Shown: positions 1 to 64,000 of the stretch, piece by piece
How the letters are laid out: each line of letters begins with the position of its first letter
Position numbering within the stretch: the first letter of the stretch is position 1
Source: a bacterium
GTDB taxonomy: Bacteria > SM23-81 > DAOVCL01
Direction of reading: 5' to 3'
Assembly (NCBI GenBank): GCA_029932675.1
Contig: JAOZPP010000001.1
Coordinates: forward strand, 44,671-108,670
Length of the DNA stretch: 64,000 nucleotides
The notes under the pieces: model-generated
The model's input: only the letters and a program-made list of their open reading frames with translations
Told to the model about the DNA's origin: nothing
Databases searched by the model: none
Program-made: the position numbers and the translations under genes

Positions 1-324
1 TCGCTCGGGCTAAATGGTTAGGGTAATCCTGCAACGGCGGAAACTTCACAGACCACAGAGGAATCAAGTTAGACAGGAGAAGCAGGATAAATACAATAAG
101 AATGTATCTTCTATGTTCAAAAGGTTCTTCCATTCGTATCTTTATTCACTGGAGAGACAGATATTTATTATCTCTCCGCATCCTTCAGATTCTAATAGCT
201 GGAGCTCGCGGCTATAAGGAGTAAAATCTCTCCGCCCTGTACTATATCATATTCTCGAAGAACTTCCAAGTCCTTTCTTTAAGAAATTGAATTGAGGACC
301 TCGTGGCAGAATATCAACAATCGT
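1..324. other. Gene-less left edge
   Basis: No convincing gene. The only open frame on the plus strand is short, lacks recognisable domains and has no good ribosome binding site. The stretch contains low-complexity phrases of the kind found in other gaps of this window (for example around 50-90). It lies downstream of the minus-strand epsI-like gene and may hold its transcription end, but no clear hairpin plus T-run was seen. Confidence 0.5.
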
Positions 325-966
325 TCAATGCGGTAAGGATTCACATATATAGGGGAAAATCTGTTGAATGAACTCCTTTTCTAACTTCAAGGTTGCCTGC
401 GGGTTACCCCCCATAACTGGTGCAGAGATCCGAATTAGAGCCCTATCACTTCGCTTGCCTAAAATTCTCTTCATAATTAATTTGATCCTTTGCCTCAGTT
501 CGTCACTGGTCACCTTGTCTCCGGATTGAAACCAATACAGGACGAGCCGAGTCTGGTCACCTTTGCGAAGGAGGAGTTTATCAACCTTGATTTTTTTTTC
601 GCTTATATTTATCGGTTCCCTTCCTTTCTCAAGCACCGTCCATCCCAAAGCAGGATAACAGGTGCCCGGGGTATGCTCCAAAAATGATCCGCTTTGTTGC
701 GAATAGTAACCTAAATAGAAGTAAATACTTTCGTCCCCCCCGTTAGTATACCTCCTGAAGAAAGTAGTATCTGCCCTCACCGCCGCATAGACATAATCGT
801 CGAACTCAAGCTCTATGCCTTCCCAATCCCCAAGTCTCTCTGGTAAATTCCCAAAAGAGGAAACCACCTTGGAAGACTCAGCAAAGTAAGTCAGATAGTT
901 AGTATAAAACCCAGTCAGGGCAACAATGGCAAGTGCTACCCAGTAACTTTTCTGCACTCTATTCAT
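325..966 (-). CDS. epsI: EpsI family exosortase-associated protein
   Basis: This 213-residue protein belongs to the EpsI/DUF3485 family, which accompanies exosortases in exopolysaccharide loci. It has one N-terminal membrane segment (about residues 9-27) and then an extracytoplasmic domain. The family hallmark HTPGTCYPALGW, with its conserved cysteine, is at about residues 98-109. The neighbouring exosortase is 207 bp upstream on the same strand, the usual pairing; in some genomes the two are fused. The biochemical role of the family is not settled. The ATG has only a weak ribosome binding site (AAAAGG directly before it). Confidence 0.88.
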   Translation of the reverse strand: MNRVQKSYWVALAIVALTGFYTNYLTYFAESSKVVSSFGNLPERLGDWEGIELEFDDYVYAAVRADTTFFRRYTNGGDESIYFYLGYYSQQSGSFLEHTPGTCYPALGWTVLEKGREPINISEKKIKVDKLLLRKGDQTRLVLYWFQSGDKVTSDELRQRIKLIMKRILGKRSDRALIRISAPVMGGNPQATLKLEKEFIQQIFPYICESLPH

Positions 967-1029
967 CCTTTTGCCACAGAAAGTGAAATATTTCAGAGAA
1001 AGTTGGACTTTTTAGGGCTTTTAAAATGT

Positions 1030-1128
1030 TGTGGTTCCCTAACGCATAACGCAGGATTTTTATTCGGTGACCTTCGGTGCTGAATGAATGTTATTTACCC
1101 TGTTCATCCTGTCAATCCTGTCTAAAAA
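1030..1128. repeat. Intergenic TCCTGT-type repeat, copy 1
   Basis: This copy shows CCCTAACGCATAA, then CTTCGGTGCTGAATGAATG, then a run of TCCTGT units spaced by about one helical turn. The same ordered blocks recur at 12830-12908, and in part at 13597-13663. It lies between epsI and the exosortase gene. The function is unknown. Confidence 0.6.
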
Positions 1129-1173
1129 TGGAAGTTCTCACGATTTAAGGTTCAAAATCTACAAAATCTGCGG

Positions 1174-2010
1174 TCATCTGTGTTCTTCAGTGGCAGTCTT
1201 CCCCTTTAAGATAGCCCCAAATATAGCTAACAAAATCAGGGAAAAGGCAAAGACCGTAATCCCGGAGAATTTATGAAAAAAGCCCTCTGCCATCTCTCTT
1301 CCAAAAAGATGTGAAAGAACCCCGGTAAGGGAGATTCTCGCTATGTTGGCAGCAATGGCTATAGGGATAGTAAAAAGAAATAGAACCGCTCTCTTCCAAA
1401 GAATCTTCTGATGAAGATAAGAAAAGATGGCGCCAAGAGCCATCAATGAAATCAGAGACCTGAGCCCACTGCAGGCAGTTGCCACTTCCATAGTAAGATT
1501 AGGCAGATAGATGACATTCCCCTCCCTAACGGCGGAGACACCAAGAGAGGAAAGAATTATCATCGATAATCTGCTGGCAAAAAGTTTAAGGGGAAGGGTG
1601 ATTTGATTGTAGAGACTATCCGGGAAAGGGAAGAGGAAAACAAGATATAACCAGGGGAAAAGGAGCTCTGTGGTCATCTCTCTTCCAGTGAGCCAAAGGA
1701 GCAGTCCCCCTAAGACCATCAAGAAAGAGATGTTTGTACCAGTTGAAGACCAGGTTAACGTGCTCAAAATATATAAAAGACAACCGAATATCAACACGGG
1801 TAACCCAAACTCCGCTGGATCATTTCCAATGGATGATATTCTCCCTCTCTTTCGCCAGACGATAAAAAGGGAAATGGGAAGGATGAGAAAACCATGGGAG
1901 TAGTCAGGATCCCAATGCCATCTATCCACCAAACTAAAGAACATCGGATGATAGGCAAAGATCACCAAGAGAGAGATTAAAAATATTCTCCAGAATTTCT
2001 TTATAGACAT
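1174..2010 (-). CDS. Exosortase (membrane transpeptidase)
   Basis: Exosortases are multi-pass membrane cysteine transpeptidases that cleave and anchor proteins carrying a C-terminal PEP-CTERM-like sorting signal. This 278-residue protein has about eight hydrophobic segments and the expected catalytic triad: Cys180 in ATACSGLRSL, Arg225 in ANIARIS and His246 in FFHKFSG. The N-terminal WDPDYSHGFLILPIS block is also typical. It is followed by its EpsI partner. No protein in the window ends in a recognisable PEP-CTERM tripartite signal, so the substrates must lie elsewhere or use a different motif. I cannot assign the exosortase subtype with certainty. Confidence 0.93.
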   Translation of the reverse strand: MSIKKFWRIFLISLLVIFAYHPMFFSLVDRWHWDPDYSHGFLILPISLFIVWRKRGRISSIGNDPAEFGLPVLIFGCLLYILSTLTWSSTGTNISFLMVLGGLLLWLTGREMTTELLFPWLYLVFLFPFPDSLYNQITLPLKLFASRLSMIILSSLGVSAVREGNVIYLPNLTMEVATACSGLRSLISLMALGAIFSYLHQKILWKRAVLFLFTIPIAIAANIARISLTGVLSHLFGREMAEGFFHKFSGITVFAFSLILLAIFGAILKGKTATEEHR

Positions 2011-2079
2011 TTCCTATGGATAGGAAGGTGTTAGGTTTTAGGAAATAGCTTAGAGAAGACGGGTGATAGGTGTTAGGTG

Positions 2080-2499
2080 TTAAGTGGAGAGGCGATGCTC
2101 ATCCTTCCATTTGAGCAAGGATTTCTCCAATGCTCTCAGCATCTTTCCACACTCCTCGTAGGACTTACTCAACCTCTCGTATTGCCCCCTGGTCAAATAA
2201 TCCTTGCGAAAAGCTATGAACAAGTGATGCAGAGTCTCTTGGAGCTCCCCAAGAGAACGATTTATCCCCTCCAAGTAGATATTTATGTGCTTGTTATTCC
2301 AGCCCTCAGCTAAATTAGCTGCTATGGAATTAGAAGACCTTCTTATCTGCGATCCTAATTCATAAAGCTCAAACTTAGGGAACTTAAGAGAGAACTTGCT
2401 AATCTCCAAATGCAGATCACAAAGCCTTTTGTATACCTCCAAATCCCCAAAGCTCTCTATCTTCTTATTGTCTTTTACCTTAAACCTACCACCTTCCAC
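2080..2499 (-). CDS. Four-helix bundle protein (S23/IVP family)
   Basis: This 139-residue helical protein belongs to the four-helix bundle family first seen in 23S rRNA intervening sequences and now known from many chromosomal sites. The diagnostic parts are FGDLEVYKRL near residue 18, QIRRSSNSIAANLAEGW in the middle, and a Tyr/Leu-rich C-terminal helix. Its function is unknown. There is no rRNA nearby. The first dozen residues are encoded by an ACCT-type micro-repeat, and the apparent start is GTG; the real start may be a few codons further in. The downstream side (2057-2095) is also micro-repeat. Confidence 0.85.
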   Translation of the reverse strand: MEGGRFKVKDNKKIESFGDLEVYKRLCDLHLEISKFSLKFPKFELYELGSQIRRSSNSIAANLAEGWNNKHINIYLEGINRSLGELQETLHHLFIAFRKDYLTRGQYERLSKSYEECGKMLRALEKSLLKWKDEHRLST

Positions 2500-2610
2500 C
2501 TTCTACCTTCTACCTTCTACCTATCACCTCTAACCTATCACTCACCTATCACCTGATTACCACCATCCTTTTCGTCTTTCTCGCCTTTAACCTATCACCT
2601 ACCACCTCTA
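2485..2610. repeat. ACCT micro-repeat array
   Basis: This is an irregular array of units such as CACCTATCACCTCTAACC. It spans the gap between the four-helix gene and the sorting-domain gene and runs into both coding regions. Related units occur at 2057-2095 and 2757-2818. On the minus strand the units read as AGGTGATAGGT. Confidence 0.75.
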
Positions 2611-3361
2611 ACCTATAAAAATATACCCCACTGCAAACCTCTTCCCCAAAATTGTCCCTTCCATCCCACACGACCCTATAATAACCCGGCTCCTTTTCTC
2701 CGTCAATCAGATCTCTCACCTTCTCTCCCAAGCTATTGTAAACTTTTAAGGTTATGGGTATGAGGTGAGAGGCGTTAGGTTCCCCTTTCACCTTAAACCT
2801 TTCACCTATCACCTGGGGGACGGTGTAGCGGATGGTGGTGGACGAATTGAACGGATTGGGGAAATTTTGACTTAGTGAAAATCTTTTAGGCAATTCTTTC
2901 CCTTGAGTCTCATCAACACCCGATAAGGTAGTATCAGGAGAGGCTTCAGACAATGGCCCCTCCACTCCATCTGAGTCCACAGCAGAGACTTTAACCCAAT
3001 AGGTATGCCCGGCTGAGCCGACAATAGAAGATATAGTATCATAAGCAATCTTTACGAACTTATAGCTCGTATCATTGTTTACATCTACCGCCCTATAGAC
3101 CTTATAATGGTCAACAGGAGCCCCAGTTTTCGGAGGCGACCAGTGAAAAACAAGTGCATTTTCCTGCCCCAACGCAGAGGTGTTCCCAGGAGACAAAACA
3201 GAGTAGAGAACCACGATAGTCAGTAGAAAAAATGGCAACATCCGCAATTTTTGGGTCAATTTCCCCTCTCTCAAAAGTATAGCAGGAACAGGCATTAGGT
3301 TCGTGGACTGTTCCTTCCCTAACGCTTGGATATTACTCGTCTTACGGACTCTTCTCCTCAT
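2549..3361 (-). CDS. Fibronectin III protein with Por/T9SS-type sorting domain
   Basis: This predicted secreted protein has 270 residues. A hydrophobic signal-like segment (about residues 41-62) precedes a fibronectin type III domain (about 66-145), then a C-terminal sorting domain that begins with the hallmark QNFPNPFNSSTTIRY and ends LKARKTKRMVVIR. Such domains direct outer-membrane export in type IX secretion. The true start may be the methionine at about residue 41, which directly precedes the hydrophobic stretch. Two stretches of the sorting domain (VIGERFKVKGEP and GDRLKARKTKR) are encoded by the ACCT micro-repeat. The beta-helix gene ends 10 bp upstream, so the two may function together. 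Confidence 0.82.
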   Translation of the reverse strand: MRRRVRKTSNIQALGKEQSTNLMPVPAILLREGKLTQKLRMLPFFLLTIVVLYSVLSPGNTSALGQENALVFHWSPPKTGAPVDHYKVYRAVDVNNDTSYKFVKIAYDTISSIVGSAGHTYWVKVSAVDSDGVEGPLSEASPDTTLSGVDETQGKELPKRFSLSQNFPNPFNSSTTIRYTVPQVIGERFKVKGEPNASHLIPITLKVYNSLGEKVRDLIDGEKEPGYYRVVWDGRDNFGEEVCSGVYFYRLEVVGDRLKARKTKRMVVIR

Positions 3362-3370
3362 AGTACACCT

Positions 3371-5053
3371 CTATCGCCATTGGGGTTGACCTGGTTGACC
3401 GATGGGCCACAAGGTATCACACATAACCCTAACTTCTTGACCCTTCTTTGGTAGGTCCGTAGCTCGTATAATTACAGGATAAGCGTTTGAGGTAGGAAAG
3501 GTATAATCAAGATAGTATTCCTTTGCTCTCTTGCTATCTTCTGTAATGGAAGGATGAACAGCAACCGTATCCCCATCCCCAAAGTCAACTTTCATTACAA
3601 TGGTAGCGCTATCAACCCCTATACCTTTGTCCCGAATAGCAAAATGAATATGGGGTAGATTTCCATCCGATGTCCAGCTCGTGTCCGCAATATAAGGCGG
3701 GTTTGTGTCATCCCAACCGTCGTAAGGGAGTGCCCCTATATCTCCCCCATCATCAGCAGCCCTGATGCAGGGTGAACCCTCACGCAAGCGGTAGTCATCA
3801 CTGGCAGGGTCAACAAACATAGGATCAGCTTTCATCCCATGGATTTCACACCCTTTAGATGTTCTAATACCGCTTAAAGTATAATTTGTATAATGGTTCC
3901 ATTGCTGGATATATTCCGAGGCATCATAATAACAATTATAATCGACATAATAGGAATCAGGTTGACTGGCGTCTGGATTTTCCGTCCACATCTCTAACCC
4001 CCTATACCCCCCATATATGTAGCATATATTATTTTTGACGGTGACACCGTTAGCGCCACCTGGGGGGTTAGATGGACTCTCCTCGGGGATGCTAATACTC
4101 GCCTGAGTCATATTCACCACAGTATTATGTTCTACCTTGGAATAATCACCACCAGTAACATCTCCCAAATCAAAACCAATCTGGATTCCATAAGATTCGC
4201 TCCCTCGTCCATCGTAAATCAAATTGTTTTTAACTATTGTCGAGTCATAACGAGCGTGGATACCTATTATTATATCGTGAATTTTATTGTTTAAACAATA
4301 GAAATGCCCTGGTTCTCCTGGTTCTTTATATTTTATCCCAACATTCATATCGTAAAATTCGCAATTTTCAATTCGGATTTCCCTTGTCCTCCGAGGTGTA
4401 GGATCGTGAGAACTGCTTCCATATATTGTTATGCCCGTATTGTTCATTTTAACTGGCTCAAAAGCCAATGTATCCTCTCGGTTATGAAATATGGTGCAAT
4501 TTTTTATCGTTATCGAATCGGAAAATTGGATAAAAAAAGCTCCAACATTGTCGTCCCCTTGAGTGCTGCAGATAACACAATTTTTAAACTCTAATTTTTT
4601 ACATTCCCAGATGAAGATTGCCTGTCCTCCCCAGTCGTTGGTTTTAGTGACATCACCACTGTTAACTATGTTTACAGAGTCCACAGTGATATAATTTCTT
4701 GCACTATCGGGCTGGTGATCCTTGCCGAACCGCCAGACATGATGGATACTATGCTGAGCATCTATCCATACATCGGCTCCTGGGTATGCTTTATAGACTA
4801 TCCTATTAGAGTATGTACCCGAATTTGCTGGAATAATGTTACTCTCATAGTATCTTCCCTCCATAATCAGCACTGTATCCCCAGCCTGCAGAGTCTGAGC
4901 GGCGTGGTTTATCGTGGCCCAGGCGTTGGCCGTGTCCAGTCCAGAGTTGGCATCGTTGCCAGTCTTGGATACATAATAAGTTGTGGAGCTTACCTCACCC
5001 CACGAGAAGAAAACTGCTAACATTACAATACCGAAAACCGGGAATTTCTTCAT
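3371..5053 (-). CDS. Secreted right-handed beta-helix repeat protein
   Basis: This 560-residue predicted secreted protein has an N-terminal signal peptide followed by TYYVSKTGNDANSG, the usual entry into pectate-lyase-like beta-helix proteins. Asn/Ile-rich rungs such as NCEFYDMNVG and VKNNICYIYGG fill residues 90-430. A smaller Ig-like region follows. I chose the internal ATG because GGGAGGG lies just ahead of it. In polysaccharide loci such proteins often bind, cleave or epimerise sugar polymers, but I cannot identify a catalytic site. It lacks a C-terminal sorting domain; the next gene, 10 bp downstream, has one. Confidence 0.8.
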   Translation of the reverse strand: MKKFPVFGIVMLAVFFSWGEVSSTTYYVSKTGNDANSGLDTANAWATINHAAQTLQAGDTVLIMEGRYYESNIIPANSGTYSNRIVYKAYPGADVWIDAQHSIHHVWRFGKDHQPDSARNYITVDSVNIVNSGDVTKTNDWGGQAIFIWECKKLEFKNCVICSTQGDDNVGAFFIQFSDSITIKNCTIFHNREDTLAFEPVKMNNTGITIYGSSSHDPTPRRTREIRIENCEFYDMNVGIKYKEPGEPGHFYCLNNKIHDIIIGIHARYDSTIVKNNLIYDGRGSESYGIQIGFDLGDVTGGDYSKVEHNTVVNMTQASISIPEESPSNPPGGANGVTVKNNICYIYGGYRGLEMWTENPDASQPDSYYVDYNCYYDASEYIQQWNHYTNYTLSGIRTSKGCEIHGMKADPMFVDPASDDYRLREGSPCIRAADDGGDIGALPYDGWDDTNPPYIADTSWTSDGNLPHIHFAIRDKGIGVDSATIVMKVDFGDGDTVAVHPSITEDSKRAKEYYLDYTFPTSNAYPVIIRATDLPKKGQEVRVMCDTLWPIGQPGQPQWR

Positions 5054-5170
5054 TGATGCTCCCTCCCAGATTTTTTGACTCACCCACTGAAAGTTAAGCT
5101 TCTGATTCTAAAATATTTATGCAATTCTTGTGCCAAGCGACAGAAAACGATTTTAAGGACTTAACTGATA

Positions 5171-5294
5171 GTACGGCAAAAAGTCCAATTAAAAGCTATA
5201 ACTGGTTAAGCCTCAAAATGTAACCCATTTATTTTCAATGCGATGCATTTTGCATCTGTAGTGCCCTAGAGCAAATTTTGACTTTTTGCCGTAC
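5171..5294. mobile_element. Miniature inverted-repeat element, 124 bp
   Basis: A perfect 15-bp terminal inverted repeat is visible: GTACGGCAAAAAGTC at 5171-5185 and its reverse complement at 5280-5294. The interior is A+T-rich and non-coding. No clear target-site duplication is seen. It occupies the otherwise empty 5054-5453 gap between the beta-helix gene and the adenylating-enzyme gene. No second copy was seen in the window. Confidence 0.6.
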
Positions 5295-5453
5295 CATCTT
5301 AACTTACTTATTAACAAAATCATAGTCATCCTCTCTGTAATTGTGCTTTTCTATTAAGTGCCTATTTTTAGACCACTCTGTTCTAAAAATTACCAAATCA
5401 CCATACAAAATTGAGGTATCTAAACTCAATAAGTAACACTCAGATTTTATGCC

Positions 5454-6845
5454 TTAAGAAATAAGAGATACAAAGTTTCTCAATTTGCCCGATTTTTCTC
5501 TTGGAATCAGGTTAACAAATTCATAGTCAATATTCATAGATTCACCAAAATATTGGTGAATTTTTATATCCAAATATTCAATGGTTTGCTTTGAGAAATT
5601 ACTATCTTTGACTATTTCCATTTTTATTTTATTGACGGTTTCTTGATAAATCTTAAATTGCCGAATTCCCCCATCTCTATTGATTAAATCTTTTATAATG
5701 TAATCAAAAATATAGCTATGGAGATGCTTTCCATCTGGGGTAATTACTACATCGTCTGTCCTACCCACTATCTTTTCAATAAGGGGCAAACCTCTTCCGC
5801 ATTTACAAATTTTACTTGAAGCCGTACCCATATCACCAATATCATATCTGATGATGGGAAAGGAGTAGTTGTTTAAATCCGTTACAATTATTTTCTTGAG
5901 ATTGGCATCATTTTTTAAGTCAGTTTCCAGAAACTCGGTATAGGTACAGTCGGCCATAAGATGATGACCACCTGATGGACATTGGAAAGCTATTAGACCT
6001 GTCTCTGCGGCCCCATATTCGCTCACAAGCTGACATCCGAAAACTGACTCAATTAAATCTCTTTGAAACTCACTAATAGTCTCTGAAGTACATTTAACCA
6101 TTTTGAAATTTAGAATCTTACCATTTAAAGCATTTTCTTTTATAAAAAGGGCAAATTGATAAACCATAGAGGTATAACCCGTAAGGTATTCTGGTTTTTT
6201 TCTCAACATCATTTGATAAAAGCGATTTAAAGTTTCAGGATATAAATTATATTCTTTCTCTCTAAATCTGTTAAGAAGTAAGTCCTTTGCCTTTGTTTTT
6301 AGCCTTTCCTTCCAATTTACAGGAACACCCCACAACATAGCTTCTTTTGCACCGATATCCAAGCCATACCACCTATGCCCTCTATACATAGCGGCATTGG
6401 CATATCCTGTAGCTCTCCTATCTTTGTAAAATTCTAGAGGTATACCAGTAGAACCAGAGGTTTCAGCTAAGGTAAGAGGCTTACTATGGTTAACCGCCAA
6501 CATATTTTGCACATTCTTCCTTAAAGTTTCCTTAGTTAAAATAGGAATCTTAGCGAAATCCTCTGGATTACTTATATCATTCGGATATATGTTATGTTTT
6601 TTAAACAAGTTGTGATAATAGCGCACATTTTCATAGGCATGTTCCATTAACTTCAATAACTTTCTCCATTGCAATTCCCTAATCTCATCTGGGGAGAGCC
6701 ATTGATTTTCTTCAAGTTCCTTTAAATATCTAAATAAAGGCTCTCTGCGCAGCTTCTCAATTATGTAGAATGTAGTCTTTGCTATTTTTTGATTCATTGT
6801 CTCTGATGCCGTCTCTGATTCCAGCTTCTTCGCAATAGGCGGCAT
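5454..6845 (-). CDS. CapK/PaaK-like adenylate-forming enzyme
   Basis: This 463-residue member of the phenylacetate-CoA ligase/CapK branch of AMP-forming enzymes has the phosphate-binding loop TSGSTGIPLEF (about residues 129-139), the SEYGAAETG motif and RYDIGDMG near residue 340. Relatives in capsule and exopolysaccharide clusters are thought to activate a carboxylic acid for transfer to sugar or lipid, but the substrate is unknown here. Another AUG lies at residue 17 and could be the real start. It ends a run of sugar-transfer genes and is 9 bp downstream of a glycosyltransferase gene. Confidence 0.83.
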   Translation of the reverse strand: MPPIAKKLESETASETMNQKIAKTTFYIIEKLRREPLFRYLKELEENQWLSPDEIRELQWRKLLKLMEHAYENVRYYHNLFKKHNIYPNDISNPEDFAKIPILTKETLRKNVQNMLAVNHSKPLTLAETSGSTGIPLEFYKDRRATGYANAAMYRGHRWYGLDIGAKEAMLWGVPVNWKERLKTKAKDLLLNRFREKEYNLYPETLNRFYQMMLRKKPEYLTGYTSMVYQFALFIKENALNGKILNFKMVKCTSETISEFQRDLIESVFGCQLVSEYGAAETGLIAFQCPSGGHHLMADCTYTEFLETDLKNDANLKKIIVTDLNNYSFPIIRYDIGDMGTASSKICKCGRGLPLIEKIVGRTDDVVITPDGKHLHSYIFDYIIKDLINRDGGIRQFKIYQETVNKIKMEIVKDSNFSKQTIEYLDIKIHQYFGESMNIDYEFVNLIPREKSGKLRNFVSLIS

Positions 6846-6854
6846 ATAATTTAG

Positions 6855-7838
6855 TCAAGAAGATATGGTTAAACGGAGTAACAGTTTTTTGAAGTCTGCT
6901 TCCCACATTTTTTGCTTTATGGTTTTGATATATGCAATTTCTTTACATATAGTTTTCTTCTTTTTAAGTACTGTATTTATTGATCTCGCTATGTCTGATG
7001 GAGTATTCGCTGTAAAAACTGCGCCAGAATTAAAATAGTCCCTTAAAGCTTTCTTATCAGAAAGTATCAAAGATTTCTCAACAGCAAGTGCTTCATACAT
7101 TCCACAAACCAGGCAATCTTCAGATTTTGTCAAATCCATAATCAAATCAACAGAATGAAGCATTTGAATGTATTTCTCCTCTGGAAGATAACCAGTAAAG
7201 ATTACATTTGTGGGTATTTTTTCAGGAAGTTTTTGCAAGTATCTCCTGTAATTTCCAGTGATGTAAATAAATATATTTTTATCAAGTCTTTTGGCCGCAC
7301 CAATTACCTCTTCTATGGGTTCATCCTCACCAAAAGACGAGATATAAAGGATATTGTATCTCCCCTTCAGTCTAATAGGTTCGATCTTAGGAAAATGAGG
7401 TATCGGGTCCGGTAAAACAAATCCCTTGCCACTGTATTTTTCAATCTCGTTTTTGAGATTACTATTCGTTACGATGGTCAAATCGGTGTTACGAATTATG
7501 TATTTAGTTAAATTAGTCAACAAAGGTTCTCTTGAATTCAAATGGTCGATAACTGAATTATGGGCATCGACGACTGCTTTAGCTCTAGTGATTTTTTTAT
7601 ATATTACTGCAAGTAAAGCAAGGACGATTGAAGGATTTTCAACAAATAAAGTCCTTGGCCTTTTTATAATAAGCAGGTATACCGTTCTAAAAATGAGAAC
7701 TGGATATCTAAGGCAACGAGGACCCTTGAGATCAAATTCATACAATTTAATATTTAACCTTTCACTCAGCGAAATATTTCTGCGTTGGTGTTCCCAGGTC
7801 ACCCAAATTGTTTTATCTTTCGCTTTAAAAGTTCCCAT
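6855..7838 (-). CDS. Glycosyltransferase, GT-B fold (GT4-like)
   Basis: This 327-residue protein has the two-domain outline of a GT-B glycosyltransferase. The N-terminal half contains FVENPSIVLALLAV and VVDAHNSVIDHLNS. The C-terminal half carries YNILYISSFGEDEPIEEVI and the donor-site region GMYEALAVEKSLILSD. It is probably a cytosolic or membrane-associated sugar transferase building the repeat unit. Donor and acceptor cannot be read from sequence. It precedes the CapK-like gene by 9 bp, so the two are probably co-transcribed. Confidence 0.8.
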   Translation of the reverse strand: MGTFKAKDKTIWVTWEHQRRNISLSERLNIKLYEFDLKGPRCLRYPVLIFRTVYLLIIKRPRTLFVENPSIVLALLAVIYKKITRAKAVVDAHNSVIDHLNSREPLLTNLTKYIIRNTDLTIVTNSNLKNEIEKYSGKGFVLPDPIPHFPKIEPIRLKGRYNILYISSFGEDEPIEEVIGAAKRLDKNIFIYITGNYRRYLQKLPEKIPTNVIFTGYLPEEKYIQMLHSVDLIMDLTKSEDCLVCGMYEALAVEKSLILSDKKALRDYFNSGAVFTANTPSDIARSINTVLKKKKTICKEIAYIKTIKQKMWEADFKKLLLRLTISS

Positions 7839-7879
7839 CTATTCATCTCTCTATTGTGTGTATTTACCCTCACCAATCC

Positions 7880-8113
7880 TTAAAACCAAGGGTTCTTTAA
7901 CCTGGCAATTTGAGTAAGCAATAACAACAACTCCTTGGCCACTTTATATCTTCCCAATTTGTTAAGATGACAACCGTCATTGGCAATTCGAATAAATTCT
8001 TGGTCGTGATCAACTTTAGGTGGTTTAAACATCGACTCCCCCCGCTTGCAAGCTACTAAGGCTGCTGCAAGTAAAGATAACATGATAAGAAAGTCTTTTA
8101 GAAATCTATGCAT
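7880..8113 (-). pseudogene. C-terminal remnant of an SGNH/GDSL hydrolase
   Basis: Only 77 codons remain. The end of the peptide, NDGCHLNKLGRYKVAKEL, matches the last conserved block of SGNH/GDSL hydrolases, where D..H supplies two catalytic residues. The part that should carry the nucleophile Ser and the oxyanion Gly/Asn blocks is absent. The upstream frame closes with a stop four codons before the ATG, and the FkbM gene ends only 59 bp away. The N-terminus looks like a lipoprotein signal, so a small lipoprotein is the alternative reading. I favour a decayed acetyl-esterase or acetyltransferase of the locus. Confidence 0.45.
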
Positions 8114-8172
8114 TTCTCCACATTACTGTACCATACCATTCTGATACCTACGGCAGGATTTATTCGCTTTCC

Positions 8173-9006
8173 TCAAGGCAACAAAAGATGAGGGCATCTG
8201 CAAATAAGCTGATTTAGATGATCAGGTGTAAGAAAAAAGTAGTTAACAGACTTGTTACCAATTAAATGTTCTCTTAGCTTGTATCCATCAAACCAGTAGG
8301 ATTTGTACCCAACCTCATAGAGAATGTGTAAAAGCTCCCAGGCTGTTGAACCTTCCTTATCTGGATCCGAAGAAAGCTCGATGAGCCAAGCAGGCTTAAA
8401 TCTTGTAATAATTTCTGAAGCGCCCTTGATAACCGCCAATTCATGACCCTCCACATCACACTTAATGAACGAGACCCCCTTTTTGAAACTTGTAATCAAA
8501 CTATCAAGAGATTTGAGCTTCACAGTAAAATTCCTGGAGGTGCTATCTCGTTTCTTTCCATTTACAAGCCTAGCCTGATAGAAATTAGACCCACCAAAAT
8601 CATATTTAGGTACCTCCATCTTACCTAAACCTTCTTTGTCCGAGATCGCATAATTAAAGAGCTCAACATTGGGTAGAGAAAGCCTCTTGACACACCAAGA
8701 TAATATTGTGAATGTTTCTGGAACTGGCTCTATACTGATAACATGTCCCGAACTGGAAACTAAATCTGAAAGCACCGTAGTATACCAACCAACATTGGCT
8801 CCAATATCAATAACGGTTTCGCCCTTACCTACAATATATCTAAGGATTTTTAAGTCAGGTTCGTTCCTATTCCCAAATTTCTTAAGTGAGTTAAGATAGT
8901 GTAACCTTTTTAGCCAGATTATTGCTCTATTTGGCAATATACTCAGAAAAATCCCCTTAAGTTTTCGCTCGATTGGCATGTCTTTCACGAATCTAATTTG
9001 ACTCAT
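8173..9006 (-). CDS. FkbM family methyltransferase
   Basis: This 277-residue SAM-dependent O-methyltransferase of the FkbM family has motif I VIDIGANVGWYTTVL at about residue 66, then ISIEPVPETF and the family signature FIKCDVEGHELAVIKGA near residue 180. In exopolysaccharide loci these enzymes usually methylate a sugar hydroxyl. It lies 9 bp downstream of a GT4 gene, in the same direction. Confidence 0.88.
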   Translation of the reverse strand: MSQIRFVKDMPIERKLKGIFLSILPNRAIIWLKRLHYLNSLKKFGNRNEPDLKILRYIVGKGETVIDIGANVGWYTTVLSDLVSSSGHVISIEPVPETFTILSWCVKRLSLPNVELFNYAISDKEGLGKMEVPKYDFGGSNFYQARLVNGKKRDSTSRNFTVKLKSLDSLITSFKKGVSFIKCDVEGHELAVIKGASEIITRFKPAWLIELSSDPDKEGSTAWELLHILYEVGYKSYWFDGYKLREHLIGNKSVNYFFLTPDHLNQLICRCPHLLLP

Positions 9007-9014
9007 CTATAGGC

Positions 9015-10166
9015 TCAAATTGTATTATGCTTAACTAAAAGTTCGCTATAAACCTCTTCATATTTTTGGGTCATAACTTCTGCCGAAAATTCATTTAACA
9101 CTAATTGGTAACCTCTATCAGCCAATTCACAAGATTTTTTCTCATCACCAAGAAGTTCAAGAGTAGAATTAGTCAAAGCATCTACATCTTTGGGTTCCAA
9201 TAAAATACCAGTTCTTCCGTTCTGAACAATTTTTGAAACGGCTCCTACATTAGTAGCAATTACCGGAACTTTTGCCGCTAATGCTTCAAGAACAACCATC
9301 GGTAATCCTTCATCAAGAGAAGTGGAAACAAAGAGATCTATTGTATTATATATTTCATTGATGTCGCTCCTTACTCCAGTGAAAATCACTTTGCTCGCAA
9401 TACCCAAATTTTCAGTTAACCTTTCTAAATCTTTCCTCAATATCCCATCCCCCACTATCAAAAAGATAACATCGTTTCTAATAGCTAATACACGCTTAGC
9501 AGCCTGAAGTAGATATTTATATCCTTTCTGCTCAGTTAGACGCCCCACAGTTCCCACTATTTTGCATCTTTTTTCATCTATCTGAAATTCCTTTATAAGT
9601 TTTCGTGATTTCCTATCGTTTGAGGTGAATTTCCCTGTATCAACTCCATTATAGATAGTCCGTATTTTCACATCCGAAACCCCTCTATCTAACAAATCCT
9701 GATGAATGGCATCTGACACCGCTATTATCTTATCGAAAAACTTGAGAGTAAGAGAATCTATTGCTCTATAAAAGGCCATTTTGCCGCTTTTGTTTGGCCA
9801 CAGGTGGTCAGTAGAAATCAATTTGAGTTTTAAACCCACAGATGCGAGTAATCCTATGAGATTTGCTTTATAATCATGGCAGTGTAATATTTTAATCTTG
9901 TTGGTCTTTATGATCTCTCGAACTGCCTTAACACAGGTTAAGTCATACGGAGACCTCAAATCAATCCTGAAATTAGTGATATTCAAGTTCTCCGCGTAGT
10001 CCAACATCTCTACTCTTTCATCCCTTGGATCTTTGAAGCAAAGGACTATAGGTTTAAACTTTCGTGGGCTGGCAAACTTTGTCAAAGCTAAAATTACATT
10101 TTCAGCCCCAAATAATCCACCACTACTTCTCAAATGCATTATATTAACCATATAGATCTTAGACAA
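9015..10166 (-). CDS. Glycosyltransferase family 4
   Basis: This GT4 enzyme has 383 residues. The N-terminal acceptor domain starts with a glycine-rich loop (RSSGGLFGAENV) and contains ILHCHDYKANLIG. The C-terminal nucleotide-sugar domain has VGTVGRLTEQKGYKYLLQA, the EX7E-type block STSLDEGLPMVVLEALAAK and NGRTGILLEP. It probably adds one sugar of the repeat unit on the cytosolic face. It is 12 bp from the GT2 gene and 8 bp from the FkbM gene, so it sits in one operon. Confidence 0.9.
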   Translation of the reverse strand: MSKIYMVNIMHLRSSGGLFGAENVILALTKFASPRKFKPIVLCFKDPRDERVEMLDYAENLNITNFRIDLRSPYDLTCVKAVREIIKTNKIKILHCHDYKANLIGLLASVGLKLKLISTDHLWPNKSGKMAFYRAIDSLTLKFFDKIIAVSDAIHQDLLDRGVSDVKIRTIYNGVDTGKFTSNDRKSRKLIKEFQIDEKRCKIVGTVGRLTEQKGYKYLLQAAKRVLAIRNDVIFLIVGDGILRKDLERLTENLGIASKVIFTGVRSDINEIYNTIDLFVSTSLDEGLPMVVLEALAAKVPVIATNVGAVSKIVQNGRTGILLEPKDVDALTNSTLELLGDEKKSCELADRGYQLVLNEFSAEVMTQKYEEVYSELLVKHNTI

Positions 10167-10178
10167 TCTATGTTGCAG

Positions 10179-11321
10179 CTAAGTTCTGCTTGAGGGTTCC
10201 CACGCAGCAAATTTCTTTCCGCATAGCAGCTTTATCCACGCAGAAAGAATTGCTAAATTAGAAATAAAGAAAAAAAGTGGAATCTTGTAGATAGCTGAGA
10301 GTTGTTTCCCTTCCTTCTCTCTGATGTAGCCAAAAATAGTCAGGGCAAAAAAGAGAAGTTGGATTAGAAAAATCAACACATAGAAAATACTATTTTTCTC
10401 ACAAAAAGTCAAACACATACTGCTGAGGAAAAAGATTATGTATAAAAATGGGACAACCCATCTCATCAGTTTATGACTTAGTAGTTGGATAGAGAAAAAA
10501 CCATACCTCAAGGGGTTCAATAGCTCTCTCTTAGCGACTAATACCCTCAGCCCCCTTGCTACTGTCCTCACCTTTCTTTGAAACTCTGCGGTTGAGGAAG
10601 AAAGAACCCTATAGTATCCTATTGCTTGATGATCAATAATACTTCGGTACCCTTTCTTGACAGTTGACAAAACTGCAAGGAAATCACTAGGTAGTTCCGA
10701 TGGCCACTCTTGACATAGTCCCTTGCGTATTACAAAAAATGAACCACTTAATCCCACCAAAGAGTAGATTTTACTTTCCAATTTTCTCAAGAACATCTCG
10801 TATCTTACATAAAAGCCTTCACCTTCTGATTCGGAATTTAAAATTTTATCTACACTACTTACACAGCCAACTGTTCTGTCATTGAAATTTCTTACTATAT
10901 TGCGAAGAGCATCCTTATTTAGCATTATGGAAGCATCGGTGAGAACCAATATTTCTCCTTTGGCCTCCTTTATCGCTTCCCTTTGAGCGGATTCTTTCCC
11001 TCTTCTTTCTGGTATGGAAATGAGTTTAACTCCTCTCTTTTCAAATTCAGAAACAATTTCGTCTGTTTTATCATCTGAGCAATCAGAGGCAACTATTATC
11101 TCAAGTTTATCTTCAGGATAATCTTGAGACAGGCTATTTTCGAGCTTTTCTCGGATAACTTTTTCTTCATTATGAACTGCTATAATCAAACTAACATCAG
11201 GGAAAATATCTGCCTGTTCGACATCTTGGTGCTTGAAAAGGGAAACAACCATCAACAGCAAAGGATAACCTAAGTAAGCGTAAAAAATGCCAAAAGCCGA
11301 CAGCCAAAATAACCATTTCAA
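10179..11321 (-). CDS. Membrane glycosyltransferase family 2
   Basis: This 380-residue processive-type GT2 has an N-terminal membrane helix and a GT-A catalytic domain: VSLIIAVHNEEKVI at about 43-56, IIVASDCSDDKTDEIV, and the metal-binding region VLTDASIM. GLSGSFFVIRK follows, and three C-terminal membrane helices come after residue 280. The usual QxxRW is replaced by FQRKVRTVARGL. Such proteins start or extend polymers using UDP-sugars at the inner membrane. It is separated from the DegT gene by 79 bp containing a TCCTGT-type repeat. Confidence 0.87.
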   Translation of the reverse strand: MKWLFWLSAFGIFYAYLGYPLLLMVVSLFKHQDVEQADIFPDVSLIIAVHNEEKVIREKLENSLSQDYPEDKLEIIVASDCSDDKTDEIVSEFEKRGVKLISIPERRGKESAQREAIKEAKGEILVLTDASIMLNKDALRNIVRNFNDRTVGCVSSVDKILNSESEGEGFYVRYEMFLRKLESKIYSLVGLSGSFFVIRKGLCQEWPSELPSDFLAVLSTVKKGYRSIIDHQAIGYYRVLSSSTAEFQRKVRTVARGLRVLVAKRELLNPLRYGFFSIQLLSHKLMRWVVPFLYIIFFLSSMCLTFCEKNSIFYVLIFLIQLLFFALTIFGYIREKEGKQLSAIYKIPLFFFISNLAILSAWIKLLCGKKFAAWEPSSRT

Positions 11322-11400
11322 ACTTTGACCTCCTATATCTCATTCTCATTAGACAGGATTTACCGGATGATCAGGATAATAGAAAATCAATTTAGTAATA

Positions 11401-12636
11401 CTACCCAAAATCTATAAGAAACTTAAAGATAGACTCTATATCCGTGCTGGTGACATATTTATGTGTAGGTAAGGTCAAAATTCTTTCCGCCAAGAATTTC
11501 GCCTGGGGGCAATTTACTGCATTGCCAGCAAGATATTTTCCAATTCGAGGGATCTCAGCGATGGATTTTGGATACATCGTGGAGGCCCCTAAACCCGAAC
11601 TGGAAAGAGTTTTATATAGTTTCGACCGCAAGCTCTCATTCTTAAGGATCAATGGAAATCTAAGGTAAACGGGATCGCCATTCTCAATTGGCAAAGGATA
11701 TGAAATATTCTTGTTCTGTTTAATCCTCCTCATTATCAAATCAGCGATCCTTTTCCTCTGCTGATTAAGTCCATCTAACCTTTCTATTTGAGATATACCC
11801 AGAGCTGATTGGAACCTGCTGGGTTTTTGGATTTTGAAATTAGGATCAAATTTGGAAACACCCAATTGAAGAAAAGGCAATTTTTCGGGGAACCAATAGA
11901 GCCGAGGGCGAAGAAACGCCGAATACAGCAAAGCCTTGATGAGAAACTCTACATCTTTCAGTAATCCCGCTTCTGGTAACTCCAATAGGTATTTCTCAAT
12001 TAACGATGCAATCCTATCGGAATTGGTGACTATAACTCCTCCTCCCAGAGTAGTAACATTTTTCCCTCTGCCCAGACTGAAGAAGCCTACATCCCCCAAG
12101 GTCCCACAGCATTTCTCCTCAATCTTTGCTCCAAACGCCTGAGCAGCATCATCAACCACAAACACATTGTTGTGCTGAGCTATCTCACAGATTCTCTTTA
12201 GATCACTGGGCAATCCAAATAGGCTGCTGGGAACAATACAGAGGACATCACTGTAGTCTGTCCCCTTTAGCTTCTCGTAATCAAAGTCCAAGGTTTTCAG
12301 ATCAATATCGCACAATTTGATTTTTAACCCGGCTCTGACAATCGCTGAGGGGACAGAAAAACAGGTATAAGCGGGGATTAGAGCTATATTCCTATTTTTA
12401 TCGGCTAATTGTGAAAGAGCTTTCAATATAAGGGTAAAACCGGCTCTACCGGAGGAAACTAAGAAAACATATTTGACTTGTAAGTAATCCCTTATCTCCT
12501 TTTTAAATCTCTCTCTGCAGGATTCCTTGGAAAAATAGAATTTTAAACTCTCCAATATCTCTTTGATAGCAATTGGTGTTCCTGCCGGCGGAAGGGACTT
12601 GAACATTCTTCTCCATCTATAGCTGACTTTATTCAC
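11401..12636 (-). CDS. DegT/DnrJ/EryC1/StrS aminotransferase
   Basis: This PLP-dependent sugar aminotransferase has 411 residues. SSGRAGFTLILKAL (about 61-74) is the cofactor phosphate region, VFVVDDAAQAFG holds the PLP-binding aspartate, and SLGRGKNVTTLGGG provides the lysine that forms the Schiff base. This family makes amino sugars from nucleotide-linked keto sugars, so the polymer probably contains an amino sugar. The lysine sits in GRGKN rather than the more usual H.KN setting, but the family call is firm. Confidence 0.9.
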   Translation of the reverse strand: MNKVSYRWRRMFKSLPPAGTPIAIKEILESLKFYFSKESCRERFKKEIRDYLQVKYVFLVSSGRAGFTLILKALSQLADKNRNIALIPAYTCFSVPSAIVRAGLKIKLCDIDLKTLDFDYEKLKGTDYSDVLCIVPSSLFGLPSDLKRICEIAQHNNVFVVDDAAQAFGAKIEEKCCGTLGDVGFFSLGRGKNVTTLGGGVIVTNSDRIASLIEKYLLELPEAGLLKDVEFLIKALLYSAFLRPRLYWFPEKLPFLQLGVSKFDPNFKIQKPSRFQSALGISQIERLDGLNQQRKRIADLIMRRIKQNKNISYPLPIENGDPVYLRFPLILKNESLRSKLYKTLSSSGLGASTMYPKSIAEIPRIGKYLAGNAVNCPQAKFLAERILTLPTHKYVTSTDIESIFKFLIDFG

Positions 12637-12654
12637 ATCGAAAGTTCCAATACC

Positions 12655-12910
12655 ATTAACTCATTTGACAGGATGAACAGGATTTACTGGATTTTTAATT
12701 TTCTCAAGGAAACACCGAAGGAGACGGAAAAGTTGACCTAAGAAGCGCAGATTCCGTAGATCGTAGTTCGTGGATCGTAAATCGCTGTTCGTCACTCGTA
12801 AATCGGCTAATAATTTCGTGAATTTTCGTGGCCCCCTAACGCATAATCCATATTTATCATTGTGCTTAATGAACGTTATTTATCCTATTCATCTTGTCAG
12901 CCCTGTTACA
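12655..12910. repeat. Composite palindromic repeat, left of toxin-antitoxin pair
   Basis: The left block begins TTGACAGGATGAACAGGATT (12665), followed by CTCAAGG and a CACCGAAGG-like stretch. A CGTAGATCGT micro-repeat follows at 12754-12806. The right block, at 12830-12908, reads CCCCTAACGCATAATCC, then TTAATGAACGTTATTTATCC and TTCATCTTGTCA. The outer blocks are roughly inverse to each other, so the whole could fold into a long imperfect hairpin. A direct copy lies at 13487-13665, on the other side of the toxin-antitoxin genes. Confidence 0.65.
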
Positions 12911-12913
12911 CTA

Positions 12914-13153
12914 TCAGGATGAACTATATTCAAGGACCTTACCAATCTCCTTCAATCTTCTCCTACCTCCCTTCAATTCGCTTTCCACCTTTTCCAAATA
13001 ACGAATGGTGCGTCGATCATAGTAATGCTCGCCACAACTCCGACAAACCGGGGTCTTAATGTTAACATAAACGACATCTTTACCAACTGAAATCACTTCT
13101 TTGACATCCATCACTTGAACATCTTCGCTATGACAAATTACACACCTCATCAC
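12914..13153 (-). CDS. YgiT-type zinc-finger antitoxin
   Basis: This 79-residue protein has two CxxC knuckles (RCVICHSEDV and PVCRSCGEHYYD). This is the N-terminal zinc module of MqsA/YgiT antitoxins, which normally holds the toxin. It ends in a basic helical tail (RYLEKVESELKGGRRR) without the full DNA-binding HTH of MqsA. Its start overlaps the stop of the toxin gene by 4 bp, so translation is coupled. It lies 4 bp from a repeat. Confidence 0.82.
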   Translation of the reverse strand: MMRCVICHSEDVQVMDVKEVISVGKDVVYVNIKTPVCRSCGEHYYDRRTIRYLEKVESELKGGRRRLKEIGKVLEYSSS

Positions 13154-13473
13154 GTCCTCCTTCTCCGATAATCAATCCATAATTTAGGATTAGGATGATA
13201 TACCGTAATGACGATTGTTAAATCTTCGTCTTTACCATATGCACATAGGATGTGCAATGGCCGGCTTTTGCGGGTCTTGCCAAACATCAAAACACTGGGA
13301 TAGGGTTTATCCCTCGGGTATTCCCGAATTACCTCCGCGCTACAGACCGCTTCGTAGACTTCGTTTTCTTTAATCTCACCAAACATCTCATTTCTCATCT
13401 CAACCCTTGCATGCTGAGTATAAAACACACGATTACTCTCAAAGCATCGCTGAATCTTCTTAACCCACTCCAT
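13150..13473 (-). CDS. DUF4258 toxin-like protein
   Basis: This small basic protein of 107 residues belongs to DUF4258, a RelE/MqsR-like fold that often pairs with YgiT-type zinc-finger partners. The signature is YTQHARVEMRNEM at about 19-31 and VITVYHPNPKLWI near the C-terminus. It is the first gene of a two-gene unit, with its partner overlapping by 4 bp. By analogy it would be an mRNA interferase toxin, but activity cannot be read from sequence. The pair interrupts the EPS gene order and is bracketed by repeats. Confidence 0.8.
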   Translation of the reverse strand: MEWVKKIQRCFESNRVFYTQHARVEMRNEMFGEIKENEVYEAVCSAEVIREYPRDKPYPSVLMFGKTRKSRPLHILCAYGKDEDLTIVITVYHPNPKLWIDYRRRRT

Positions 13474-13486
13474 TTCATTAACATTT

Positions 13487-13665
13487 ATTTTGACAGGATG
13501 AACAGGATTTACTGGATTTTTGACTTCCTCAAGGCAACACCAAATGGCACCGAAACGACCGAAAAATTATCACGCACATCCTTCCTTAGAACTTATTGAT
13601 ATTCAGTTGCTTTCGGTGTTTAATGAATATTATCCTGTCAATCCCTGTCTATCCTGTCTGAGTTT
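13487..13665. repeat. Composite palindromic repeat, right of toxin-antitoxin pair
   Basis: This is a direct copy of the repeat at 12655-12910. Its left block again reads TTGACAGGATGAACAGGATT (from 13490), followed by CTCAAGGCAACACC. The right block, 13597-13663, reads CTTTCGGTGTTTAATGAA, then TCCTGTCAATCCCTGTC. It lacks the internal CGTAG micro-repeat. Confidence 0.62.
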
Positions 13666-13670
13666 CCAAG

Positions 13671-14702
13671 TTAGGGAAAGTGTTTAACGATCTTTGGCCC
13701 AAAATGGTTTGCTACTGATAAGGGTAACTTCCTCCACAGTTTTATAGCCATTTTATACTTGGGATTGCTGGGGTTCAATGAGGGGATTTCGTCTATGGAG
13801 TTTAGATAATATTGCCAATGTAACTGCTTTATCTCCCCGCCCCACTGCTTTTTAAATTTAAAAGTCCCTGAATCCCAACTGGACCTGCCGAAATCAAAAT
13901 ATTTGAAGCCATTTTCACATCCATATTTTATTGCCTCCCAATATAATAAATCATTCGGACAATATCTAAAATAGGATCTTAAGGAAGAAGCAGAAGGAAT
14001 ATATACCCGGTCCTTCCATAGAAGCATTAGGGCACCGCCGACAACTTTCTTACCTAATTTAACCAAAATAACCTTGGTATCCAAAGGAAATTCTTGGATA
14101 ATGTTTTTGAACAGACTGTAACCCCAGACTGGTGTCCCCAGATCCCTCATATTCTCCCCAAAGACCCTGTAGAAATGTTTTAAGTGAGTTTCACCTCCGA
14201 TATCAACTTTCAATCCAGACTTTACGGCCTTCCTCACCTGGTTTCTTACCTTCGCCTTGAAACTTTTCCATATCTCCTCCGGGTTGGGTGTAAGGGGTAA
14301 AATAAATGTTACTTTGTCCTCTTTAGTTTTGAGACCCAAACCTGAACCATTAACAGACCTCATCTCCAAGAACTGGGCATTCTCCTTTTTGACAAATTCT
14401 ATTGCCTTAGTTAAGAGCAGTTCCTCAATTTCCTGGCTATCAGCACAGATTCCCCCATAGTCAATCCAAGGGAGGGAGATGAACAGTTTTCGTCTCAAGA
14501 TTCCTTTGATACAAACCATAGGGAAAATTCCTTTAATCCTCTCATTATCAATAGCCATAAGGTAGGAAGATTTGTGACCAAAGCTTCTCTCAAAAACTCT
14601 AAGCCAACCGATTCGATGGGCTATGGTGACCCGTGGGGATTTAGCCACATACTGCTCCCATAGTTTTTCATATTTATCGGAATAACGGACGATTCGTAAC
14701 AC
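13671..14702 (-). CDS. FemAB-like protein, exosortase-locus type
   Basis: This GNAT-fold FemAB-family transferase has 343 residues. It resembles the FemAB-related proteins found with PEP-CTERM/exosortase EPS loci; the C-terminal block KYFDFGRSSWDSGTFKFKKQ is characteristic. FemAB enzymes transfer aminoacyl groups, and in these loci the acceptor is unknown. N-terminal and C-terminal halves repeat the GNAT fold, with PNDLLYWEAIKYG near residue 255. A 194-bp gap containing a CGTAG micro-repeat separates it from the ligase gene upstream. Confidence 0.85.
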   Translation of the reverse strand: MLRIVRYSDKYEKLWEQYVAKSPRVTIAHRIGWLRVFERSFGHKSSYLMAIDNERIKGIFPMVCIKGILRRKLFISLPWIDYGGICADSQEIEELLLTKAIEFVKKENAQFLEMRSVNGSGLGLKTKEDKVTFILPLTPNPEEIWKSFKAKVRNQVRKAVKSGLKVDIGGETHLKHFYRVFGENMRDLGTPVWGYSLFKNIIQEFPLDTKVILVKLGKKVVGGALMLLWKDRVYIPSASSLRSYFRYCPNDLLYWEAIKYGCENGFKYFDFGRSSWDSGTFKFKKQWGGEIKQLHWQYYLNSIDEIPSLNPSNPKYKMAIKLWRKLPLSVANHFGPKIVKHFP

Positions 14703-14719
14703 GACGATTAACTCCTTAA

Positions 14720-14765
14720 TCTCGTAGATCGTGGATCGTTGCTCGTTGCTTGTTACTCGTAGGGA
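14720..14765. repeat. CGTAG/CGTT micro-repeat
   Basis: A run of units related to TCGTAGATCGTGGATCG lies between the ligase and FemAB genes. The same vocabulary recurs at 12754-12806, 18563-18583, 29549-29580, and in frame inside the C25 peptidase gene at 56270-56355. Confidence 0.7.
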
Positions 14766-14896
14766 TTTTAAGGTTTAGGTCTCTATGTCATTCGTCATCA
14801 GGGTTTTGGCATTAACTTGAGGCCCACACCAAAGTGCGGTAGAAGTCCTCTACTCAAGGCAATCTGAAAACTGATCTCTGACCCTATTAACCGATT

Positions 14897-16306
14897 CTAA
14901 GAACTATGCTCTATTCCCTGTCCGCTGAAAACTGAATTCTTAAGCATTACTGTTATTGCCGTAATTGTATATAAATGTGGATAATACAGAGCCGAGAGAA
15001 ATGTGGATGCCACCAAGAAACCTATCATACTCCCGTTAACGGAATTTCCCACATATTGACCAAATCCATACTGTGTATGTGATGAACTATAAATATGTGA
15101 AATGCGCCGGGTATCTCTGAAGTTAAAACAGAAAAAAGCTAAAAAGCAGAAAAACCCTATAATACCCAATTCTGACATCACCTGGGGAATTGTCCCGTGA
15201 AGGACTCGCCCCCATTGTGTATTTGGGTTACTTTTCCCTTTATAATACAAGGGAAGATAAATCCCATCGTTGCCAGCACCAACCCCAATGATAGGATGGT
15301 CTTTGAACATCTTAAAACCGGCTTTCCAATATTCCCTCCTTGTTTCAGCCGTTCCTTGAGTGGTATTTCTTATAGATTTCAGTTCCTCCACATACTTCTT
15401 GGGAACAAGAACACTGAAAGCAATTATGAAAATTGAACCCACCAAGACAGCACGAATCTTTTGAGGACTTTTCCACCAACAGTACCCCAAAACTGCTACC
15501 AAGCCGATAAATCCGCCACGTGACATTGTAAAGACAATACAAAGTATATACAAAAAGAGCAGAAACAAAGCAGAAAGTCTTTTTAGCTGGGTCTTTGCAT
15601 GAAAAACTAAGAAATAGGAAAAGGGTAGGATAACAACTAATGCCAAAGCCAAATCATTTTCGTCACTGAGGAAATCACCTAAAACGATTCCAGTAGTCCC
15701 CCAAGGGTTCCCTGCTAAATATTGATAAATACCCTTAATAGCTATGTAACCATAAATGATCAGCAACATCCAGATAAACTTTTTTAGTTTGTCTTCGGTT
15801 TTTATCAAATTGGTAGCCAAGAAAAAGGTAACAAAGAGCAACATCATTGAATAAAAGGTGCGGTAGGCCCAGAAATTGTTCCTGGCGGTAAGAACCGTCA
15901 AACCAATAAGTGCCATATAAAAAAGAAACACCCAGCTTTGATTAGTCCAGATTACTCTCCTCTTTTTTGTAACGAAACTCAACAGAAAGGAGACAAAAAC
16001 AACAATCGTAGTCAGCATTGCTATCCGCAACGGAGCCAACTGAGGAAATTGGTCCTGGGGACGAGCATATTCAATGAAATAGACTGCCATAATTCCCCAC
16101 ACTGGATACTTTATTATCCAAAAAAAGATAACTATCCCAGGAATTAAAACAATAGGCAAAACTGAAGAAAATTTAAGAGGCAAACGTAATAAGATAGCAC
16201 CTAACAGTATGGAAAGTAGTATAATTAAAGGGATTTTTAGTTTAGACAAGGTAAGGTGCCAACTAAGACCAAACCCTCTACTTGCATTAGTATTCCTTTT
16301 ATACAT
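14897..16306 (-). CDS. O-antigen ligase/polymerase (Wzy-like)
   Basis: This integral membrane protein has 469 residues and about 11 membrane helices. It carries the O-antigen ligase (Wzy_C) domain, with the typical large periplasmic loop including REYWKAGFKMFKDHPIIGVG and a following HGTIPQVMSELGIIG. It would polymerise undecaprenyl-linked repeat units or ligate the finished chain at the periplasmic face. Its position among flippase, glycosyltransferases and Wza/Wzc supports the polymerase role. Wzy and WaaL cannot be separated by sequence alone. Confidence 0.85.
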   Translation of the reverse strand: MYKRNTNASRGFGLSWHLTLSKLKIPLIILLSILLGAILLRLPLKFSSVLPIVLIPGIVIFFWIIKYPVWGIMAVYFIEYARPQDQFPQLAPLRIAMLTTIVVFVSFLLSFVTKKRRVIWTNQSWVFLFYMALIGLTVLTARNNFWAYRTFYSMMLLFVTFFLATNLIKTEDKLKKFIWMLLIIYGYIAIKGIYQYLAGNPWGTTGIVLGDFLSDENDLALALVVILPFSYFLVFHAKTQLKRLSALFLLFLYILCIVFTMSRGGFIGLVAVLGYCWWKSPQKIRAVLVGSIFIIAFSVLVPKKYVEELKSIRNTTQGTAETRREYWKAGFKMFKDHPIIGVGAGNDGIYLPLYYKGKSNPNTQWGRVLHGTIPQVMSELGIIGFFCFLAFFCFNFRDTRRISHIYSSSHTQYGFGQYVGNSVNGSMIGFLVASTFLSALYYPHLYTITAITVMLKNSVFSGQGIEHSS

Positions 16307-16433
16307 AGGTCAAGACGGAAAGAATCACCTTTCCCTTTCCAGCTCCCTCCGTAAATTTGCCAGCTCGATGAAAGAGCTAAATTTAGCACCATTACTTCAA
16401 TGATCTCATTAACGCTCCTCAAAGTATCTATAT

Positions 16434-17408
16434 CTATATTACTCTACTTGTCTTTCTACTGAAAACAAACAAAACAAATCCAAAAACAATAATACTCCAA
16501 TAACTTATTACCCGATCCAAAATAGCCACTGAGAAGGCAACCTCCTTATCAAAGTTAAAAAATAACAAAATCCCCATTATGGCAAACTCAACTGCGCCCA
16601 ACCCAGCAGGAGAAATGGGTATCGCTGTTAATAACGCGGAGGCAAGGGCAACAAAGGTTATTAGCGACAACCGGACTTCCAAGTGTAAAGAGTGTGTTAC
16701 GAAAAATAACCTTCCTATCTCCAGTAACCAGATGAGAAGGGTAAAACAGGCAAGCAACGGGACTCTTTTGATGGAATTGATTGTTCCCTCTTCAAAGCGA
16801 CCATAAATATCTTCAATCTTGCCAGGAAGTATTTTCCTTATAAATCTATCAAAATACCTCATAGACAAAAGAACGAGAACAAAAATTACTACGATTGAAA
16901 ATCCGGCTCCAAAAAGAGAAAGAATTTTAGGAGGGAGTTTACTTCTAAAACTCAATAGACCAGCAAATCCAAATAGAACGAAAAGAATCAGCATATCAGA
17001 AACCCTCTCCACAAAGATTGATCCCATAGTCTTTGATAATGAAAAATCATAATTTTTTTTAACAAGATAAGCTCTATACAAATCTCCCAACTTAGCCGGT
17101 ATAACACAATTGGTAAACCAGGAAATAAAAAGTATCTCAGTAGCATCTTTTCTCGAAGCCCTAAAACCTGCATTTGTCAAGATCATCCTCCACCTAATTC
17201 CCCTAATGGGCACGGTAAAATAGAACACTACAAAAGCCATAAAATATAAAAACCAGTTTGTTTTCTCTAAAATTCTTATCGTTTTATGAGTGTCAATTCG
17301 GGTATATAAAAAATACAATATTATAAAAGCTGCCGAAAAGGAAATTAATGTTTTTAGGCTAAAGAATTTCTTCCTTAGCGAAACTCCTTTGACAGAACTA
17401 TCATTCAT
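16434..17408 (-). CDS. Lysylphosphatidylglycerol synthase-like flippase domain protein
   Basis: This polytopic membrane protein of the UPF0104/AglD/MprF-N family has about eight helices. Conserved parts are PIRGIRWRMIL, NCVIPAKLGDLYRAYLVKK, and the C-terminal PAGLGAVEFAIMGILL. Related proteins move lipids across the membrane or act with glycosyltransferases. The longest frame starts at 17456, inside the preceding GT4 gene. I prefer the ATG at 17408, which starts just after that gene's stop. Confidence 0.85.
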   Translation of the reverse strand: MNDSSVKGVSLRKKFFSLKTLISFSAAFIILYFLYTRIDTHKTIRILEKTNWFLYFMAFVVFYFTVPIRGIRWRMILTNAGFRASRKDATEILFISWFTNCVIPAKLGDLYRAYLVKKNYDFSLSKTMGSIFVERVSDMLILFVLFGFAGLLSFRSKLPPKILSLFGAGFSIVVIFVLVLLSMRYFDRFIRKILPGKIEDIYGRFEEGTINSIKRVPLLACFTLLIWLLEIGRLFFVTHSLHLEVRLSLITFVALASALLTAIPISPAGLGAVEFAIMGILLFFNFDKEVAFSVAILDRVISYWSIIVFGFVLFVFSRKTSRVI

Positions 17409-17421
17409 AATTAATATCTCG

Positions 17422-18540
17422 TTACCCGTAAAGATGCTTTTCGTATAACCTCTCATAGCTCTCCACCATCTTATCCACAGTGAATTTTTCTTTATATAAT
17501 TGGAAAGCCTTTTGTCGCATTAAATCTCTTAAGTGGTCATCAAGCAAGATTTTTATTATCTTTTGAGCAAACTCTTTAGGCTCCCTGGTGTAGACGAGGT
17601 AGCCAGTTTCACCGTCTTTCACCGCTTCAGGAACTCCACCCACCGCAGTAGCCACAACCGGCTTTCCCGCAGCCATAGCCTCAAGCAAGACTATGGGTAG
17701 CCCCTCAGAACGAGAGGGGAGAGCAAAGAGATCGAATATACGCATTATAGAGGGAACATCCAGACGAACCCCAGTGAAGATGACTTTATTAGCGATACCC
17801 AAAGAATGAGCAAGATTAAGCAATTTTGCCTTTTCCTTTCCATCACCTACGATTAAGAACTTTACATTGGGAATCTTCTTGACAACTAGTGGGACTGATC
17901 GAAGCAACAATTCATAACCCTTTACCTTAGTAAGACGAGAAATGGAGCCAACCACTTTTTCCTCAGGAATTATACCGAATTCTTCTCTGATTTCCTTTTC
18001 ATTATTTGGATCAGCATTGACAGAAAAATTCGTACCATTGTAGATGACCCTTATCCTTCGGGGACTTATATGTTCGTATTTTATCAAATCATCTCTAAGG
18101 TGCTGAGACACAGCAACTATCTCACCAGTGAAGTGAGAAGCTACTCTCTCAGCCATCATATACCTCCCTTTATCTGGCCATTCTCTCATATGGTCAGTAT
18201 GGATAAAAACTGGAGTTCCAGTAAGTCTTGTCGCAAGAAATCCGTCGAGAAAAGCCCCTGTGTTATGAGTGTGCACTATATCTATCTTTTCCCTTACCAA
18301 TAGTTTTCTTACCTGCAACCAAACAAAATATTTGCCATATTTTGACTTTCCCGAACAGAGAAATACCTTAAAGCCATCAGATTCTAACTGCTCAGCATAT
18401 TCTCCCCCTTCTCTTAAACAGCAGACCATTACCTGGAAACGGCGAGGATCCAGATAACGGCACAGATCCAGGATTACCTTTTCCAGACCACCAATTCCCA
18501 TTCCCAGAGTTATTTGCAACACATTTATGCGTCCTGCCAT
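17422..18540 (-). CDS. Glycosyltransferase family 4
   Basis: This 372-residue GT4 enzyme opens with QITLGMGIGGLEKVILDL, continues with VHTHNTGAFLDGF and VYNGTNF, and has the donor domain VGSISRLTKVKGYELLLRSV, then SRSEGLPIVLLEAMAAGKP. It probably adds a sugar to the lipid-linked repeat unit. It ends 14 bp before the flippase-like gene. The best paralogue in the window is the GT4 at 9015-10166. Confidence 0.91.
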   Translation of the reverse strand: MAGRINVLQITLGMGIGGLEKVILDLCRYLDPRRFQVMVCCLREGGEYAEQLESDGFKVFLCSGKSKYGKYFVWLQVRKLLVREKIDIVHTHNTGAFLDGFLATRLTGTPVFIHTDHMREWPDKGRYMMAERVASHFTGEIVAVSQHLRDDLIKYEHISPRRIRVIYNGTNFSVNADPNNEKEIREEFGIIPEEKVVGSISRLTKVKGYELLLRSVPLVVKKIPNVKFLIVGDGKEKAKLLNLAHSLGIANKVIFTGVRLDVPSIMRIFDLFALPSRSEGLPIVLLEAMAAGKPVVATAVGGVPEAVKDGETGYLVYTREPKEFAQKIIKILLDDHLRDLMRQKAFQLYKEKFTVDKMVESYERLYEKHLYG

Positions 18541-18649
18541 ATTCCTTAACCTCCAAGAAACTAATATCGTTATTCGTTACTTAATCACGCTTACAAAAAA
18601 GGTCTGTTCCCCCCTCTCCTCTATATCCTGACAATCCTGTTAATCCTGT

Positions 18650-19789
18650 CTAAGAGTTCACAGTTTTCTTGACCATATCGTAGTATTTCTCAAGATAACA
18701 CTCTTCAGAGAGGTATTTATGGACATAATGATAACCGTTCTCAGCTAACTTACGGGCATAAACTCTATCAGACAATAGCTCCCGCATTTTTTCGGCGAGA
18801 TCCTGGACATTTTCTGATTGAAAGAGGAGACCATTATATCCATCCTTTATGTAAGTAGGAATCCCACCGACATTTGATGCAATTATAGGCTTTTTTGAAG
18901 CCATTGCTTCAAGAAGCACCCTTCCCATAGCTTCTGACCTTGATGGTAAAACAAACAGAGAGCATTCAGACATCAGTTGGATAGCCTCTTCATAAAAGAC
19001 AGGATCACATAATTCAATTTTGTTATTGCCTCTCGCTAAGTCTGCAAAATATTCTTTATGACTGGGACACCAACCAACTATTTTCAAGCTATATTCAGGG
19101 AAATCAGGAGAAATAATCTTGAATGCCTTAATCAATATATCAACCCCTTTTAGATACCAGGGGTAACCGAGAAACAGGATATATTTTTTATCCTTTTTAC
19201 CTTCTTTGAATAAATTAAGAGGGATAAAACCAGCGAAGCGATAGTATCCTTCCGGGTATTTTAATTTTTTATAAGATTTTATCTGATTTTTGTTTAAGAG
19301 TTTGACTGCATTCGCCCGATTTAACACGAAGGGCATAATTATATGGGTGATATTGTGTTTGATCCGATCCATAAGAATAGGTTTCCCAGAACTTTGCTTA
19401 AATGCCGATTCGAAATTCCCATTTACCTCAACTATTACTTTTACTCCGGTTAATTTGCCGATAAGAAGAGCAATAATTCCTGTGAGCAATGGGTCGGGTG
19501 AAACTATTACATCAAACTTATTTTTGAAATAATGTAACCACAATCCTTTGATTGGAAAAGAGATTAGCATAATTAGATTGCGAATAACGGTGGACCTCCT
19601 GGCTACACCTGCATGGAATCTAAAATCACCAATAGTAGCATTTCGGTCTTCTTTTCTGCTCCTATAGACCGCAGTGATCACATCGCCACAAAATCCCTGA
19701 GATAAACATCTATATTTCTCTTGTGGATAAGTCCAGTGCAGGGTACTTGGTCCTGGCTTAACAAATAGGATTCTATATTTTTTTTGCAA
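18650..19789 (-). CDS. Glycosyltransferase family 4
   Basis: This 379-residue GT-B enzyme starts with an RILFVKPGPSTLHW strand. It has FDVIVSPDPLLTGIIALLIG in the acceptor domain, and ILFLGYPWYLKGVDILIKAF plus LPSRSEAMGRVLLEAMASKKP in the donor domain. The EX7E-like block is intact. A 109-bp gap with a TCCTGT-type repeat follows, so it may end one transcript. It lies 42 bp downstream of the flippase gene. Confidence 0.9.
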   Translation of the reverse strand: MQKKYRILFVKPGPSTLHWTYPQEKYRCLSQGFCGDVITAVYRSRKEDRNATIGDFRFHAGVARRSTVIRNLIMLISFPIKGLWLHYFKNKFDVIVSPDPLLTGIIALLIGKLTGVKVIVEVNGNFESAFKQSSGKPILMDRIKHNITHIIMPFVLNRANAVKLLNKNQIKSYKKLKYPEGYYRFAGFIPLNLFKEGKKDKKYILFLGYPWYLKGVDILIKAFKIISPDFPEYSLKIVGWCPSHKEYFADLARGNNKIELCDPVFYEEAIQLMSECSLFVLPSRSEAMGRVLLEAMASKKPIIASNVGGIPTYIKDGYNGLLFQSENVQDLAEKMRELLSDRVYARKLAENGYHYVHKYLSEECYLEKYYDMVKKTVNS

Positions 19790-19831
19790 CCGTTTACCTC
19801 CGTGAATTGAGGGAAAAGGCCAAAGGAGTTT

Positions 19832-21271
19832 TTAGCCTTTTCTCAAATTACGAATCGAAATTAAGGTATTTCTTTCAAACAATAAAAGGTAACCAAGATA
19901 AAAGATGGTACCAACCAGTATTTCTAACAACAAACTCATTGTAGAATTTACGGAAAGAGGTTTAAAAATATATCGACTCCCTAAAACCCCAATTAACATA
20001 ACTGCAGTAGCAATAAAAGGGGTTAATAGATTCCTGAAATATTTAAGAACGGAGATGTCAATCTTTCTTAAAGTCACCAATGTCCAGATTAAAGATATTA
20101 CGGGATAAACCGTTAGCCAGGGTAAAGGTAGAACCTTAAATCCGTTTAAGCAAGCTATGTAAAAGGAGAATGGCAAAAAGATAGAATTTGCCAAATTAAA
20201 GTAAAGTCCCCAATGGGGGCGCCCCTGAGCATTATTTGCCAGATTGTTCACTACGGTAATAGAGACAATTATCTGTGCCAAGCATAGCAAGCGAAAGGGA
20301 TAAATTGCAGGCAACCATTTCTCACCCAAAATAACAGGTATGATTTCACCAGCCAAAAAGGCTCCGCCAACAAATATAGGTAACACAATAATGGCAATAA
20401 ATCTTGTTATTTTCAAGTAAAAATTTTCAAACTCACCAGGGTCGTTCTGAAATTTTGAAAATACAGGAAAGGAAACCCGTTGAATAAGTGACACTATTTT
20501 ATCCGTGGGAATACTGGATAGTTGGAGGGCAAAGGAGTAAAAACCGACAGGTTGCGTCCCCAAGATTTTACCCGCAAAAAACCTGTCCGATTTTTTATAG
20601 ACATAAAAAAGGGACCTGGATCCAGCAACATTAATCCCGAATCGTAAAAAGGATTTTACTTCACTGAATTCATAATGTAATTTTGGTCTCCATTTTGTCA
20701 GAGCAAAAGTGACAAATACTCTCGCTATTTGTCTCAATATATGGCCACCAATTAGAGTCCAGACGCCAAATCCGGCCTTTGCCATTGATAACATTGCGCT
20801 ACTGGAAATCACTACGGCCATTAAATCAATAAATCCAATTCTCTTGAACTTCAGGTTGCGATCTAATAACTTGTATGGAACAATCAAGGTTGCACCTATT
20901 ACAAAAAGTGCGGAGGCTACTCGTGTAATTGGAATGAGCCTACTTTCGTTAAAGATCCTCGCCGTTGGGTAGGCCAAGCCAAAAGCTATCATTCCCAAAA
21001 ATATGCCGATAAATATCATAAACCAAAATGTACTGGAAAGTTCGTCCTCAGTGACTTTTTCCTTCTGGATTATTGCTGCACCCAGACCCAGATCACTAAA
21101 AATCATAATATAACCGGTCAAAATGGTAGCTATCTCCATCAGCCCATAATCCTCAGGAACAAGTATGCGGGCTACCATAACAGTAATAAACCATGAGAAT
21201 ACTTGACTTAACGCTTTGAGTAACCCAAGCCATAGACCTCCTTTAAAGGCATCCTTAGTTATATTAGCCAT
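19832..21271 (-). CDS. Oligosaccharide flippase (Wzx-like)
   Basis: This 479-residue MATE/MOP-superfamily exporter of the polysaccharide-transport type has about 12 to 14 helices. The N-terminus GGLWLGLLKALSQVFSWFIT and VARILVPEDYGLMEIATIL are typical of Wzx/TuaB-like flippases. It would flip the lipid-linked repeat unit to the periplasm. It starts next to the divergent DUF1670 insert, which separates it from the rest of the minus-strand locus upstream. Confidence 0.9.
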   Translation of the reverse strand: MANITKDAFKGGLWLGLLKALSQVFSWFITVMVARILVPEDYGLMEIATILTGYIMIFSDLGLGAAIIQKEKVTEDELSSTFWFMIFIGIFLGMIAFGLAYPTARIFNESRLIPITRVASALFVIGATLIVPYKLLDRNLKFKRIGFIDLMAVVISSSAMLSMAKAGFGVWTLIGGHILRQIARVFVTFALTKWRPKLHYEFSEVKSFLRFGINVAGSRSLFYVYKKSDRFFAGKILGTQPVGFYSFALQLSSIPTDKIVSLIQRVSFPVFSKFQNDPGEFENFYLKITRFIAIIVLPIFVGGAFLAGEIIPVILGEKWLPAIYPFRLLCLAQIIVSITVVNNLANNAQGRPHWGLYFNLANSIFLPFSFYIACLNGFKVLPLPWLTVYPVISLIWTLVTLRKIDISVLKYFRNLLTPFIATAVMLIGVLGSRYIFKPLSVNSTMSLLLEILVGTIFYLGYLLLFERNTLISIRNLRKG

Positions 21272-21469
21272 AAGAATCTATCCAAATTATGTACCGAATT
21301 CACAGCAACCCCGAGGAAAATCTCACACCCAAATTGTTCCTCACCGGAGGTGCCATGTCTCTATCGAAATACAGCAAAAACGCTAAACGGTATGGAAAAC
21401 ACCATCGCTCGACTTTCAGGCACTCGAAAATGTTGATTCTCACGCTCTATTTGCATCAATCGCCTATAA

Positions 21470-21504
21470 GGTCAATTGACCCCTAGTCGAGGATGTGTTA
21501 TATT
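21470..21504 (+). promoter_or_regulatory. Promoter with palindromic operator for the DUF1670 pair
   Basis: A strong sigma-70-type promoter is visible: TTGACC (21476-21481), a 17-bp spacer and TATATT (21499-21504). A perfect 12-bp palindrome, GGTCAATTGACC (21470-21481), overlaps the -35 box and could be an operator. The predicted transcript starts near 21511, which excludes the ATG at 21493 and supports the ATG at 21535. Confidence 0.65.
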
Positions 21505-21534
21505 GGCTTGAACTTCTCAACCAAAGGGGGTCAA

Positions 21535-22344
21535 ATGAAGACTAACACACTCTTTGACAGAATGTCACCGAAGTCCCTGAGTGGCTTAATGGCCTCTCAC
21601 TTTCAACACCAGTATAGGCTATCTCCTCAAGCAGCCAAGACTATCTGCCATGATGCAGTGTTATTTCGCAATCTCTTAGGTCAGCCAGCAAGGAGTGAGG
21701 GACAGATCCTCTATTATGCTGTCAAGCTGGGGGAGCCACCCAGCAAGCCCATTAAGGACTGTCAACTCCTCCCGGTGAAGCTGACTGTGTTTGACCCTGA
21801 TGATCTTGACTACCGCAGAAGGTATGGTCAGAGGAGGCTGCTGGGATATATTATGATCCGCATCTGCCGGGAGGCCTATGAGCAGGGAGCAGTGTTGAGC
21901 ATTGAGGATGTTGCCTCTATACTCCACATCAGTGAAAGCACTGTGAAGCGGTATAAGAAGGCCTTAAGCCTTGCGGGTACTCCCCTGATCCTGCGGGGTG
22001 ATACCGCTGATATGGGGCCGGGCACCTGCCATCGGGTTCCCATCGTTGAACTCTTCCTGCAGGGCTACTCAGAGACCGAGGTTGCCCAGAGGGTCAACCA
22101 TAGCTTAGAGAGGGTGGAGGCCTATCTCTACGATTTTTTGCGGGTCTCCCTGCTGCTTGCCGATGGCTATAGCCCTGGTATGGCCTCCCGGATTGCCCAT
22201 CTGTCCAAGGGCAAGGTCTCCTCTATCAGCCAACTGTATCACCGCTTGGCCCAGGATGCCTTCTACCAGGAGCCTCTGGCCAAGGTCTTGCAGCTCTACC
22301 AGTTGAGGCGGGACCTGAAAAAAGGAGGATCTCCAGATGAGTGA
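21535..22344 (+). CDS. DUF1670 protein, first of tandem pair
   Basis: This 269-residue protein of unknown function belongs to DUF1670. An internal helix-turn-helix is apparent around SIEDVASILHISESTVKRYKKA, followed by the family block DMGPGTCHRVPIVELFLQGY and a second HTH-like segment ETEVAQRVNHSLERVEAY. I chose the ATG at 21535, which follows AAAGGGGGTCAA and the promoter. It overlaps the next gene by 8 bp. Codons are clearly richer in G+C than the EPS genes on either side, suggesting acquisition. DNA binding is an inference. Confidence 0.82.
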   Translation: MKTNTLFDRMSPKSLSGLMASHFQHQYRLSPQAAKTICHDAVLFRNLLGQPARSEGQILYYAVKLGEPPSKPIKDCQLLPVKLTVFDPDDLDYRRRYGQRRLLGYIMIRICREAYEQGAVLSIEDVASILHISESTVKRYKKALSLAGTPLILRGDTADMGPGTCHRVPIVELFLQGYSETEVAQRVNHSLERVEAYLYDFLRVSLLLADGYSPGMASRIAHLSKGKVSSISQLYHRLAQDAFYQEPLAKVLQLYQLRRDLKKGGSPDE

Positions 22345-23137
22345 CCATTTCCCGCGGCGCCACTACAAGGCCGTCTATGGTCCCTTGGCTCAGAAGACAT
22401 TGCACAACCTGCTGAAGCGAGAGCTTATGGAGGAGTTTGGCTTTGAGAGTATGGGGTTGATTGCCGATGCCTTAATCAACCGCTTGCTGGAGCTGGTGGA
22501 TACCTACACCCCTGAGCACTTCAGGCTCCTTCCTGGTCAGATGCTCTGGTTGGCTGTGGCCCGACAGGAGAAGGTGGGATATGGCAAGTCTATGTTGAGA
22601 AGCAAGTTAGTGCCAGTGATAGTCACAGTGATCAGTGCTGAGGACCTGGAAGCAATGGCAGAGGAGAGGGTTGACTTCAGAGAATTGAGACCCAAGGTAG
22701 TGGCTCGCATTCTTAAGGAGACTGATGCTCAAGGTGGGGTGCTGGCCTTAAGTGATGTGGGGATTATGCTGAGCATCAGTCCGGCAGCGGTCTCCTCTGC
22801 TGTCAAAGCCTACCAGGCAGAGCATCCAGGTGAGGTCTTGCCTTATCGAGGCACCTTGCATGATATGGGACCGACTATGACCCATAAGTTGCAGGCCATA
22901 GAATTGAAGCTCCAGGGATGCTTAACCCAGGAGATTGCCAGACGCATCCATCATGACCCTCAGAATGTGGACATCTACCAGACAGACTTTGAGAGGGTCT
23001 ACCAGTTGTACCAGGATGGCAAAACCCCTCGCCAGATCAGCTTTCTGACCAAACTCTCCCTACATCTGGCAGAGGAATATATAGAGCTGATCAACAAGTA
23101 TGTGGCTGAGGATGACTCATCGGTGTCAAAGAGCTAA
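22337..23137 (+). CDS. DUF1670 protein, second of tandem pair
   Basis: This paralogue of the preceding gene has 266 residues. The two share the order HTH (LSDVGIMLSISPAAVSSAVKA), R.T..DMGP..TH, then IELKLQGCLTQEIARRIHH and DF.RV..L..DG....IS.L. The start overlaps the first gene by 8 bp and follows AAAGGAGG, so translation is coupled. Divergence between the copies is high, suggesting an old duplication kept as a pair. The function is unknown. The 3' flank (23200-23230) can form a small hairpin from GTGG/CCAC arms. Confidence 0.82.
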   Translation: MSDHFPRRHYKAVYGPLAQKTLHNLLKRELMEEFGFESMGLIADALINRLLELVDTYTPEHFRLLPGQMLWLAVARQEKVGYGKSMLRSKLVPVIVTVISAEDLEAMAEERVDFRELRPKVVARILKETDAQGGVLALSDVGIMLSISPAAVSSAVKAYQAEHPGEVLPYRGTLHDMGPTMTHKLQAIELKLQGCLTQEIARRIHHDPQNVDIYQTDFERVYQLYQDGKTPRQISFLTKLSLHLAEEYIELINKYVAEDDSSVSKS

Positions 23138-23306
23138 TGTCAAGTGGTCGGAACTGCCCACCTTATATTAGCTGGATAGCATCAGGGGGGCAACTGGAGA
23201 GGTGGACAGTGGAGACCACTCCACACTTCTTTGAGCAAAAGGGGGAAAACCCTCACAAAGCTTTAATTTGGCTAAGTAATCCCTCTCAGTTAACCGAGAC
23301 TGGGGT

Positions 23307-24308
23307 TCAATTGACACTATCGCTTGTTTCAGAAATTGCTACCACTAAGCTTCGGACAAAATAGGCTAATGGTTCATTGCCTGCACAGACCCTTCTAAGT
23401 AAAAATAAATTAGATCCCTTGCTTACATGCCCAAATTCTGCTGTGCAAGCATAGCGGTAACCCCTCTTAGCGACTAGTTCCTTCACCTTTTCATTGTAAT
23501 GTTCGTTTAACCCAATAGGATAACAAAACCCTGTAACGGGCTCGTCTAACTCTTCTTCGATTTTTTCTTTCGAGGCTTTAAGCTCTTCCTCAACTTCTTC
23601 CTCAGAAATGGTAGTTAAATTGTAATGATTCACCGTGTGAGAACCAAACTCTATGCCATCCTTATGCATTTCCCTTATTTGCTGCCAGGAAAGCAGGCGG
23701 GCTGTTCGCTTTGGCCTGATGGTGGACCTTAACTCAGTGCGTAGTTGCTCAAGTATGTGGCGAATTTCAGCATCTTTAAGTCTTGCCAGGTATTTTTCCA
23801 CCTCAAAATTCTTCCAGGTTGAGAATTCCACTTGCGGCATCTGCCTCTTTAAAACTGAACCAAGCTTTTCTCTAAATTCTTCGTGAGGAGAAAATTCCCC
23901 CATCCCTCGAATTTCATCCCACCAGAACACCTTGTCTGTCTCAATATATCCGGTAACCAAGAAAACTGTAGCTGGGATGCTATACTTCCGTAGTATTGGG
24001 AATGCAATATTATAAACGCTTTCGTAACCATCATCAAAGGTTATAGCAATAGCCTGGGGGGGAAATTGTCCCTTTCCCCTAAGAGAATCTACTAATTCGT
24101 TCAACGAAATGGGATACATATAATCTTGCAGAAACCGCATTTGTTCCTCAAATCTGTTTCTCCAATGGGTGGTTATGTTATGATACATGAGAATAATCGC
24201 TCTGCTTTTCCCTTCTCTATGCAGAAGCCGATGATAGTAACCGAATTTATATGCTAAAGGAACTATTGTTTTTCTGGCGATGGATTTTACTACAAACTTC
24301 TTTACCAT
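23307..24308 (-). CDS. Polysaccharide deacetylase family protein
   Basis: This 333-residue NodB-homology enzyme has a basic N-terminus, ILMYHNIT (about 40), the catalytic motif 1 TFDDGY near residue 91, and motif 2 FGSHTVNHYNLTTI with the two metal-binding histidines. CYPIGLNEHYNEKV near residue 283 is the later conserved block. It would remove N- or O-acetyl groups from the polymer or its precursors. It is distinct from the exosortase-type deacetylase at 28113, so the locus carries two. Its last codons lie close to the end of the DUF1670 insert, but the protein looks full length. Confidence 0.9.
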   Translation of the reverse strand: MVKKFVVKSIARKTIVPLAYKFGYYHRLLHREGKSRAIILMYHNITTHWRNRFEEQMRFLQDYMYPISLNELVDSLRGKGQFPPQAIAITFDDGYESVYNIAFPILRKYSIPATVFLVTGYIETDKVFWWDEIRGMGEFSPHEEFREKLGSVLKRQMPQVEFSTWKNFEVEKYLARLKDAEIRHILEQLRTELRSTIRPKRTARLLSWQQIREMHKDGIEFGSHTVNHYNLTTISEEEVEEELKASKEKIEEELDEPVTGFCYPIGLNEHYNEKVKELVAKRGYRYACTAEFGHVSKGSNLFLLRRVCAGNEPLAYFVRSLVVAISETSDSVN

Positions 24309-24392
24309 AGTTAGGTATATGTGCAGAGAATAAGAACAGGGTGAAACAAAAGACTTCCACTCCTCTCGTTTCCTCTGTTAGCTAAACTTTTT

Positions 24393-25490
24393 CTATGATC
24401 TTCTTATTATCTTAGTCTGATAAAAAAGCTTAAGTTTTTGGCTCAGCTGGACTCGCATGCTTTCGAAACTACTTCTATAAATTGTCATACTCAAGTTCAC
24501 TCTTGCCTCTTTGGCCCAGTCGAACTTGTATTCTTCGTCACCACGCAAGAAATCAAATTCCTTCGCACCTTCTAAGATCGCATTCTCAATGCAATAACTG
24601 AACAACAAGAATCCGGGGCTTAGCTTCGCCCACTGCGGGTCAAAGCCGGCCTGATAATAGTAATACTTGCCGCCGTATGCAAAGGTATACATTGAAGCTA
24701 TAGGTTTGCTCCCTATCTTTAAAAAACAGAGCCTCAACCAGTTCCTTTTGAAGAATAACCACATCATGTTTCTGTGGAATTCAGAAAATAATTTGTCCTG
24801 AAATGGACCGCGCAAACTCCTCTCACGCATCCTACTTGTATTCAGCCTTACCAAATCGTTAAATGATTGCTTAAACTCACTGTCCTTTTTTAGAAGGGTG
24901 AACTCGCCATCGAATTTATTTTCGAACTTGTTCCTCTTCCGTTTTATGTTGTACCTCATACTTGGGCTGAGCGATTTAAGGTAGGATTCATAATTGGAAG
25001 GCAAGTGCACATAGGGACAAACAGCTTGCAACCTCGTGAACAGATACCAATCACGATTACAGTATCTGTGAATTAACCATACAGTTTTTGACCCAGCCGG
25101 AATGTCAGTAAGCTCGATAGCCCGCCACTTAGGTTTCCGTGCGTTTAGATAGTCACGAATCTGAAAAAGGACCTCCGACTCATTCCCATCCTCTATTATG
25201 AAGTCTAAATAGTCAGAACCAACAGATGTTGAGCCCAAGAACTTTACTACACTACCACCCATCACTTTATTTTTAAGTAAGAAGAATGGTGCAATGCCTT
25301 TTAGTCTATAACCATCCCGAATGAGCAATATCATTAACTCCTTGCCATCTTTGAAGCACTTCCACCAATTATATAGCCAATCCCAAGTTAGAAACAAGAC
25401 ATTTGATTTACTTCTCAACAGCAGTTCGTTCCACTCATCTCTCAAACCGTAAAAACCTTTATCTGTTCTTATTTCCTCAACTGTAGGCAT
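24393..25490 (-). CDS. GNAT/FemAB-fold transferase (CelD/BcsL-like)
   Basis: This 365-residue protein has a double GNAT-fold arrangement, seen in EPS and cellulose loci as a predicted acyltransferase. Recognisable parts are FLTWDWLYNWWKCF near the N-terminus, LSPSMRYNIKRKRNKFE in the middle and KEFDFLRGDEEYKFDWAKEA near the C-terminus. It probably transfers an acyl or aminoacyl group to a sugar or lipid precursor. It sits 61 bp downstream of the ATP-grasp gene, which would supply or activate an amino or carboxylic substrate. Confidence 0.82.
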   Translation of the reverse strand: MPTVEEIRTDKGFYGLRDEWNELLLRSKSNVLFLTWDWLYNWWKCFKDGKELMILLIRDGYRLKGIAPFFLLKNKVMGGSVVKFLGSTSVGSDYLDFIIEDGNESEVLFQIRDYLNARKPKWRAIELTDIPAGSKTVWLIHRYCNRDWYLFTRLQAVCPYVHLPSNYESYLKSLSPSMRYNIKRKRNKFENKFDGEFTLLKKDSEFKQSFNDLVRLNTSRMRERSLRGPFQDKLFSEFHRNMMWLFFKRNWLRLCFLKIGSKPIASMYTFAYGGKYYYYQAGFDPQWAKLSPGFLLFSYCIENAILEGAKEFDFLRGDEEYKFDWAKEARVNLSMTIYRSSFESMRVQLSQKLKLFYQTKIIRRS

Positions 25491-25551
25491 TCTTTTGCAC
25501 AGGATAATTTTATTCCACCTGCGTGGATTTTATCTCGCTCTCTTAAGTGGG

Positions 25552-26910
25552 TCAACCGTTAGACCCTTTGACTCCCAGTGATCTGCAAAACTTAGAGAAA
25601 ACCCTCCTGACCTTAGCAGATAGAAAACCTGTTATTGAAGTTAAAAATGGTATTATGTCATCCCAAGCAAAGACAGCCCACTGCTTCTTCCCCAATGTTG
25701 AACGAAGCCAGCCCAGTAAGGAAATCGAGCCCTCTTTTCTATAATCCAAAAATGCGTTAAAGTCGAGAGAAGTCGAAAGCCACTTTATTCCAGTTCTATA
25801 AGAGAGATTGGAGGATACTCTTTTCCCAATTGTGTCGCAGTAAGCAATATAGGCAAGGTTTACTCCACATCTGGTTCCCAACACATCCCAAAGGCCAAAG
25901 CGGGTATTGAATTCAATGAGTTTGAATTTGCCATCCCTTGAATCCAGTTTAAATTCCATACCACCCAACCCATTATACCCTATATCCTTCAGAAATTTGA
26001 TACTAATCCTTTCCAGCTCCTCTTCGTACACAGATTCAACAAAACTCGCACTGCCGAAGTGAATAGGGTTTAAACGCAGCTTTCTACCGGCGAAGTGACC
26101 TAATACCTTGTGAGTTTTAGAGATGTAAAATACAAAATAAAACAAGTCACTATCATCCCCTGGAATAACCTCTGAAATGATTACATTTGGGTCATAGACT
26201 GCAATTCTGCTATAGAAACTTAACAGTTCGCTACTCTTTGAGATGACAATGACTTTTCCCCATCCGCCCAGGATTTTTCGTATAGACTCTCTGTGCCATG
26301 AATCTGACCTCACTGGCTTAATGATACAGGGATAGGATATCTTTGTAGCTATCTCCCTAACTTCACTTAGGGAATTGGGAATGTATGTAACAGGAACTGG
26401 CACATTGAACTCAACGGCTGTTCTATAAAGTGCGTCCTTTGTAGTCAACTTTTCAATTGTGCTATGCTGGGGCCCAGTAAATAAAAAGAAGTCCTCTAAA
26501 ATATTTTCATACTTGGCATAGCATAAAACGGTGTTGTCCCCGGTAGGGAAGAGAACTGGTTTCTCTCCTAAAGTCTTGCTTAGACTAATCAAGTATTCTA
26601 TATGTTCATTTTCATTTGATTCAACAGAGGGACAGATCTTACTTTGACAGTAGCGAGAGTTCATGCCTATTTGCTTTGGATTGGGATCCAAGGCGTATAC
26701 TGGGATACCTTGTCTACCCAGGGACCTAACGATCCCCAGCCCCGAGTAAGACATATAAGTTACCACCGCTGGTGGGTATCGGGAACCACTTTCCCTATAG
26801 ATAGATTTAGGAGTCAACCGCGAAATAGGCTCCAACTCCACTGTGGACAAGCTATTTGCCTTGTCTGGGTAAACTTCTTTTTCTTGCATATCCCATAAGT
26901 ATCTTCCCAT
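25552..26910 (-). CDS. ATP-grasp ligase
   Basis: This 452-residue ATP-grasp enzyme has a pre-ATP-grasp domain (PAVVTYMSYSGLGIVRSLG, about 47-65), the lysine-containing IIKPVRSDSWHRE strand and the C-terminal metal/ATP site GGMEFKLDSRDGKFKLIEFN. Such enzymes ligate a carboxylate to an amine; homologues are frequent in exosortase EPS loci. The ATG at 26910 follows TGAGGT six bases away. The start overlaps the end of the broken methyltransferase by 59 bp, showing that the two genes were once tightly packed in one operon. Confidence 0.87.
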   Translation of the reverse strand: MGRYLWDMQEKEVYPDKANSLSTVELEPISRLTPKSIYRESGSRYPPAVVTYMSYSGLGIVRSLGRQGIPVYALDPNPKQIGMNSRYCQSKICPSVESNENEHIEYLISLSKTLGEKPVLFPTGDNTVLCYAKYENILEDFFLFTGPQHSTIEKLTTKDALYRTAVEFNVPVPVTYIPNSLSEVREIATKISYPCIIKPVRSDSWHRESIRKILGGWGKVIVISKSSELLSFYSRIAVYDPNVIISEVIPGDDSDLFYFVFYISKTHKVLGHFAGRKLRLNPIHFGSASFVESVYEEELERISIKFLKDIGYNGLGGMEFKLDSRDGKFKLIEFNTRFGLWDVLGTRCGVNLAYIAYCDTIGKRVSSNLSYRTGIKWLSTSLDFNAFLDYRKEGSISLLGWLRSTLGKKQWAVFAWDDIIPFLTSITGFLSAKVRRVFSKFCRSLGVKGSNG

Positions 26911-27837
26911 TAAGTAACCTCATTTTCACCCAGAAATAGTCAAACCAGGTTAACGATAATATGACGAGGGATCTTAACAACCGGGGCAGGTTTAATGACC
27001 TACTAACTTCCTCCGAAAAAGCACCAAAGTTGTGAACTTTTTTAATGTCAAACAGATTTTCTATGACGGTAAGCATCTCCTCGCCCGTGCTGTTCTCGAA
27101 TGAAGTATCTAACTCTTGGTTTTCTCCGCTAACACCGTGCAGCTTACTTCTTCTTAGCAAGTACTTGTAATAAGCAGCATTTAACATATTCTTTAAACTC
27201 TTCAGCCTCCTTGAGTAGGACCAGGTTAGCGGGAAACAAGCATTAACAACCCGAATTATTCATGAACTGAAAATGAATTGGCATAAATTTTTCAAGGCCA
27301 ATGATTTGTGTATTTGTTTCGTAGGGACAGACATTTATGTCCGTCCGCTTCCTCGAACTCCCTACAGCAAGAGACCTCAGCGATTTAAGAGGTGCTGTGA
27401 ATTTATGAATAATCCGGGACAATAACTTCGAGGCTCTGACTTACTTTGGTTTTAAAGGTCCCTCCTTTTCCTCCCCAAATTCGCTCAGAAAAAAGGAACC
27501 ATCCGCCCGGTTTTAATGAATGAAAAATCTGCACACAAAGTCTCTCAATTTCCGGAATATGATGTAAAGCATCCCAAGCTGTAACCAGATCATATTTGTT
27601 TGGAGTTAACTCGTATTTATTCAAATCCGCCACAATCCAGTTGATTTTCCCTAGGGGTTTTTGCTTCAGTTGACTATGATATTTTTTAGCTACGTTGATT
27701 TCCCTTTCACTACAATCCACAGCATCGACAATTTTCCCGGCCCATGCCATTTCTAAACTCAGCCACCCTGCACCGCGACCAAGATCAAGCGCTCTATCCC
27801 CGCGGCATCCCCTGGCAAACAGAGTCAAGGTTCTCCG
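26852..27837 (-). pseudogene. Class I SAM methyltransferase split by a miniature element
   Basis: The N-terminal half (about 27837-27419) carries motif I RALDLGRGAGWLSLEMA, then VDAVDCSE and LHHIPEIERL plus LKPGGWFLFSERIW. It stops early at VIVPDYS, where the last four residues and the stop codon come from the inverted repeat of an inserted element. The C-terminal half continues from 27245 to 26852 (ACFPLTWSYSRRLKSL, later EEMLTVIENLFDIKKVHNFG). Removing 27250-27418 plus one copy of the 4-bp duplication joins both halves in the same frame. The N-terminal end is also lost at the junction with the acyl carrier gene. Motif I has R where the family usually has C or S. Confidence 0.78.
27250..27418. 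mobile_element. Miniature inverted-repeat element, copy A (169 bp)
   Basis: The ends are CCCGAATTATTCATGAA and, inverted, TTATGAATAATCCGGG. A 4-bp direct repeat ACAA flanks it (27246-27249 and 27419-27422), as expected of a target-site duplication. It has no coding capacity, so it would need a transposase supplied in trans. It is inserted in the methyltransferase gene. Copy B, about 80% alike by eye in the second half, lies inverted at 29297-29465. Confidence 0.8.
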
Positions 27838-28024
27838 AAATAAGCTCCTCATCCTCAACCTGAATGCCAAATGTCTCCTCGACGAAGGAAACCAATTCGA
27901 GAACTCCAGTTGAATCGATGATCCCCTTTTCCAGAAAGGAATCATTGTTCTTAAGCTTATCTTGGTTGTGTCCAAACGGGAAATTATCAAAAATGAATTT
28001 TCTAATCTGTTCCTCAATGGACAT
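27794..28024 (-). pseudogene. Acyl carrier protein, C-terminally truncated
   Basis: The reading frame of 76 residues is a typical acyl carrier protein: the phosphopantetheine serine lies in GIIDSTGVLELV, followed by SFVEETFGIQVEDEEL. After ENLDSV the frame changes to CQGMPRG and stops, where family members continue with another helix of about 10-15 residues. The ATG at 28024 is preceded by GCAGGAGAAGC. The nucleotides after ENLDSV are shared with the methyltransferase in another frame, so a deletion probably joined the two genes. It may be non-functional. Such carriers are regular members of exosortase EPS loci. Confidence 0.75.
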
Positions 28025-28112
28025 CTCTGCTTCTCCTGCAGAAGGGTTCAACATAAAGAACAGGGATTAAACCGTTCAAGTCGTTTGGCCGTTTAAATAG
28101 TTCACAACCAGC

Positions 28113-28952
28113 TTAAGGAAAATTGGTATTCCTAAGCACCTCCTCTACCGGGGCGAATTCAAAGTCCCGGAGAAGTTTCTTGATTTTAATCTCTGTCACA
28201 TCTAAGTTGGTGTAAGTCCGGAACTTACTCAAAAATTTAAGCTCAACCTTTGGGGGAGTGGGATCTATCTCCCAGGGGTGGAAATAGATAATGGCCGGTT
28301 TACCCTCTGAATTAATCTTCCTTATCCCCTTCTTCACGAACCAATATGGATAAATCCTCAAATAGCCTCCGCCAGCTATGGGCATATTTCTTCCCCACAG
28401 CCGATAGGTGGACAAGGGAAATTCGAAGAATCTCTTCCCACTCTCCAGCTTCACTCGATAAGGGAAGCGCGGAGCGGTGGGGACTCCATACCTATCGTGG
28501 AGGATAGGAAAGACGCTGGAGTCATATTCAAATCCCAATTCGCTTAGAATATCCCAAGCCCAAAAGGTATCAACTGTTATGGAAAAGCTTGGTGCTCTGT
28601 ACCCCCTAACCTTCACTCCGGAGACCTTTTCAATCGCCTCCATTGCCCTGGTTACATCTTCTCTAAACTCCTCTTTGCTCTGTTTATAGATTAACCGATG
28701 GGCATATCCATGGGTGGCTATCTCATGCCCTTCCTCCTTTATCTTAAGGACCAGCTCTGGAAATCTTTCGGCAATCCAACCGAGAACGAAAAAGGTGGCT
28801 TTTGTCCTTTTAACATTCAACAATTTTAAGATGTGAAGGAGGTTAGCCTCCACCCTGCTCTCACACTTATCCCAGTTCTTATATCCTATAACCTCATCGA
28901 ATTCAGAGGCCTGAAACCAGTCCTCCACATCTATGCTAAGGGCATTCTTCAT
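28113..28952 (-). CDS. Exosortase-locus polysaccharide deacetylase (DUF3473 type)
   Basis: This 279-residue deacetylase of the PuuE/XrtA-associated kind starts with NALSIDVEDWFQASEF (motif 1, catalytic and metal Asp residues). It has EIATHGYAHRLIYKQ with the two histidines, and RAPSFSITVDTFWAWDIL, then PAIIYFHPWEIDP at about 217-229, which is typical of the DUF3473 C-terminal extension. It probably deacetylates the growing exopolysaccharide. It is the best preserved gene between miniature elements A and B. Confidence 0.92.
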   Translation of the reverse strand: MKNALSIDVEDWFQASEFDEVIGYKNWDKCESRVEANLLHILKLLNVKRTKATFFVLGWIAERFPELVLKIKEEGHEIATHGYAHRLIYKQSKEEFREDVTRAMEAIEKVSGVKVRGYRAPSFSITVDTFWAWDILSELGFEYDSSVFPILHDRYGVPTAPRFPYRVKLESGKRFFEFPLSTYRLWGRNMPIAGGGYLRIYPYWFVKKGIRKINSEGKPAIIYFHPWEIDPTPPKVELKFLSKFRTYTNLDVTEIKIKKLLRDFEFAPVEEVLRNTNFP

Positions 28953-29925
28953 AACCTATTTCCAATGAAGCCCACATACAATTAGAAACTTTCCCGGCGG
29001 GTAAAACCATCCATAAACCACAGATGACCTCCCTTAACTAAAAACCCCCTGGGGAATGCGTTGAGGTTTCTCTCTAAACTATTTAACTGGGTGAACACAG
29101 ACTTCCGCGGATAAAATCAACACTGCTCGTGGCTTGTTACACTACGCTAAATTTCCTTCCCAGTGCTTATAGCTTGAAGAATGAAGTGGTTCTTATTTCG
29201 TTTCATTCACCTCCCCAGTAGCCAGTGACCCATAAAGGATGACCTGGGAAATATCAAATTTTCTACTTCTCTCAAGATCAAATCTGCAGATTTTATCCCG
29301 GATTATTCACAAATTCACAGCACCTCTCAAATCGCTGAGGCCTCTTGCTGTAGGGACTCCGCCTTAGCGGAGCCCGAGGAAGCGAACAGACTGTCCCTCC
29401 AAGACATAATACCTTAAATTTAAAAGGATTGTGCCATTTCGTTTCCAATTTGTGAACAATTGAGGTTAACGACTTTAAGGCAAAATATTCATAAACCACC
29501 GATGAGCACAAGTTTTCCCAGGCACAATCGCAACCCCCCAAAAAAACATCGTAGTTCGTTGATCGCAGCTCGTTACTTGTGAGGGGCCTCGGAGGAGCTT
29601 ACTATCGAAAACCTTTAACCACTTTAAAATGCCTCTCCCACCAGGGGACGAAGGATTCTCGAACCAGGTATAATCCTCACCCTCTCCCTAGTCCTCCCCC
29701 ATCAAGGGGGAGGAGACCTTCCTGAACGCCCACTCCTGTGAGCGAGGAGGTTCACTAAATTCAATTAAGTTGTCAAAAATCATAAGTGGGGGAGAGTTAG
29801 CCCCTCAAGCCTACCTGGAAAACCTTGCTCAAAAACAAGATCTTGCAAATTTTAGCACAAACAGCTAACTACATAGATGTTAACTCATCGTCTGCTCGCT
29901 TAGAACCTAAGGGGATAAGCAAGAT
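28953..29925. other. Gene-less stretch of 973 bp with repeats
   Basis: No convincing gene. It contains miniature element B (29297-29465), a CGTAG micro-repeat (29549-29580), and a 9-bp perfect hairpin TCCTCCCCC/GGGGGAGGA at 29692-29714. The rest is in-frame stop-rich on both strands. The size and position between cpsD and the deacetylase gene suggest that a gene was lost here, but no protein remnant was recognised. Confidence 0.55.
29297..29465. mobile_element. Miniature inverted-repeat element, copy B
   Basis: It starts CCCGGATTATTCACAAATT and ends AATTTGTGAACAATTGAGG, the same terminal repeats as copy A with a few changes, in inverse orientation. Length is about 169 bp. The shared core includes TACAGCAAGAGGCCTCAGCG read on the minus strand. 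Flanks TTAT and TTAA are only partly alike, suggesting an older insertion. Confidence 0.68.
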
Positions 29926-30660
29926 CTATCTTGTCTGCAGATTCCCCTTCCCAGATCTTCTGGTCCCCGGTCGCGGTTTCTTATAATACTTGTAGCCGTA
30001 ATACTTGTAGTCATAGTAATATGGAAGGACCTTCTTCGCGTTGTTCAGCACCACCCCAATCAGGTTCACCCCCCCCTCCCTGAGGAGGTCCACTGCCCTC
30101 TTAGCCACCTCCCTCTGGGTCTTCCCCGCCTCTATTACCAAGAGGACCCCGTCCATCTCAGAGCTCAAGATCAATGGGTCACTCACCGGGATGACTGGAG
30201 CACAGTCAACGACTATGGTTTGAAAGTAAAATTTGAGCTCGGAGAATATCTCTTTTATTAGGTTAGAGTTGAAAAGCTCCACTGGGCTTCCGTCCAAGAT
30301 CCCACTGGTGAGAACCTTCAGGTTCGGCAAGGGGGTGGATTTGAAACAGGTCTTCAAGGGAACCCCCTTAGTAAGAACTTCGGCTATTCCCCCCTCTCGT
30401 TCCAAACCAAAAAGGCTATGTTGAATCGGCCGGCGGAGGTCACAGTCCACCAAGAGAGTCTTGGTCTCCCTATATTTGGAAATGGCTATAGAGAGGAAAG
30501 CGGCCAGAGTACTCTTTCCTTCCCCCACAGATGGGCTGGTGATCAAGAAATTCTTCATCTCCCCTTGGGAGGATAACCCCCTGATCCGGGAGTAAAGCCT
30601 CCGGAACTCCGTGGGACCGGGAGACTCCTCGTCGTAAAAAGAGAGTATGTTGTTGTTCAT
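29926..30660 (-). CDS. CpsD/CapB-like tyrosine-protein kinase
   Basis: This 244-residue cytosolic BY-kinase has Walker A SPSVGEGKST (about 44-53), Walker A' TLLVDCDLRRP, and Walker B IVVDCAPVI. The C-terminus is a tyrosine cluster (YYYDYKYYGYKYY), which is the autophosphorylation site. It works with the separate Wzc-like membrane protein at 33145-34713 to control chain length and export. The division into two polypeptides is the Gram-positive-like arrangement, also common in exosortase EPS loci. Confidence 0.92.
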   Translation of the reverse strand: MNNNILSFYDEESPGPTEFRRLYSRIRGLSSQGEMKNFLITSPSVGEGKSTLAAFLSIAISKYRETKTLLVDCDLRRPIQHSLFGLEREGGIAEVLTKGVPLKTCFKSTPLPNLKVLTSGILDGSPVELFNSNLIKEIFSELKFYFQTIVVDCAPVIPVSDPLILSSEMDGVLLVIEAGKTQREVAKRAVDLLREGGVNLIGVVLNNAKKVLPYYYDYKYYGYKYYKKPRPGTRRSGKGNLQTR

Positions 30661-30831
30661 TTTACCTCAATGCGATGTTAACGACCAATAGTCAATATAC
30701 AATAATTAATTAGCAATGATCAATTAGCAAGCTCAAATTAAGAATTGAGCAATGGTCAATTAACAAGTGGGAGAAAAGCGAGATGTTCATTGATAATTGT
30801 CCACTGCTCATTGACCATTTTTACTTGCTTC
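30661..30831. repeat. CAATTAGCAA micro-repeat
   Basis: The gap between the TPR gene and cpsD is built from units such as AATTAGCAATGATCAATTAG, AGCAATGGTCAATTAAC and CACTGCTCATTGACC. A further short piece is at 31970-31985. It differs in sequence from the ACCT, CGTAG and TCCTGT repeats but has the same irregular short-unit style. Confidence 0.6.
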
Positions 30832-31950
30832 CTATTTCATAAAGACCTTGAGGAGGAGGTGGAAACCCTTGCTGTCGTTTTCAGCGAGCTTTAGGTTCCT
30901 TTTCGCCTTTTCATAGTCTGGGTTTATCCTTAATGCCTGTCTGAAGTGGTGGATTGCCCGTTCGTTGATATACTTGCAGAGGACGGTATAGGCTATCCCT
31001 AAATCGTTATGGATATCCGCAAAGTGGGGATTCTTCTTAGCAAAATCCTCTAAGCTTTGAATGTACTGCCTCATCGTGGTATCATCTATCTCATCCTCCC
31101 TATGTAGAAACCGGAGATAGAAGTCCAGGGAGAGGGATTCAGCTTGCGAAATGCCCTCCTCGTCCCTGGCCTGATTAAACTCCTTCCAAGCCTCCTCCAA
31201 TTGATCATTGAGGAGGTGCGCCTTTCCCCTCTCAAAACCCTCATTACGATAGCCAGGGTTCAATGTTGCCGCCTTTTCCATTGCTTCTAAGGCCTTCCTC
31301 TTCAGGTCTGTAGCCAGGGAGTAATCCTCCTTTACTATTCCATTGAGGATCAAGGCCAAGCTCAGGTTATAATATGCCTCTGCATAATAAGGATTGATCC
31401 CCACAGCTTTCTGAAAGCTGTCCGCAGCAAGCTTGCATTTTTGGGCCTTCAAATAGGCTGCCCCTAAGTTGTTATAGTAGTCCGCATAGTCAGGATCGAT
31501 GCTTAAGGCCCTCTGAAAGGATAAGATGGCCTCTGCGGTTCTCTCTAAAGCCAGTTGAGCTTTACCTAAATTGTTGTATATTTTAGAGATGCTCGGATTT
31601 GCCCTTATGGCCTCCTGAAATTCGGCAATCGCTTCCTCATACATTCCCTTTTCCAGGAAGGCTAAACCAACCCTGTTCTTCGCCTCCGCCTGATTAGAAC
31701 CTGCAAGGCTCTCGGAAAGCTTAAGAAGGGATTCAGTCTCTTCCTTCTTCTCCTCATGAAGGGATTTAACCAAGGCTAAAAGAGATTCGTCAGATATCTG
31801 CGGATCATAGGAAATTTCATAAGATTTTATTAAATTTCCTCCTTCGAAAAGGGAGCAAATTATCCTGTTTTGGAAGGCGTTATTTGATGTCTGAAGTAGA
31901 TATTCTTTCCCTTTAGCCTTTATGGAACTGCTAAAGCCAAAATTAGCCAT
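30832..31950 (-). CDS. TPR repeat protein of the EPS operon
   Basis: This 372-residue protein consists mainly of tetratricopeptide repeats. The clearest are GMYEEAIAEFQEAIRANP, AEAILSFQRALSIDPDYAD and the repeat at HHFRQALRINPDYEKA. An N-terminal domain of about 60 residues is not recognised. No signal peptide is seen, so it is likely cytosolic. I place the start at 31950, because GAGGAGG lies five bases ahead, rather than at the longer frame. TPR proteins are frequent partners of Wza/Wzc in exosortase loci, where they may scaffold assembly. It lies 56 bp after the STAS-HTH gene. Confidence 0.83.
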   Translation of the reverse strand: MANFGFSSSIKAKGKEYLLQTSNNAFQNRIICSLFEGGNLIKSYEISYDPQISDESLLALVKSLHEEKKEETESLLKLSESLAGSNQAEAKNRVGLAFLEKGMYEEAIAEFQEAIRANPSISKIYNNLGKAQLALERTAEAILSFQRALSIDPDYADYYNNLGAAYLKAQKCKLAADSFQKAVGINPYYAEAYYNLSLALILNGIVKEDYSLATDLKRKALEAMEKAATLNPGYRNEGFERGKAHLLNDQLEEAWKEFNQARDEEGISQAESLSLDFYLRFLHREDEIDDTTMRQYIQSLEDFAKKNPHFADIHNDLGIAYTVLCKYINERAIHHFRQALRINPDYEKAKRNLKLAENDSKGFHLLLKVFMK

Positions 31951-32005
31951 CTTCCTCCTCACAAACAAATCAATTAGCAAGTTAAAGTAAACCCCAAGTG
32001 AGCCA

Positions 32006-33145
32006 CTAATCGGTCATTGTTCCGCCGCCCAGGGAGGCAAATCTAATCCTCTTCTCCTTAGTATTCAACCCCCTTTCCCTTAACCGGCGGTATATTGTGG
32101 AAGCGCTGAGATTTATAAACCCATAAGCAGAGGTACTCAATTCCCTTTGAATCGATTTGGGGCCCAATTGAGGGTTCTGTTTTACTATCTTCACTATTTC
32201 GTTGAAATGGGTGGGACCCCTCCGCGAAGCTCCGAACCCTGCTTTGCGCCGAGCCTTAATAAGGGCAATTCTCTCCCTTTTCACCTTCTCCCACTCTTCC
32301 CTTAACTTCTCCCTCTCCCTCTCCAATAACCTCCTCTCCTCATCTAACTTTGCCCTCTCCTCCTTCAGTTTAGCCCATTCATCCTTCTCTGCCCCAGGCT
32401 GAACAGCGGGGGTCCCCTTAGAAGGGGCGGAAACAGACCTTTCGGCAAGTTCCTGACGCAGGGATTTTACTACAAGATGAAGGCGACGCAAACCGACTTT
32501 GGTATGACCATATCTCGCAGACCTAAGCACTTTCCTCACCTTCCAAACCCCATAGGTGGGATTCTCCTGCAATATCTCCTCTACCTTCTCCTCTATGGTA
32601 AGTTCCCTCTTCTCCGGAGGTGGCTCTCCTCTTGGAGGGAGTTTTTGTTCCTCCTCCATTAAGGGAGCGACCTCCTCTGATAACGATGGGGCCCTCTTCT
32701 CCAATGGCGGGGGCACAGCCTCCTCCACCTCAGGCTCCTCTGGCTGAATCATTATGGTCTCTTTAACCGGGGATATGGGGATTCCCAATCGGCGAAGAAA
32801 CCTTTTCTCGGCTTCCTCTACTGTATCAAATGATTGAATGAAATAATCAAGCTCCAAGAGTTGAAAGACCTCCTGTACTCCGGGTTGCATTGCTGCAAGC
32901 TTGATATCTCCTCCGCGACTGCGCACCTCCTTTATCTGCCCGGTAAATATACCCCATCCCGCACTGCTAATGTAATTCACCCCAGAGAGGTCCACAATTA
33001 CGCGCCATAGTCCCTTCTCTATGATGGTGGTCAAAGCCTTCTCCAAGTCATCAGCCGATTCGGCATCGAGCACCCCTCTCACCTCAACTATACATATCCT
33101 CCCCTCAGGAGGACCTACTGCCCTTATAGATATCTCAGCGCTCAT
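32006..33145 (-). CDS. STAS domain fused to two helix-turn-helix domains
   Basis: This 379-residue protein has an unusual layout. Residues 1-115 form a STAS domain (anti-sigma antagonist type), with VIVDLSGVNYISSAGWG holding the phosphorylatable serine region. A Pro/Glu-rich linker follows (about 120-190), then a transposase-like winged HTH (LQENPTYGVWKVRKVLRS). A Glu/Lys/Arg coiled coil (about 250-300) comes next, and finally a second, related HTH (VKQNPQLGPKSIQREL, then SASTIYRRLRERGL). The start overlaps the wzc stop (TAATG). It may link a phosphorylation signal to transcription of the locus; that is inference. Confidence 0.82.
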   Translation of the reverse strand: MSAEISIRAVGPPEGRICIVEVRGVLDAESADDLEKALTTIIEKGLWRVIVDLSGVNYISSAGWGIFTGQIKEVRSRGGDIKLAAMQPGVQEVFQLLELDYFIQSFDTVEEAEKRFLRRLGIPISPVKETIMIQPEEPEVEEAVPPPLEKRAPSLSEEVAPLMEEEQKLPPRGEPPPEKRELTIEEKVEEILQENPTYGVWKVRKVLRSARYGHTKVGLRRLHLVVKSLRQELAERSVSAPSKGTPAVQPGAEKDEWAKLKEERAKLDEERRLLEREREKLREEWEKVKRERIALIKARRKAGFGASRRGPTHFNEIVKIVKQNPQLGPKSIQRELSTSAYGFINLSASTIYRRLRERGLNTKEKRIRFASLGGGTMTD

Positions 33146-34713
33146 TAACCCCTTCCTTGGAAAAAGGTGAGGTAGAAAAAGATGGAAAGAAGAACTAAGA
33201 TAAAGAAAACCTTTAACCCAATGAATCTCTCCCTTTGCCTTAGCCTATGGGGGATCCCCATCCAGGGAATCGTTCCCAGGACAGGAAGTCCCAATAGAGC
33301 CTCCACTTCTTCAACTTTTTTAAAAGAGTGGTCCATATATTCGGTCAAAAACACCAAGCCAAAACCGGTCATAGAGCCGAGGATAAAACCTAAGAGGAGG
33401 AGTTTCCTGCGATCTGGTTTCACTGGTTTAAGGGGTTTGGTCGCCGGCTCCAGTATTTTGAACCTGTATTCTGCCTCTGCTCTTTTCAGGGATTCCTCGA
33501 TCTGAGAGCCCTGCGATTGCTCTAAGAACATATTGTAAAGCCTTCTGTTGGCCTCAACTTCATCCTGAAGCCTGGAAAGGGCCAGCTCCTGGGCAGGGCC
33601 TTTGGTCAAGCTCTTTGTATATTCACCAATGAAATTTAAGAGGTTCTCCCTCTTTCTCTTCAAAAACTCCATACTTTCCTTGGTTATCTCAGCCTCAGCC
33701 AAGTTAGAGGAGGAGGTTTCCTTCCTGATTAGTTGTTCAATTCTTCCCCGGATATCGGCAACAAGTTGGTTCAGCTTCACCACCTTTGCATCAGTCCAGG
33801 AATACCTCCCCAATAGCCCTGGTAGCTGGTCTATTGCCTTCCTTAGCTCATCTTTCAACCTGAGAAGTTGGGGAGAGGAATGGTGATTAAGGAGAGAAAG
33901 CTCCTGAGGGGTAAGCTTTGATTTGAGAAAATTTAGGTGATCCTCCGCCTCCTTTAACTCCATCTCGGTAGAGGAAATCATTGAATTTATCTGAGCTAAA
34001 TTGGCGGAGGTAATGGAATAGTCCTGAATTTGGCTTTTTAGCATCTTCTCCTTAAATTTGCGCAGTTTTTCCTCTGACTCCTTCAGTTTGGCTTGATAGA
34101 TCTCCAACTGCTCTTTGCTGAAGTTCAAGGCCTCCCGGATTCCTCCCAGTTCGCCCTTCAGAGTCTCTTGAATAAAGATCTCGCTTAAGGTCTTCGCCAC
34201 CTTATAGGCCCCCTCGGGAGTTGAGCTTCGTGCCTTTATCTTCAGGATGCCCTCCTGCTCAGAGTGAACATCAATTTTTCTCCGTAAAGAGTTAATTAAC
34301 CAGGTCTCCATAATTTGATCTACCGTAAGGTCAGGGTAATTAGGCTTGGCCTTCATCGCTTTCTCCCTAAGAAGAGGATTATTCATTAAGCCTAATTTAA
34401 CTATCAATTTACTCATATACTCCCGACAGGTGACTCTCCTCTTTAAGGCGTTGATCCACCATTGATACTCCCTACTTCCCGGCCTTTGGTCAGAACGGGA
34501 GCCAGGAACCATCCTCTGGACGGAGGAACTTAGGAAATTTGTCCCCCCAACCATAATGGTAGTGGAGGACTCATAAACTGGAGATATCTTATAACTTCCC
34601 AAAAATACGGTAAGGAGGATAACCACTAAGGGCAAGAGGAAGAGATGTTTCCTCCGTAAAAAAATCTGCCAATACTCTCTAATATCTACTTTAATTCCCT
34701 GTTCCAACTGCAT
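33145..34713 (-). CDS. Wzc/GumC-like polysaccharide chain-length protein
   Basis: This 522-residue polysaccharide co-polymerase has a Wzz domain, with the N-terminal membrane helix at about 28-46 and the following PVYESSTTIMVGG. The long periplasmic coiled coil is at about 180-400, and a proline-rich segment ATKPLKPVKPDRR sits before the C-terminal membrane helix. A second hydrophobic segment ends the protein. There is no kinase domain, because CpsD is separate. It controls chain length and connects synthesis to the Wza channel. Confidence 0.9.
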   Translation of the reverse strand: MQLEQGIKVDIREYWQIFLRRKHLFLLPLVVILLTVFLGSYKISPVYESSTTIMVGGTNFLSSSVQRMVPGSRSDQRPGSREYQWWINALKRRVTCREYMSKLIVKLGLMNNPLLREKAMKAKPNYPDLTVDQIMETWLINSLRRKIDVHSEQEGILKIKARSSTPEGAYKVAKTLSEIFIQETLKGELGGIREALNFSKEQLEIYQAKLKESEEKLRKFKEKMLKSQIQDYSITSANLAQINSMISSTEMELKEAEDHLNFLKSKLTPQELSLLNHHSSPQLLRLKDELRKAIDQLPGLLGRYSWTDAKVVKLNQLVADIRGRIEQLIRKETSSSNLAEAEITKESMEFLKRKRENLLNFIGEYTKSLTKGPAQELALSRLQDEVEANRRLYNMFLEQSQGSQIEESLKRAEAEYRFKILEPATKPLKPVKPDRRKLLLLGFILGSMTGFGLVFLTEYMDHSFKKVEEVEALLGLPVLGTIPWMGIPHRLRQRERFIGLKVFFILVLLSIFFYLTFFQGRG

Positions 34714-34788
34714 TTTTTATTGAAGTAAAATTTATTTTTAAGGGACTCATATACCTTCTCTAATACCATTTTTTCATTTAGCTCATCC

Positions 34789-35733
34789 TCACCGGGAGGA
34801 GAGCCTATCCACCAGGAGGTAGATTCCACTAAGCGTGCCCAAAATTCCAATTACATCCCTGGTTGTTCCCCAAAATCCCCTCCAAAACGTGGACTTACGG
34901 GGGACGAAAACCGTGTCTCCAGGCCTTAGAAGAAAAGGAGAAGGGACCCCGGAAGGTGATTCTTCCAAGTTAACCTTTGCCACCCGGGAATAGGGGAGCC
35001 CCTGGCTCACTACCGTCACCTCACTCAGCTTGGCCTCAGGTGTGGGACCTCCAGCCATCACGATGGCCGCCAGAAGGCTCATATTCTTCTCAATGGTATA
35101 GGCTCCAGGGCGGCTGACCTCACCATAGAGATAAACCCTTTTGCCTCCCAGCTCAGTCGATCCCCCTCCGGTTGATATTCCCGGTATATAGACTGTATCC
35201 CCTGATTTGAGGGAAGGGAGAAGGGAGGGGTCCCCTGTCTCCAGAAATTTGGTCAAGTCCACCAGAATTGGCCTCTGCCCTTGGCCTCTGATGATGGTTA
35301 CCCCACTCAAGATAGCGGTCTCCGTGGGACCTCCAGCCTCAAGGATAGCCTGCCAGAGGTTGGGGAGTGCCTCAAATGTATACTTGCCTGGGGTGAGAAC
35401 CTGCCCAGTAAGATATATCTTCTTACTTCCATATTGGGTAACAACCACAGTGGCCTGGGTAATCCCCTTGTTGTAGATAGAGATTTTTTCCACTATCTTC
35501 TTGCCCAATTGAGTAGGGGTGAGGCCGGCCGCGGTTACTGAACCTATTATGGGTAGGGTTATCTTACCATCCCGCCCTACCCTGACCTGAGCGTTCAGAT
35601 CGGGCTGCTGCCAAAACTGAATGGAGAGGACGTCATCTTGACCAATCACATACTCCCCAGCAACCAGGGAGAGCGACCAGAGAAGAAGAACGAATAAGAC
35701 GATTCCCCATTTTATATATCGGCAATCCATCAT
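34789..35733 (-). CDS. Wza-like polysaccharide export protein
   Basis: This 314-residue outer-membrane export protein has a signal peptide (about 8-26), then EYVIGQDDVLSIQFW, which opens the poly_export domain, and two SLBB domains (KKIYLTGQVLTPGKYTFE and KRVYLYGEVSRPGAYTIE). It has a short C-terminal membrane-like tail. No lipobox cysteine is evident, unlike E. coli Wza. It is the first gene of the minus-strand locus, and an 815-bp gap separates it from the divergent regulators. Confidence 0.92.
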   Translation of the reverse strand: MMDCRYIKWGIVLFVLLLWSLSLVAGEYVIGQDDVLSIQFWQQPDLNAQVRVGRDGKITLPIIGSVTAAGLTPTQLGKKIVEKISIYNKGITQATVVVTQYGSKKIYLTGQVLTPGKYTFEALPNLWQAILEAGGPTETAILSGVTIIRGQGQRPILVDLTKFLETGDPSLLPSLKSGDTVYIPGISTGGGSTELGGKRVYLYGEVSRPGAYTIEKNMSLLAAIVMAGGPTPEAKLSEVTVVSQGLPYSRVAKVNLEESPSGVPSPFLLRPGDTVFVPRKSTFWRGFWGTTRDVIGILGTLSGIYLLVDRLSSR

Positions 35734-36548
35734 TACTCCTTTAGTCTATTTTGAATAAAACATACTGGAAAAAAATGAAATTGGCAAGGGAAAAAGCCAC
35801 GGAAAATACTTCGGCGGTTTAAACCGTTCAATAATAGGCAAAAAGTAACCACTATGCGGGAATAGAATTGGCTAACCCCAAAGAAACCCCAAGAAAGAAC
35901 TTGGTTCACTACAAGTCCTCCCTATAGCGGCTATCACCCCTCTGGTCTACAATAATCCCCCTCATCCCTTGAGGGGGTCATAACTTCTGTAAACAACCCT
36001 TTGCTTTGGGCATTTCTGAGAAGCTCCAAAAGGTTCTATAAAAGCTGCTCAGGAGCGGATCAGGGCAAAATGGGCATAATAAGATATAAGCAAAATCTGT
36101 GCCAAGGAAGGGGAACAAGTAAGTAATTCGGGGTTTCTCCTTCTATCCCCAAATTCTCCCCCCTTGGAGAGACTAATTTACCCTCCTTTGCCATAGAGTG
36201 TTTTCCTTTTATCTCCGCATTTTGCAAAGGGCTGCAAAGTTTATGCAAATACCTTCAACGAGAAGAGAAATTCCTCTTGATTTTCCCTCCCCCACTGCTT
36301 ATTTTATAACCATCTCTACTACCTCAGTGGAACTGCTTACCTAACCCGGATTGTTCATAAGCACCTCACGGATGGATCTCAAGAGCTGTTCCTACAGCAA
36401 AAATATTAAGAAATTTGGGACTCGATGCTAATTTCTGAATAAATCGGGAAAGGGAAATCCGCAACCGGGCAGGAGCGGTTAGGTAAAAACTTTTAGCGTC
36501 AAGGCTTTCATATAGGGAAACATCTGCTAACCCTTGAGGATATCGATT
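35734..36548. other. Divergent regulatory gap between wza and the kinase operon
   Basis: No gene is supported in this 815-bp stretch. It should contain the promoters of both the EPS locus and the signalling operon. Visible elements are an 8-bp perfect hairpin CCCCCTCA/TGAGGGGG at 35957-35977 and miniature element C at 36345-36448. I found no sigma-54 -24/-12 site with correct spacing. Confidence 0.55.
36345..36448. mobile_element. Miniature inverted-repeat element, copy C (deleted form)
   Basis: The left end CCCGGATTGTTCATAA and the right end TTCTGAATAAATCGGG match the termini of copies A and B. The interior is shortened to about 104 bp in total, while AGCACCTC and a TACAGC-like piece are retained. 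No target duplication is visible. It lies just upstream of the histidine kinase gene. Confidence 0.55.
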
Positions 36549-37793
36549 ATGAAGGACCTCACCGGTCAACTTGAGCTGACAAACAAGAAACTGAAGAGGA
36601 GGCTTTACGATCTATATACCCTCTTCGAGCTTAGTCAACACCTTAACTCTGTACTGGAGCTTGATCCCCTCCTTGACTCCATCCTCCTGATCTGCCTAGG
36701 CCAAATGGGGGTAGGGGGGGCAGTTCTTTTTCTCACCCAAAGGGGGACGTTGAAGGTAGCCAAAGCCAAGGGGATGAAATCCCAAGATCTTCAGGGAAAG
36801 GAGATCGGGCTTCACAGCACCTTGGGACAGTTCCTCTCTAAGGCCAACCGAGCCATCCTTTTTGGTGATTTAGAGAAAATAGCGGGGGCTGAGGAGGAGG
36901 TAAAAAGGCTAGACAGCTTAGAGTGCGAGGTGTGCATCCCCCTTAATATAAAGGGAAGGTTAAAGGGAATTTTAACCCTTACCCCGAAGATCTCTGGTGC
37001 TCCTTTTACAAGTAACGACTTAGAGTTTCTCACCACATTGGCCAATCAATTGGGGGTAGCCATCGAGAACGCTGAACTTTATGAGAGTGTAAAATTAACC
37101 AACCTCGAACTGAGGAGAACGCAGCAACAGTTGATCCATAGCGAAAATTTAGCTACCGTAGGGAGACTGGCAGCTACTCTCGCTCATGAGATAAACAATC
37201 CCCTTGGGATAATAAAGAACTACCTCACCCTTCTCAGCAAAAAGGGGAACCATAATTCAGAGACCATAGAGGTAGTAAAAGAGGAAGTGGAAAGAATTGG
37301 CAAAATCGTGGGACAGCTCCTCGACCTCTCCCGGCCGATGTCAGAACCAAGAAGCCCTATCGACTTAAATCAATTGATCAGGGAAACCTCCTCGGTCCTA
37401 AGAGAACAACTCCTCCGAGATGGAATCACCTTAGAAGAGAACCTTTCCCCCATCTCATTAGTAAATGCCTCTCCTGGCCAATTAAAACAGGTCTTCCTCA
37501 ACCTGATTGCCAATGCTAAAGAAGCAATGCCTCGGGGTGGGAAGTTAGTGATAAATACCAAAATGGAAGATAACTTTGTGGAGATAAGTTTCTCAGATAC
37601 CGGAGAGGGTATTAAGGAGGGGGAGATAAAACGGCTTTTTCAACCATTCTATACCACTAAAAAGGATGGTATGGGGTTAGGTCTCTCCATCTGTGAGGAG
37701 ATAATTCGCAACCATAGAGGTGAGATATTGGTCAAGAGGGGTAAAGAAAAAGGAAGTATCTTCACCGTTAGGTTGCCGGAGGTTGGTAAGTAA
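36549..37793 (+). CDS. GAF-domain sensor histidine kinase
   Basis: This cytosolic histidine kinase has 414 residues. After a short coiled coil comes a GAF domain (about 30-175), then the phospho-acceptor site LAHEINNPLGIIKNYL. The ATPase domain has the N-box NLIANAKEAMP, G1 DTGEGI and G2 GMGLGLSI. The longer frame opens with TTG at 36534; I prefer the ATG at 36549 because GAGG precedes it. The stop overlaps the next start (TAATG). No membrane segment is present, so the signal is likely internal. Confidence 0.9.
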   Translation: MKDLTGQLELTNKKLKRRLYDLYTLFELSQHLNSVLELDPLLDSILLICLGQMGVGGAVLFLTQRGTLKVAKAKGMKSQDLQGKEIGLHSTLGQFLSKANRAILFGDLEKIAGAEEEVKRLDSLECEVCIPLNIKGRLKGILTLTPKISGAPFTSNDLEFLTTLANQLGVAIENAELYESVKLTNLELRRTQQQLIHSENLATVGRLAATLAHEINNPLGIIKNYLTLLSKKGNHNSETIEVVKEEVERIGKIVGQLLDLSRPMSEPRSPIDLNQLIRETSSVLREQLLRDGITLEENLSPISLVNASPGQLKQVFLNLIANAKEAMPRGGKLVINTKMEDNFVEISFSDTGEGIKEGEIKRLFQPFYTTKKDGMGLGLSICEEIIRNHRGEILVKRGKEKGSIFTVRLPEVGK

Positions 37794-39853
37794 TGGGAGG
37801 TAGGATTCTTGTTGTAGACGACGAGGAAAGGATGTGCGAAAGCATGCGCGCCCTCCTCTCTCAAGAGGGATATGAGGTAGATACAGCCTTAGATGGAATT
37901 GAAGCCATCAAGAAGGCTCAAAAAGGAAGATTCGACATGGTAATTACCGACCTGAGGATGTCCCCGATAGATGGGATCAAAGTATTGGAGGGCGTAAAGG
38001 AAGCATCTCCTCAGACACTTATAGTCATCCTCACCGCTTATGCCACCCTGGATTCAGCCATAGAAGCCATAGGCAAAGGGGCTTATGATTACCTGATGAA
38101 ACCGGTGGAATTCCCAGATTTGAAGAAAACGGTGGAGCGGGGGATGGAGAAGTTAGAATGGGAGCGAAGGCAGAGAGAGCTCATGATAGAACTCCGGGAG
38201 AAGAATATCCTCTTGGAACAGAGGCTACGGGAATTAGACGCTGTCTATGAGGCTTCGACTTCTCTTATCTCCGTGCTCAAGCTCGATGATAGCTTAGAGA
38301 GGATTGTGAACTTAGCTGCGGATGTCTTAGGGGCTAAATTAGGTTCTTTAATGATCTTAGATGAGAAAGGAAAGTATTTAACTATAAAGGCAGCAAAAGG
38401 GCTGGAAGAAGATATCATTAGGCAGACAAGACAAAAGGTTGAGGGAAGCATCTCTGGTTGGGTAGCCCAGAAGGGAGAACCTCTGCTTGTGGAGGATATC
38501 GAATTAGACCCCCGCTTCCGAAGATTGAACCGACAAAAGTACGAGACCAAATCTCTTCTCAGCGTTCCCCTAAAGATCAAGGGAAAGATTTTAGGGGTGT
38601 TGAATATGAACAACAAATCATCGGGAGACCCTTTTAACAAATCTGACCTCCGCCTTCTTTCTACCTTCGCCTCTCAAGCCGCTTTGGCCATTGAGAACGC
38701 TGCCCTCTTCGAGGAGAGCCGAAAGAGGATTAAGGAACTCTCTGTCCTCTATAGGATTGCCAGTAACCTCCCATCTTCTGAAAACCGGGAGTCTATGATC
38801 CTTATGGTCTGTCAGGGTTTAATGGAGATAATGAATGTAGAGAACTGTTATTGGTTCCAGGGTGAGGGCAAAGAGTTCAATCTCGTTTACACTTGCCAGG
38901 AAGGGAAACCCACCTCCTTCCCCCCCCTTAAGCTAAAAATTGAAGAAGACCTTAGCTCAGAAAACCTTTCCCAAAGGGTGCACGCCTTCTTGGTCGCTAA
39001 TGGCCTGCTCTCTTCCCAGGCTAAGGGAACCCTCTCAGTCCCCCTGATGATTAGAGGAAAACTGAGGGGCATCTTCTCCCTATCAGCTCCAGAGGAACTC
39101 TCCGAGCGGGAGAAGAAGCTAACGTCAATCTTAGTCTCCCAGGCCACTTCCCTCTACGAGACCCAAAGCGCCATCCTCTCAGCCGGCCAACTGATGATTA
39201 TGGGCCAACTTGTTTCAGAGATCAGCCATGACCTTAAACAACCATTGACCAGTATGCGTGGAACCCTCCAGATGCTCAAACAAAAGTGGGACAAACTGCC
39301 CTCGAAGGAGGAATATCTGAACAACTTGGAAAAGGATATAATGACGCTCTCTGATTTGGTCAGGGAATTACTTCGCTTCTCCAATCCTCAGTCATATGCT
39401 CGCCAACCAAAACAGATTACCGTGATAATTGATCGGGCCTTGGAGCTAGTGGGAAGTGAGTTAGAGGCAAATGATATCAGGGTAGAGATCACTTCCCCCT
39501 CCCCACTACCCTCGCTTCTCTTAAACGAAAACGAGATCCTCCAGGCAATAATCAACATCATCTTCAATTCGATCCAGGCCATGCCATCTGGGGGGAGACT
39601 GGGGATAAAGGTCCAAGAGGTGAAGAAAAAGGGAAGAAATTTCCTAAAAGTTGAAATTTCCGATACCGGGGTAGGTATACCGGCCGAGAACTTAAGTCAC
39701 ATATTTGACCGTTACTTCACCACCAAAGAAGGAGGGACTGGTCTAGGCCTCTCTATCGTCAAAAGAATCATTACCGCTCATCAAGGAGAAATGGAGGTAA
39801 AAAGCACCCTTGGGAAGGGGACAACTTTTAACATCTATCTACCCATATTATGA
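37793..39853 (+). CDS. Receiver-GAF-GAF histidine kinase
   Basis: This 686-residue hybrid starts with a receiver domain (ILVVDDEERMCES, acceptor Asp in ITDLRMSPIDG, lysine in YLMKPVEFPD). It continues with two GAF domains (about 150-300 and 310-455) and ends with a kinase core: EISHDLKQPLTSMRG, NIIFNSIQAMPSGG, DTGVGIP and GGTGLGLSI. An N-terminal receiver ahead of a kinase suggests it is a relay that is phosphorylated by the preceding kinase. Its start and stop overlap both neighbours (TAATG and ATGA). Confidence 0.9.
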   Translation: MGGRILVVDDEERMCESMRALLSQEGYEVDTALDGIEAIKKAQKGRFDMVITDLRMSPIDGIKVLEGVKEASPQTLIVILTAYATLDSAIEAIGKGAYDYLMKPVEFPDLKKTVERGMEKLEWERRQRELMIELREKNILLEQRLRELDAVYEASTSLISVLKLDDSLERIVNLAADVLGAKLGSLMILDEKGKYLTIKAAKGLEEDIIRQTRQKVEGSISGWVAQKGEPLLVEDIELDPRFRRLNRQKYETKSLLSVPLKIKGKILGVLNMNNKSSGDPFNKSDLRLLSTFASQAALAIENAALFEESRKRIKELSVLYRIASNLPSSENRESMILMVCQGLMEIMNVENCYWFQGEGKEFNLVYTCQEGKPTSFPPLKLKIEEDLSSENLSQRVHAFLVANGLLSSQAKGTLSVPLMIRGKLRGIFSLSAPEELSEREKKLTSILVSQATSLYETQSAILSAGQLMIMGQLVSEISHDLKQPLTSMRGTLQMLKQKWDKLPSKEEYLNNLEKDIMTLSDLVRELLRFSNPQSYARQPKQITVIIDRALELVGSELEANDIRVEITSPSPLPSLLLNENEILQAIINIIFNSIQAMPSGGRLGIKVQEVKKKGRNFLKVEISDTGVGIPAENLSHIFDRYFTTKEGGTGLGLSIVKRIITAHQGEMEVKSTLGKGTTFNIYLPIL

Positions 39854-41238
39854 GAAAAGAAGAGGAAAACAAGGTCCTTGTAGTCGACGATGACCCCCGC
39901 ATCTGCTGGATGCTTAATGAAGCCCTTAAAGACGAAGGTTATCAGGTCTTCACCGCCAGGGATGGACAATCTGCACTCCAGATAGCACTCAAAGAGAATC
40001 CTCAGGTGATGGTCTTGGATATAAAACTACCCGATATAAGCGGATTGGAAGTACTGGAAAGGTTGCGTCAAGCAGAACTAAGGGTGGAGGTAATCATCCT
40101 CTCCGCCCACGGGGAGACTAAGAATGTAGTGAAGGCCATAAAATTAGGGGCGGCGGATTTCGTTAACAAACCATTCGATATTGAGGAAGTAAAGATGCAT
40201 ATCCGCAATACCCTGGAGAAGGGGAGACTGAAGAAAGAAGTGCAGTTTCTCCGCTCCGAGTTGAAGGCCAAGAACAAGTTCGAGAGCTTCATTGGAGATA
40301 GCCCCCAGATCATAGAGATAAAGAAATTAATAGAAGAGGTGGCGGATAGTGGCCTTACCGTTCTCATCCGTGGTGAAAGCGGAACGGGGAAGGAGATCAT
40401 CGCCAGGATACTCCACCACATCTCCTCCAGAAGAAGTGGACCATTCATTAAGGTTAACTGCGCGGCTATCCCCAAGGAGCTCTTAGAGGCAGAGCTTTTC
40501 GGATATGAAAGAGGAGCCTTTACCGGAGCCTACAAGCGAAAGCCGGGTAGGTTCGAGTTGGCCAACCAGGGAACCATCTTCCTCGATGAAATCGGTGACA
40601 TGCCTATTGAACTCCAAGCGAAGCTTCTTCAAATCTTAGAACATCGGGAATTCGTCAGGGTGGGAGGGGTGGAGACCATCTCTGTGGATGTGAGAATCAT
40701 CTGTGCCACAAATCAAGATCTGGAAAAGAACTTAGCTGAGGGAACTATGCGCGAGGACCTCTATTACCGGTTAAATGAGATAACCATCCCCATACCACCT
40801 TTAAGGGAGCGGAGAGAGGATATCCCCCTTCTGATAGAACACTTCATCAATATCTATAATAAACAATTCAACCGGCAATTCCCTCCCCTCTCCCCCTCCA
40901 CTTTGCAAGCCATAGAGGAATATGACTGGCCCGGAAATGTAAGGGAATTGGAGAACCTGATAAAACAGACCATAGTTCGGGGAGATGAAGGGATCATTAA
41001 ATCTGAACTGAAAAAGAGAAGTTCCCTTTCTTCCTCCTCCCCCTCTCCCCCCCAGACCACTGAGGATGAGCTCTCCCTGAAGAAAGCCAGCCAGAAGGCC
41101 ATAGAGGAGACGGAAAAGAACCTGATCAGCAAGGCTTTAAATCAGACCAATTGGAATAGGAGGAAAGCCTCCCAGCTTCTGGGGATAAGCTATAGGTCCC
41201 TCCTCTATAAAATCAAGGAATACGGGCTGGGTACTTAA
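39850..41238 (+). CDS. NtrC-family sigma-54 response regulator
   Basis: This 462-residue activator has a receiver domain (VLVVDDDPRICWML, Asp in MVLDIKLPDISG), an AAA+ domain with Walker A GESGTGKE, the sigma-54 contact loop GAFTGA and Walker B TIFLDEIGDMP. It ends in a Fis-type HTH (NRRKASQLLGISYRSLLYKI). Its output needs RpoN. PrsR, the regulator of exosortase-EPS loci, has this layout, so a role in control of the adjacent locus is likely. Confidence 0.93.
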   Translation: MRKEEENKVLVVDDDPRICWMLNEALKDEGYQVFTARDGQSALQIALKENPQVMVLDIKLPDISGLEVLERLRQAELRVEVIILSAHGETKNVVKAIKLGAADFVNKPFDIEEVKMHIRNTLEKGRLKKEVQFLRSELKAKNKFESFIGDSPQIIEIKKLIEEVADSGLTVLIRGESGTGKEIIARILHHISSRRSGPFIKVNCAAIPKELLEAELFGYERGAFTGAYKRKPGRFELANQGTIFLDEIGDMPIELQAKLLQILEHREFVRVGGVETISVDVRIICATNQDLEKNLAEGTMREDLYYRLNEITIPIPPLRERREDIPLLIEHFINIYNKQFNRQFPPLSPSTLQAIEEYDWPGNVRELENLIKQTIVRGDEGIIKSELKKRSSLSSSSPSPPQTTEDELSLKKASQKAIEETEKNLISKALNQTNWNRRKASQLLGISYRSLLYKIKEYGLGT

Positions 41239-41440
41239 TCGCTAATGAAGGGAGTATCATCTTAAATCTAAGAGTTCTTGACCTTAGTCAAAGGGTCTAG
41301 AGCTATCATTTCCTCAGTAGCTCTATGATTAATTAGGTATTCACTGCTTTTGCTATGGTTGATAAGGGATTAGACGTTTATTGACCTAAGTTTCCAGGGT
41401 CCACTAGTGCGGTAGAATTCTTGTGCCCTGTTTAGTCTAA

Positions 41441-41473
41441 GGTGGCAGGAGATGGTTCTGCCGCCTTATTTTT
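41441..41473 (+). terminator. Rho-independent terminator after the regulator operon
   Basis: An 8-bp stem GGTGGCAG/CTGCCGCC (one G-T pair) with a 9-nt loop is followed by TTATTTTT. It separates the two-component operon from the ispH fusion gene. Confidence 0.7.
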
Positions 41474-41507
41474 AGAAGACTTAGCCCTCTAAGTAAGGCA
41501 AAACCAA

Positions 41508-43235
41508 TTGAAGGTAAAAATTGCCCGATACGCTGGTTTCTGTTGGGGAGTAAGAAGAGCGGTAAATATGGTTCTGGAGGCTGTACACAGAAGGGAACCG
41601 AACCTATTCACCTATGGGGCTCTCATCCACAATCCTCAAGTCACTGGGCTCCTCCAAAACCTCGGCGTGGGGATTATAAATAACCCCTCGGATGTTACTC
41701 CCAACATCAACCTTTTCATAAGGTCGCATGGGATATCCCCTCGGGAGAGGAAAGAGCTTCAGGACCGGGGAGCAAAGATCCATGATGCCACTTGCCCTTT
41801 GGTGGAGGTCGTGCAGAAGACGATCGAAAAATTTTCCCAAGATGGATATGGAATAATCATCGTCGGAGAGGCTCACCACCCCGAGGTATCCGCTTTATTG
41901 GAGTTTGCTCAGGGCAAAGGGGTAGCGATCTCGAAAGAGGATGAGGTGAGGAAGCTTCCCCAATGGGAGAAGGTGTGCGTGGTTGCCCAGACGACCCAGG
42001 AGAGGAGAACTTTCAAAGAATTGGCTAAACAAATTAGGGCCAAATACCGAAACTGCAGAGTATTTGACACCATCTGCCCAGCAACTGGAAAGAGACAGGA
42101 GGAGGTGCGAAAACTTTGTTCCAGGGTAGAGGCGATAGTGGTAGTTGGGGGGAGAAATAGCGCCAATACAACCCGCTTAGCCCAGATCTCCCGCTCCTTA
42201 GGGAAACCTACCTTCCATATAGAAACTGAGGAGGAGATAGGAAGGAAAGATTTTATAGGGGTAAAATCTATAGGTATAACTGCAGGAGCCTCCACGCCCA
42301 ATTGGATAATTCAAAGGGTAGTGGAGAGGATAGAAAACCTGGAGAGGAGCGGTGGGTTGAGAGGACTTTTCTTCCGCGGGATAAGGTTCCTCATCCGCAG
42401 CAACCTCTACCTAGCCTTTGGAATAGCCTGCTTCAGCTATGCAGCAAGCCGCTTGCAGGGGGGCGAGCCCAGACTGGCTTTCCTTCTGGTAGCCTCGGGA
42501 TACGTCTTCTCTATGCACCTTATCAACCACTATACAGACCCCTCCCCGGCGAATTTCAACGAACCCTACAGGGTTTCCTTCTACCGCCAGCATAGATCCG
42601 CTCTGCTGAGCTTAGCTCTCCTCTCGTTGGTACTTACCATATCTTTATCCATTTATTTGGGTTCTCTCCCCTTCATCCTGCTTGCTTTTTTATCCTTAAT
42701 GGGGGCAGTTTATCGGTTAAAGATCATCCCCCCTAGCTGGCCAATACTTCCTTATCGAAGGTTAGTGGAAATACCAGGCTCGAAGGATATCTTCCTCGCC
42801 TTGGCCTGGACCCTGGTAATAGTGGCTCTCCAGGGCCTGAGCAAGGGGAATAAGCTATCGCCTTCCTTGGGAGTAGCCTTTGCCTTCACCTTCATCCTCT
42901 CTTTGGTTAGGTCTACCCTCTTCAGCCTCAAGGACATTCAAGGGGATAGAATCGTGGGGAGAGAAACCTTACCGATAATCTTAGGAAAGAAGAAAACAAA
43001 ACTGTTTCTGGTGACCATTTTAGCCCTCCTTAGCCTCCTCCTCCCCTTCTCCTGGATGCGGGGGTGGACATCCTCCCTAAGCCTCTGGTTACTCCCTACA
43101 GTGGCCTATTCTTACTTCTACCTTTTCCTCTACCATAAAAGAGTTATCTTTCAAGGTATTCTTTCCGAGGCGGTAGTGGATACGGGCTTTATCCTCTCCG
43201 GTGTCAGCGGTTATCTCTGGTCTCTTATCCACTAA
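41508..43235 (+). CDS. ispH: IspH-UbiA fusion: HMBPP reductase plus prenyltransferase
   Basis: Residues 1-280 are a complete IspH. The three iron-sulfur cysteines are C12 (GFCWGV), C96 (DATCPLV) and C190 (DTICPATGK). H41, H74 and the catalytic E126 (EAHHPE) are present. It makes IPP and DMAPP in the MEP pathway. Residues 289-575 form a UbiA-type membrane prenyltransferase with about eight helices; the first Asp motif is INHYTDPSPANFNEPYR and the second is DIQGDRIVGRETLP. The start codon is TTG. There is no stop, frameshift or start signal at the boundary, so the fusion looks genuine. The prenyl acceptor is unknown. Confidence 0.9.
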   Translation: MKVKIARYAGFCWGVRRAVNMVLEAVHRREPNLFTYGALIHNPQVTGLLQNLGVGIINNPSDVTPNINLFIRSHGISPRERKELQDRGAKIHDATCPLVEVVQKTIEKFSQDGYGIIIVGEAHHPEVSALLEFAQGKGVAISKEDEVRKLPQWEKVCVVAQTTQERRTFKELAKQIRAKYRNCRVFDTICPATGKRQEEVRKLCSRVEAIVVVGGRNSANTTRLAQISRSLGKPTFHIETEEEIGRKDFIGVKSIGITAGASTPNWIIQRVVERIENLERSGGLRGLFFRGIRFLIRSNLYLAFGIACFSYAASRLQGGEPRLAFLLVASGYVFSMHLINHYTDPSPANFNEPYRVSFYRQHRSALLSLALLSLVLTISLSIYLGSLPFILLAFLSLMGAVYRLKIIPPSWPILPYRRLVEIPGSKDIFLALAWTLVIVALQGLSKGNKLSPSLGVAFAFTFILSLVRSTLFSLKDIQGDRIVGRETLPIILGKKKTKLFLVTILALLSLLLPFSWMRGWTSSLSLWLLPTVAYSYFYLFLYHKRVIFQGILSEAVVDTGFILSGVSGYLWSLIH

Positions 43236-43424
43236 AATGTCGAAAAGGTTAACAACCAAACTACCAAAGCACCATGGAGATTGCCTAAATAAATAGCTAA
43301 ACTGTCGGGGAAGGTTACAAAAGCAAAGTGATTATCTATTGGTTAAATTATGTAACAGCTTGAGAAGTAGTGAGTTAAAGGTTAAACTTAACTGGCATTA
43401 ATTTTGCATTTTAATAGTTTTGAA

Positions 43425-43718
43425 ATGAGACGACTGAAAATACTTCTTATTCTCCTCTTTGTCCTCAATTTGGCTGATGGGATCCTCCTTATCTGGGGAG
43501 AGTCCACTGGGTTCTTCCAGGAAGTTAACCCTCTAATGAGGTGGTGCCTGGAAAGGGGGACAGGAACATTTCTCTCTGTGAAGATATCCATCTGCTTAGC
43601 CTATATTTTAGTCACCTTAGTCGCTAAAAAACCAAAGTATATGAACCCAGTAACATCATTTTTGGTGGGTATCTACACGATAATAGTCATCCGTTCTCTG
43701 GGACTACTCATCCTTTAA
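43425..43718 (+). CDS. DUF5658 small membrane protein
   Basis: This protein of about 97 residues has three membrane segments. LNLADGILLIWGESTG followed by FQEVNPLM is the conserved DUF5658 block. The role is unknown. I chose the ATG at 43425 over the upstream TTG; neither has a strong ribosome binding site. It follows the ispH fusion by 190 bp and converges on galT. Confidence 0.72.
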   Translation: MRRLKILLILLFVLNLADGILLIWGESTGFFQEVNPLMRWCLERGTGTFLSVKISICLAYILVTLVAKKPKYMNPVTSFLVGIYTIIVIRSLGLLIL

Positions 43719-43802
43719 CTGAATTCCTTCCCTTCTATACCCTATAGGTAAAAGGCTTTGAAGTGCCCTTACATTTAGGAATTCCTAAGAATTTCCGCAT
43801 GT

Positions 43803-44828
43803 TTAGTTGTACACTTCCCGCAGCTTAGAAGCTGCATTTTCAGGCAAGATGGGGTTTATGTGAACACCTGTGCTCCATTCAAAACCAGCGACCTTACCCA
43901 GCCTGGGCAAGACCTCAAAGTGCCAATGGAAATCCTTGGAAAGGGTCTGCCAATGACCTCTTCTTGGAATTGGGTTGGGGCCTGTATAAAGGAACAAGTG
44001 GTAAGGGGGATCGCTCAAACCGTGAAACAGTCGGCCAAAGAATTCCCTTAGGATTTGGGCAAGGGAGGTGATCATCTCCAAGGGAATATCCTCAAAGTTG
44101 CACTGATGCTTCTTGGGCAATATCCAAGTCTCATAGGGAAATCGAGAAGCAAACGGACAAAAGGCTAAAAAATCATCGTTTTCACAGATAACCCTCTCCC
44201 CTGTCGACCTTTCTTGCTTTATAATATCACAGAAGATGCACCTCTCCTTATAAGCAAAGTATTTTCTGGCCCCCACAAGCTCTTCCTTTACCATCTTAGG
44301 GGTAACCGGCAGGGCAATAAGCTGGGAATGGGTATGTTCGATCCTGGATGCACCAGCCTTGCGGCCATGATTCTTAAAGATCAGAAGATACTTAAACCTT
44401 TTATCCTTCTTCAGATCCGAGATCCTTTGGATATAGGTCTTTAAAACCAACTCCATCTGATTTCCATCTAAAAGGTGAAAGCTATTAATGTGTTTGGGGG
44501 TCTCGATTATGATCTCATGCGCCCCCACCCCTCTCATTAGATCATATATCCCCTCCCCTCTCTTCCCCAACCCACCCTCTATGGCAAAAATTGGTGAAAT
44601 GCTGGGAATCACCCTCACCTTCCAACCAGGACTATTCTCAGGATTCTCCTTATCCCTTATGGCGAAAACTTCAGGAAAAGTGGCATCTTCATTCCCTTCA
44701 CAGAAGGGACAACCATTAGCCTTTTGGTCCAATCCACCTGAAAAATGGGGGAAGGCTTTTTTACCCTCTCTCTCCAGGTTTACTACCCACCTCCCCGCTA
44801 CAGGATCTTTTCTCAAAATAGAGGACAA
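43803..44828 (-). CDS. galT: Galactose-1-phosphate uridylyltransferase
   Basis: GalT exchanges galactose-1-phosphate and UDP-glucose in the Leloir pathway. The family start LRKDPVAGRWVV, two zinc-type cysteine pairs (CPFC and CIFC), SRIEHTHSQLIALP and the active-site DFHWHFEVLPRL are all present. The longest frame begins at 44903, but those extra 25 residues are not GalT-like. AGAAGGAGA lies just before a TTG at 44828, which I take as the start. It may supply sugars for the exopolysaccharide. Confidence 0.9.
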   Translation of the reverse strand: MSSILRKDPVAGRWVVNLEREGKKAFPHFSGGLDQKANGCPFCEGNEDATFPEVFAIRDKENPENSPGWKVRVIPSISPIFAIEGGLGKRGEGIYDLMRGVGAHEIIIETPKHINSFHLLDGNQMELVLKTYIQRISDLKKDKRFKYLLIFKNHGRKAGASRIEHTHSQLIALPVTPKMVKEELVGARKYFAYKERCIFCDIIKQERSTGERVICENDDFLAFCPFASRFPYETWILPKKHQCNFEDIPLEMITSLAQILREFFGRLFHGLSDPPYHLFLYTGPNPIPRRGHWQTLSKDFHWHFEVLPRLGKVAGFEWSTGVHINPILPENAASKLREVYN

Positions 44829-45152
44829 AGTTCTCCTTTCTACCCCGGTTACCAGCCAAACCGAAAGCCATATGGCCAAACGGCCCGCAGGGTGCTTGAC
44901 CACCTCCCTTCAATACCGTGAGAAGCCCTAAAAAGGTAGGCAACCCTGGATCTACCCTTAAACCTTAGTTTTTTACCGGTTGGCACATATAATGGGGGAC
45001 TATTTTTCATCTAAGAGGCTGGGGGGGCAACTCCCCATAATTAAACCACCTACATACTATTGTCCCAATATCCTCTTGTCAAGGCCAAAATGGAGCCTGT
45101 GGGTTGAACTTCCCTGGGCAACCATTATCTTGAATTCAACTTTTTTAAAACC

Positions 45153-45180
45153 TTGACAGCGGAAGAAAATTGGTTATCTT
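45153..45180 (+). promoter_or_regulatory. Probable sigma-70 promoter for the lipoprotein gene
   Basis: TTGACA (45153-45158), a 16-bp spacer and TATCTT (45175-45180) are seen. The start codon candidates (45184 and 45190) fall almost at the expected transcription start, so the message would be nearly leaderless. Confidence 0.45.
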
Positions 45181-45183
45181 GGA

Positions 45184-45741
45184 ATGGAGATGAGAAAGGG
45201 ATTCCTAATAGCCACCTGGATGCTTCTTCCCCTCTTCTTGGGAACGGGATGTTTGAACCCCTTCTCCCCGGCACAGGACAACAGGGTAGAGAGGGGAGCC
45301 CCCCTGCTCAAACCCGTCTCCCCTGATAACGTTTTGCAGAATTTCAGGTATGCCTATCAAAATCGGGACCTCAAGGCCTATGAGAGTTGCCTGGACGAAA
45401 ACTTCCAATTTGAGTGGTTTGACGATGAGAAGGGAATCTGGGAGAGCTATGGAAAAGCCGAGGATCTGAAACGAACCGAGGGCCTCTTCAAATATTTCAA
45501 CAAAAGTATCCGCCTCACCTGGTTGGGAGAACCAGAGAGTTCCATAGAGCAATCCCAGGGAGATAACCCCTTTTCTGAGACGAGGATAGTTTATCTGGTG
45601 GGGTTTGAGCTGGTGGTACTTTGGCAGGAGTATCCGGCAATGGGAGAGTGGGCACATGGCCAAGCGGAATTTAAGTTCAGAAAGGATGAGAATACAGGCT
45701 TCTGGTATATCGTCCATTGGAAGGATGAGTCGGAGTTCTAA
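45184..45741 (+). CDS. Predicted lipoprotein of unknown function
   Basis: This 185-residue protein has a lipoprotein signal peptide ending LFLGTGC, so it would be lipid-anchored in the envelope. The mature domain contains VLQNFRYAYQNRDLKAYESCL and ends WYIVHWKDESEF. This pattern resembles NTF2-like small domains, but I cannot name a family. It stands alone, diverging from galT, with a probable promoter directly in front. Two ATG codons six bases apart are possible starts. Confidence 0.7.
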   Translation: MEMRKGFLIATWMLLPLFLGTGCLNPFSPAQDNRVERGAPLLKPVSPDNVLQNFRYAYQNRDLKAYESCLDENFQFEWFDDEKGIWESYGKAEDLKRTEGLFKYFNKSIRLTWLGEPESSIEQSQGDNPFSETRIVYLVGFELVVLWQEYPAMGEWAHGQAEFKFRKDENTGFWYIVHWKDESEF

Positions 45742-45965
45742 GCCCAGGTTTTATCCGAAATTAGGCTAAACCTGGTTCCCCTTAGCTTCTCTAAAAAGCA
45801 GATCAGATAAATTCGATCCCCGCAAAAACCGGCTCAACAATTTTCCCTGTTCGTTGCTAAAGTGGAACTCCAGTTCTTAAGGGAGATCTTAAACAACCGC
45901 TAACATTTGACCATTTCTAAGAATTCAAAAAGGTTAAGGGGTAACTCCCTTCCATACCTTTGTCC

Positions 45966-47042
45966 ATGAGGAGAGTTGCTAACCATCCGGCTAAGAGCCA
46001 ATTAGGAAAGGGAGGGAGAGGGAGGTTTTATCCCCTCTTCTTTCTTTTAGCCAGTTTTATCCTTCTCCTCTTAATCCTGGAGAGGATACCTCTGCAGGGG
46101 GTTAGCCAACCCATTAAACCCGCGGTGGTCGATGGGGCAATCGATTCACTTCTGGTGCAATTGGGGGTTGACAAGGAGAAGGTAGCTAGCTTTTGGGGTG
46201 GCCCAGGGATTAAAAAGGAAAAAATTAGGATATCTGATGTCTATTCACTTTTCTTCTTCCACCAAAGCTTACAACATCTGCTGCAATCAACGGGTGCCCG
46301 GATTATTGGGGCAGTGGAGCTTAAAGGGGGGAAGTGCCTCTCTTTGCGGGTTGGATTTGGAAGGAAGGTGACCCACATCCTCCAGGTGGAGAGGGATCCT
46401 CAAGTACCGGCCGGCCAGGCAGAGCTTGCTATTGTCCTCCAAGACTTTAGTAAAGGGAGGCACATCCTCTTAAGAAAGGTCCTGGAGTCAGATCTCCCCA
46501 TAACCCTCTCCTTCCTCCCCGGCACTAAGTTGGAGAATTTGAACCAGGTGGTGAAAAGCGAGAAGGAGTTGCTTATTCTCCTCCCCCTGCAATCATCCCC
46601 ATTTCCAGGAATGGGGAAATGGGAGATCGGAGAGGCCATGGCGCCTCAGCAGCTTAGGAGGAGGGTGGAGAGGGTGTTAAACTATTTCCCCCCAACAAAG
46701 GGGATTGATCTTTCCTTTGCTCCTGAGATAAGCCGAAAACTTCTATCCGAAGTTCTAAGCAAACTTGAAGGCAAGTATCTCTTAGTAAATCATAAAATTA
46801 GGAATGGATCCCGTAAAGAAGTAGTTTTTTCTGAAGATTTCATTGACAAGAGGGGCAGGAGGGGGTATATTTTGGACAAGTTAAAAAGGGTTGCCAGACT
46901 TGCTTGGATGGAGGGGAAAGCGGTTGGGGTAGGTAGACTATCGGCCCAGACCTGGAAGATAATTGAAGAGGAGAGGCCCAAATTAGAAAGGAAGGGGATA
47001 AAATTTGTCCTCTTATCCAAACTGGCGGGGGCAGACCATTGA
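45966..47042 (+). CDS. Divergent polysaccharide deacetylase (YibQ-like)
   Basis: This 358-residue protein has an N-terminal membrane anchor (about 24-42). The C-terminal half follows the divergent polysaccharide deacetylase family: LAIVLQDFSKG, then LPITLSFLPGT and ELLILLPLQSSPF, with a late conserved VGVGRLSAQTW. The family shares the fold of deacetylases but often lacks their metal-binding residues, and its substrate is uncertain. In many bacteria it neighbours ctpA and murein-related genes, which is not the case here. I chose the ATG at 45966 over a TTG two codons earlier. Confidence 0.75.
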   Translation: MRRVANHPAKSQLGKGGRGRFYPLFFLLASFILLLLILERIPLQGVSQPIKPAVVDGAIDSLLVQLGVDKEKVASFWGGPGIKKEKIRISDVYSLFFFHQSLQHLLQSTGARIIGAVELKGGKCLSLRVGFGRKVTHILQVERDPQVPAGQAELAIVLQDFSKGRHILLRKVLESDLPITLSFLPGTKLENLNQVVKSEKELLILLPLQSSPFPGMGKWEIGEAMAPQQLRRRVERVLNYFPPTKGIDLSFAPEISRKLLSEVLSKLEGKYLLVNHKIRNGSRKEVVFSEDFIDKRGRRGYILDKLKRVARLAWMEGKAVGVGRLSAQTWKIIEEERPKLERKGIKFVLLSKLAGADH

Positions 47043-47138
47043 TTTGCACGGATAATCGAAGGTTTTATCTGCAATTAATCTAATGAAATAGTCACGTGGT
47101 AACTCCTACCCCAAGTTTGGCAGGGAAAGGGGGATAGA

Positions 47139-47852
47139 ATGAGGTTATCTGTGAATGTCGATCACATAGCTACTTTAAGACAGGCCCGCAGAGGGGATGA
47201 GCCAGATCCGGTGGCCGGAGCTCTCTTAGCGGAGATGGCTGGGGCAGATGGGGTTATCGTCCACCTGAGGGAGGATAGGAGACACATTCAGGATAGGGAC
47301 CTGAAGCTTCTGCGTCAGGTGGTGAAGACCCATCTCAACATGGAAATGGCCCCTACTGAGGAGATGGTCTCCATTGCTCAGGAAGTTGGACCGGATATGG
47401 TTACCTTAGTCCCGGAGAGACGGGAGGAACTGACCACAGAGGGAGGCCTTGATGTGGCTGGGAAGGCACATCTTCTCTCCCCCGTCCTAAGGGCCCTTCA
47501 AGGAAGGGGAATTGTAGTCAGCCTCTTCATCGACCCCGTGCCCGATCAGGTAAAAGCGGCTTCCAAGTTGGGAGCTGACTTCATAGAGCTGCACACGGGA
47601 AAGTACGCCGAGGCGGAGGATACGGCTACAGAACTTCACGAACTAGAGAAGCTGGAAGAGATGGCCAATATGGCTCACAAGCTGGGCATGGGGGTGGGAG
47701 CAGGCCACGGATTGAACTATAGAAATGTAAGAAATGTAGCCCAAATTGAGGCCGTCGAGGAACTAAATATCGGTTTTTCTATCATTGGCAGGGCCCTTTT
47801 TGTTGGTTTGGAGAGGGCAATAAAAGAGATGAAAGAACTGGTGAGCAAATAG
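47139..47852 (+). CDS. pdxJ: Pyridoxine 5'-phosphate synthase
   Basis: PdxJ (237 residues) condenses 1-deoxyxylulose-5-phosphate with 3-amino-2-oxopropyl phosphate in vitamin B6 synthesis. Family motifs are [14 protein letters not shown] at the N-terminus, [24 protein letters not shown] with the catalytic glutamate, and [11 protein letters not shown] near the end. The secD gene follows after 9 bp. It is a normal-length member. Confidence 0.95.
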
Positions 47853-47861
47853 GGAGCCAAG

Positions 47862-49499
47862 ATGAGACGTGGACAAGGAATAAAGATTGGCATTATTATA
47901 GCAGCTCTCCTTTTATCCATCTGGTACCTCTATCCCACCTTGAGGTTGAGCACAATTTCCCCTCAGGCCAAGGGTCAGATGGATCGAGAGGAGTTAGCTA
48001 GGTTAGAGAAGAGGGCAGTGAAATTGGGGTTGGACCTGAAGGGGGGAACGCATCTGGTGTTGGAGGTGGACAGATCAAAGCTCTCTCCAAAAGAGGCCAG
48101 GGATGCAGTAGATAGAGCCTTAGAGATCATCCGTAATCGTGTGGACCAGTTTGGAGTTTCCGAACCCCTAATCCAAAGGGCTGGACAGGATAGGATGATC
48201 ATTGAGCTCCCTGGACTCCAGGATCCGGAGAGGGCCAAAGAACTGATCGGTAGAACCGCCCTGTTAGAGTTTAAATTGGTCAAAGAGCAAAAAGAGCTAA
48301 AAGCTCTCCTGGAAAGAATTGACAAAGTTCTCTCCAAAGGGAAGGAAAAGGAGAAAGAAAAGACCAAACTGGCGGAACTCTTTAAGGAATCACCGGCTGG
48401 GAGCTTGGAGGCAGAGTCAGCCACCTCAGAGGAGGAACACCCCTTCTCCTATCTGGTGGAGTTTATCGATCAGCAGTATGGGCAGATTGTAGTGGCAGAG
48501 GAAGACATCCCCCGGGTGGACAGCCTACTCAGCCGCCCAGAGGTACAGGCCCTCATCCCGCAGGATATGGAGCTCAGGTGGGGGGCTGAATATGCTAATC
48601 TCCGCGGGGAGCGGGTGAAGAGACTATATCTTTTGAAGAGGAAACCAGAACTCACTGGGGCTCATCTTACTGATGCGAAAGTGACCATTGGCAGAGGTTT
48701 AGACCCTGAGATAGCCAATCGGCCCATTGTGAATATGAGGTTAGACAAAAGAGGGGCGAGGATATTCTCGCGAGTTACCGGTGCCAACATAGGTAGACTT
48801 CTGGCCATCATCCTCGATGGAAATGTTTACAGTGCCCCACGAATCAAGTCTAAGATTCCAGATGGAAGGGCGATAATTACCGGGATAGGGAGAATGGATG
48901 AGGCCAAGGATTTAGCCATCGTGCTCAGAGCAGGAGCCCTCCCTGCCCCAGTGAATATCATCGAAGAGCGCACCGTCGGACCTTCATTGGGGGAGGATTC
49001 CATCCACAAGGGGATAAATGCGGCCATGGTAGGGATGATCTTAGTGGTTCTCTTTATGGTCTTTTATTACAAGGGAGCGGGGTTAATAGCTGACTTAGCC
49101 CTAATCCTAAATCTCATCTTCGTTATGGCTGCCTTAGCTGGTTTGAGAGCTGCCCTTACCCTACCGGGGATAGCAGGGATTATCCTTACCATAGGTATGG
49201 CTGTGGATGCTAATGTCCTCATCTTTGAAAGGATCAGGGAAGAGTTGCGGGCAGGCAAGACCGTGCGGGTAGCTATCGATGCGGGCTACTCACGGGCATT
49301 CCGTACCATATTGGATGCCAACCTCACCACCTTCTTCACCGCTCTCATCCTCTACCTAGTGGGAACAGGTCCGGTGAAGGGCTTTGGTACAACCCTAATG
49401 CTGGGTATAGTTTCCAGTATGTTTACCGCCATTGTAGTTACCAGGGTAATATTCGATGGGCTCACCGCTGGCCGGGAAGTTGCCAAGCTTTCCATCTGA
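47862..49499 (+). CDS. secD: Protein translocase subunit SecD
   Basis: This 545-residue membrane protein drives late steps of Sec export with SecF. One N-terminal helix is followed by LGLDLKGGTHLVLEVD, the large periplasmic P1 domain (about 40-330) and GRGLDPEIANRP. Five C-terminal helices follow, with GMAVDANVLIFERIREELRAG in the channel region. It lies 12 bp before secF. The periplasmic insert containing EEEHPFSYLVEF is somewhat Glu/Lys-rich. Confidence 0.95.
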   Translation: MRRGQGIKIGIIIAALLLSIWYLYPTLRLSTISPQAKGQMDREELARLEKRAVKLGLDLKGGTHLVLEVDRSKLSPKEARDAVDRALEIIRNRVDQFGVSEPLIQRAGQDRMIIELPGLQDPERAKELIGRTALLEFKLVKEQKELKALLERIDKVLSKGKEKEKEKTKLAELFKESPAGSLEAESATSEEEHPFSYLVEFIDQQYGQIVVAEEDIPRVDSLLSRPEVQALIPQDMELRWGAEYANLRGERVKRLYLLKRKPELTGAHLTDAKVTIGRGLDPEIANRPIVNMRLDKRGARIFSRVTGANIGRLLAIILDGNVYSAPRIKSKIPDGRAIITGIGRMDEAKDLAIVLRAGALPAPVNIIEERTVGPSLGEDSIHKGINAAMVGMILVVLFMVFYYKGAGLIADLALILNLIFVMAALAGLRAALTLPGIAGIILTIGMAVDANVLIFERIREELRAGKTVRVAIDAGYSRAFRTILDANLTTFFTALILYLVGTGPVKGFGTTLMLGIVSSMFTAIVVTRVIFDGLTAGREVAKLSI

Positions 49500-49511
49500 A
49501 AGGGGGATGAA

Positions 49512-50441
49512 ATGGAGCTTTTAACGGGAACGAATATAGATTTTATTGGGAAGAGAAAGATAGCGATCATCGGATCACTTATCGTTATCCTTGTGGGGAT
49601 TATCTCCCTTTTTGTCCACCATGGACCGAGATATGGCATAGACTTCTCTGGTGGGACCCTCTTGGCCCTCCACTTCAGTCAACCAGTCCCTGTTGATCAG
49701 ATCAGGAATGCCTTAAGGGAGGTGGAGGTAGGGGAAAAGAAGTACGACTTTAGCCGATCGGAGATAAAGAGGTTTGGCCCCTCCACTGATGTAGCCATTA
49801 GGGTACAGCAGGTAAAAGGGGGAACCAAGGTCGGTGAGGCCATCCAGAGGGTGTTGAAGGCGAAGTTTACTAATTCTATCCCCCAAAGGGGTTGGGTCTT
49901 AAAACATGAAAATGTGGGGCCGAAGATTGGGAGAGAACTGAAGGGCAAGGCGGTGAAGGCAATCCTTTTAGCCCTCCTCATCATGCTCATCTACATCTCC
50001 ATCAGGTTTGAGTTCAAGTTCGCCGTGGGAGCCATTGCCGCCTTGTTTCATGATGTTCTCATCACTGTGGGGGTATTTTCCCTCCTCAATAAGGAGTTCT
50101 CTTTGGCCATAATCGCCGCTCTGCTTACCATCGTCGGATATTCCCTAAATGACACAATCGTTGTCTATGATCGAATTAGAGAGAACCTAAGATCAATGCA
50201 CCGCACGGGGTATGGCCAAACCATTAATACAAGCATAAATCAAACCCTCTCCAGGACGATAATCACCTCCTTTACTACACTCATAGTCATCTTCTCCCTC
50301 TACTTCTTAGGGGGAAAGGTAATTAAGGATTTCACCTTTGCCATGATGATCGGGGTCTTTGTAGGGACTTATTCCTCTATTTTTATCGCCAGCCCCATCC
50401 TCGTCGAATGGGAAGCAAAATCTGCTCGGAAGAGGAGGTAA
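49512..50441 (+). CDS. secF: Protein translocase subunit SecF
   Basis: This 309-residue partner of SecD has six helices. Family marks are DFIGKRKIAIIGSLIV, YGIDFSGGTLLALHF, and TIVGYSLNDTIVVYDRIREN in the fourth-to-fifth helix region. The usual secDF order is kept, as separate genes. A GAAAGGGGGATGAA signal precedes the start. Its end overlaps the longest version of era. Confidence 0.95.
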   Translation: MELLTGTNIDFIGKRKIAIIGSLIVILVGIISLFVHHGPRYGIDFSGGTLLALHFSQPVPVDQIRNALREVEVGEKKYDFSRSEIKRFGPSTDVAIRVQQVKGGTKVGEAIQRVLKAKFTNSIPQRGWVLKHENVGPKIGRELKGKAVKAILLALLIMLIYISIRFEFKFAVGAIAALFHDVLITVGVFSLLNKEFSLAIIAALLTIVGYSLNDTIVVYDRIRENLRSMHRTGYGQTINTSINQTLSRTIITSFTTLIVIFSLYFLGGKVIKDFTFAMMIGVFVGTYSSIFIASPILVEWEAKSARKRR

Positions 50442-51394
50442 TTCCCAACCAGCAAGAACAGCTCCAAAGGGAACGAACCCATACCTTATCCCCCCTGTTG
50501 ATAAGGCCTGTGCCAAAGGAGGTCAAGTTAGGATTTAAATCAGGCTTTGTTCCCATCGTGGGTCGGCCCAATGTGGGCAAATCCACCCTCCTCAACCGCT
50601 TAGTGGGAGAAAAACTCGCCATAGTGACCCCTAAGCCGCAGACGACGAGGAATCGTATACTGGGAATCCTTACCACTACCCGATTCCAAGCCGTATTTGT
50701 GGACACCCCTGGCCTCATCCAACCTAAATACCCCTTACAAGAGTATATGGCCAAGGCTGCTTGGGCCACAGCAAAGGGGGGGGACCTCATCCTCCATATC
50801 GTCGAGGTAAATGATCAACCCAAAGGGTTGAGGGACTTAGGGATACCCACCATTTTGGTGATCAACAAGGTAGATTTACTAAAGGATAAGAGGGCCCTTT
50901 TACCCTTGCTCAATGAATATTGGAAACAAGGTATATTTAAAGAACTCCTCCCCATCTCTGCCCTTACCGGGGATGGCATCGAAAGGCTTCTCAAACTTAT
51001 CGAGAGATATCTGCCTCGAGGGCCTCTTCTCTATCCTCCAGATAAATTGACGGAGTGTTCAGAAAGGTTTATAGCTTCAGAGATCATCAGGGAGAAGATA
51101 TTTCTTCTCCTCAAGGAGGAAGTTCCCTACGGAACTGCGGTAAAGGTAGATGAGTATAAGGTTAGGGCTAATATCCTTCATATCCAGGCCACCATCTTCG
51201 TGGAAAAAAAGTCGCAAAAAGGGATTCTCATCGGAAAGGAAGGAAGGATGCTGAAGCAGATAGGCCAACTCTCTCGGTTGGAGTTGGAGGAGAACCTGGG
51301 TAGGAAGGTCTTTCTTCAGCTTTGGGTAAAGCTAAGAGAGGGATGGAGGAAGAAGAAGGAGGACTTAAGGTACTTTGGCTATGGAACCATATAA
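50408..51394 (+). CDS. era: GTPase Era
   Basis: Era binds 16S rRNA and helps 30S assembly. The G domain has GRPNVGKSTLLNRL (G1), VDTPGL (G3) and NKVD (G4). The C-terminal KH domain shows GILIGKEGRMLKQIGQ. The first 45 residues of the longest frame have no counterpart in typical Era, and a strong AAAGGAGGT lies within them at about 50516. The true start is therefore probably near 50500-50530, but no standard in-frame start codon sits at the ideal distance. Otherwise it is full length. Confidence 0.92.
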   Translation: MGSKICSEEEVIPNQQEQLQRERTHTLSPLLIRPVPKEVKLGFKSGFVPIVGRPNVGKSTLLNRLVGEKLAIVTPKPQTTRNRILGILTTTRFQAVFVDTPGLIQPKYPLQEYMAKAAWATAKGGDLILHIVEVNDQPKGLRDLGIPTILVINKVDLLKDKRALLPLLNEYWKQGIFKELLPISALTGDGIERLLKLIERYLPRGPLLYPPDKLTECSERFIASEIIREKIFLLLKEEVPYGTAVKVDEYKVRANILHIQATIFVEKKSQKGILIGKEGRMLKQIGQLSRLELEENLGRKVFLQLWVKLREGWRKKKEDLRYFGYGTI

Positions 51395-52136
51395 CAAATT
51401 TGCCGAGGTTTACGATAAGGTGGGCTGCCTCAACTTTAGTGAAAAGATCCTGCCCTATCTCTACCAGCTCTTAGAGCGATATAGTTTTAAGGGTAAGAAG
51501 GTGCTCGATTTGGCCTGTGGAACCGGGGAATTAGCCCTCAAGCTGGCTAAGGATGGGTTTGAGGTTATGGGCCTCGACCGCTCAGCACCTATGTTGGAAA
51601 AGGCTAAGGAGAAGGCCCAGAGGGAAGGTCTGCACATCCCCTACTTACACTCTGATATGAGAGATTTCCTCCTTCCTCATAAGGTCGATCTGGTCACCTG
51701 TCTTTTCGATAGCATAAACTATATCCTCAGGTATGATGAGCTGGAAACTGTTTTCGGCAATGTTTATCGTGCCTTAAACCCCAGGGGTATGTTTATCTTC
51801 GATATGAACACCATATTCGGCCTCTCCTGTGGCTGGGACGATAAAAAGACTGGTGAAGATCTGGGGGATGTGGCAGTTATCTGGGACTACTCCTGGAATG
51901 CGGAGGTTAGACTGGCCACCTTAGAGGTGACCGTATTCCAGAAGAGGGGAAACATCTATAGGAAGTTCAAAGAAGTACACAAGGAGAGGGGATACGACCC
52001 CAAGAATGTGGCCAAAGCCTTGCGGCGGAAGGGACTGGAAATTTTGGACAGGTTCAAGTGTATGGGCTTTGCCAAGCCCCGCAAGGATACTCAGAGGGTA
52101 ATCTATATCTGTAGGAGGCTTCCTGATGGAAGTTGA
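51381..52136 (+). CDS. Class I SAM-dependent methyltransferase
   Basis: This small cytosolic methyltransferase of 251 residues has NKFAEVYDKVGCL at the start, SAM motif I VLDLACGTGELALKL, acidic residues in VMGLDRSAPML and a motif IV region DLVTCLFDSINYI. Substrate unknown; small-molecule or protein targets are possible. It overlaps era and pyrE by a few bases, so it belongs to the same operon. I prefer the ATG at 51381 to the TTG two codons before. Confidence 0.85.
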   Translation: MEPYNKFAEVYDKVGCLNFSEKILPYLYQLLERYSFKGKKVLDLACGTGELALKLAKDGFEVMGLDRSAPMLEKAKEKAQREGLHIPYLHSDMRDFLLPHKVDLVTCLFDSINYILRYDELETVFGNVYRALNPRGMFIFDMNTIFGLSCGWDDKKTGEDLGDVAVIWDYSWNAEVRLATLEVTVFQKRGNIYRKFKEVHKERGYDPKNVAKALRRKGLEILDRFKCMGFAKPRKDTQRVIYICRRLPDGS

Positions 52137-52695
52137 AGATGTCCTCACTATATTTAAGCAAAGCGGAGCCTTGCTTCAGGGGCACTTTCTTCTTACTTCC
52201 GGCTTACATTCTCCCACCTATTTTCAATGCGCCCTCTTGCTTCAGCATCCTGATTTGGCTCAGATGCTTTGCTGTGATTTGGCCCTCAGGTTTCAAGACC
52301 TAAAGGTTGATCTCGTCCTCTCCCCAGCCATAGGGGGGATAATAGTGGGATATGAGGTTGCTAAAGCATTAGGAGCCAGGGCCATCTTTGCTGAGAGGGT
52401 TGAAGGGAAAATGCGGTTGAGAAGAGGATTTGAGATAAAAAAGGGGGAGAATGTAGTTGTGGTGGAGGATGTGGTCACCACAGGAGGTTCCCTCCAGGAG
52501 GTGGTGAATTTGGTAGAAGAAGCCGGGGCCTGTGTCCTCGGAAGAGGAGCGTTGGTGGACCGCAGCGGAGGAAAGGCAGACCCTTCCTTAAACTCCTTAG
52601 TCTCCCTCCAGGTGGTCACTCATCCCCCTCAAGATTGCCCCCTTTGTCGAAGGGGACTCCCCTTGGTCAAACCCGGAAGCAGAGGGGATGGTTAG
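52126..52695 (+). CDS. pyrE: Orotate phosphoribosyltransferase
   Basis: PyrE (189 residues) joins orotate and PRPP to give OMP in pyrimidine synthesis. SGLHSPTYFQCALLL near residue 26 and the PRPP-binding loop VVVVEDVVTTGGSL are diagnostic. AGGAGG lies close ahead of the ATG. It overlaps its neighbours by 11 bp and 8 bp. A C-terminal tail with CPLCRRG is longer than in many members. Confidence 0.93.
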   Translation: MEVEDVLTIFKQSGALLQGHFLLTSGLHSPTYFQCALLLQHPDLAQMLCCDLALRFQDLKVDLVLSPAIGGIIVGYEVAKALGARAIFAERVEGKMRLRRGFEIKKGENVVVVEDVVTTGGSLQEVVNLVEEAGACVLGRGALVDRSGGKADPSLNSLVSLQVVTHPPQDCPLCRRGLPLVKPGSRGDG

Positions 52696-53743
52696 GATAG
52701 ATGGTTCCTATGGAGAAGGGGGAGGGCAGATATTGAGGACTGCCCTCAGCCTGGCTGCCGTCCTGGGGAAACCAGTAGAGATCTACAACATAAGGGCAAA
52801 GAGGGGCAACCCAGGGTTACGGCCCCAGCATCTAATCTCTGCGCAGGCCATATCTCAGATCTCCCAGGGAGAGTTAAGGGGAGGGGAGATGGGCTCTCCT
52901 CAGCTTCAGTTTTATCCAAGAATAATCAAAACTGGGAGATATTCCTTTAAGATCCCCACCGCCGGATCAACAGGGTTGGTCCTTCAGACTATCCTCCCTC
53001 CTCTTAGTCTCTCAGGACAAAGGTCTGAGGTGTGCTTAGAAGGGGGAACCCATACGGCTTGGAGTCCCCCTGCCGATTACCTCAGGGATGTCTTCTTACC
53101 CGCCCTAAGGGGAATGATGGGGATTAGGGTGGAACTGGAGATAAAGAAGTGGGGATGGTATCCGCGGGGCCAGGGGAGGGTTCAAGTTAGAATCGAGCCG
53201 ACCTCCACCCTACAAGCATTTAGCCAACAGGAGAGAGGGGAACTAAAAAGACTAAAGGCAATCTGCACCCTCTCCAACCTCCCACCCTCCATTGCCCAAA
53301 GGGAGATTCAAAGGCTCGACCAGAGGCTAAGCGATAGGGGATATACCCTCCACCCTGAAACAGTCCTAGCCCCTTCAGTGGGAAAGGGCAACTCACTTCT
53401 CTTGATCGCCAATTTTGAGAAGACCATTGCAGGCTTCGAGGCATTGGGAGAGAGGGGGAAGAGGGCAGAGGAGGTTGCAGACGAAGTAGCAGAGGGATTT
53501 TTTTCTTATATAGATACAGAAGGGGCGATTGATCCTCATCTGGCAGATCAGTTGATTGGTTATATGGCCTTAGCCAATGGGGTATCCTCCTTTACCACCA
53601 CCAAAATCACACAGCATCTCCTAACCAATATCTGGGTGGTGGAGAGGTTCCTTCCCCTCAAATTTGAGGTTGAGGGGAAATTGGGCGAGCCAGGCCGGGT
53701 TAGGGTGGAAGGCATAGGCTACGAATGTGCCCCTACCCGTTGA
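52688..53743 (+). CDS. rtcA: RNA 3'-terminal phosphate cyclase
   Basis: RtcA (351 residues) converts RNA 3'-phosphates to 2',3'-cyclic ends using ATP. The opening IDGSYGEGGGQILRTALSL and RAKRGNPGLRPQHL are characteristic. The nucleophilic histidine is in ITQHLLTNIWV, at position 310, close to His309 of the E. coli enzyme. No rtcB or rtcR is adjacent. Here it is the last gene of a housekeeping operon and overlaps pyrE by 8 bp. Confidence 0.93.
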   Translation: MVRIDGSYGEGGGQILRTALSLAAVLGKPVEIYNIRAKRGNPGLRPQHLISAQAISQISQGELRGGEMGSPQLQFYPRIIKTGRYSFKIPTAGSTGLVLQTILPPLSLSGQRSEVCLEGGTHTAWSPPADYLRDVFLPALRGMMGIRVELEIKKWGWYPRGQGRVQVRIEPTSTLQAFSQQERGELKRLKAICTLSNLPPSIAQREIQRLDQRLSDRGYTLHPETVLAPSVGKGNSLLLIANFEKTIAGFEALGERGKRAEEVADEVAEGFFSYIDTEGAIDPHLADQLIGYMALANGVSSFTTTKITQHLLTNIWVVERFLPLKFEVEGKLGEPGRVRVEGIGYECAPTR

Positions 53744-54075
53744 TAGTTCCTTCATGCATTCTCCTCCGGTCCTCCCTCAGCCCAGGGGAGGGTGACCGCG
53801 GGTATGTCCTCTTCTCCCTGAAGAACAAAAGCCACTAAGCCTTCCATAAAGGCTTTCGCCCCTGAGCTACTCAACTTCCGAGCACACCAGGCAGAAGTTC
53901 CCCTCAAAGCCCATCAAGCCCCCTTTTCGCTCCCTCCGGGTATAGATTTCAATCATCAGTCACTCTCCCCCAGTTGCACGCAGGTGAATTTCGCCCCCTC
54001 TTATGGACCACTCCCATTTCACCTGTGGGGAACCATTTGGCCATGGCAATCGTCTAATTCTTATGAGAGAGGCAA
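53744..54075. other. Gene-less gap of 332 bp upstream of the sigma gene
   Basis: No gene seen. A small hairpin AGCCTT/AAGGCT at about 53838-53854 without a T-run may end the rtcA transcript. The right side holds the ECF-type promoter. A run of CCCTC-rich phrases fills the middle. Confidence 0.5.
54029..54056 (+). promoter_or_regulatory. ECF-type promoter (GGAACC-N16-CGTCTA)
   Basis: GGAACC at 54029-54034, a 16-bp spacer, and CGTCTA at 54051-54056 match the classical extracytoplasmic-function promoter pattern. Transcription would start around 54063, 13 bp before the sigma gene's ATG. Autoregulation is the natural reading. Confidence 0.72.
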
Positions 54076-54585
54076 ATGAGATCTGAGCGAATGATTATAG
54101 AGGCAGTTTTAACAGGAGACAAAGAGGCGTTTGCAGAGATCGTCGATCGATATAAGGACCCTCTCTTCAGGTATCTTCTCTCCCTTGGGGCCCAGATGGA
54201 GGAGGCAAAGGATCTGGCTCAAGATGCGTTCCTTAAATTATTTCTCACCCTGGAAAGCTTCGATTTCCGCTCCAGCCTCTACACCTACATCTGTCGCATA
54301 GGGAGGAACCTTTATATAGACCAACTGAGGAGAAAAAGAAGGGAAAGCAGGGCAATTGATTGGCTTGGGGGCAACCAAAGGTCCCACCCTCCCCGCAAAG
54401 GGGAGGCTCTCGAGACCCTCTCCCAGCTACCACCAGCTCAGAGGCTAGCACTGGACCTCTTCTACATCCAGGGATACAAGCAGAGGGAGATTGCCGATTT
54501 ATTGGGGATACCCATAGGGACAGTCAAGTCGAGGATAGAAAGGGGATTAAAGAAGTTAAAGGTGCTATTAAATGAAGGAGCTTAG
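54076..54585 (+). CDS. ECF-family RNA polymerase sigma factor
   Basis: This 169-residue sigma factor has region 2 (FAEIVDRYKDPLFRYLL, then EEAKDLAQDAFLKLF and YICRIGRNLYIDQLRRK) and region 4 (QRLALDLFYIQGYKQREIADLL, then GTVKSRIERGLKKLK). It has no extra C-terminal domain. Two small genes overlap downstream. The signal is unknown; an envelope-stress role is typical for the class. Confidence 0.92.
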   Translation: MRSERMIIEAVLTGDKEAFAEIVDRYKDPLFRYLLSLGAQMEEAKDLAQDAFLKLFLTLESFDFRSSLYTYICRIGRNLYIDQLRRKRRESRAIDWLGGNQRSHPPRKGEALETLSQLPPAQRLALDLFYIQGYKQREIADLLGIPIGTVKSRIERGLKKLKVLLNEGA

Positions 54586-54781
54586 GGGATTAAAGGTTTA
54601 TAAACTAAAAAGAGGATTTACAGCTGAGGTGATGGAGAAAGTGGAGACAGCCCAGAGGCTGAAAGGTTTATATGCCCTTTCTCGCATAGGAAGAACAATA
54701 GTTTCCTACAGCTTTGGCCGTTCGGCTCGGCGGAAGGTGATCTGGAGGAGAATTCTAATTGCAAGGAGGGAAAGATGTTGA
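54572..54781 (+). CDS. Small basic protein, possible anti-sigma factor
   Basis: This 69-residue, Arg/Lys-rich protein overlaps the sigma gene by 14 bp and the next gene by 7 bp, so translation coupling is likely. The middle KRGFTAEVMEKVETAQRL resembles the helix that precedes the membrane segment in some small anti-sigma factors, but there is no zinc motif and no clear membrane helix. I do not recognise a family. Position rather than sequence suggests control of the sigma factor. Confidence 0.55.
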   Translation: MKELRGLKVYKLKRGFTAEVMEKVETAQRLKGLYALSRIGRTIVSYSFGRSARRKVIWRRILIARRERC

Positions 54782-55518
54782 ACTTCAATGAGGCTATTGG
54801 AAAGGTCCCTAAAAGTTTGCCCCGGGTGCAGATAGAAAAGCTACCGGGGAGGGAGATAGAGCTTCTCATCAAAGGTAACCCCTCTTTTCTGAGCAAATTC
54901 CAGTATGGGGACGAATATATCTGGTGTGACTACGATTATCCCTCAAGGGAACTGAATACGGTTAACCTCTGCCGGGTGGGAGGGCCAATGTTAGTTAACG
55001 GAGAGGAGACCTATGAGCTCTGGATTAAGGGTTATAACCCAGATGGGGAGATGACTGATGAATCCTGGTGGTATTATGCGGTTCAGAAGGAGAAAGCAGA
55101 AACCCTTCTCTTTATAAGCAAAGATAGCCAAGGGAAGGGAAGGGTTGAGGAGGCGGAGGTTAAATTTCCCCTAAAGGTGAGGACAGGTCAGAGATGGGAG
55201 TCAAAGGAGGTTTATCATACTGGAAGGTTATGCAGGGAGTATGAATGTAAGGATGCAGTGGACGGACCCTATCTAGTTAGGTTGGGAGAGAAAAAGGAAG
55301 AGTGTTTGAGGTGGCAAACTGCCGAATACGAAAAGGGGAAGAGGAAAGAGCTGGCCGAAGCATTTATCTCCATTAAATCCGGGATTACTTTCCTTTTCCG
55401 CAGATACAACGGCCCAGGGTGGGATAATCTAAAGAAGCTAGAGGATTCTCCTAAGATTACCTATGGGGAGGAGGAGTATCTTCTCTGGTATTGCTCGGTT
55501 CCTTTCAGAGACATTTAG
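54775..55518 (+). CDS. Unrecognised protein of the sigma operon
   Basis: This 247-residue protein has no signal peptide and no family I recognise. It is rich in Glu, Lys, Trp and Tyr, and the two ends look beta-rich (for example YELWIKGYNPDGEM and EEYLLWYCSVPF). Cysteines at three widely spaced sites (WCDYDYP, LCREYECK and KEECLRW) are of interest. GGAGG precedes the ATG. It ends four bases inside the convergent membrane-protein gene. It is likely made with the sigma factor, either as a regulator or a target. Confidence 0.68.
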   Translation: MLNFNEAIGKVPKSLPRVQIEKLPGREIELLIKGNPSFLSKFQYGDEYIWCDYDYPSRELNTVNLCRVGGPMLVNGEETYELWIKGYNPDGEMTDESWWYYAVQKEKAETLLFISKDSQGKGRVEEAEVKFPLKVRTGQRWESKEVYHTGRLCREYECKDAVDGPYLVRLGEKKEECLRWQTAEYEKGKRKELAEAFISIKSGITFLFRRYNGPGWDNLKKLEDSPKITYGEEEYLLWYCSVPFRDI

Positions 55519-55997
55519 CCATTGCAGAGTTGCTGGTGGGGGCATCGGCGACAGGCAAGGCCCTTGCGGGTCCATCTTTTCAGAAAGGGAAGCAGTAAGG
55601 TCAACCCAAAGATGATCAACCAGTGAAGGCTCCTCTCTGTTAGTAATTTGAAGAGGGCTAAAAGCGAGGGGAGAATCCAGATGATGGTCAAGAGTAAGTT
55701 AAAATGAAGGGTAGATCTGAAATCCTCCTCTTCCCCTCGCGGGAAGAGAAAAGCAGCGATTTTTCCCCACCCTATCTGGCATCTTTTTCCATACCAACTG
55801 CAATTTCGGCACTTGGAGAGGGGGAGAATAACTAGAATCCCAAATACGGCATAGATGGAGTAGACAATAGCAGCCATCTGATTTAGCCCATTGAAGATAT
55901 AGAAGCCCAAAGCAAATATTGAACCGCAGATTATCCATCTGAAGATTATCAACCTCCAAGAATATGCCTCGATGCGGATTTCTTTCTCCTTCTTCAT
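55515..55997 (-). CDS. Four-helix membrane protein with cysteine clusters
   Basis: This 160-residue integral membrane protein has about four helices. A loop after helix 2 contains LSKCRNCSWYGKRCQIGWGK and the C-terminus reads ACRRCPHQQLCNG. The two clusters together give six cysteines and a histidine, which could bind a metal. A GGAGG signal lies just ahead of the ATG. It is convergent with the sigma operon and lies between it and the C25 gene. No family was recognised. Confidence 0.72.
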   Translation of the reverse strand: MKKEKEIRIEAYSWRLIIFRWIICGSIFALGFYIFNGLNQMAAIVYSIYAVFGILVILPLSKCRNCSWYGKRCQIGWGKIAAFLFPRGEEEDFRSTLHFNLLLTIIWILPSLLALFKLLTERSLHWLIIFGLTLLLPFLKRWTRKGLACRRCPHQQLCNG

Positions 55998-56089
55998 TGG
56001 TCTCCTCCCGATAAAGTCTCAAACATCACCTCTAAATAGTGGGGAAGCAGGTCCCGCGAATGGAAAAATGATACGAATATTGAGCTGTT

Positions 56090-59000
56090 TTATTTTAGGA
56101 GTAGGAGTTTTCGCACCCCCTGGAAACCCCCAGCTCTAAGTCGACAGAAGTAAATTCCACTTGCTAACCTTCTGGCATCCCAGGTTACAGCCTTATATCC
56201 GGGGGTCTGCTTTCCATCCACCAGTGTTGCCACCTTCCGCCCCAAGATATTGTAGATCTCCAAACGAACGTGTATCGTGCTCGTAGCTCGTGCTCGTAAA
56301 AGGTCCCTGGCGGTGGAGTGAGAGGAACGATCTACGGGTAACGAGTAACGAATAACGGTTGTTGCATTAAAGGGATTGGGGTAGTTTTGAAAAAGGGCAT
56401 ACGAGGTAGGGAGCTTATCCTCACTGGTTTCATTTTGAACTCCAACTGTATAATCCACATAAGAGACCCGCACATCATCAATATACCAACCGGCCTTCGT
56501 TCCTGAGCCATTCGAGCCAAACTGCCATCGGATAACCGCCGTATCGCCCTCCCCAACATAAGGGGTAAGATCAAAACTCGCTTTCTGCCACGAGGTGCCT
56601 TCACCGGCATAACAACGTTGTCCCGGTATCCCTGAGTTGTCCAGGGGAACCCAACCTTGGGGATAAGGCTCTTCTGGATCGATGATCTGCCAATCCCCTC
56701 CGTTTACCGAGATCTTCAGATTTCCCCCATCTGCATCCTGAGAGTCATACCAGTGCCAGAATTCCAAAGTTGCCTTGGTGGAGTTAGGGAAATAGAGTGG
56801 GGGAGAGTCAAGGATGGAATTTGAATAATCACTATAAGGGCCTTGCAAGTTTGTGGCCCAAAGGTTAGAATCGCTGTGGGCCCCACCTGGGCCATATTGT
56901 GGCTTCCCCCATTGCCAATCGCCAGAGGAAGAGAGAGCCCCACTGTCTGAGTCAAAATCGGAGAAATAGATGTAGACCCTGGGATGGAGGATGAGATTTA
57001 CGCTCATCGTCTCGTCATAAGATACGGTCAGCACGGATATTAAGGTATCCTCATATCCTTCCTTTGATGCTCGGAGAGTATAGCTTCCTTGGTAGAGTCC
57101 GCCCAGATGCCAACCTCCATCGGCAGAAGTGGTGTCTGCGGTGGAAAACGCTCCCGAAGTCAAGGTCACTACCGCTCCCCCATCGTTAGGGCTACCCCTT
57201 AAATCAACCATTCCACGGATCAGCCCTTGCGGTTCCTTCTCATTTGCCAAAAGATAGAAACAGGTATTCTCCAAGAGGTTCTTTCTCTGCAAACTGTCCG
57301 TGAGGGCAAGAAGGTTAAAGCTGTAGAAGACAATTTGTCCCCCTTGAGGATCTGGAGTAGGATCATAGACTAAGACACCAGCATCCCCCTCTTTGCATTG
57401 ATAGATCACAAAGGCATCCTCTGCCGGGACGGAAGCATCCTGATCCCCCCAGTCATATGGATCAAAGGTTATCCCCAGAGTAAAGGGCAACCTGTTAGGA
57501 TACCGGGCGATGGGATGGTTGCTAAAGGAATTAACCAAATTCAAATCCCCTGCCTCATCTCCCTCCCATCCAGCTATATGAAGGACATTCTGGGCAAAGG
57601 GGTGAAAGTTAGTGTGCTCCACCCAGGAGTCAAACCCTAACTCTCCTCCCTCAATGAGTAGCTTGCCCCCATTGGCCACATACGCTTCCAAGGCATCTCG
57701 ATATGTGGAGAGGGCCACCGGACTCTGACTCTGTCCATCGCTCCAGATAATAAATGGGTAATGAGTCCAGTTGGAAGGATCTGTAGAGGAGGATAGTTCC
57801 AACTTGGTATTTAGGTTCAACTCGTGCAGGTAACGGGCAATAGCCTGCGCCGATTCTCCTGGTTTTGTCTCCCCTAATTTTTTCACACTCAACATCGCCT
57901 TGATACCACCAAGTTCTTGCTTTCCCCCTGTCTCATCGTCAACCACTAAAATGGTATCCGCAAATGAGGACATCCGGAAATCCTTCTCCAGGCTATCCTC
58001 CTCGACCGAAAGAGTTGCTGTTTGGGGAAGGTGCTGCCAGGAACTGACTTTGAAGAGGTAATCGAAATAGGGAAGTTCTGTAGAGAAGCTCCCCCCCTGG
58101 GCGGAGTCCGTCTGGATAATAGCATAAAGCTGTGGGTTCTCCCCCTTAGTGAAGATGCGGATGGTTGCGCTCAATGGCTCACCTGAAGAGGAATCATAAA
58201 CTACTCCCCCAACCTTCCCTTGAGGAGCAGGATTCAAGCCTAAGGCAACCTCATTTACATTATGCCTCAAAAGAATTGTTTCCTTCTTTGAACTGTACCC
58301 AAACCTTGTCAAATAGAGATCATATTCCCCCACGGAGAGTTTCTCTCCGACCTGAAATCTACCATCACCATCGGTATCCAGTTGGAAAATAGGTGAAACT
58401 GAGGATGTATCAGCCCCCCCAGGAAACCCTAAGATCCGCACCCCGTCCAATGAGTCCCCGGTGAGGCTATCATAAACAACGCCTGACAACCGACCATAAG
58501 CATTGATAACTGGAATATCTTTTTGGAAGATATTAAAGCCAAACTTGGCGATGACGCACCGAAGACTTCCCAAGGTATCAGGAGTGACTTCAACTTCAGC
58601 AATGGTGTCAGAGGTGGAGAGGCTGGTGTCTATCCCACAACCTCTGATGAAGAAGGAAAATCCTGGTATCCCAGTTATTCCACGGATTCCTGCGAAAAAA
58701 TTGGGGGTTAAGGTATCAATAAGGCCTATGGAAGGGACACTGGCCGAGACGGTTGGAGAGCTAAGATTTAAACCGCCGACAACCCAGATGGAATCGGCGA
58801 ATAGATTGTAATCCTCACCTTCCCTTCTCCCTTTGACGCTGAGAACCTCCCCATAAGGAGGTGCAAGGGTGAGATAAGCCTCACCTTGACTATTAGTGGT
58901 ATCCAAAAGGGATACACCCCAACCAGAAATTGCCACTTCTACATTGGGAAGAGGTCGAGCTGTTCCCTGGGATAAAACCGTTATCCTTACCCAAGTAGAA

Positions 59001-61069
59001 GCGTTTATGGGAATGGAATCTGGGTTTATAGTTGAGTTCGCAGGGGAGATAACCAGCACCTTTCCCATGTAGGACTTAAAGTTGTGTTTAGTAACCGTCA
59101 CATAGAGGGTTCCTGGGGAGGAAATCTGTGGATAGATATCCACATTGGCGTAGCCCCCTTGGGAATAGGTTACCCCATAGGTGATGCCATCCTTATAGAG
59201 GGCTACTAACGCACTGTCCTGGTCTACAGCCACTTCCATCGTCTGGGCCAGGAGGGGAAAGGTATCGTTGTGTGATACTACAAAGGTGTCTGGAGCTCCA
59301 ATGAAGAGGTCCAAGGATGGTTCCCCCAAGAGGTTGTAGACTTCAAAGTAGTATTTGACATTCGCTGCCAGCCCATAGTGTTGGAAAAGCTTTAGCTTGG
59401 CCCCATTGGTCATCTCACAGAGGGTGTGGAGTCCCTCACCAAAGCCAGATAGATAAAGTCCCCTCTCCAAGACATCATCCTCATCCCAATAAGTATAATT
59501 GGATGCCCCCCAAAAACCCACTGCGCCCTTGGCCCTAGCCCTCAACCATTCCTCACCTTGGCAGACGGAGTAGTTGTAAGTTCCTGTGAGACAAGCGTTG
59601 CTGATCACAAAGGGATACATCCCTTGGTTGGTTAAATTTTCTATATTGGAGAGATAGTAACCAGGGTCCTGCCAGCCGGTTTGTGTGCCATGTCCGGAAT
59701 AGTTAATCCATATCTGTCCTTGATTGAGGGCAGAGTCTATATCGCTTGTATTACCCCCGAAATGGGAGTAGACCATTGTAGAGAGAACACCCAAAGGTTC
59801 AAAATAGGTAAGGGCCATCTCATTATGAGTCCCCTCAGTCAACTCGTGGTTTTCATTGGAGGCGATGAATGCCGCCCGGGATAGCCAATCTGTGTGGGAG
59901 TTTACGAGTTTTTCAAAACTAAGCACCTTGTCCACGACATTTCCAGCCTCATCGGAAGTCTTTACCGATAACCGGCCGATGCCGATATCTGGGAAGAGAT
60001 CGGAACCATCAACAGTGGAGTAGTAAAGGTCGGTGGCATTAGCCTTGTGTCCCTCCAAGGGATATCTCCCAGGATATGGTTGAATATAGGCGGATGTCCC
60101 TCCAGTCAAATCCCCTTCCCCCACCAGGAGGACATAGGCAGGAGGATTCTCCCAATTGTGGTAGGCATTGCTGATAAATGCCCTAATACTTGCCGTATCT
60201 GGGCCTATCTCCGATGTCTTTGCAATAAAAGTCGAGAAGCCCTTCTCCCCAATCCACTTCCTTAAGGGCTGAACCACCTCCCAGAAGCTATCGGCTGATA
60301 CTATAAGATAGGCTACGGGAGTAACCTTAGGAGAGAAACTCTCATAGGTGCCATAGTTAAGAAAGGCATTCTGGGCAAGCCTCTCCCAGGAGGGTGAGTA
60401 AAGCCTCTTTAAGTTGGCCTCGGTGGAGGAGAGATCTGACCCAGAGAGGTTAATTTGAAGTTTAAGCTGAGTGATCAACTTCACCCGTGCTTCACCAGGA
60501 TTGTAGAGGAAAGGATATACCTCCAGGGTAATAAACCTATGCCCCCTCATCACCCCTCCAGGACTTATCCTTACAGGTCTCTCTGGGTAAAACGCAGCTT
60601 GAGAATAGAAGGAATTGTCGATAAAAAACTCGCTTGGTCCATCGACGCCCTTTCGCCTCGATGGCTGACAAGGGAGGATGGGATACTCCAACCCCAGATC
60701 CTGCAGCCCATATTCCTGCGCGGAGAGAGAGACTATCTGCAGAGAGGGGGTAGCCTCGTAGGGAATTTCTACCAGTTCTCTGATGACCGGAAGCTGCGGC
60801 TTGCCGATCTCTCTATTGAAGCCATACTCAGGAATAGAGATTTGGCTAAATCTTCCCCCCTTAGTGGAGAGGAGATCATAGTTAAACCCTCTCACCCTTA
60901 TTTCCACTTCTATCCCAGTGGGGTCGGCCCTGAGCAAAGAAACCATTGGCTTCCCTGGAGAGGCAATACCTCTGGATGAAAACCACCCCGCCTCAACTTT
61001 CGCCAAATAAAAAAACGATAGAAGTAAAAGAATATAGCCCCAACTTCCCTTTACCTTAAACCCTTCCAT
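56090..61069 (-). CDS. Large C25 (gingipain-like) peptidase with Por/T9SS-type sorting domain
   Basis: This secreted cysteine peptidase has about 1659 residues. After a signal peptide and a prodomain (about 35-230), a C25 catalytic domain follows. Using the 61081 frame for numbering, the active-site histidine is H464 (YSGHGTQ) and the cysteine is C497 (ISNACLTG). Ig-like and carboxypeptidase-regulatory-like repeats fill the middle, a jelly-roll-like region with WEFWHWYDSQDADGG-style blocks follows, and a sorting domain closes the chain (NPFNATTVIRYSLP). I prefer 61069 because GGAGG lies five bases ahead. A 23-residue insert in the sorting domain is encoded by a CGTAG-type micro-repeat. Confidence 0.88.
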   Translation of the reverse strand: MEGFKVKGSWGYILLLLSFFYLAKVEAGWFSSRGIASPGKPMVSLLRADPTGIEVEIRVRGFNYDLLSTKGGRFSQISIPEYGFNREIGKPQLPVIRELVEIPYEATPSLQIVSLSAQEYGLQDLGLEYPILPCQPSRRKGVDGPSEFFIDNSFYSQAAFYPERPVRISPGGVMRGHRFITLEVYPFLYNPGEARVKLITQLKLQINLSGSDLSSTEANLKRLYSPSWERLAQNAFLNYGTYESFSPKVTPVAYLIVSADSFWEVVQPLRKWIGEKGFSTFIAKTSEIGPDTASIRAFISNAYHNWENPPAYVLLVGEGDLTGGTSAYIQPYPGRYPLEGHKANATDLYYSTVDGSDLFPDIGIGRLSVKTSDEAGNVVDKVLSFEKLVNSHTDWLSRAAFIASNENHELTEGTHNEMALTYFEPLGVLSTMVYSHFGGNTSDIDSALNQGQIWINYSGHGTQTGWQDPGYYLSNIENLTNQGMYPFVISNACLTGTYNYSVCQGEEWLRARAKGAVGFWGASNYTYWDEDDVLERGLYLSGFGEGLHTLCEMTNGAKLKLFQHYGLAANVKYYFEVYNLLGEPSLDLFIGAPDTFVVSHNDTFPLLAQTMEVAVDQDSALVALYKDGITYGVTYSQGGYANVDIYPQISSPGTLYVTVTKHNFKSYMGKVLVISPANSTINPDSIPINASTWVRITVLSQGTARPLPNVEVAISGWGVSLLDTTNSQGEAYLTLAPPYGEVLSVKGRREGEDYNLFADSIWVVGGLNLSSPTVSASVPSIGLIDTLTPNFFAGIRGITGIPGFSFFIRGCGIDTSLSTSDTIAEVEVTPDTLGSLRCVIAKFGFNIFQKDIPVINAYGRLSGVVYDSLTGDSLDGVRILGFPGGADTSSVSPIFQLDTDGDGRFQVGEKLSVGEYDLYLTRFGYSSKKETILLRHNVNEVALGLNPAPQGKVGGVVYDSSSGEPLSATIRIFTKGENPQLYAIIQTDSAQGGSFSTELPYFDYLFKVSSWQHLPQTATLSVEEDSLEKDFRMSSFADTILVVDDETGGKQELGGIKAMLSVKKLGETKPGESAQAIARYLHELNLNTKLELSSSTDPSNWTHYPFIIWSDGQSQSPVALSTYRDALEAYVANGGKLLIEGGELGFDSWVEHTNFHPFAQNVLHIAGWEGDEAGDLNLVNSFSNHPIARYPNRLPFTLGITFDPYDWGDQDASVPAEDAFVIYQCKEGDAGVLVYDPTPDPQGGQIVFYSFNLLALTDSLQRKNLLENTCFYLLANEKEPQGLIRGMVDLRGSPNDGGAVVTLTSGAFSTADTTSADGGWHLGGLYQGSYTLRASKEGYEDTLISVLTVSYDETMSVNLILHPRVYIYFSDFDSDSGALSSSGDWQWGKPQYGPGGAHSDSNLWATNLQGPYSDYSNSILDSPPLYFPNSTKATLEFWHWYDSQDADGGNLKISVNGGDWQIIDPEEPYPQGWVPLDNSGIPGQRCYAGEGTSWQKASFDLTPYVGEGDTAVIRWQFGSNGSGTKAGWYIDDVRVSYVDYTVGVQNETSEDKLPTSYALFQNYPNPFNATTVIRYSLPVDRSSHSTARDLLRARATSTIHVRLEIYNILGRKVATLVDGKQTPGYKAVTWDARRLASGIYFCRLRAGGFQGVRKLLLLK
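56270..56355. repeat. In-frame CGTAG micro-repeat in the C25 sorting domain
   Basis: Units such as TCGTGCTCGTAGCTCGTGCT and GGTAACGAGTAACGAATAAC lie inside coding sequence and are translated as a non-conserved loop (residues after TVIRYSLP). The same vocabulary is intergenic at 14720-14765 and 29549-29580. Confidence 0.7.
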
Positions 61070-61449
61070 TTTAACCTCCATAATGAAAGATTCATCACAA
61101 AATAAACAATTGAGCAGTTTTTTTCAAGAAATTTCCTTAAAAAGGTGCGAATTTTCTTATTGGCTATGTAAATAATGAGGGGCGTAGTCAAAATTGTTGC
61201 TAATCCAATCTTTGAAACCCAGAATCTTTCAGTAAATCAATGCCTTTTGTGGTATGGCGCCCTATAAGGCCCTTTCCTTTAGGAGACCAAAAGGCGTTCC
61301 TGCCGCTTGTGGCCAGCGGTATTCTGCCATATCTCTCAAGAATTATAGAGCAAAGGACTTCCTTGCTGTCCTCCCCCTCCTTTCCATCGCTCAACAATTA
61401 CTCTCCGCGACTTCCCTTGATCCGCAATACCTCATATTCGATTTTCCTC

Positions 61450-61494
61450 TTGACAGCATGGCAAACCAATATATATTGATAGCTGTCAATATAT
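61450..61494 (+). promoter_or_regulatory. arsR promoter with palindromic operator
   Basis: TTGACA (61450-61455), a 16-bp spacer and TATATT (61472-61477) form a promoter. An imperfect palindrome at 61471-61494 (half sites ATATATTGATAG and CTGTCAATATAT, 11 of 12 matching) covers the -10 box. This is the expected ArsR-type repression geometry. The leader is short and lacks a clear ribosome binding site. Confidence 0.72.
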
Positions 61495-61498
61495 CAAT

Positions 61499-61804
61499 AT
61501 GAAAGAGCCACTGAAAATCTTCAAGGCCCTGGGTGATGGAACCCGCCTAAAAATAGTTGAATTTCTCCTTGGCGGAGAAAAGTGTGTTTGTGAGATAGTT
61601 CCTTACACAGGAAGAACCCAGTCAACAGTTTCAATTCAATTGGCAAAACTGGAGGGTTTAGGTATCGTTGAATCGAGAAGGGAAGGGAAAAGCGTTTATT
61701 ACAAACTTGTAAATAAGAAGGTGAGGAAAGTTTTAGAGATAGTGAACAATAATAGATCTAATTTGCAGGGAGGGGTGGAAAATGAAGGCAAAGGAACTAC
61801 TTGA
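61499..61804 (+). CDS. ArsR-family transcriptional repressor
   Basis: This 101-residue winged-helix regulator has the metal-sensing motif type GEKCVCEIVP (about 25-34), related to the ELCVCDL site of As/Sb sensors. The DNA-recognition helix is in TQSTVSIQLAKLEGLGIVE, followed by a wing with KSVYYKL. It would bind the operator just upstream and be released by metal or metalloid, or by another thiol-reactive ligand. It overlaps the fmdE-like gene by 23 bp. Confidence 0.9.
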   Translation: MKEPLKIFKALGDGTRLKIVEFLLGGEKCVCEIVPYTGRTQSTVSIQLAKLEGLGIVESRREGKSVYYKLVNKKVRKVLEIVNNNRSNLQGGVENEGKGTT

Positions 61805-62384
61805 AATTGGTTTCAAGTTTCATGGGCATAAATGTCCTGCCATGCCCTTAGGCATAAGAGCGGGGTTGACCGCTATGAAGAAATTAGGTGTAGAACAGGC
61901 AAGCAACAAGGAACTGTTCTGCTTTGTTGAAACTGGTCCCTCTCATGCTACAATGTGTTTTGTCGATGGCGTGCAAACAGCCACAGGTTGCACCTATGGC
62001 AAGGCCAACATAGAGAAACTCAATTATGGGAAGAATGCAATTAGATTGATTGATCTTAAAAACAAGAGGTCTGTCAGAGTTTCCCTAAACCCAGAGTTCC
62101 AGGTAAAGGGGTTATCCTCTGAGTTCGTTAAACTGAGGCAGAAAGGCATTGAACCAAAGGACATACCCTTGGAGATTGTTGATCCGCTGATCGAAAAGAT
62201 AATGTCCGCAAAAGATGAAGAGATATTGAGTATCGGAGAAGTGGTAGCCACTGAGTTTGAGTCTCCAAAAGGGACTTTTTACTGGGAGAGGTGCGAAAAG
62301 TGCAAAGAAGTGGTATTTGCACATGGTTTGAGAGTGCTTAATGGAAAGCACTACTGTATTCCTTGCTCAATGTTAGAAAAATGA
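61782..62384 (+). CDS. FmdE-family protein with C-terminal zinc finger
   Basis: This 200-residue protein has an FmdE N-domain: FKFHGHKCPAMPLGIRAG (about 11-28) and DGVQTATGCTYGKANIEKL. The C-terminus carries a CxxC...CxxC finger (CEKCKEVVFAHG then HYCIPC). FmdE was named from formylmethanofuran dehydrogenase operons, but bacterial copies have no fixed function and may help molybdenum or tungsten cofactor chemistry. Its start lies inside arsR, with GGAGGGG just ahead. A role linked to the ArsR ligand and the TSUP carrier is inferred. Confidence 0.87.
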   Translation: MKAKELLEIGFKFHGHKCPAMPLGIRAGLTAMKKLGVEQASNKELFCFVETGPSHATMCFVDGVQTATGCTYGKANIEKLNYGKNAIRLIDLKNKRSVRVSLNPEFQVKGLSSEFVKLRQKGIEPKDIPLEIVDPLIEKIMSAKDEEILSIGEVVATEFESPKGTFYWERCEKCKEVVFAHGLRVLNGKHYCIPCSMLEK

Positions 62385-62393
62385 GGCAACACA

Positions 62394-63149
62394 ATGGATC
62401 TGTTGTTTCTTACCCCCATCCTCTTCTTTCTTATAGCATTCGTTTTTTCAATGCTTGGCATGGGCGGATCTCAGCTCTATATCCCCATCTTATTTTGGCT
62501 CGGGATGGATTTCAAACTTCAGGCAATTCCCCTTGGAATGCTATTAAATGTAACCAACAGCTCATCCGCGGCGGTTACCTATGGGAGAGAGGGATTAATC
62601 GACTGGAAAGTTGCCCTACCTTTTGGGCTCACTATGGTATTATCTGCTCCCTTTGGAACTTGGCTCAATATTAACCTCCCCACAAAACCAGTAATTCTAA
62701 TCTTTGCCTTATTCACTGCTACGGCAGCAATGTTGATGCTCAGTGGGTGGAAACCGAAGGGGGGCAAATTCTCATCTAAGGAACGTACCGCGTTAGGCGT
62801 TTCTGGGGGTTCTGTTCTTGGCCTTTTTGCTGGATTAATAGGAAGGGGAGGGGGAAGTTTTGTTGTGCCTTTACTATATATTGCCGGTTTGGAGGCAAGG
62901 ACAGCGGCAGCAACATCTGCATTTGTGGTAACATGTTCCGGCACTTCAAGTTTTCTCTCCCATATTTTCACCGCTGCACGACCAAACTGGAGTATCTGGA
63001 TTCTCTGCGTTCTCTCGGTCCTCATTGGAAGTCAATTAGGCTCGCGCCTGATGGCCAGAAAGCTAAAATCAAAATATATAAAAATAATTTTTGGGACAGT
63101 ATTATTGGGCGTTGCAGCAATTCTTATTATCCAAAATTTCTTCTTATAA
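62394..63149 (+). CDS. TSUP/TauE-SafE family membrane carrier
   Basis: This 251-residue membrane protein has about eight helices. The glycine-rich repeats FSMLGMGGSQLYIPIL and FAGLIGRGGGSFVVPLLY are the duplicated TSUP signature. Members move anions such as sulfite, sulfonates or related organosulfur compounds. It is last of the arsR operon, 9 bp after the FmdE gene. Specificity cannot be read from sequence. Confidence 0.9.
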   Translation: MDLLFLTPILFFLIAFVFSMLGMGGSQLYIPILFWLGMDFKLQAIPLGMLLNVTNSSSAAVTYGREGLIDWKVALPFGLTMVLSAPFGTWLNINLPTKPVILIFALFTATAAMLMLSGWKPKGGKFSSKERTALGVSGGSVLGLFAGLIGRGGGSFVVPLLYIAGLEARTAAATSAFVVTCSGTSSFLSHIFTAARPNWSIWILCVLSVLIGSQLGSRLMARKLKSKYIKIIFGTVLLGVAAILIIQNFFL

Positions 63150-63177
63150 ACTTAATCGTTGCGAATTTGTAATGTTA

Positions 63178-63943
63178 TCAGGCGACAAGGTTGATCTTTG
63201 AAAGAACCTTCATGAGATGTTTGCGGCCATATGAGCTCTTCAGTGCCTCCTGAATGTAAAGCATGTTCTCTTTGTTTACCTCTGCTTTCACCACCTCCAT
63301 CATCTGTGGTGTGCGAGCGTTCTGGAGGTGATAAGCTTCCTTAGGGGAGAGGGAACCCCGCAGTAACTGTAGTCTTCTATACTCCAGGAACAAGAAGGTG
63401 ATCAAGACAATATCCACCCAATGCTCAGAGGCCTGGAAGTCCTCAAAGCTGTAGTCGGTGAAGTGCAGATGGCTCTTTAGCTCTTTGAAATAGAGTTCTA
63501 TCTCCCACCGTAGCTCGTAGAGCTCAACGTTTTCAGGGACACTGAGCTCAGAGAGCATTTCCACTACTAGATCAACTTGGCTACGGTATTTTAGGCCGTA
63601 CCTTTTGGCATAGGCTTTGGTATAATAGCTACGCCGGGGCAAGGGAATGCGGGTGCCGCTCTCGGTGATGAGCAGTCCCATGACCCAAAGATGGGTTTGA
63701 CTTCCCTTACCCCTTTTACCCCTGTCCTTATACTTGATAGTGTTACCATTGCGTTTACGAGACTTCCATCTTCTCTGGGTCTTCTTGGTAGTGGTATCAA
63801 AGATAACCAAACCATTGAGCCGGGAAAGATAACCTCTGTTGCTGGAAGAATAGACCAAAGAAGCTCCAGTAAACCTGGAGGGTATCAAATCCTGGATTAT
63901 TGAATGCCCTATTCACATTGGCTTTGTTGCGTTGTTCGGTCAT
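63178..63943 (-). pseudogene. IS4-type DDE transposase, frameshifted
   Basis: The main frame (63888-63178) contains the first catalytic aspartate in LVIFDTTTKK and the IS4 signature YELRWEIELYFKELK, an exact Y(2)R(3)E(6)K pattern. The probable N-terminus, MTEQRNKANVNRAFNNPGF from 63943, is in a different frame that stops after about 48 codons. A frameshift or small deletion between 63800 and 63890 therefore breaks the gene. It lies 28 bp from the TSUP gene end and marks an insertion-sequence remnant at the window edge. Confidence 0.72.
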
Positions 63944-64000
63944 GGGGTTGCTGAAAAAGTGGGTTTTTGTAAAACGAAGGCTTTAGGTGGATTCCCCGGA

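Follow-up and report, generated by a model that had tools for sequence, protein, structure and literature searches.

A probable IS1380-type MITE in a bacterial exopolysaccharide locus, inserted in a methyltransferase pseudogene with a probable second lesion

Our analysis indicated that the element at positions 27250-27418 of the window (the whole 64,000-nucleotide stretch of DNA analysed here) is very probably an IS1380-type MITE lying in a methyltransferase pseudogene that was damaged twice, by insertion of the MITE and by a deletion fusion that removed the N-terminus of the gene. The MITE is 169 bp long and non-coding, and the ORF list of the window contains no transposase ORF within it. It is bounded by a 17-bp left terminal inverted repeat, CCCGAATTATTCATGAA (27250-27266, plus strand), and by a right one, CCCGGATTATTCATAAA (27402-27418, minus strand, read as reverse complement), of which 15 of 17 positions pair. 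The tetranucleotide ACAA stands directly on both sides (27246-27249 and 27419-27422), a 4-bp target duplication following the rule of the family. A sequence-only reading had proposed such an element with inverted ends between two copies of ACAA, and its coordinates proved exact. The features are those of a MITE, namely short length (below about 600 bp), terminal inverted repeats, lack of a transposase gene, and many scattered copies in the genome with short target duplications alongside. Furthermore, the element folds strongly (RNA fold z = -5.2), and its central part holds a REP-like palindrome, GTAGGGACAGACATTTATGTCCGTCC. The palindrome GTAGGGACAGACATAAATGTCTGTCC inside the MITE (27320-27370) was also found alone elsewhere in the genome (loci L018, L022, L028 and L030), a pattern that could reflect capture of REP-like palindromes by the MITE, or their spread together with it. 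Palindromes of the REP/REPIN type are a comparison system for it: the resemblance is that a GGGACAGACATAAATGTCTGTCCC-type palindrome lies inside the window element and turns up by itself at other places in the genome, and the difference is that the window element is bounded by transposon ends and a target duplication.

The MITE interrupts a reading frame on the minus strand. As had been claimed, the stop of the upstream fragment lies inside the element, its minus-strand product ending in ...VPDYS*; element and duplication together (169 + 4 bp) are not a multiple of three, so that the insertion brings both an in-frame stop and a frameshift. The middle part of the methyltransferase (27419-27804, minus strand) has a class I SAM fold with motif I LDLGRGAGW (Methyltransf_25, E 1.5e-15), and the C-terminal part (26852-27249, minus strand), which contributes about 132 codons to the joined frame, matched a profile of homologues. 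When the element and one ACAA were removed, the codons GAA GTT ATT GTT AAT GCT were indeed joined, and the frame stayed open for about 340 codons without any other stop. The profile was built from the only three full-length methyltransferase relatives found in a wider search (G085, G058 and G226), uninterrupted proteins of about 300 aa each. It scored the joined product at 112 bits and the first fragment alone at 101 bits, whilst the C-terminal fragment alone reached 12.9 bits (E 0.0028), colinear with the C-terminus of the relatives, against 3.7 bits for the best of 500 shuffles of the same fragment. No Pfam family was assigned to the C-terminal fragment, and it was detected by the profile only and not by phmmer against the single homologues. 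The proposal that the downstream half is a methyltransferase C-terminus is thus borne out, with modest homology, and the 111-codon ORF there is not a gene of its own. Both fragments are parts of one methyltransferase gene. The joined protein had no relative in the genome contig collection, and searches of plasmids and phages with it returned the general methyltransferase core only, or nothing.

The joined product does not span the whole family. It lacks about 72 N-terminal residues that all three homologues have, and its match begins at profile position 72-74. In their place stands the upstream acyl carrier protein gene (27794-28054, minus strand), read in a different frame, which has lost its C-terminal stretch (PF00550 positions 14-55 of 67) and is fused to the methyltransferase at about 27804-27818. 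The carrier protein of the window ends in ...ENLDSVCQGMPRG*. Its relatives in other genomes share 31-63% identity with it, and those that could be read extend past ENLDSV with a further stretch, typically ..I..FVE.K; matches of the window protein to the best NCBIfam carrier models likewise break off about 11-13 positions early. Frame 27403-28017, which had been taken as the N-terminal half of the methyltransferase, does contain a methyltransferase fragment, but an incomplete one, the part upstream of about 27804 being merely an out-of-frame overlap with the carrier gene. Because the methyltransferase lacks its N-terminus and the carrier is truncated at the same place, there must be a second lesion, either a deletion fusion or an assembly join. 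The simplest reading is a deletion near 27804-27818, which would have brought the end of the carrier gene up against the middle of the methyltransferase gene. That the fusion is instead an assembly artefact, with the MITE insertion as the sole true lesion, seems unlikely. The assembly consists of 116 contigs and is rich in repeats, and two of them, C6 and C103, break off inside copies of the element; however, inspection of the fusion point showed no genome-repeat copy, and the join falls within coding sequence on both sides, an argument that is not decisive.

The MITE belongs to an abundant family in its own genome, which we surveyed by searches and by reading individual sequence stretches. 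The element gave 34 BLAST matches, the closest copies being 97-100% identical over the aligned part, which upholds the earlier suggestion of recent transposition activity. Ends of the family, of type CCCGRATTATTCA, numbered 66-97 (68 at no more than one mismatch and 97 at no more than two), and the reversed-pattern control gave 0; within the window, six matches were found at up to three mismatches, compared with 0.84 expected. These numbers are far above those that chance would give. The second window copy (29297-29465) is intergenic and is flanked by TTAT and TTAA (3 of 4 bases matching), and the third member (36345-36448) is short (104 bp) and decayed, sharing its ends with the family. From an automatic list of 52 candidate pairs we picked 23 complete copies by hand. 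A perfect 4-bp direct repeat was present at nine of the 23, where shuffled flanks averaged 1.37 and reached at most 7 over 2000 re-pairings; the unfiltered 52 pairs likewise yielded nine, against 1.28. Perfect repeats of 2, 3, 5, 6 or 8 bp were found at none of the 23 complete copies. The flanks of 80 distinct ends followed the consensus T-T-A-A by majority (60, 57, 60 and 72%), with TTAA, TTAT, TTTA and TAAA as the commonest targets. Since a 4-bp duplication is the rule of the family, ACAA on either side of 27250-27418 represents its ordinary duplication, although it departs from the TTAA consensus. Only the window copy, one of the 23 complete copies, interrupts a long ORF, its removal giving 340 codons; the next-longest interrupted span was 143 codons, and one other complete copy lies at the extreme edge of a long ORF. 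Insertion of the MITE into an already dispensable gene would fit these observations but is not proved by them.

4-bp duplications and CC..GG ends are common to IS1380 and the eukaryotic piggyBac (PMC10045372), and piggyBac uses TTAA and variants of it as target duplication (PMC10813416). The window element shows the same combination of a 4-bp duplication, a TTAA-like target and CC..GG ends. Furthermore, its ends are common to elements of other genomes that bear a PF13701 transposase: a complete 1629-bp IS1380 element (G032, locus L158) has perfect ends CCCGGATATTTCATAA, the duplication TTAG and a PF13701 transposase inside, and in G034 (locus L159) the left end, CCCGGATTATTCACGAA, precedes the first start codon of the PF13701 frame by about 50 bp. 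In the PF13701 loci retrieved, the inverted-repeat pattern was matched three times at no more than two mismatches; the reversed pattern gave 0 matches there, and a set of 20 unrelated loci gave 0 as well. A mobilising transposase in the same genome would be expected, without being strictly required for a MITE; PF13701 transposases numbered 0 both in this genome and in three relatives of the phylum. The assignment is therefore made by ends and target and not by a resident enzyme. On these grounds the element is best viewed as an IS1380-type (piggyBac-like) MITE, which IS1380 transposase would have mobilised, and the driver may have been lost, be unassembled or be foreign.

Comparison with known systems points the same way. 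The element resembles the IS1380 family (DDE_Tnp_1_4, PF13701) in its near-identical CCCG..CGGG ends, 4-bp duplication and TTAA-like targets, and differs in being only 169 bp long and without a transposase, none having been found in the genome. With the piggyBac superfamily, the eukaryotic relatives of IS1380, it shares the 4-bp TTAA-like duplication and the CC..GG ends; unlike piggyBac, it is bacterial and its targets are degenerate (TTAT, TAAA, TTTA, ACAA). The MITEs of Anabaena sp. 90 are likewise short, with inverted ends, in a genome without a matching IS, mostly intergenic and in some cases making pseudogenes (132 of 147 intergenic and 15 in pseudogenes); those MITEs are unassigned to any IS, whereas the ends here match IS1380 of other genomes (PMC3542288). 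It is distinctly unlikely that the element belongs to another DDE family, such as IS4, IS5 or similar, and acquired IS1380-like ends by convergence. PF01609 transposase remnants do occur in the genome, one of them at the end of the window, but no MITE-type end was seen by eye beside either remnant, both of which are cut by contig ends; moreover, the TTAA-like 4-bp duplication with CCC..GGG ends fits IS1380, and a complete IS1380 element elsewhere bears such ends. The remnant of the window (63178-64000) is IS4-like and cut by the contig end, and a related fragment starts contig C88 (locus L080).

The ends of the family were also found in other genomes. The genus mate G001 has 53 ends, and two other members of the phylum have 3 and 12. 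Outside this phylum, ends CCCGRATTATTCAYRAA are amplified to 10-56 occurrences in five genomes (loci L188-L200): at no more than one mismatch, the 17-base end occurred 56 times in G147, 22 in G021, 21 in G038, 10 in G058 and 10 in G061, and all reversed-pattern controls in these genomes were 0. The elements that carry them there are short, about 160-270 bp, and several have 4-bp TTAA-like duplications. Of the end pairs that we read in those genomes and in G003, five were flanked by perfect 4-bp duplications (ATAA, TTAA, TTAA, CTGG and CTAG). No PF13701 match at all was obtained in G038. This class of terminal inverted repeat is thus widespread. The 37-base end of the MITE gave no match in collections of genome contigs and viral contigs. 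A stretch of G001 (C71, 602-2108) was considered as a 1.5-kb autonomous element and rejected: it contains a 226-aa ORF, not transposase-like by eye, and a 0.2-kb MITE.

The pseudogene lies in an exopolysaccharide (EPS) locus of the XrtA/exosortase type, as the earlier reading had supposed, in which a TIGR03006 deacetylase (375.7 bits, cut-off 276.2) and a TIGR01007 EPS tyrosine kinase (140.4 bits, cut-off 108.05) score above their cut-offs. The next gene of the operon encodes an ATP-grasp protein (25552-26910, minus strand). Its listed start at 26910 gives a 59-bp overlap with the methyltransferase frame, and the gene may start later. G002 and G003 both have the kinase, an epimerase and the deacetylase, followed by a glycosyltransferase and not by the cassette of carrier, methyltransferase and ATP-grasp genes; the names epimerase and glycosyltransferase were read from the sequences. 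No relative examined carries this cassette or showed an uninterrupted site with a single ACAA, and matches of G001 to the locus were short and fell on locus repeats. Between the EPS kinase and the deacetylase (28953-29925), the window has about 1 kb where G002 and G003 have the epimerase-like gene, and this stretch contains, besides the MITE copy at 29297-29465, a different multi-copy repeat (about 29658-29860).

It had been claimed that excision of the element restores the frame. The frame is regained on paper, but it is a frame that was already truncated, and the gene as such is not recovered, given the roughly 72 missing N-terminal residues and the carrier gene truncated at the fusion. We accordingly regard it as very unlikely that the MITE hit a methyltransferase gene which until then had been intact, and that precise excision would return a working gene. 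The open span of 340 codons with no other stop and the 97-100% identity of the nearest copies over the aligned part speak for such a course of events; against it stand the stretch absent here and present in all three homologues, the truncated carrier gene found in its place, and motif I of the methyltransferase, which reads GRG in the window and GCG in the three homologues. A reversible switch, in which precise excision at the 4-bp target by an IS1380-type (piggyBac-like) transposase and a functional fused or re-initiated carrier/methyltransferase would make EPS methylation phase-vary, is more improbable still, with hardly any credence given to it. A further reading takes the element for a palindromic insert like the Rickettsia RPE, conserved and coding or in frame, which the protein tolerates. 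Its palindromic structure and strong fold speak for this reading, but the in-frame stop after PDYS refutes it; moreover, length plus duplication is not a multiple of three, and 22 of 23 complete copies leave no long ORF interrupted. Next to no credence can be given to it.

We therefore return to the doubly damaged pseudogene. The element with its ends, duplication and family, the frame, the homology of both fragments, the missing N-terminus and the truncated carrier protein are shown by the sequences; the IS1380 enzyme, a deletion in place of an assembly join, and the order of the events are inferred. A transposase of the IS1380 family would have mobilised the non-autonomous MITE in trans at a 4-bp TTAA-like target. 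Its insertion into the methyltransferase ORF introduced the stop and shifted the frame. The second lesion would be a deletion that took away the last part of the upstream acyl carrier gene together with the first 72 or so codons of the methyltransferase. The locus is therefore a recent pseudogene, in which precise excision could yield the already truncated frame only. Such loss of a gene is ordinary, and the element responsible is of a known kind.

For the annotation, the result means one pseudogene instead of two genes, plus a damaged acyl carrier gene. It also places an abundant repeat, from a phylum that has been poorly sampled, among transposons of the IS1380/piggyBac type. Of more use, as a by-product, is the cross-phylum spread of the ends: these are amplified in several unrelated genomes, some of which have a resident IS1380 transposase and some of which do not, so that cross-mobilisation of such MITEs can be put to the test.
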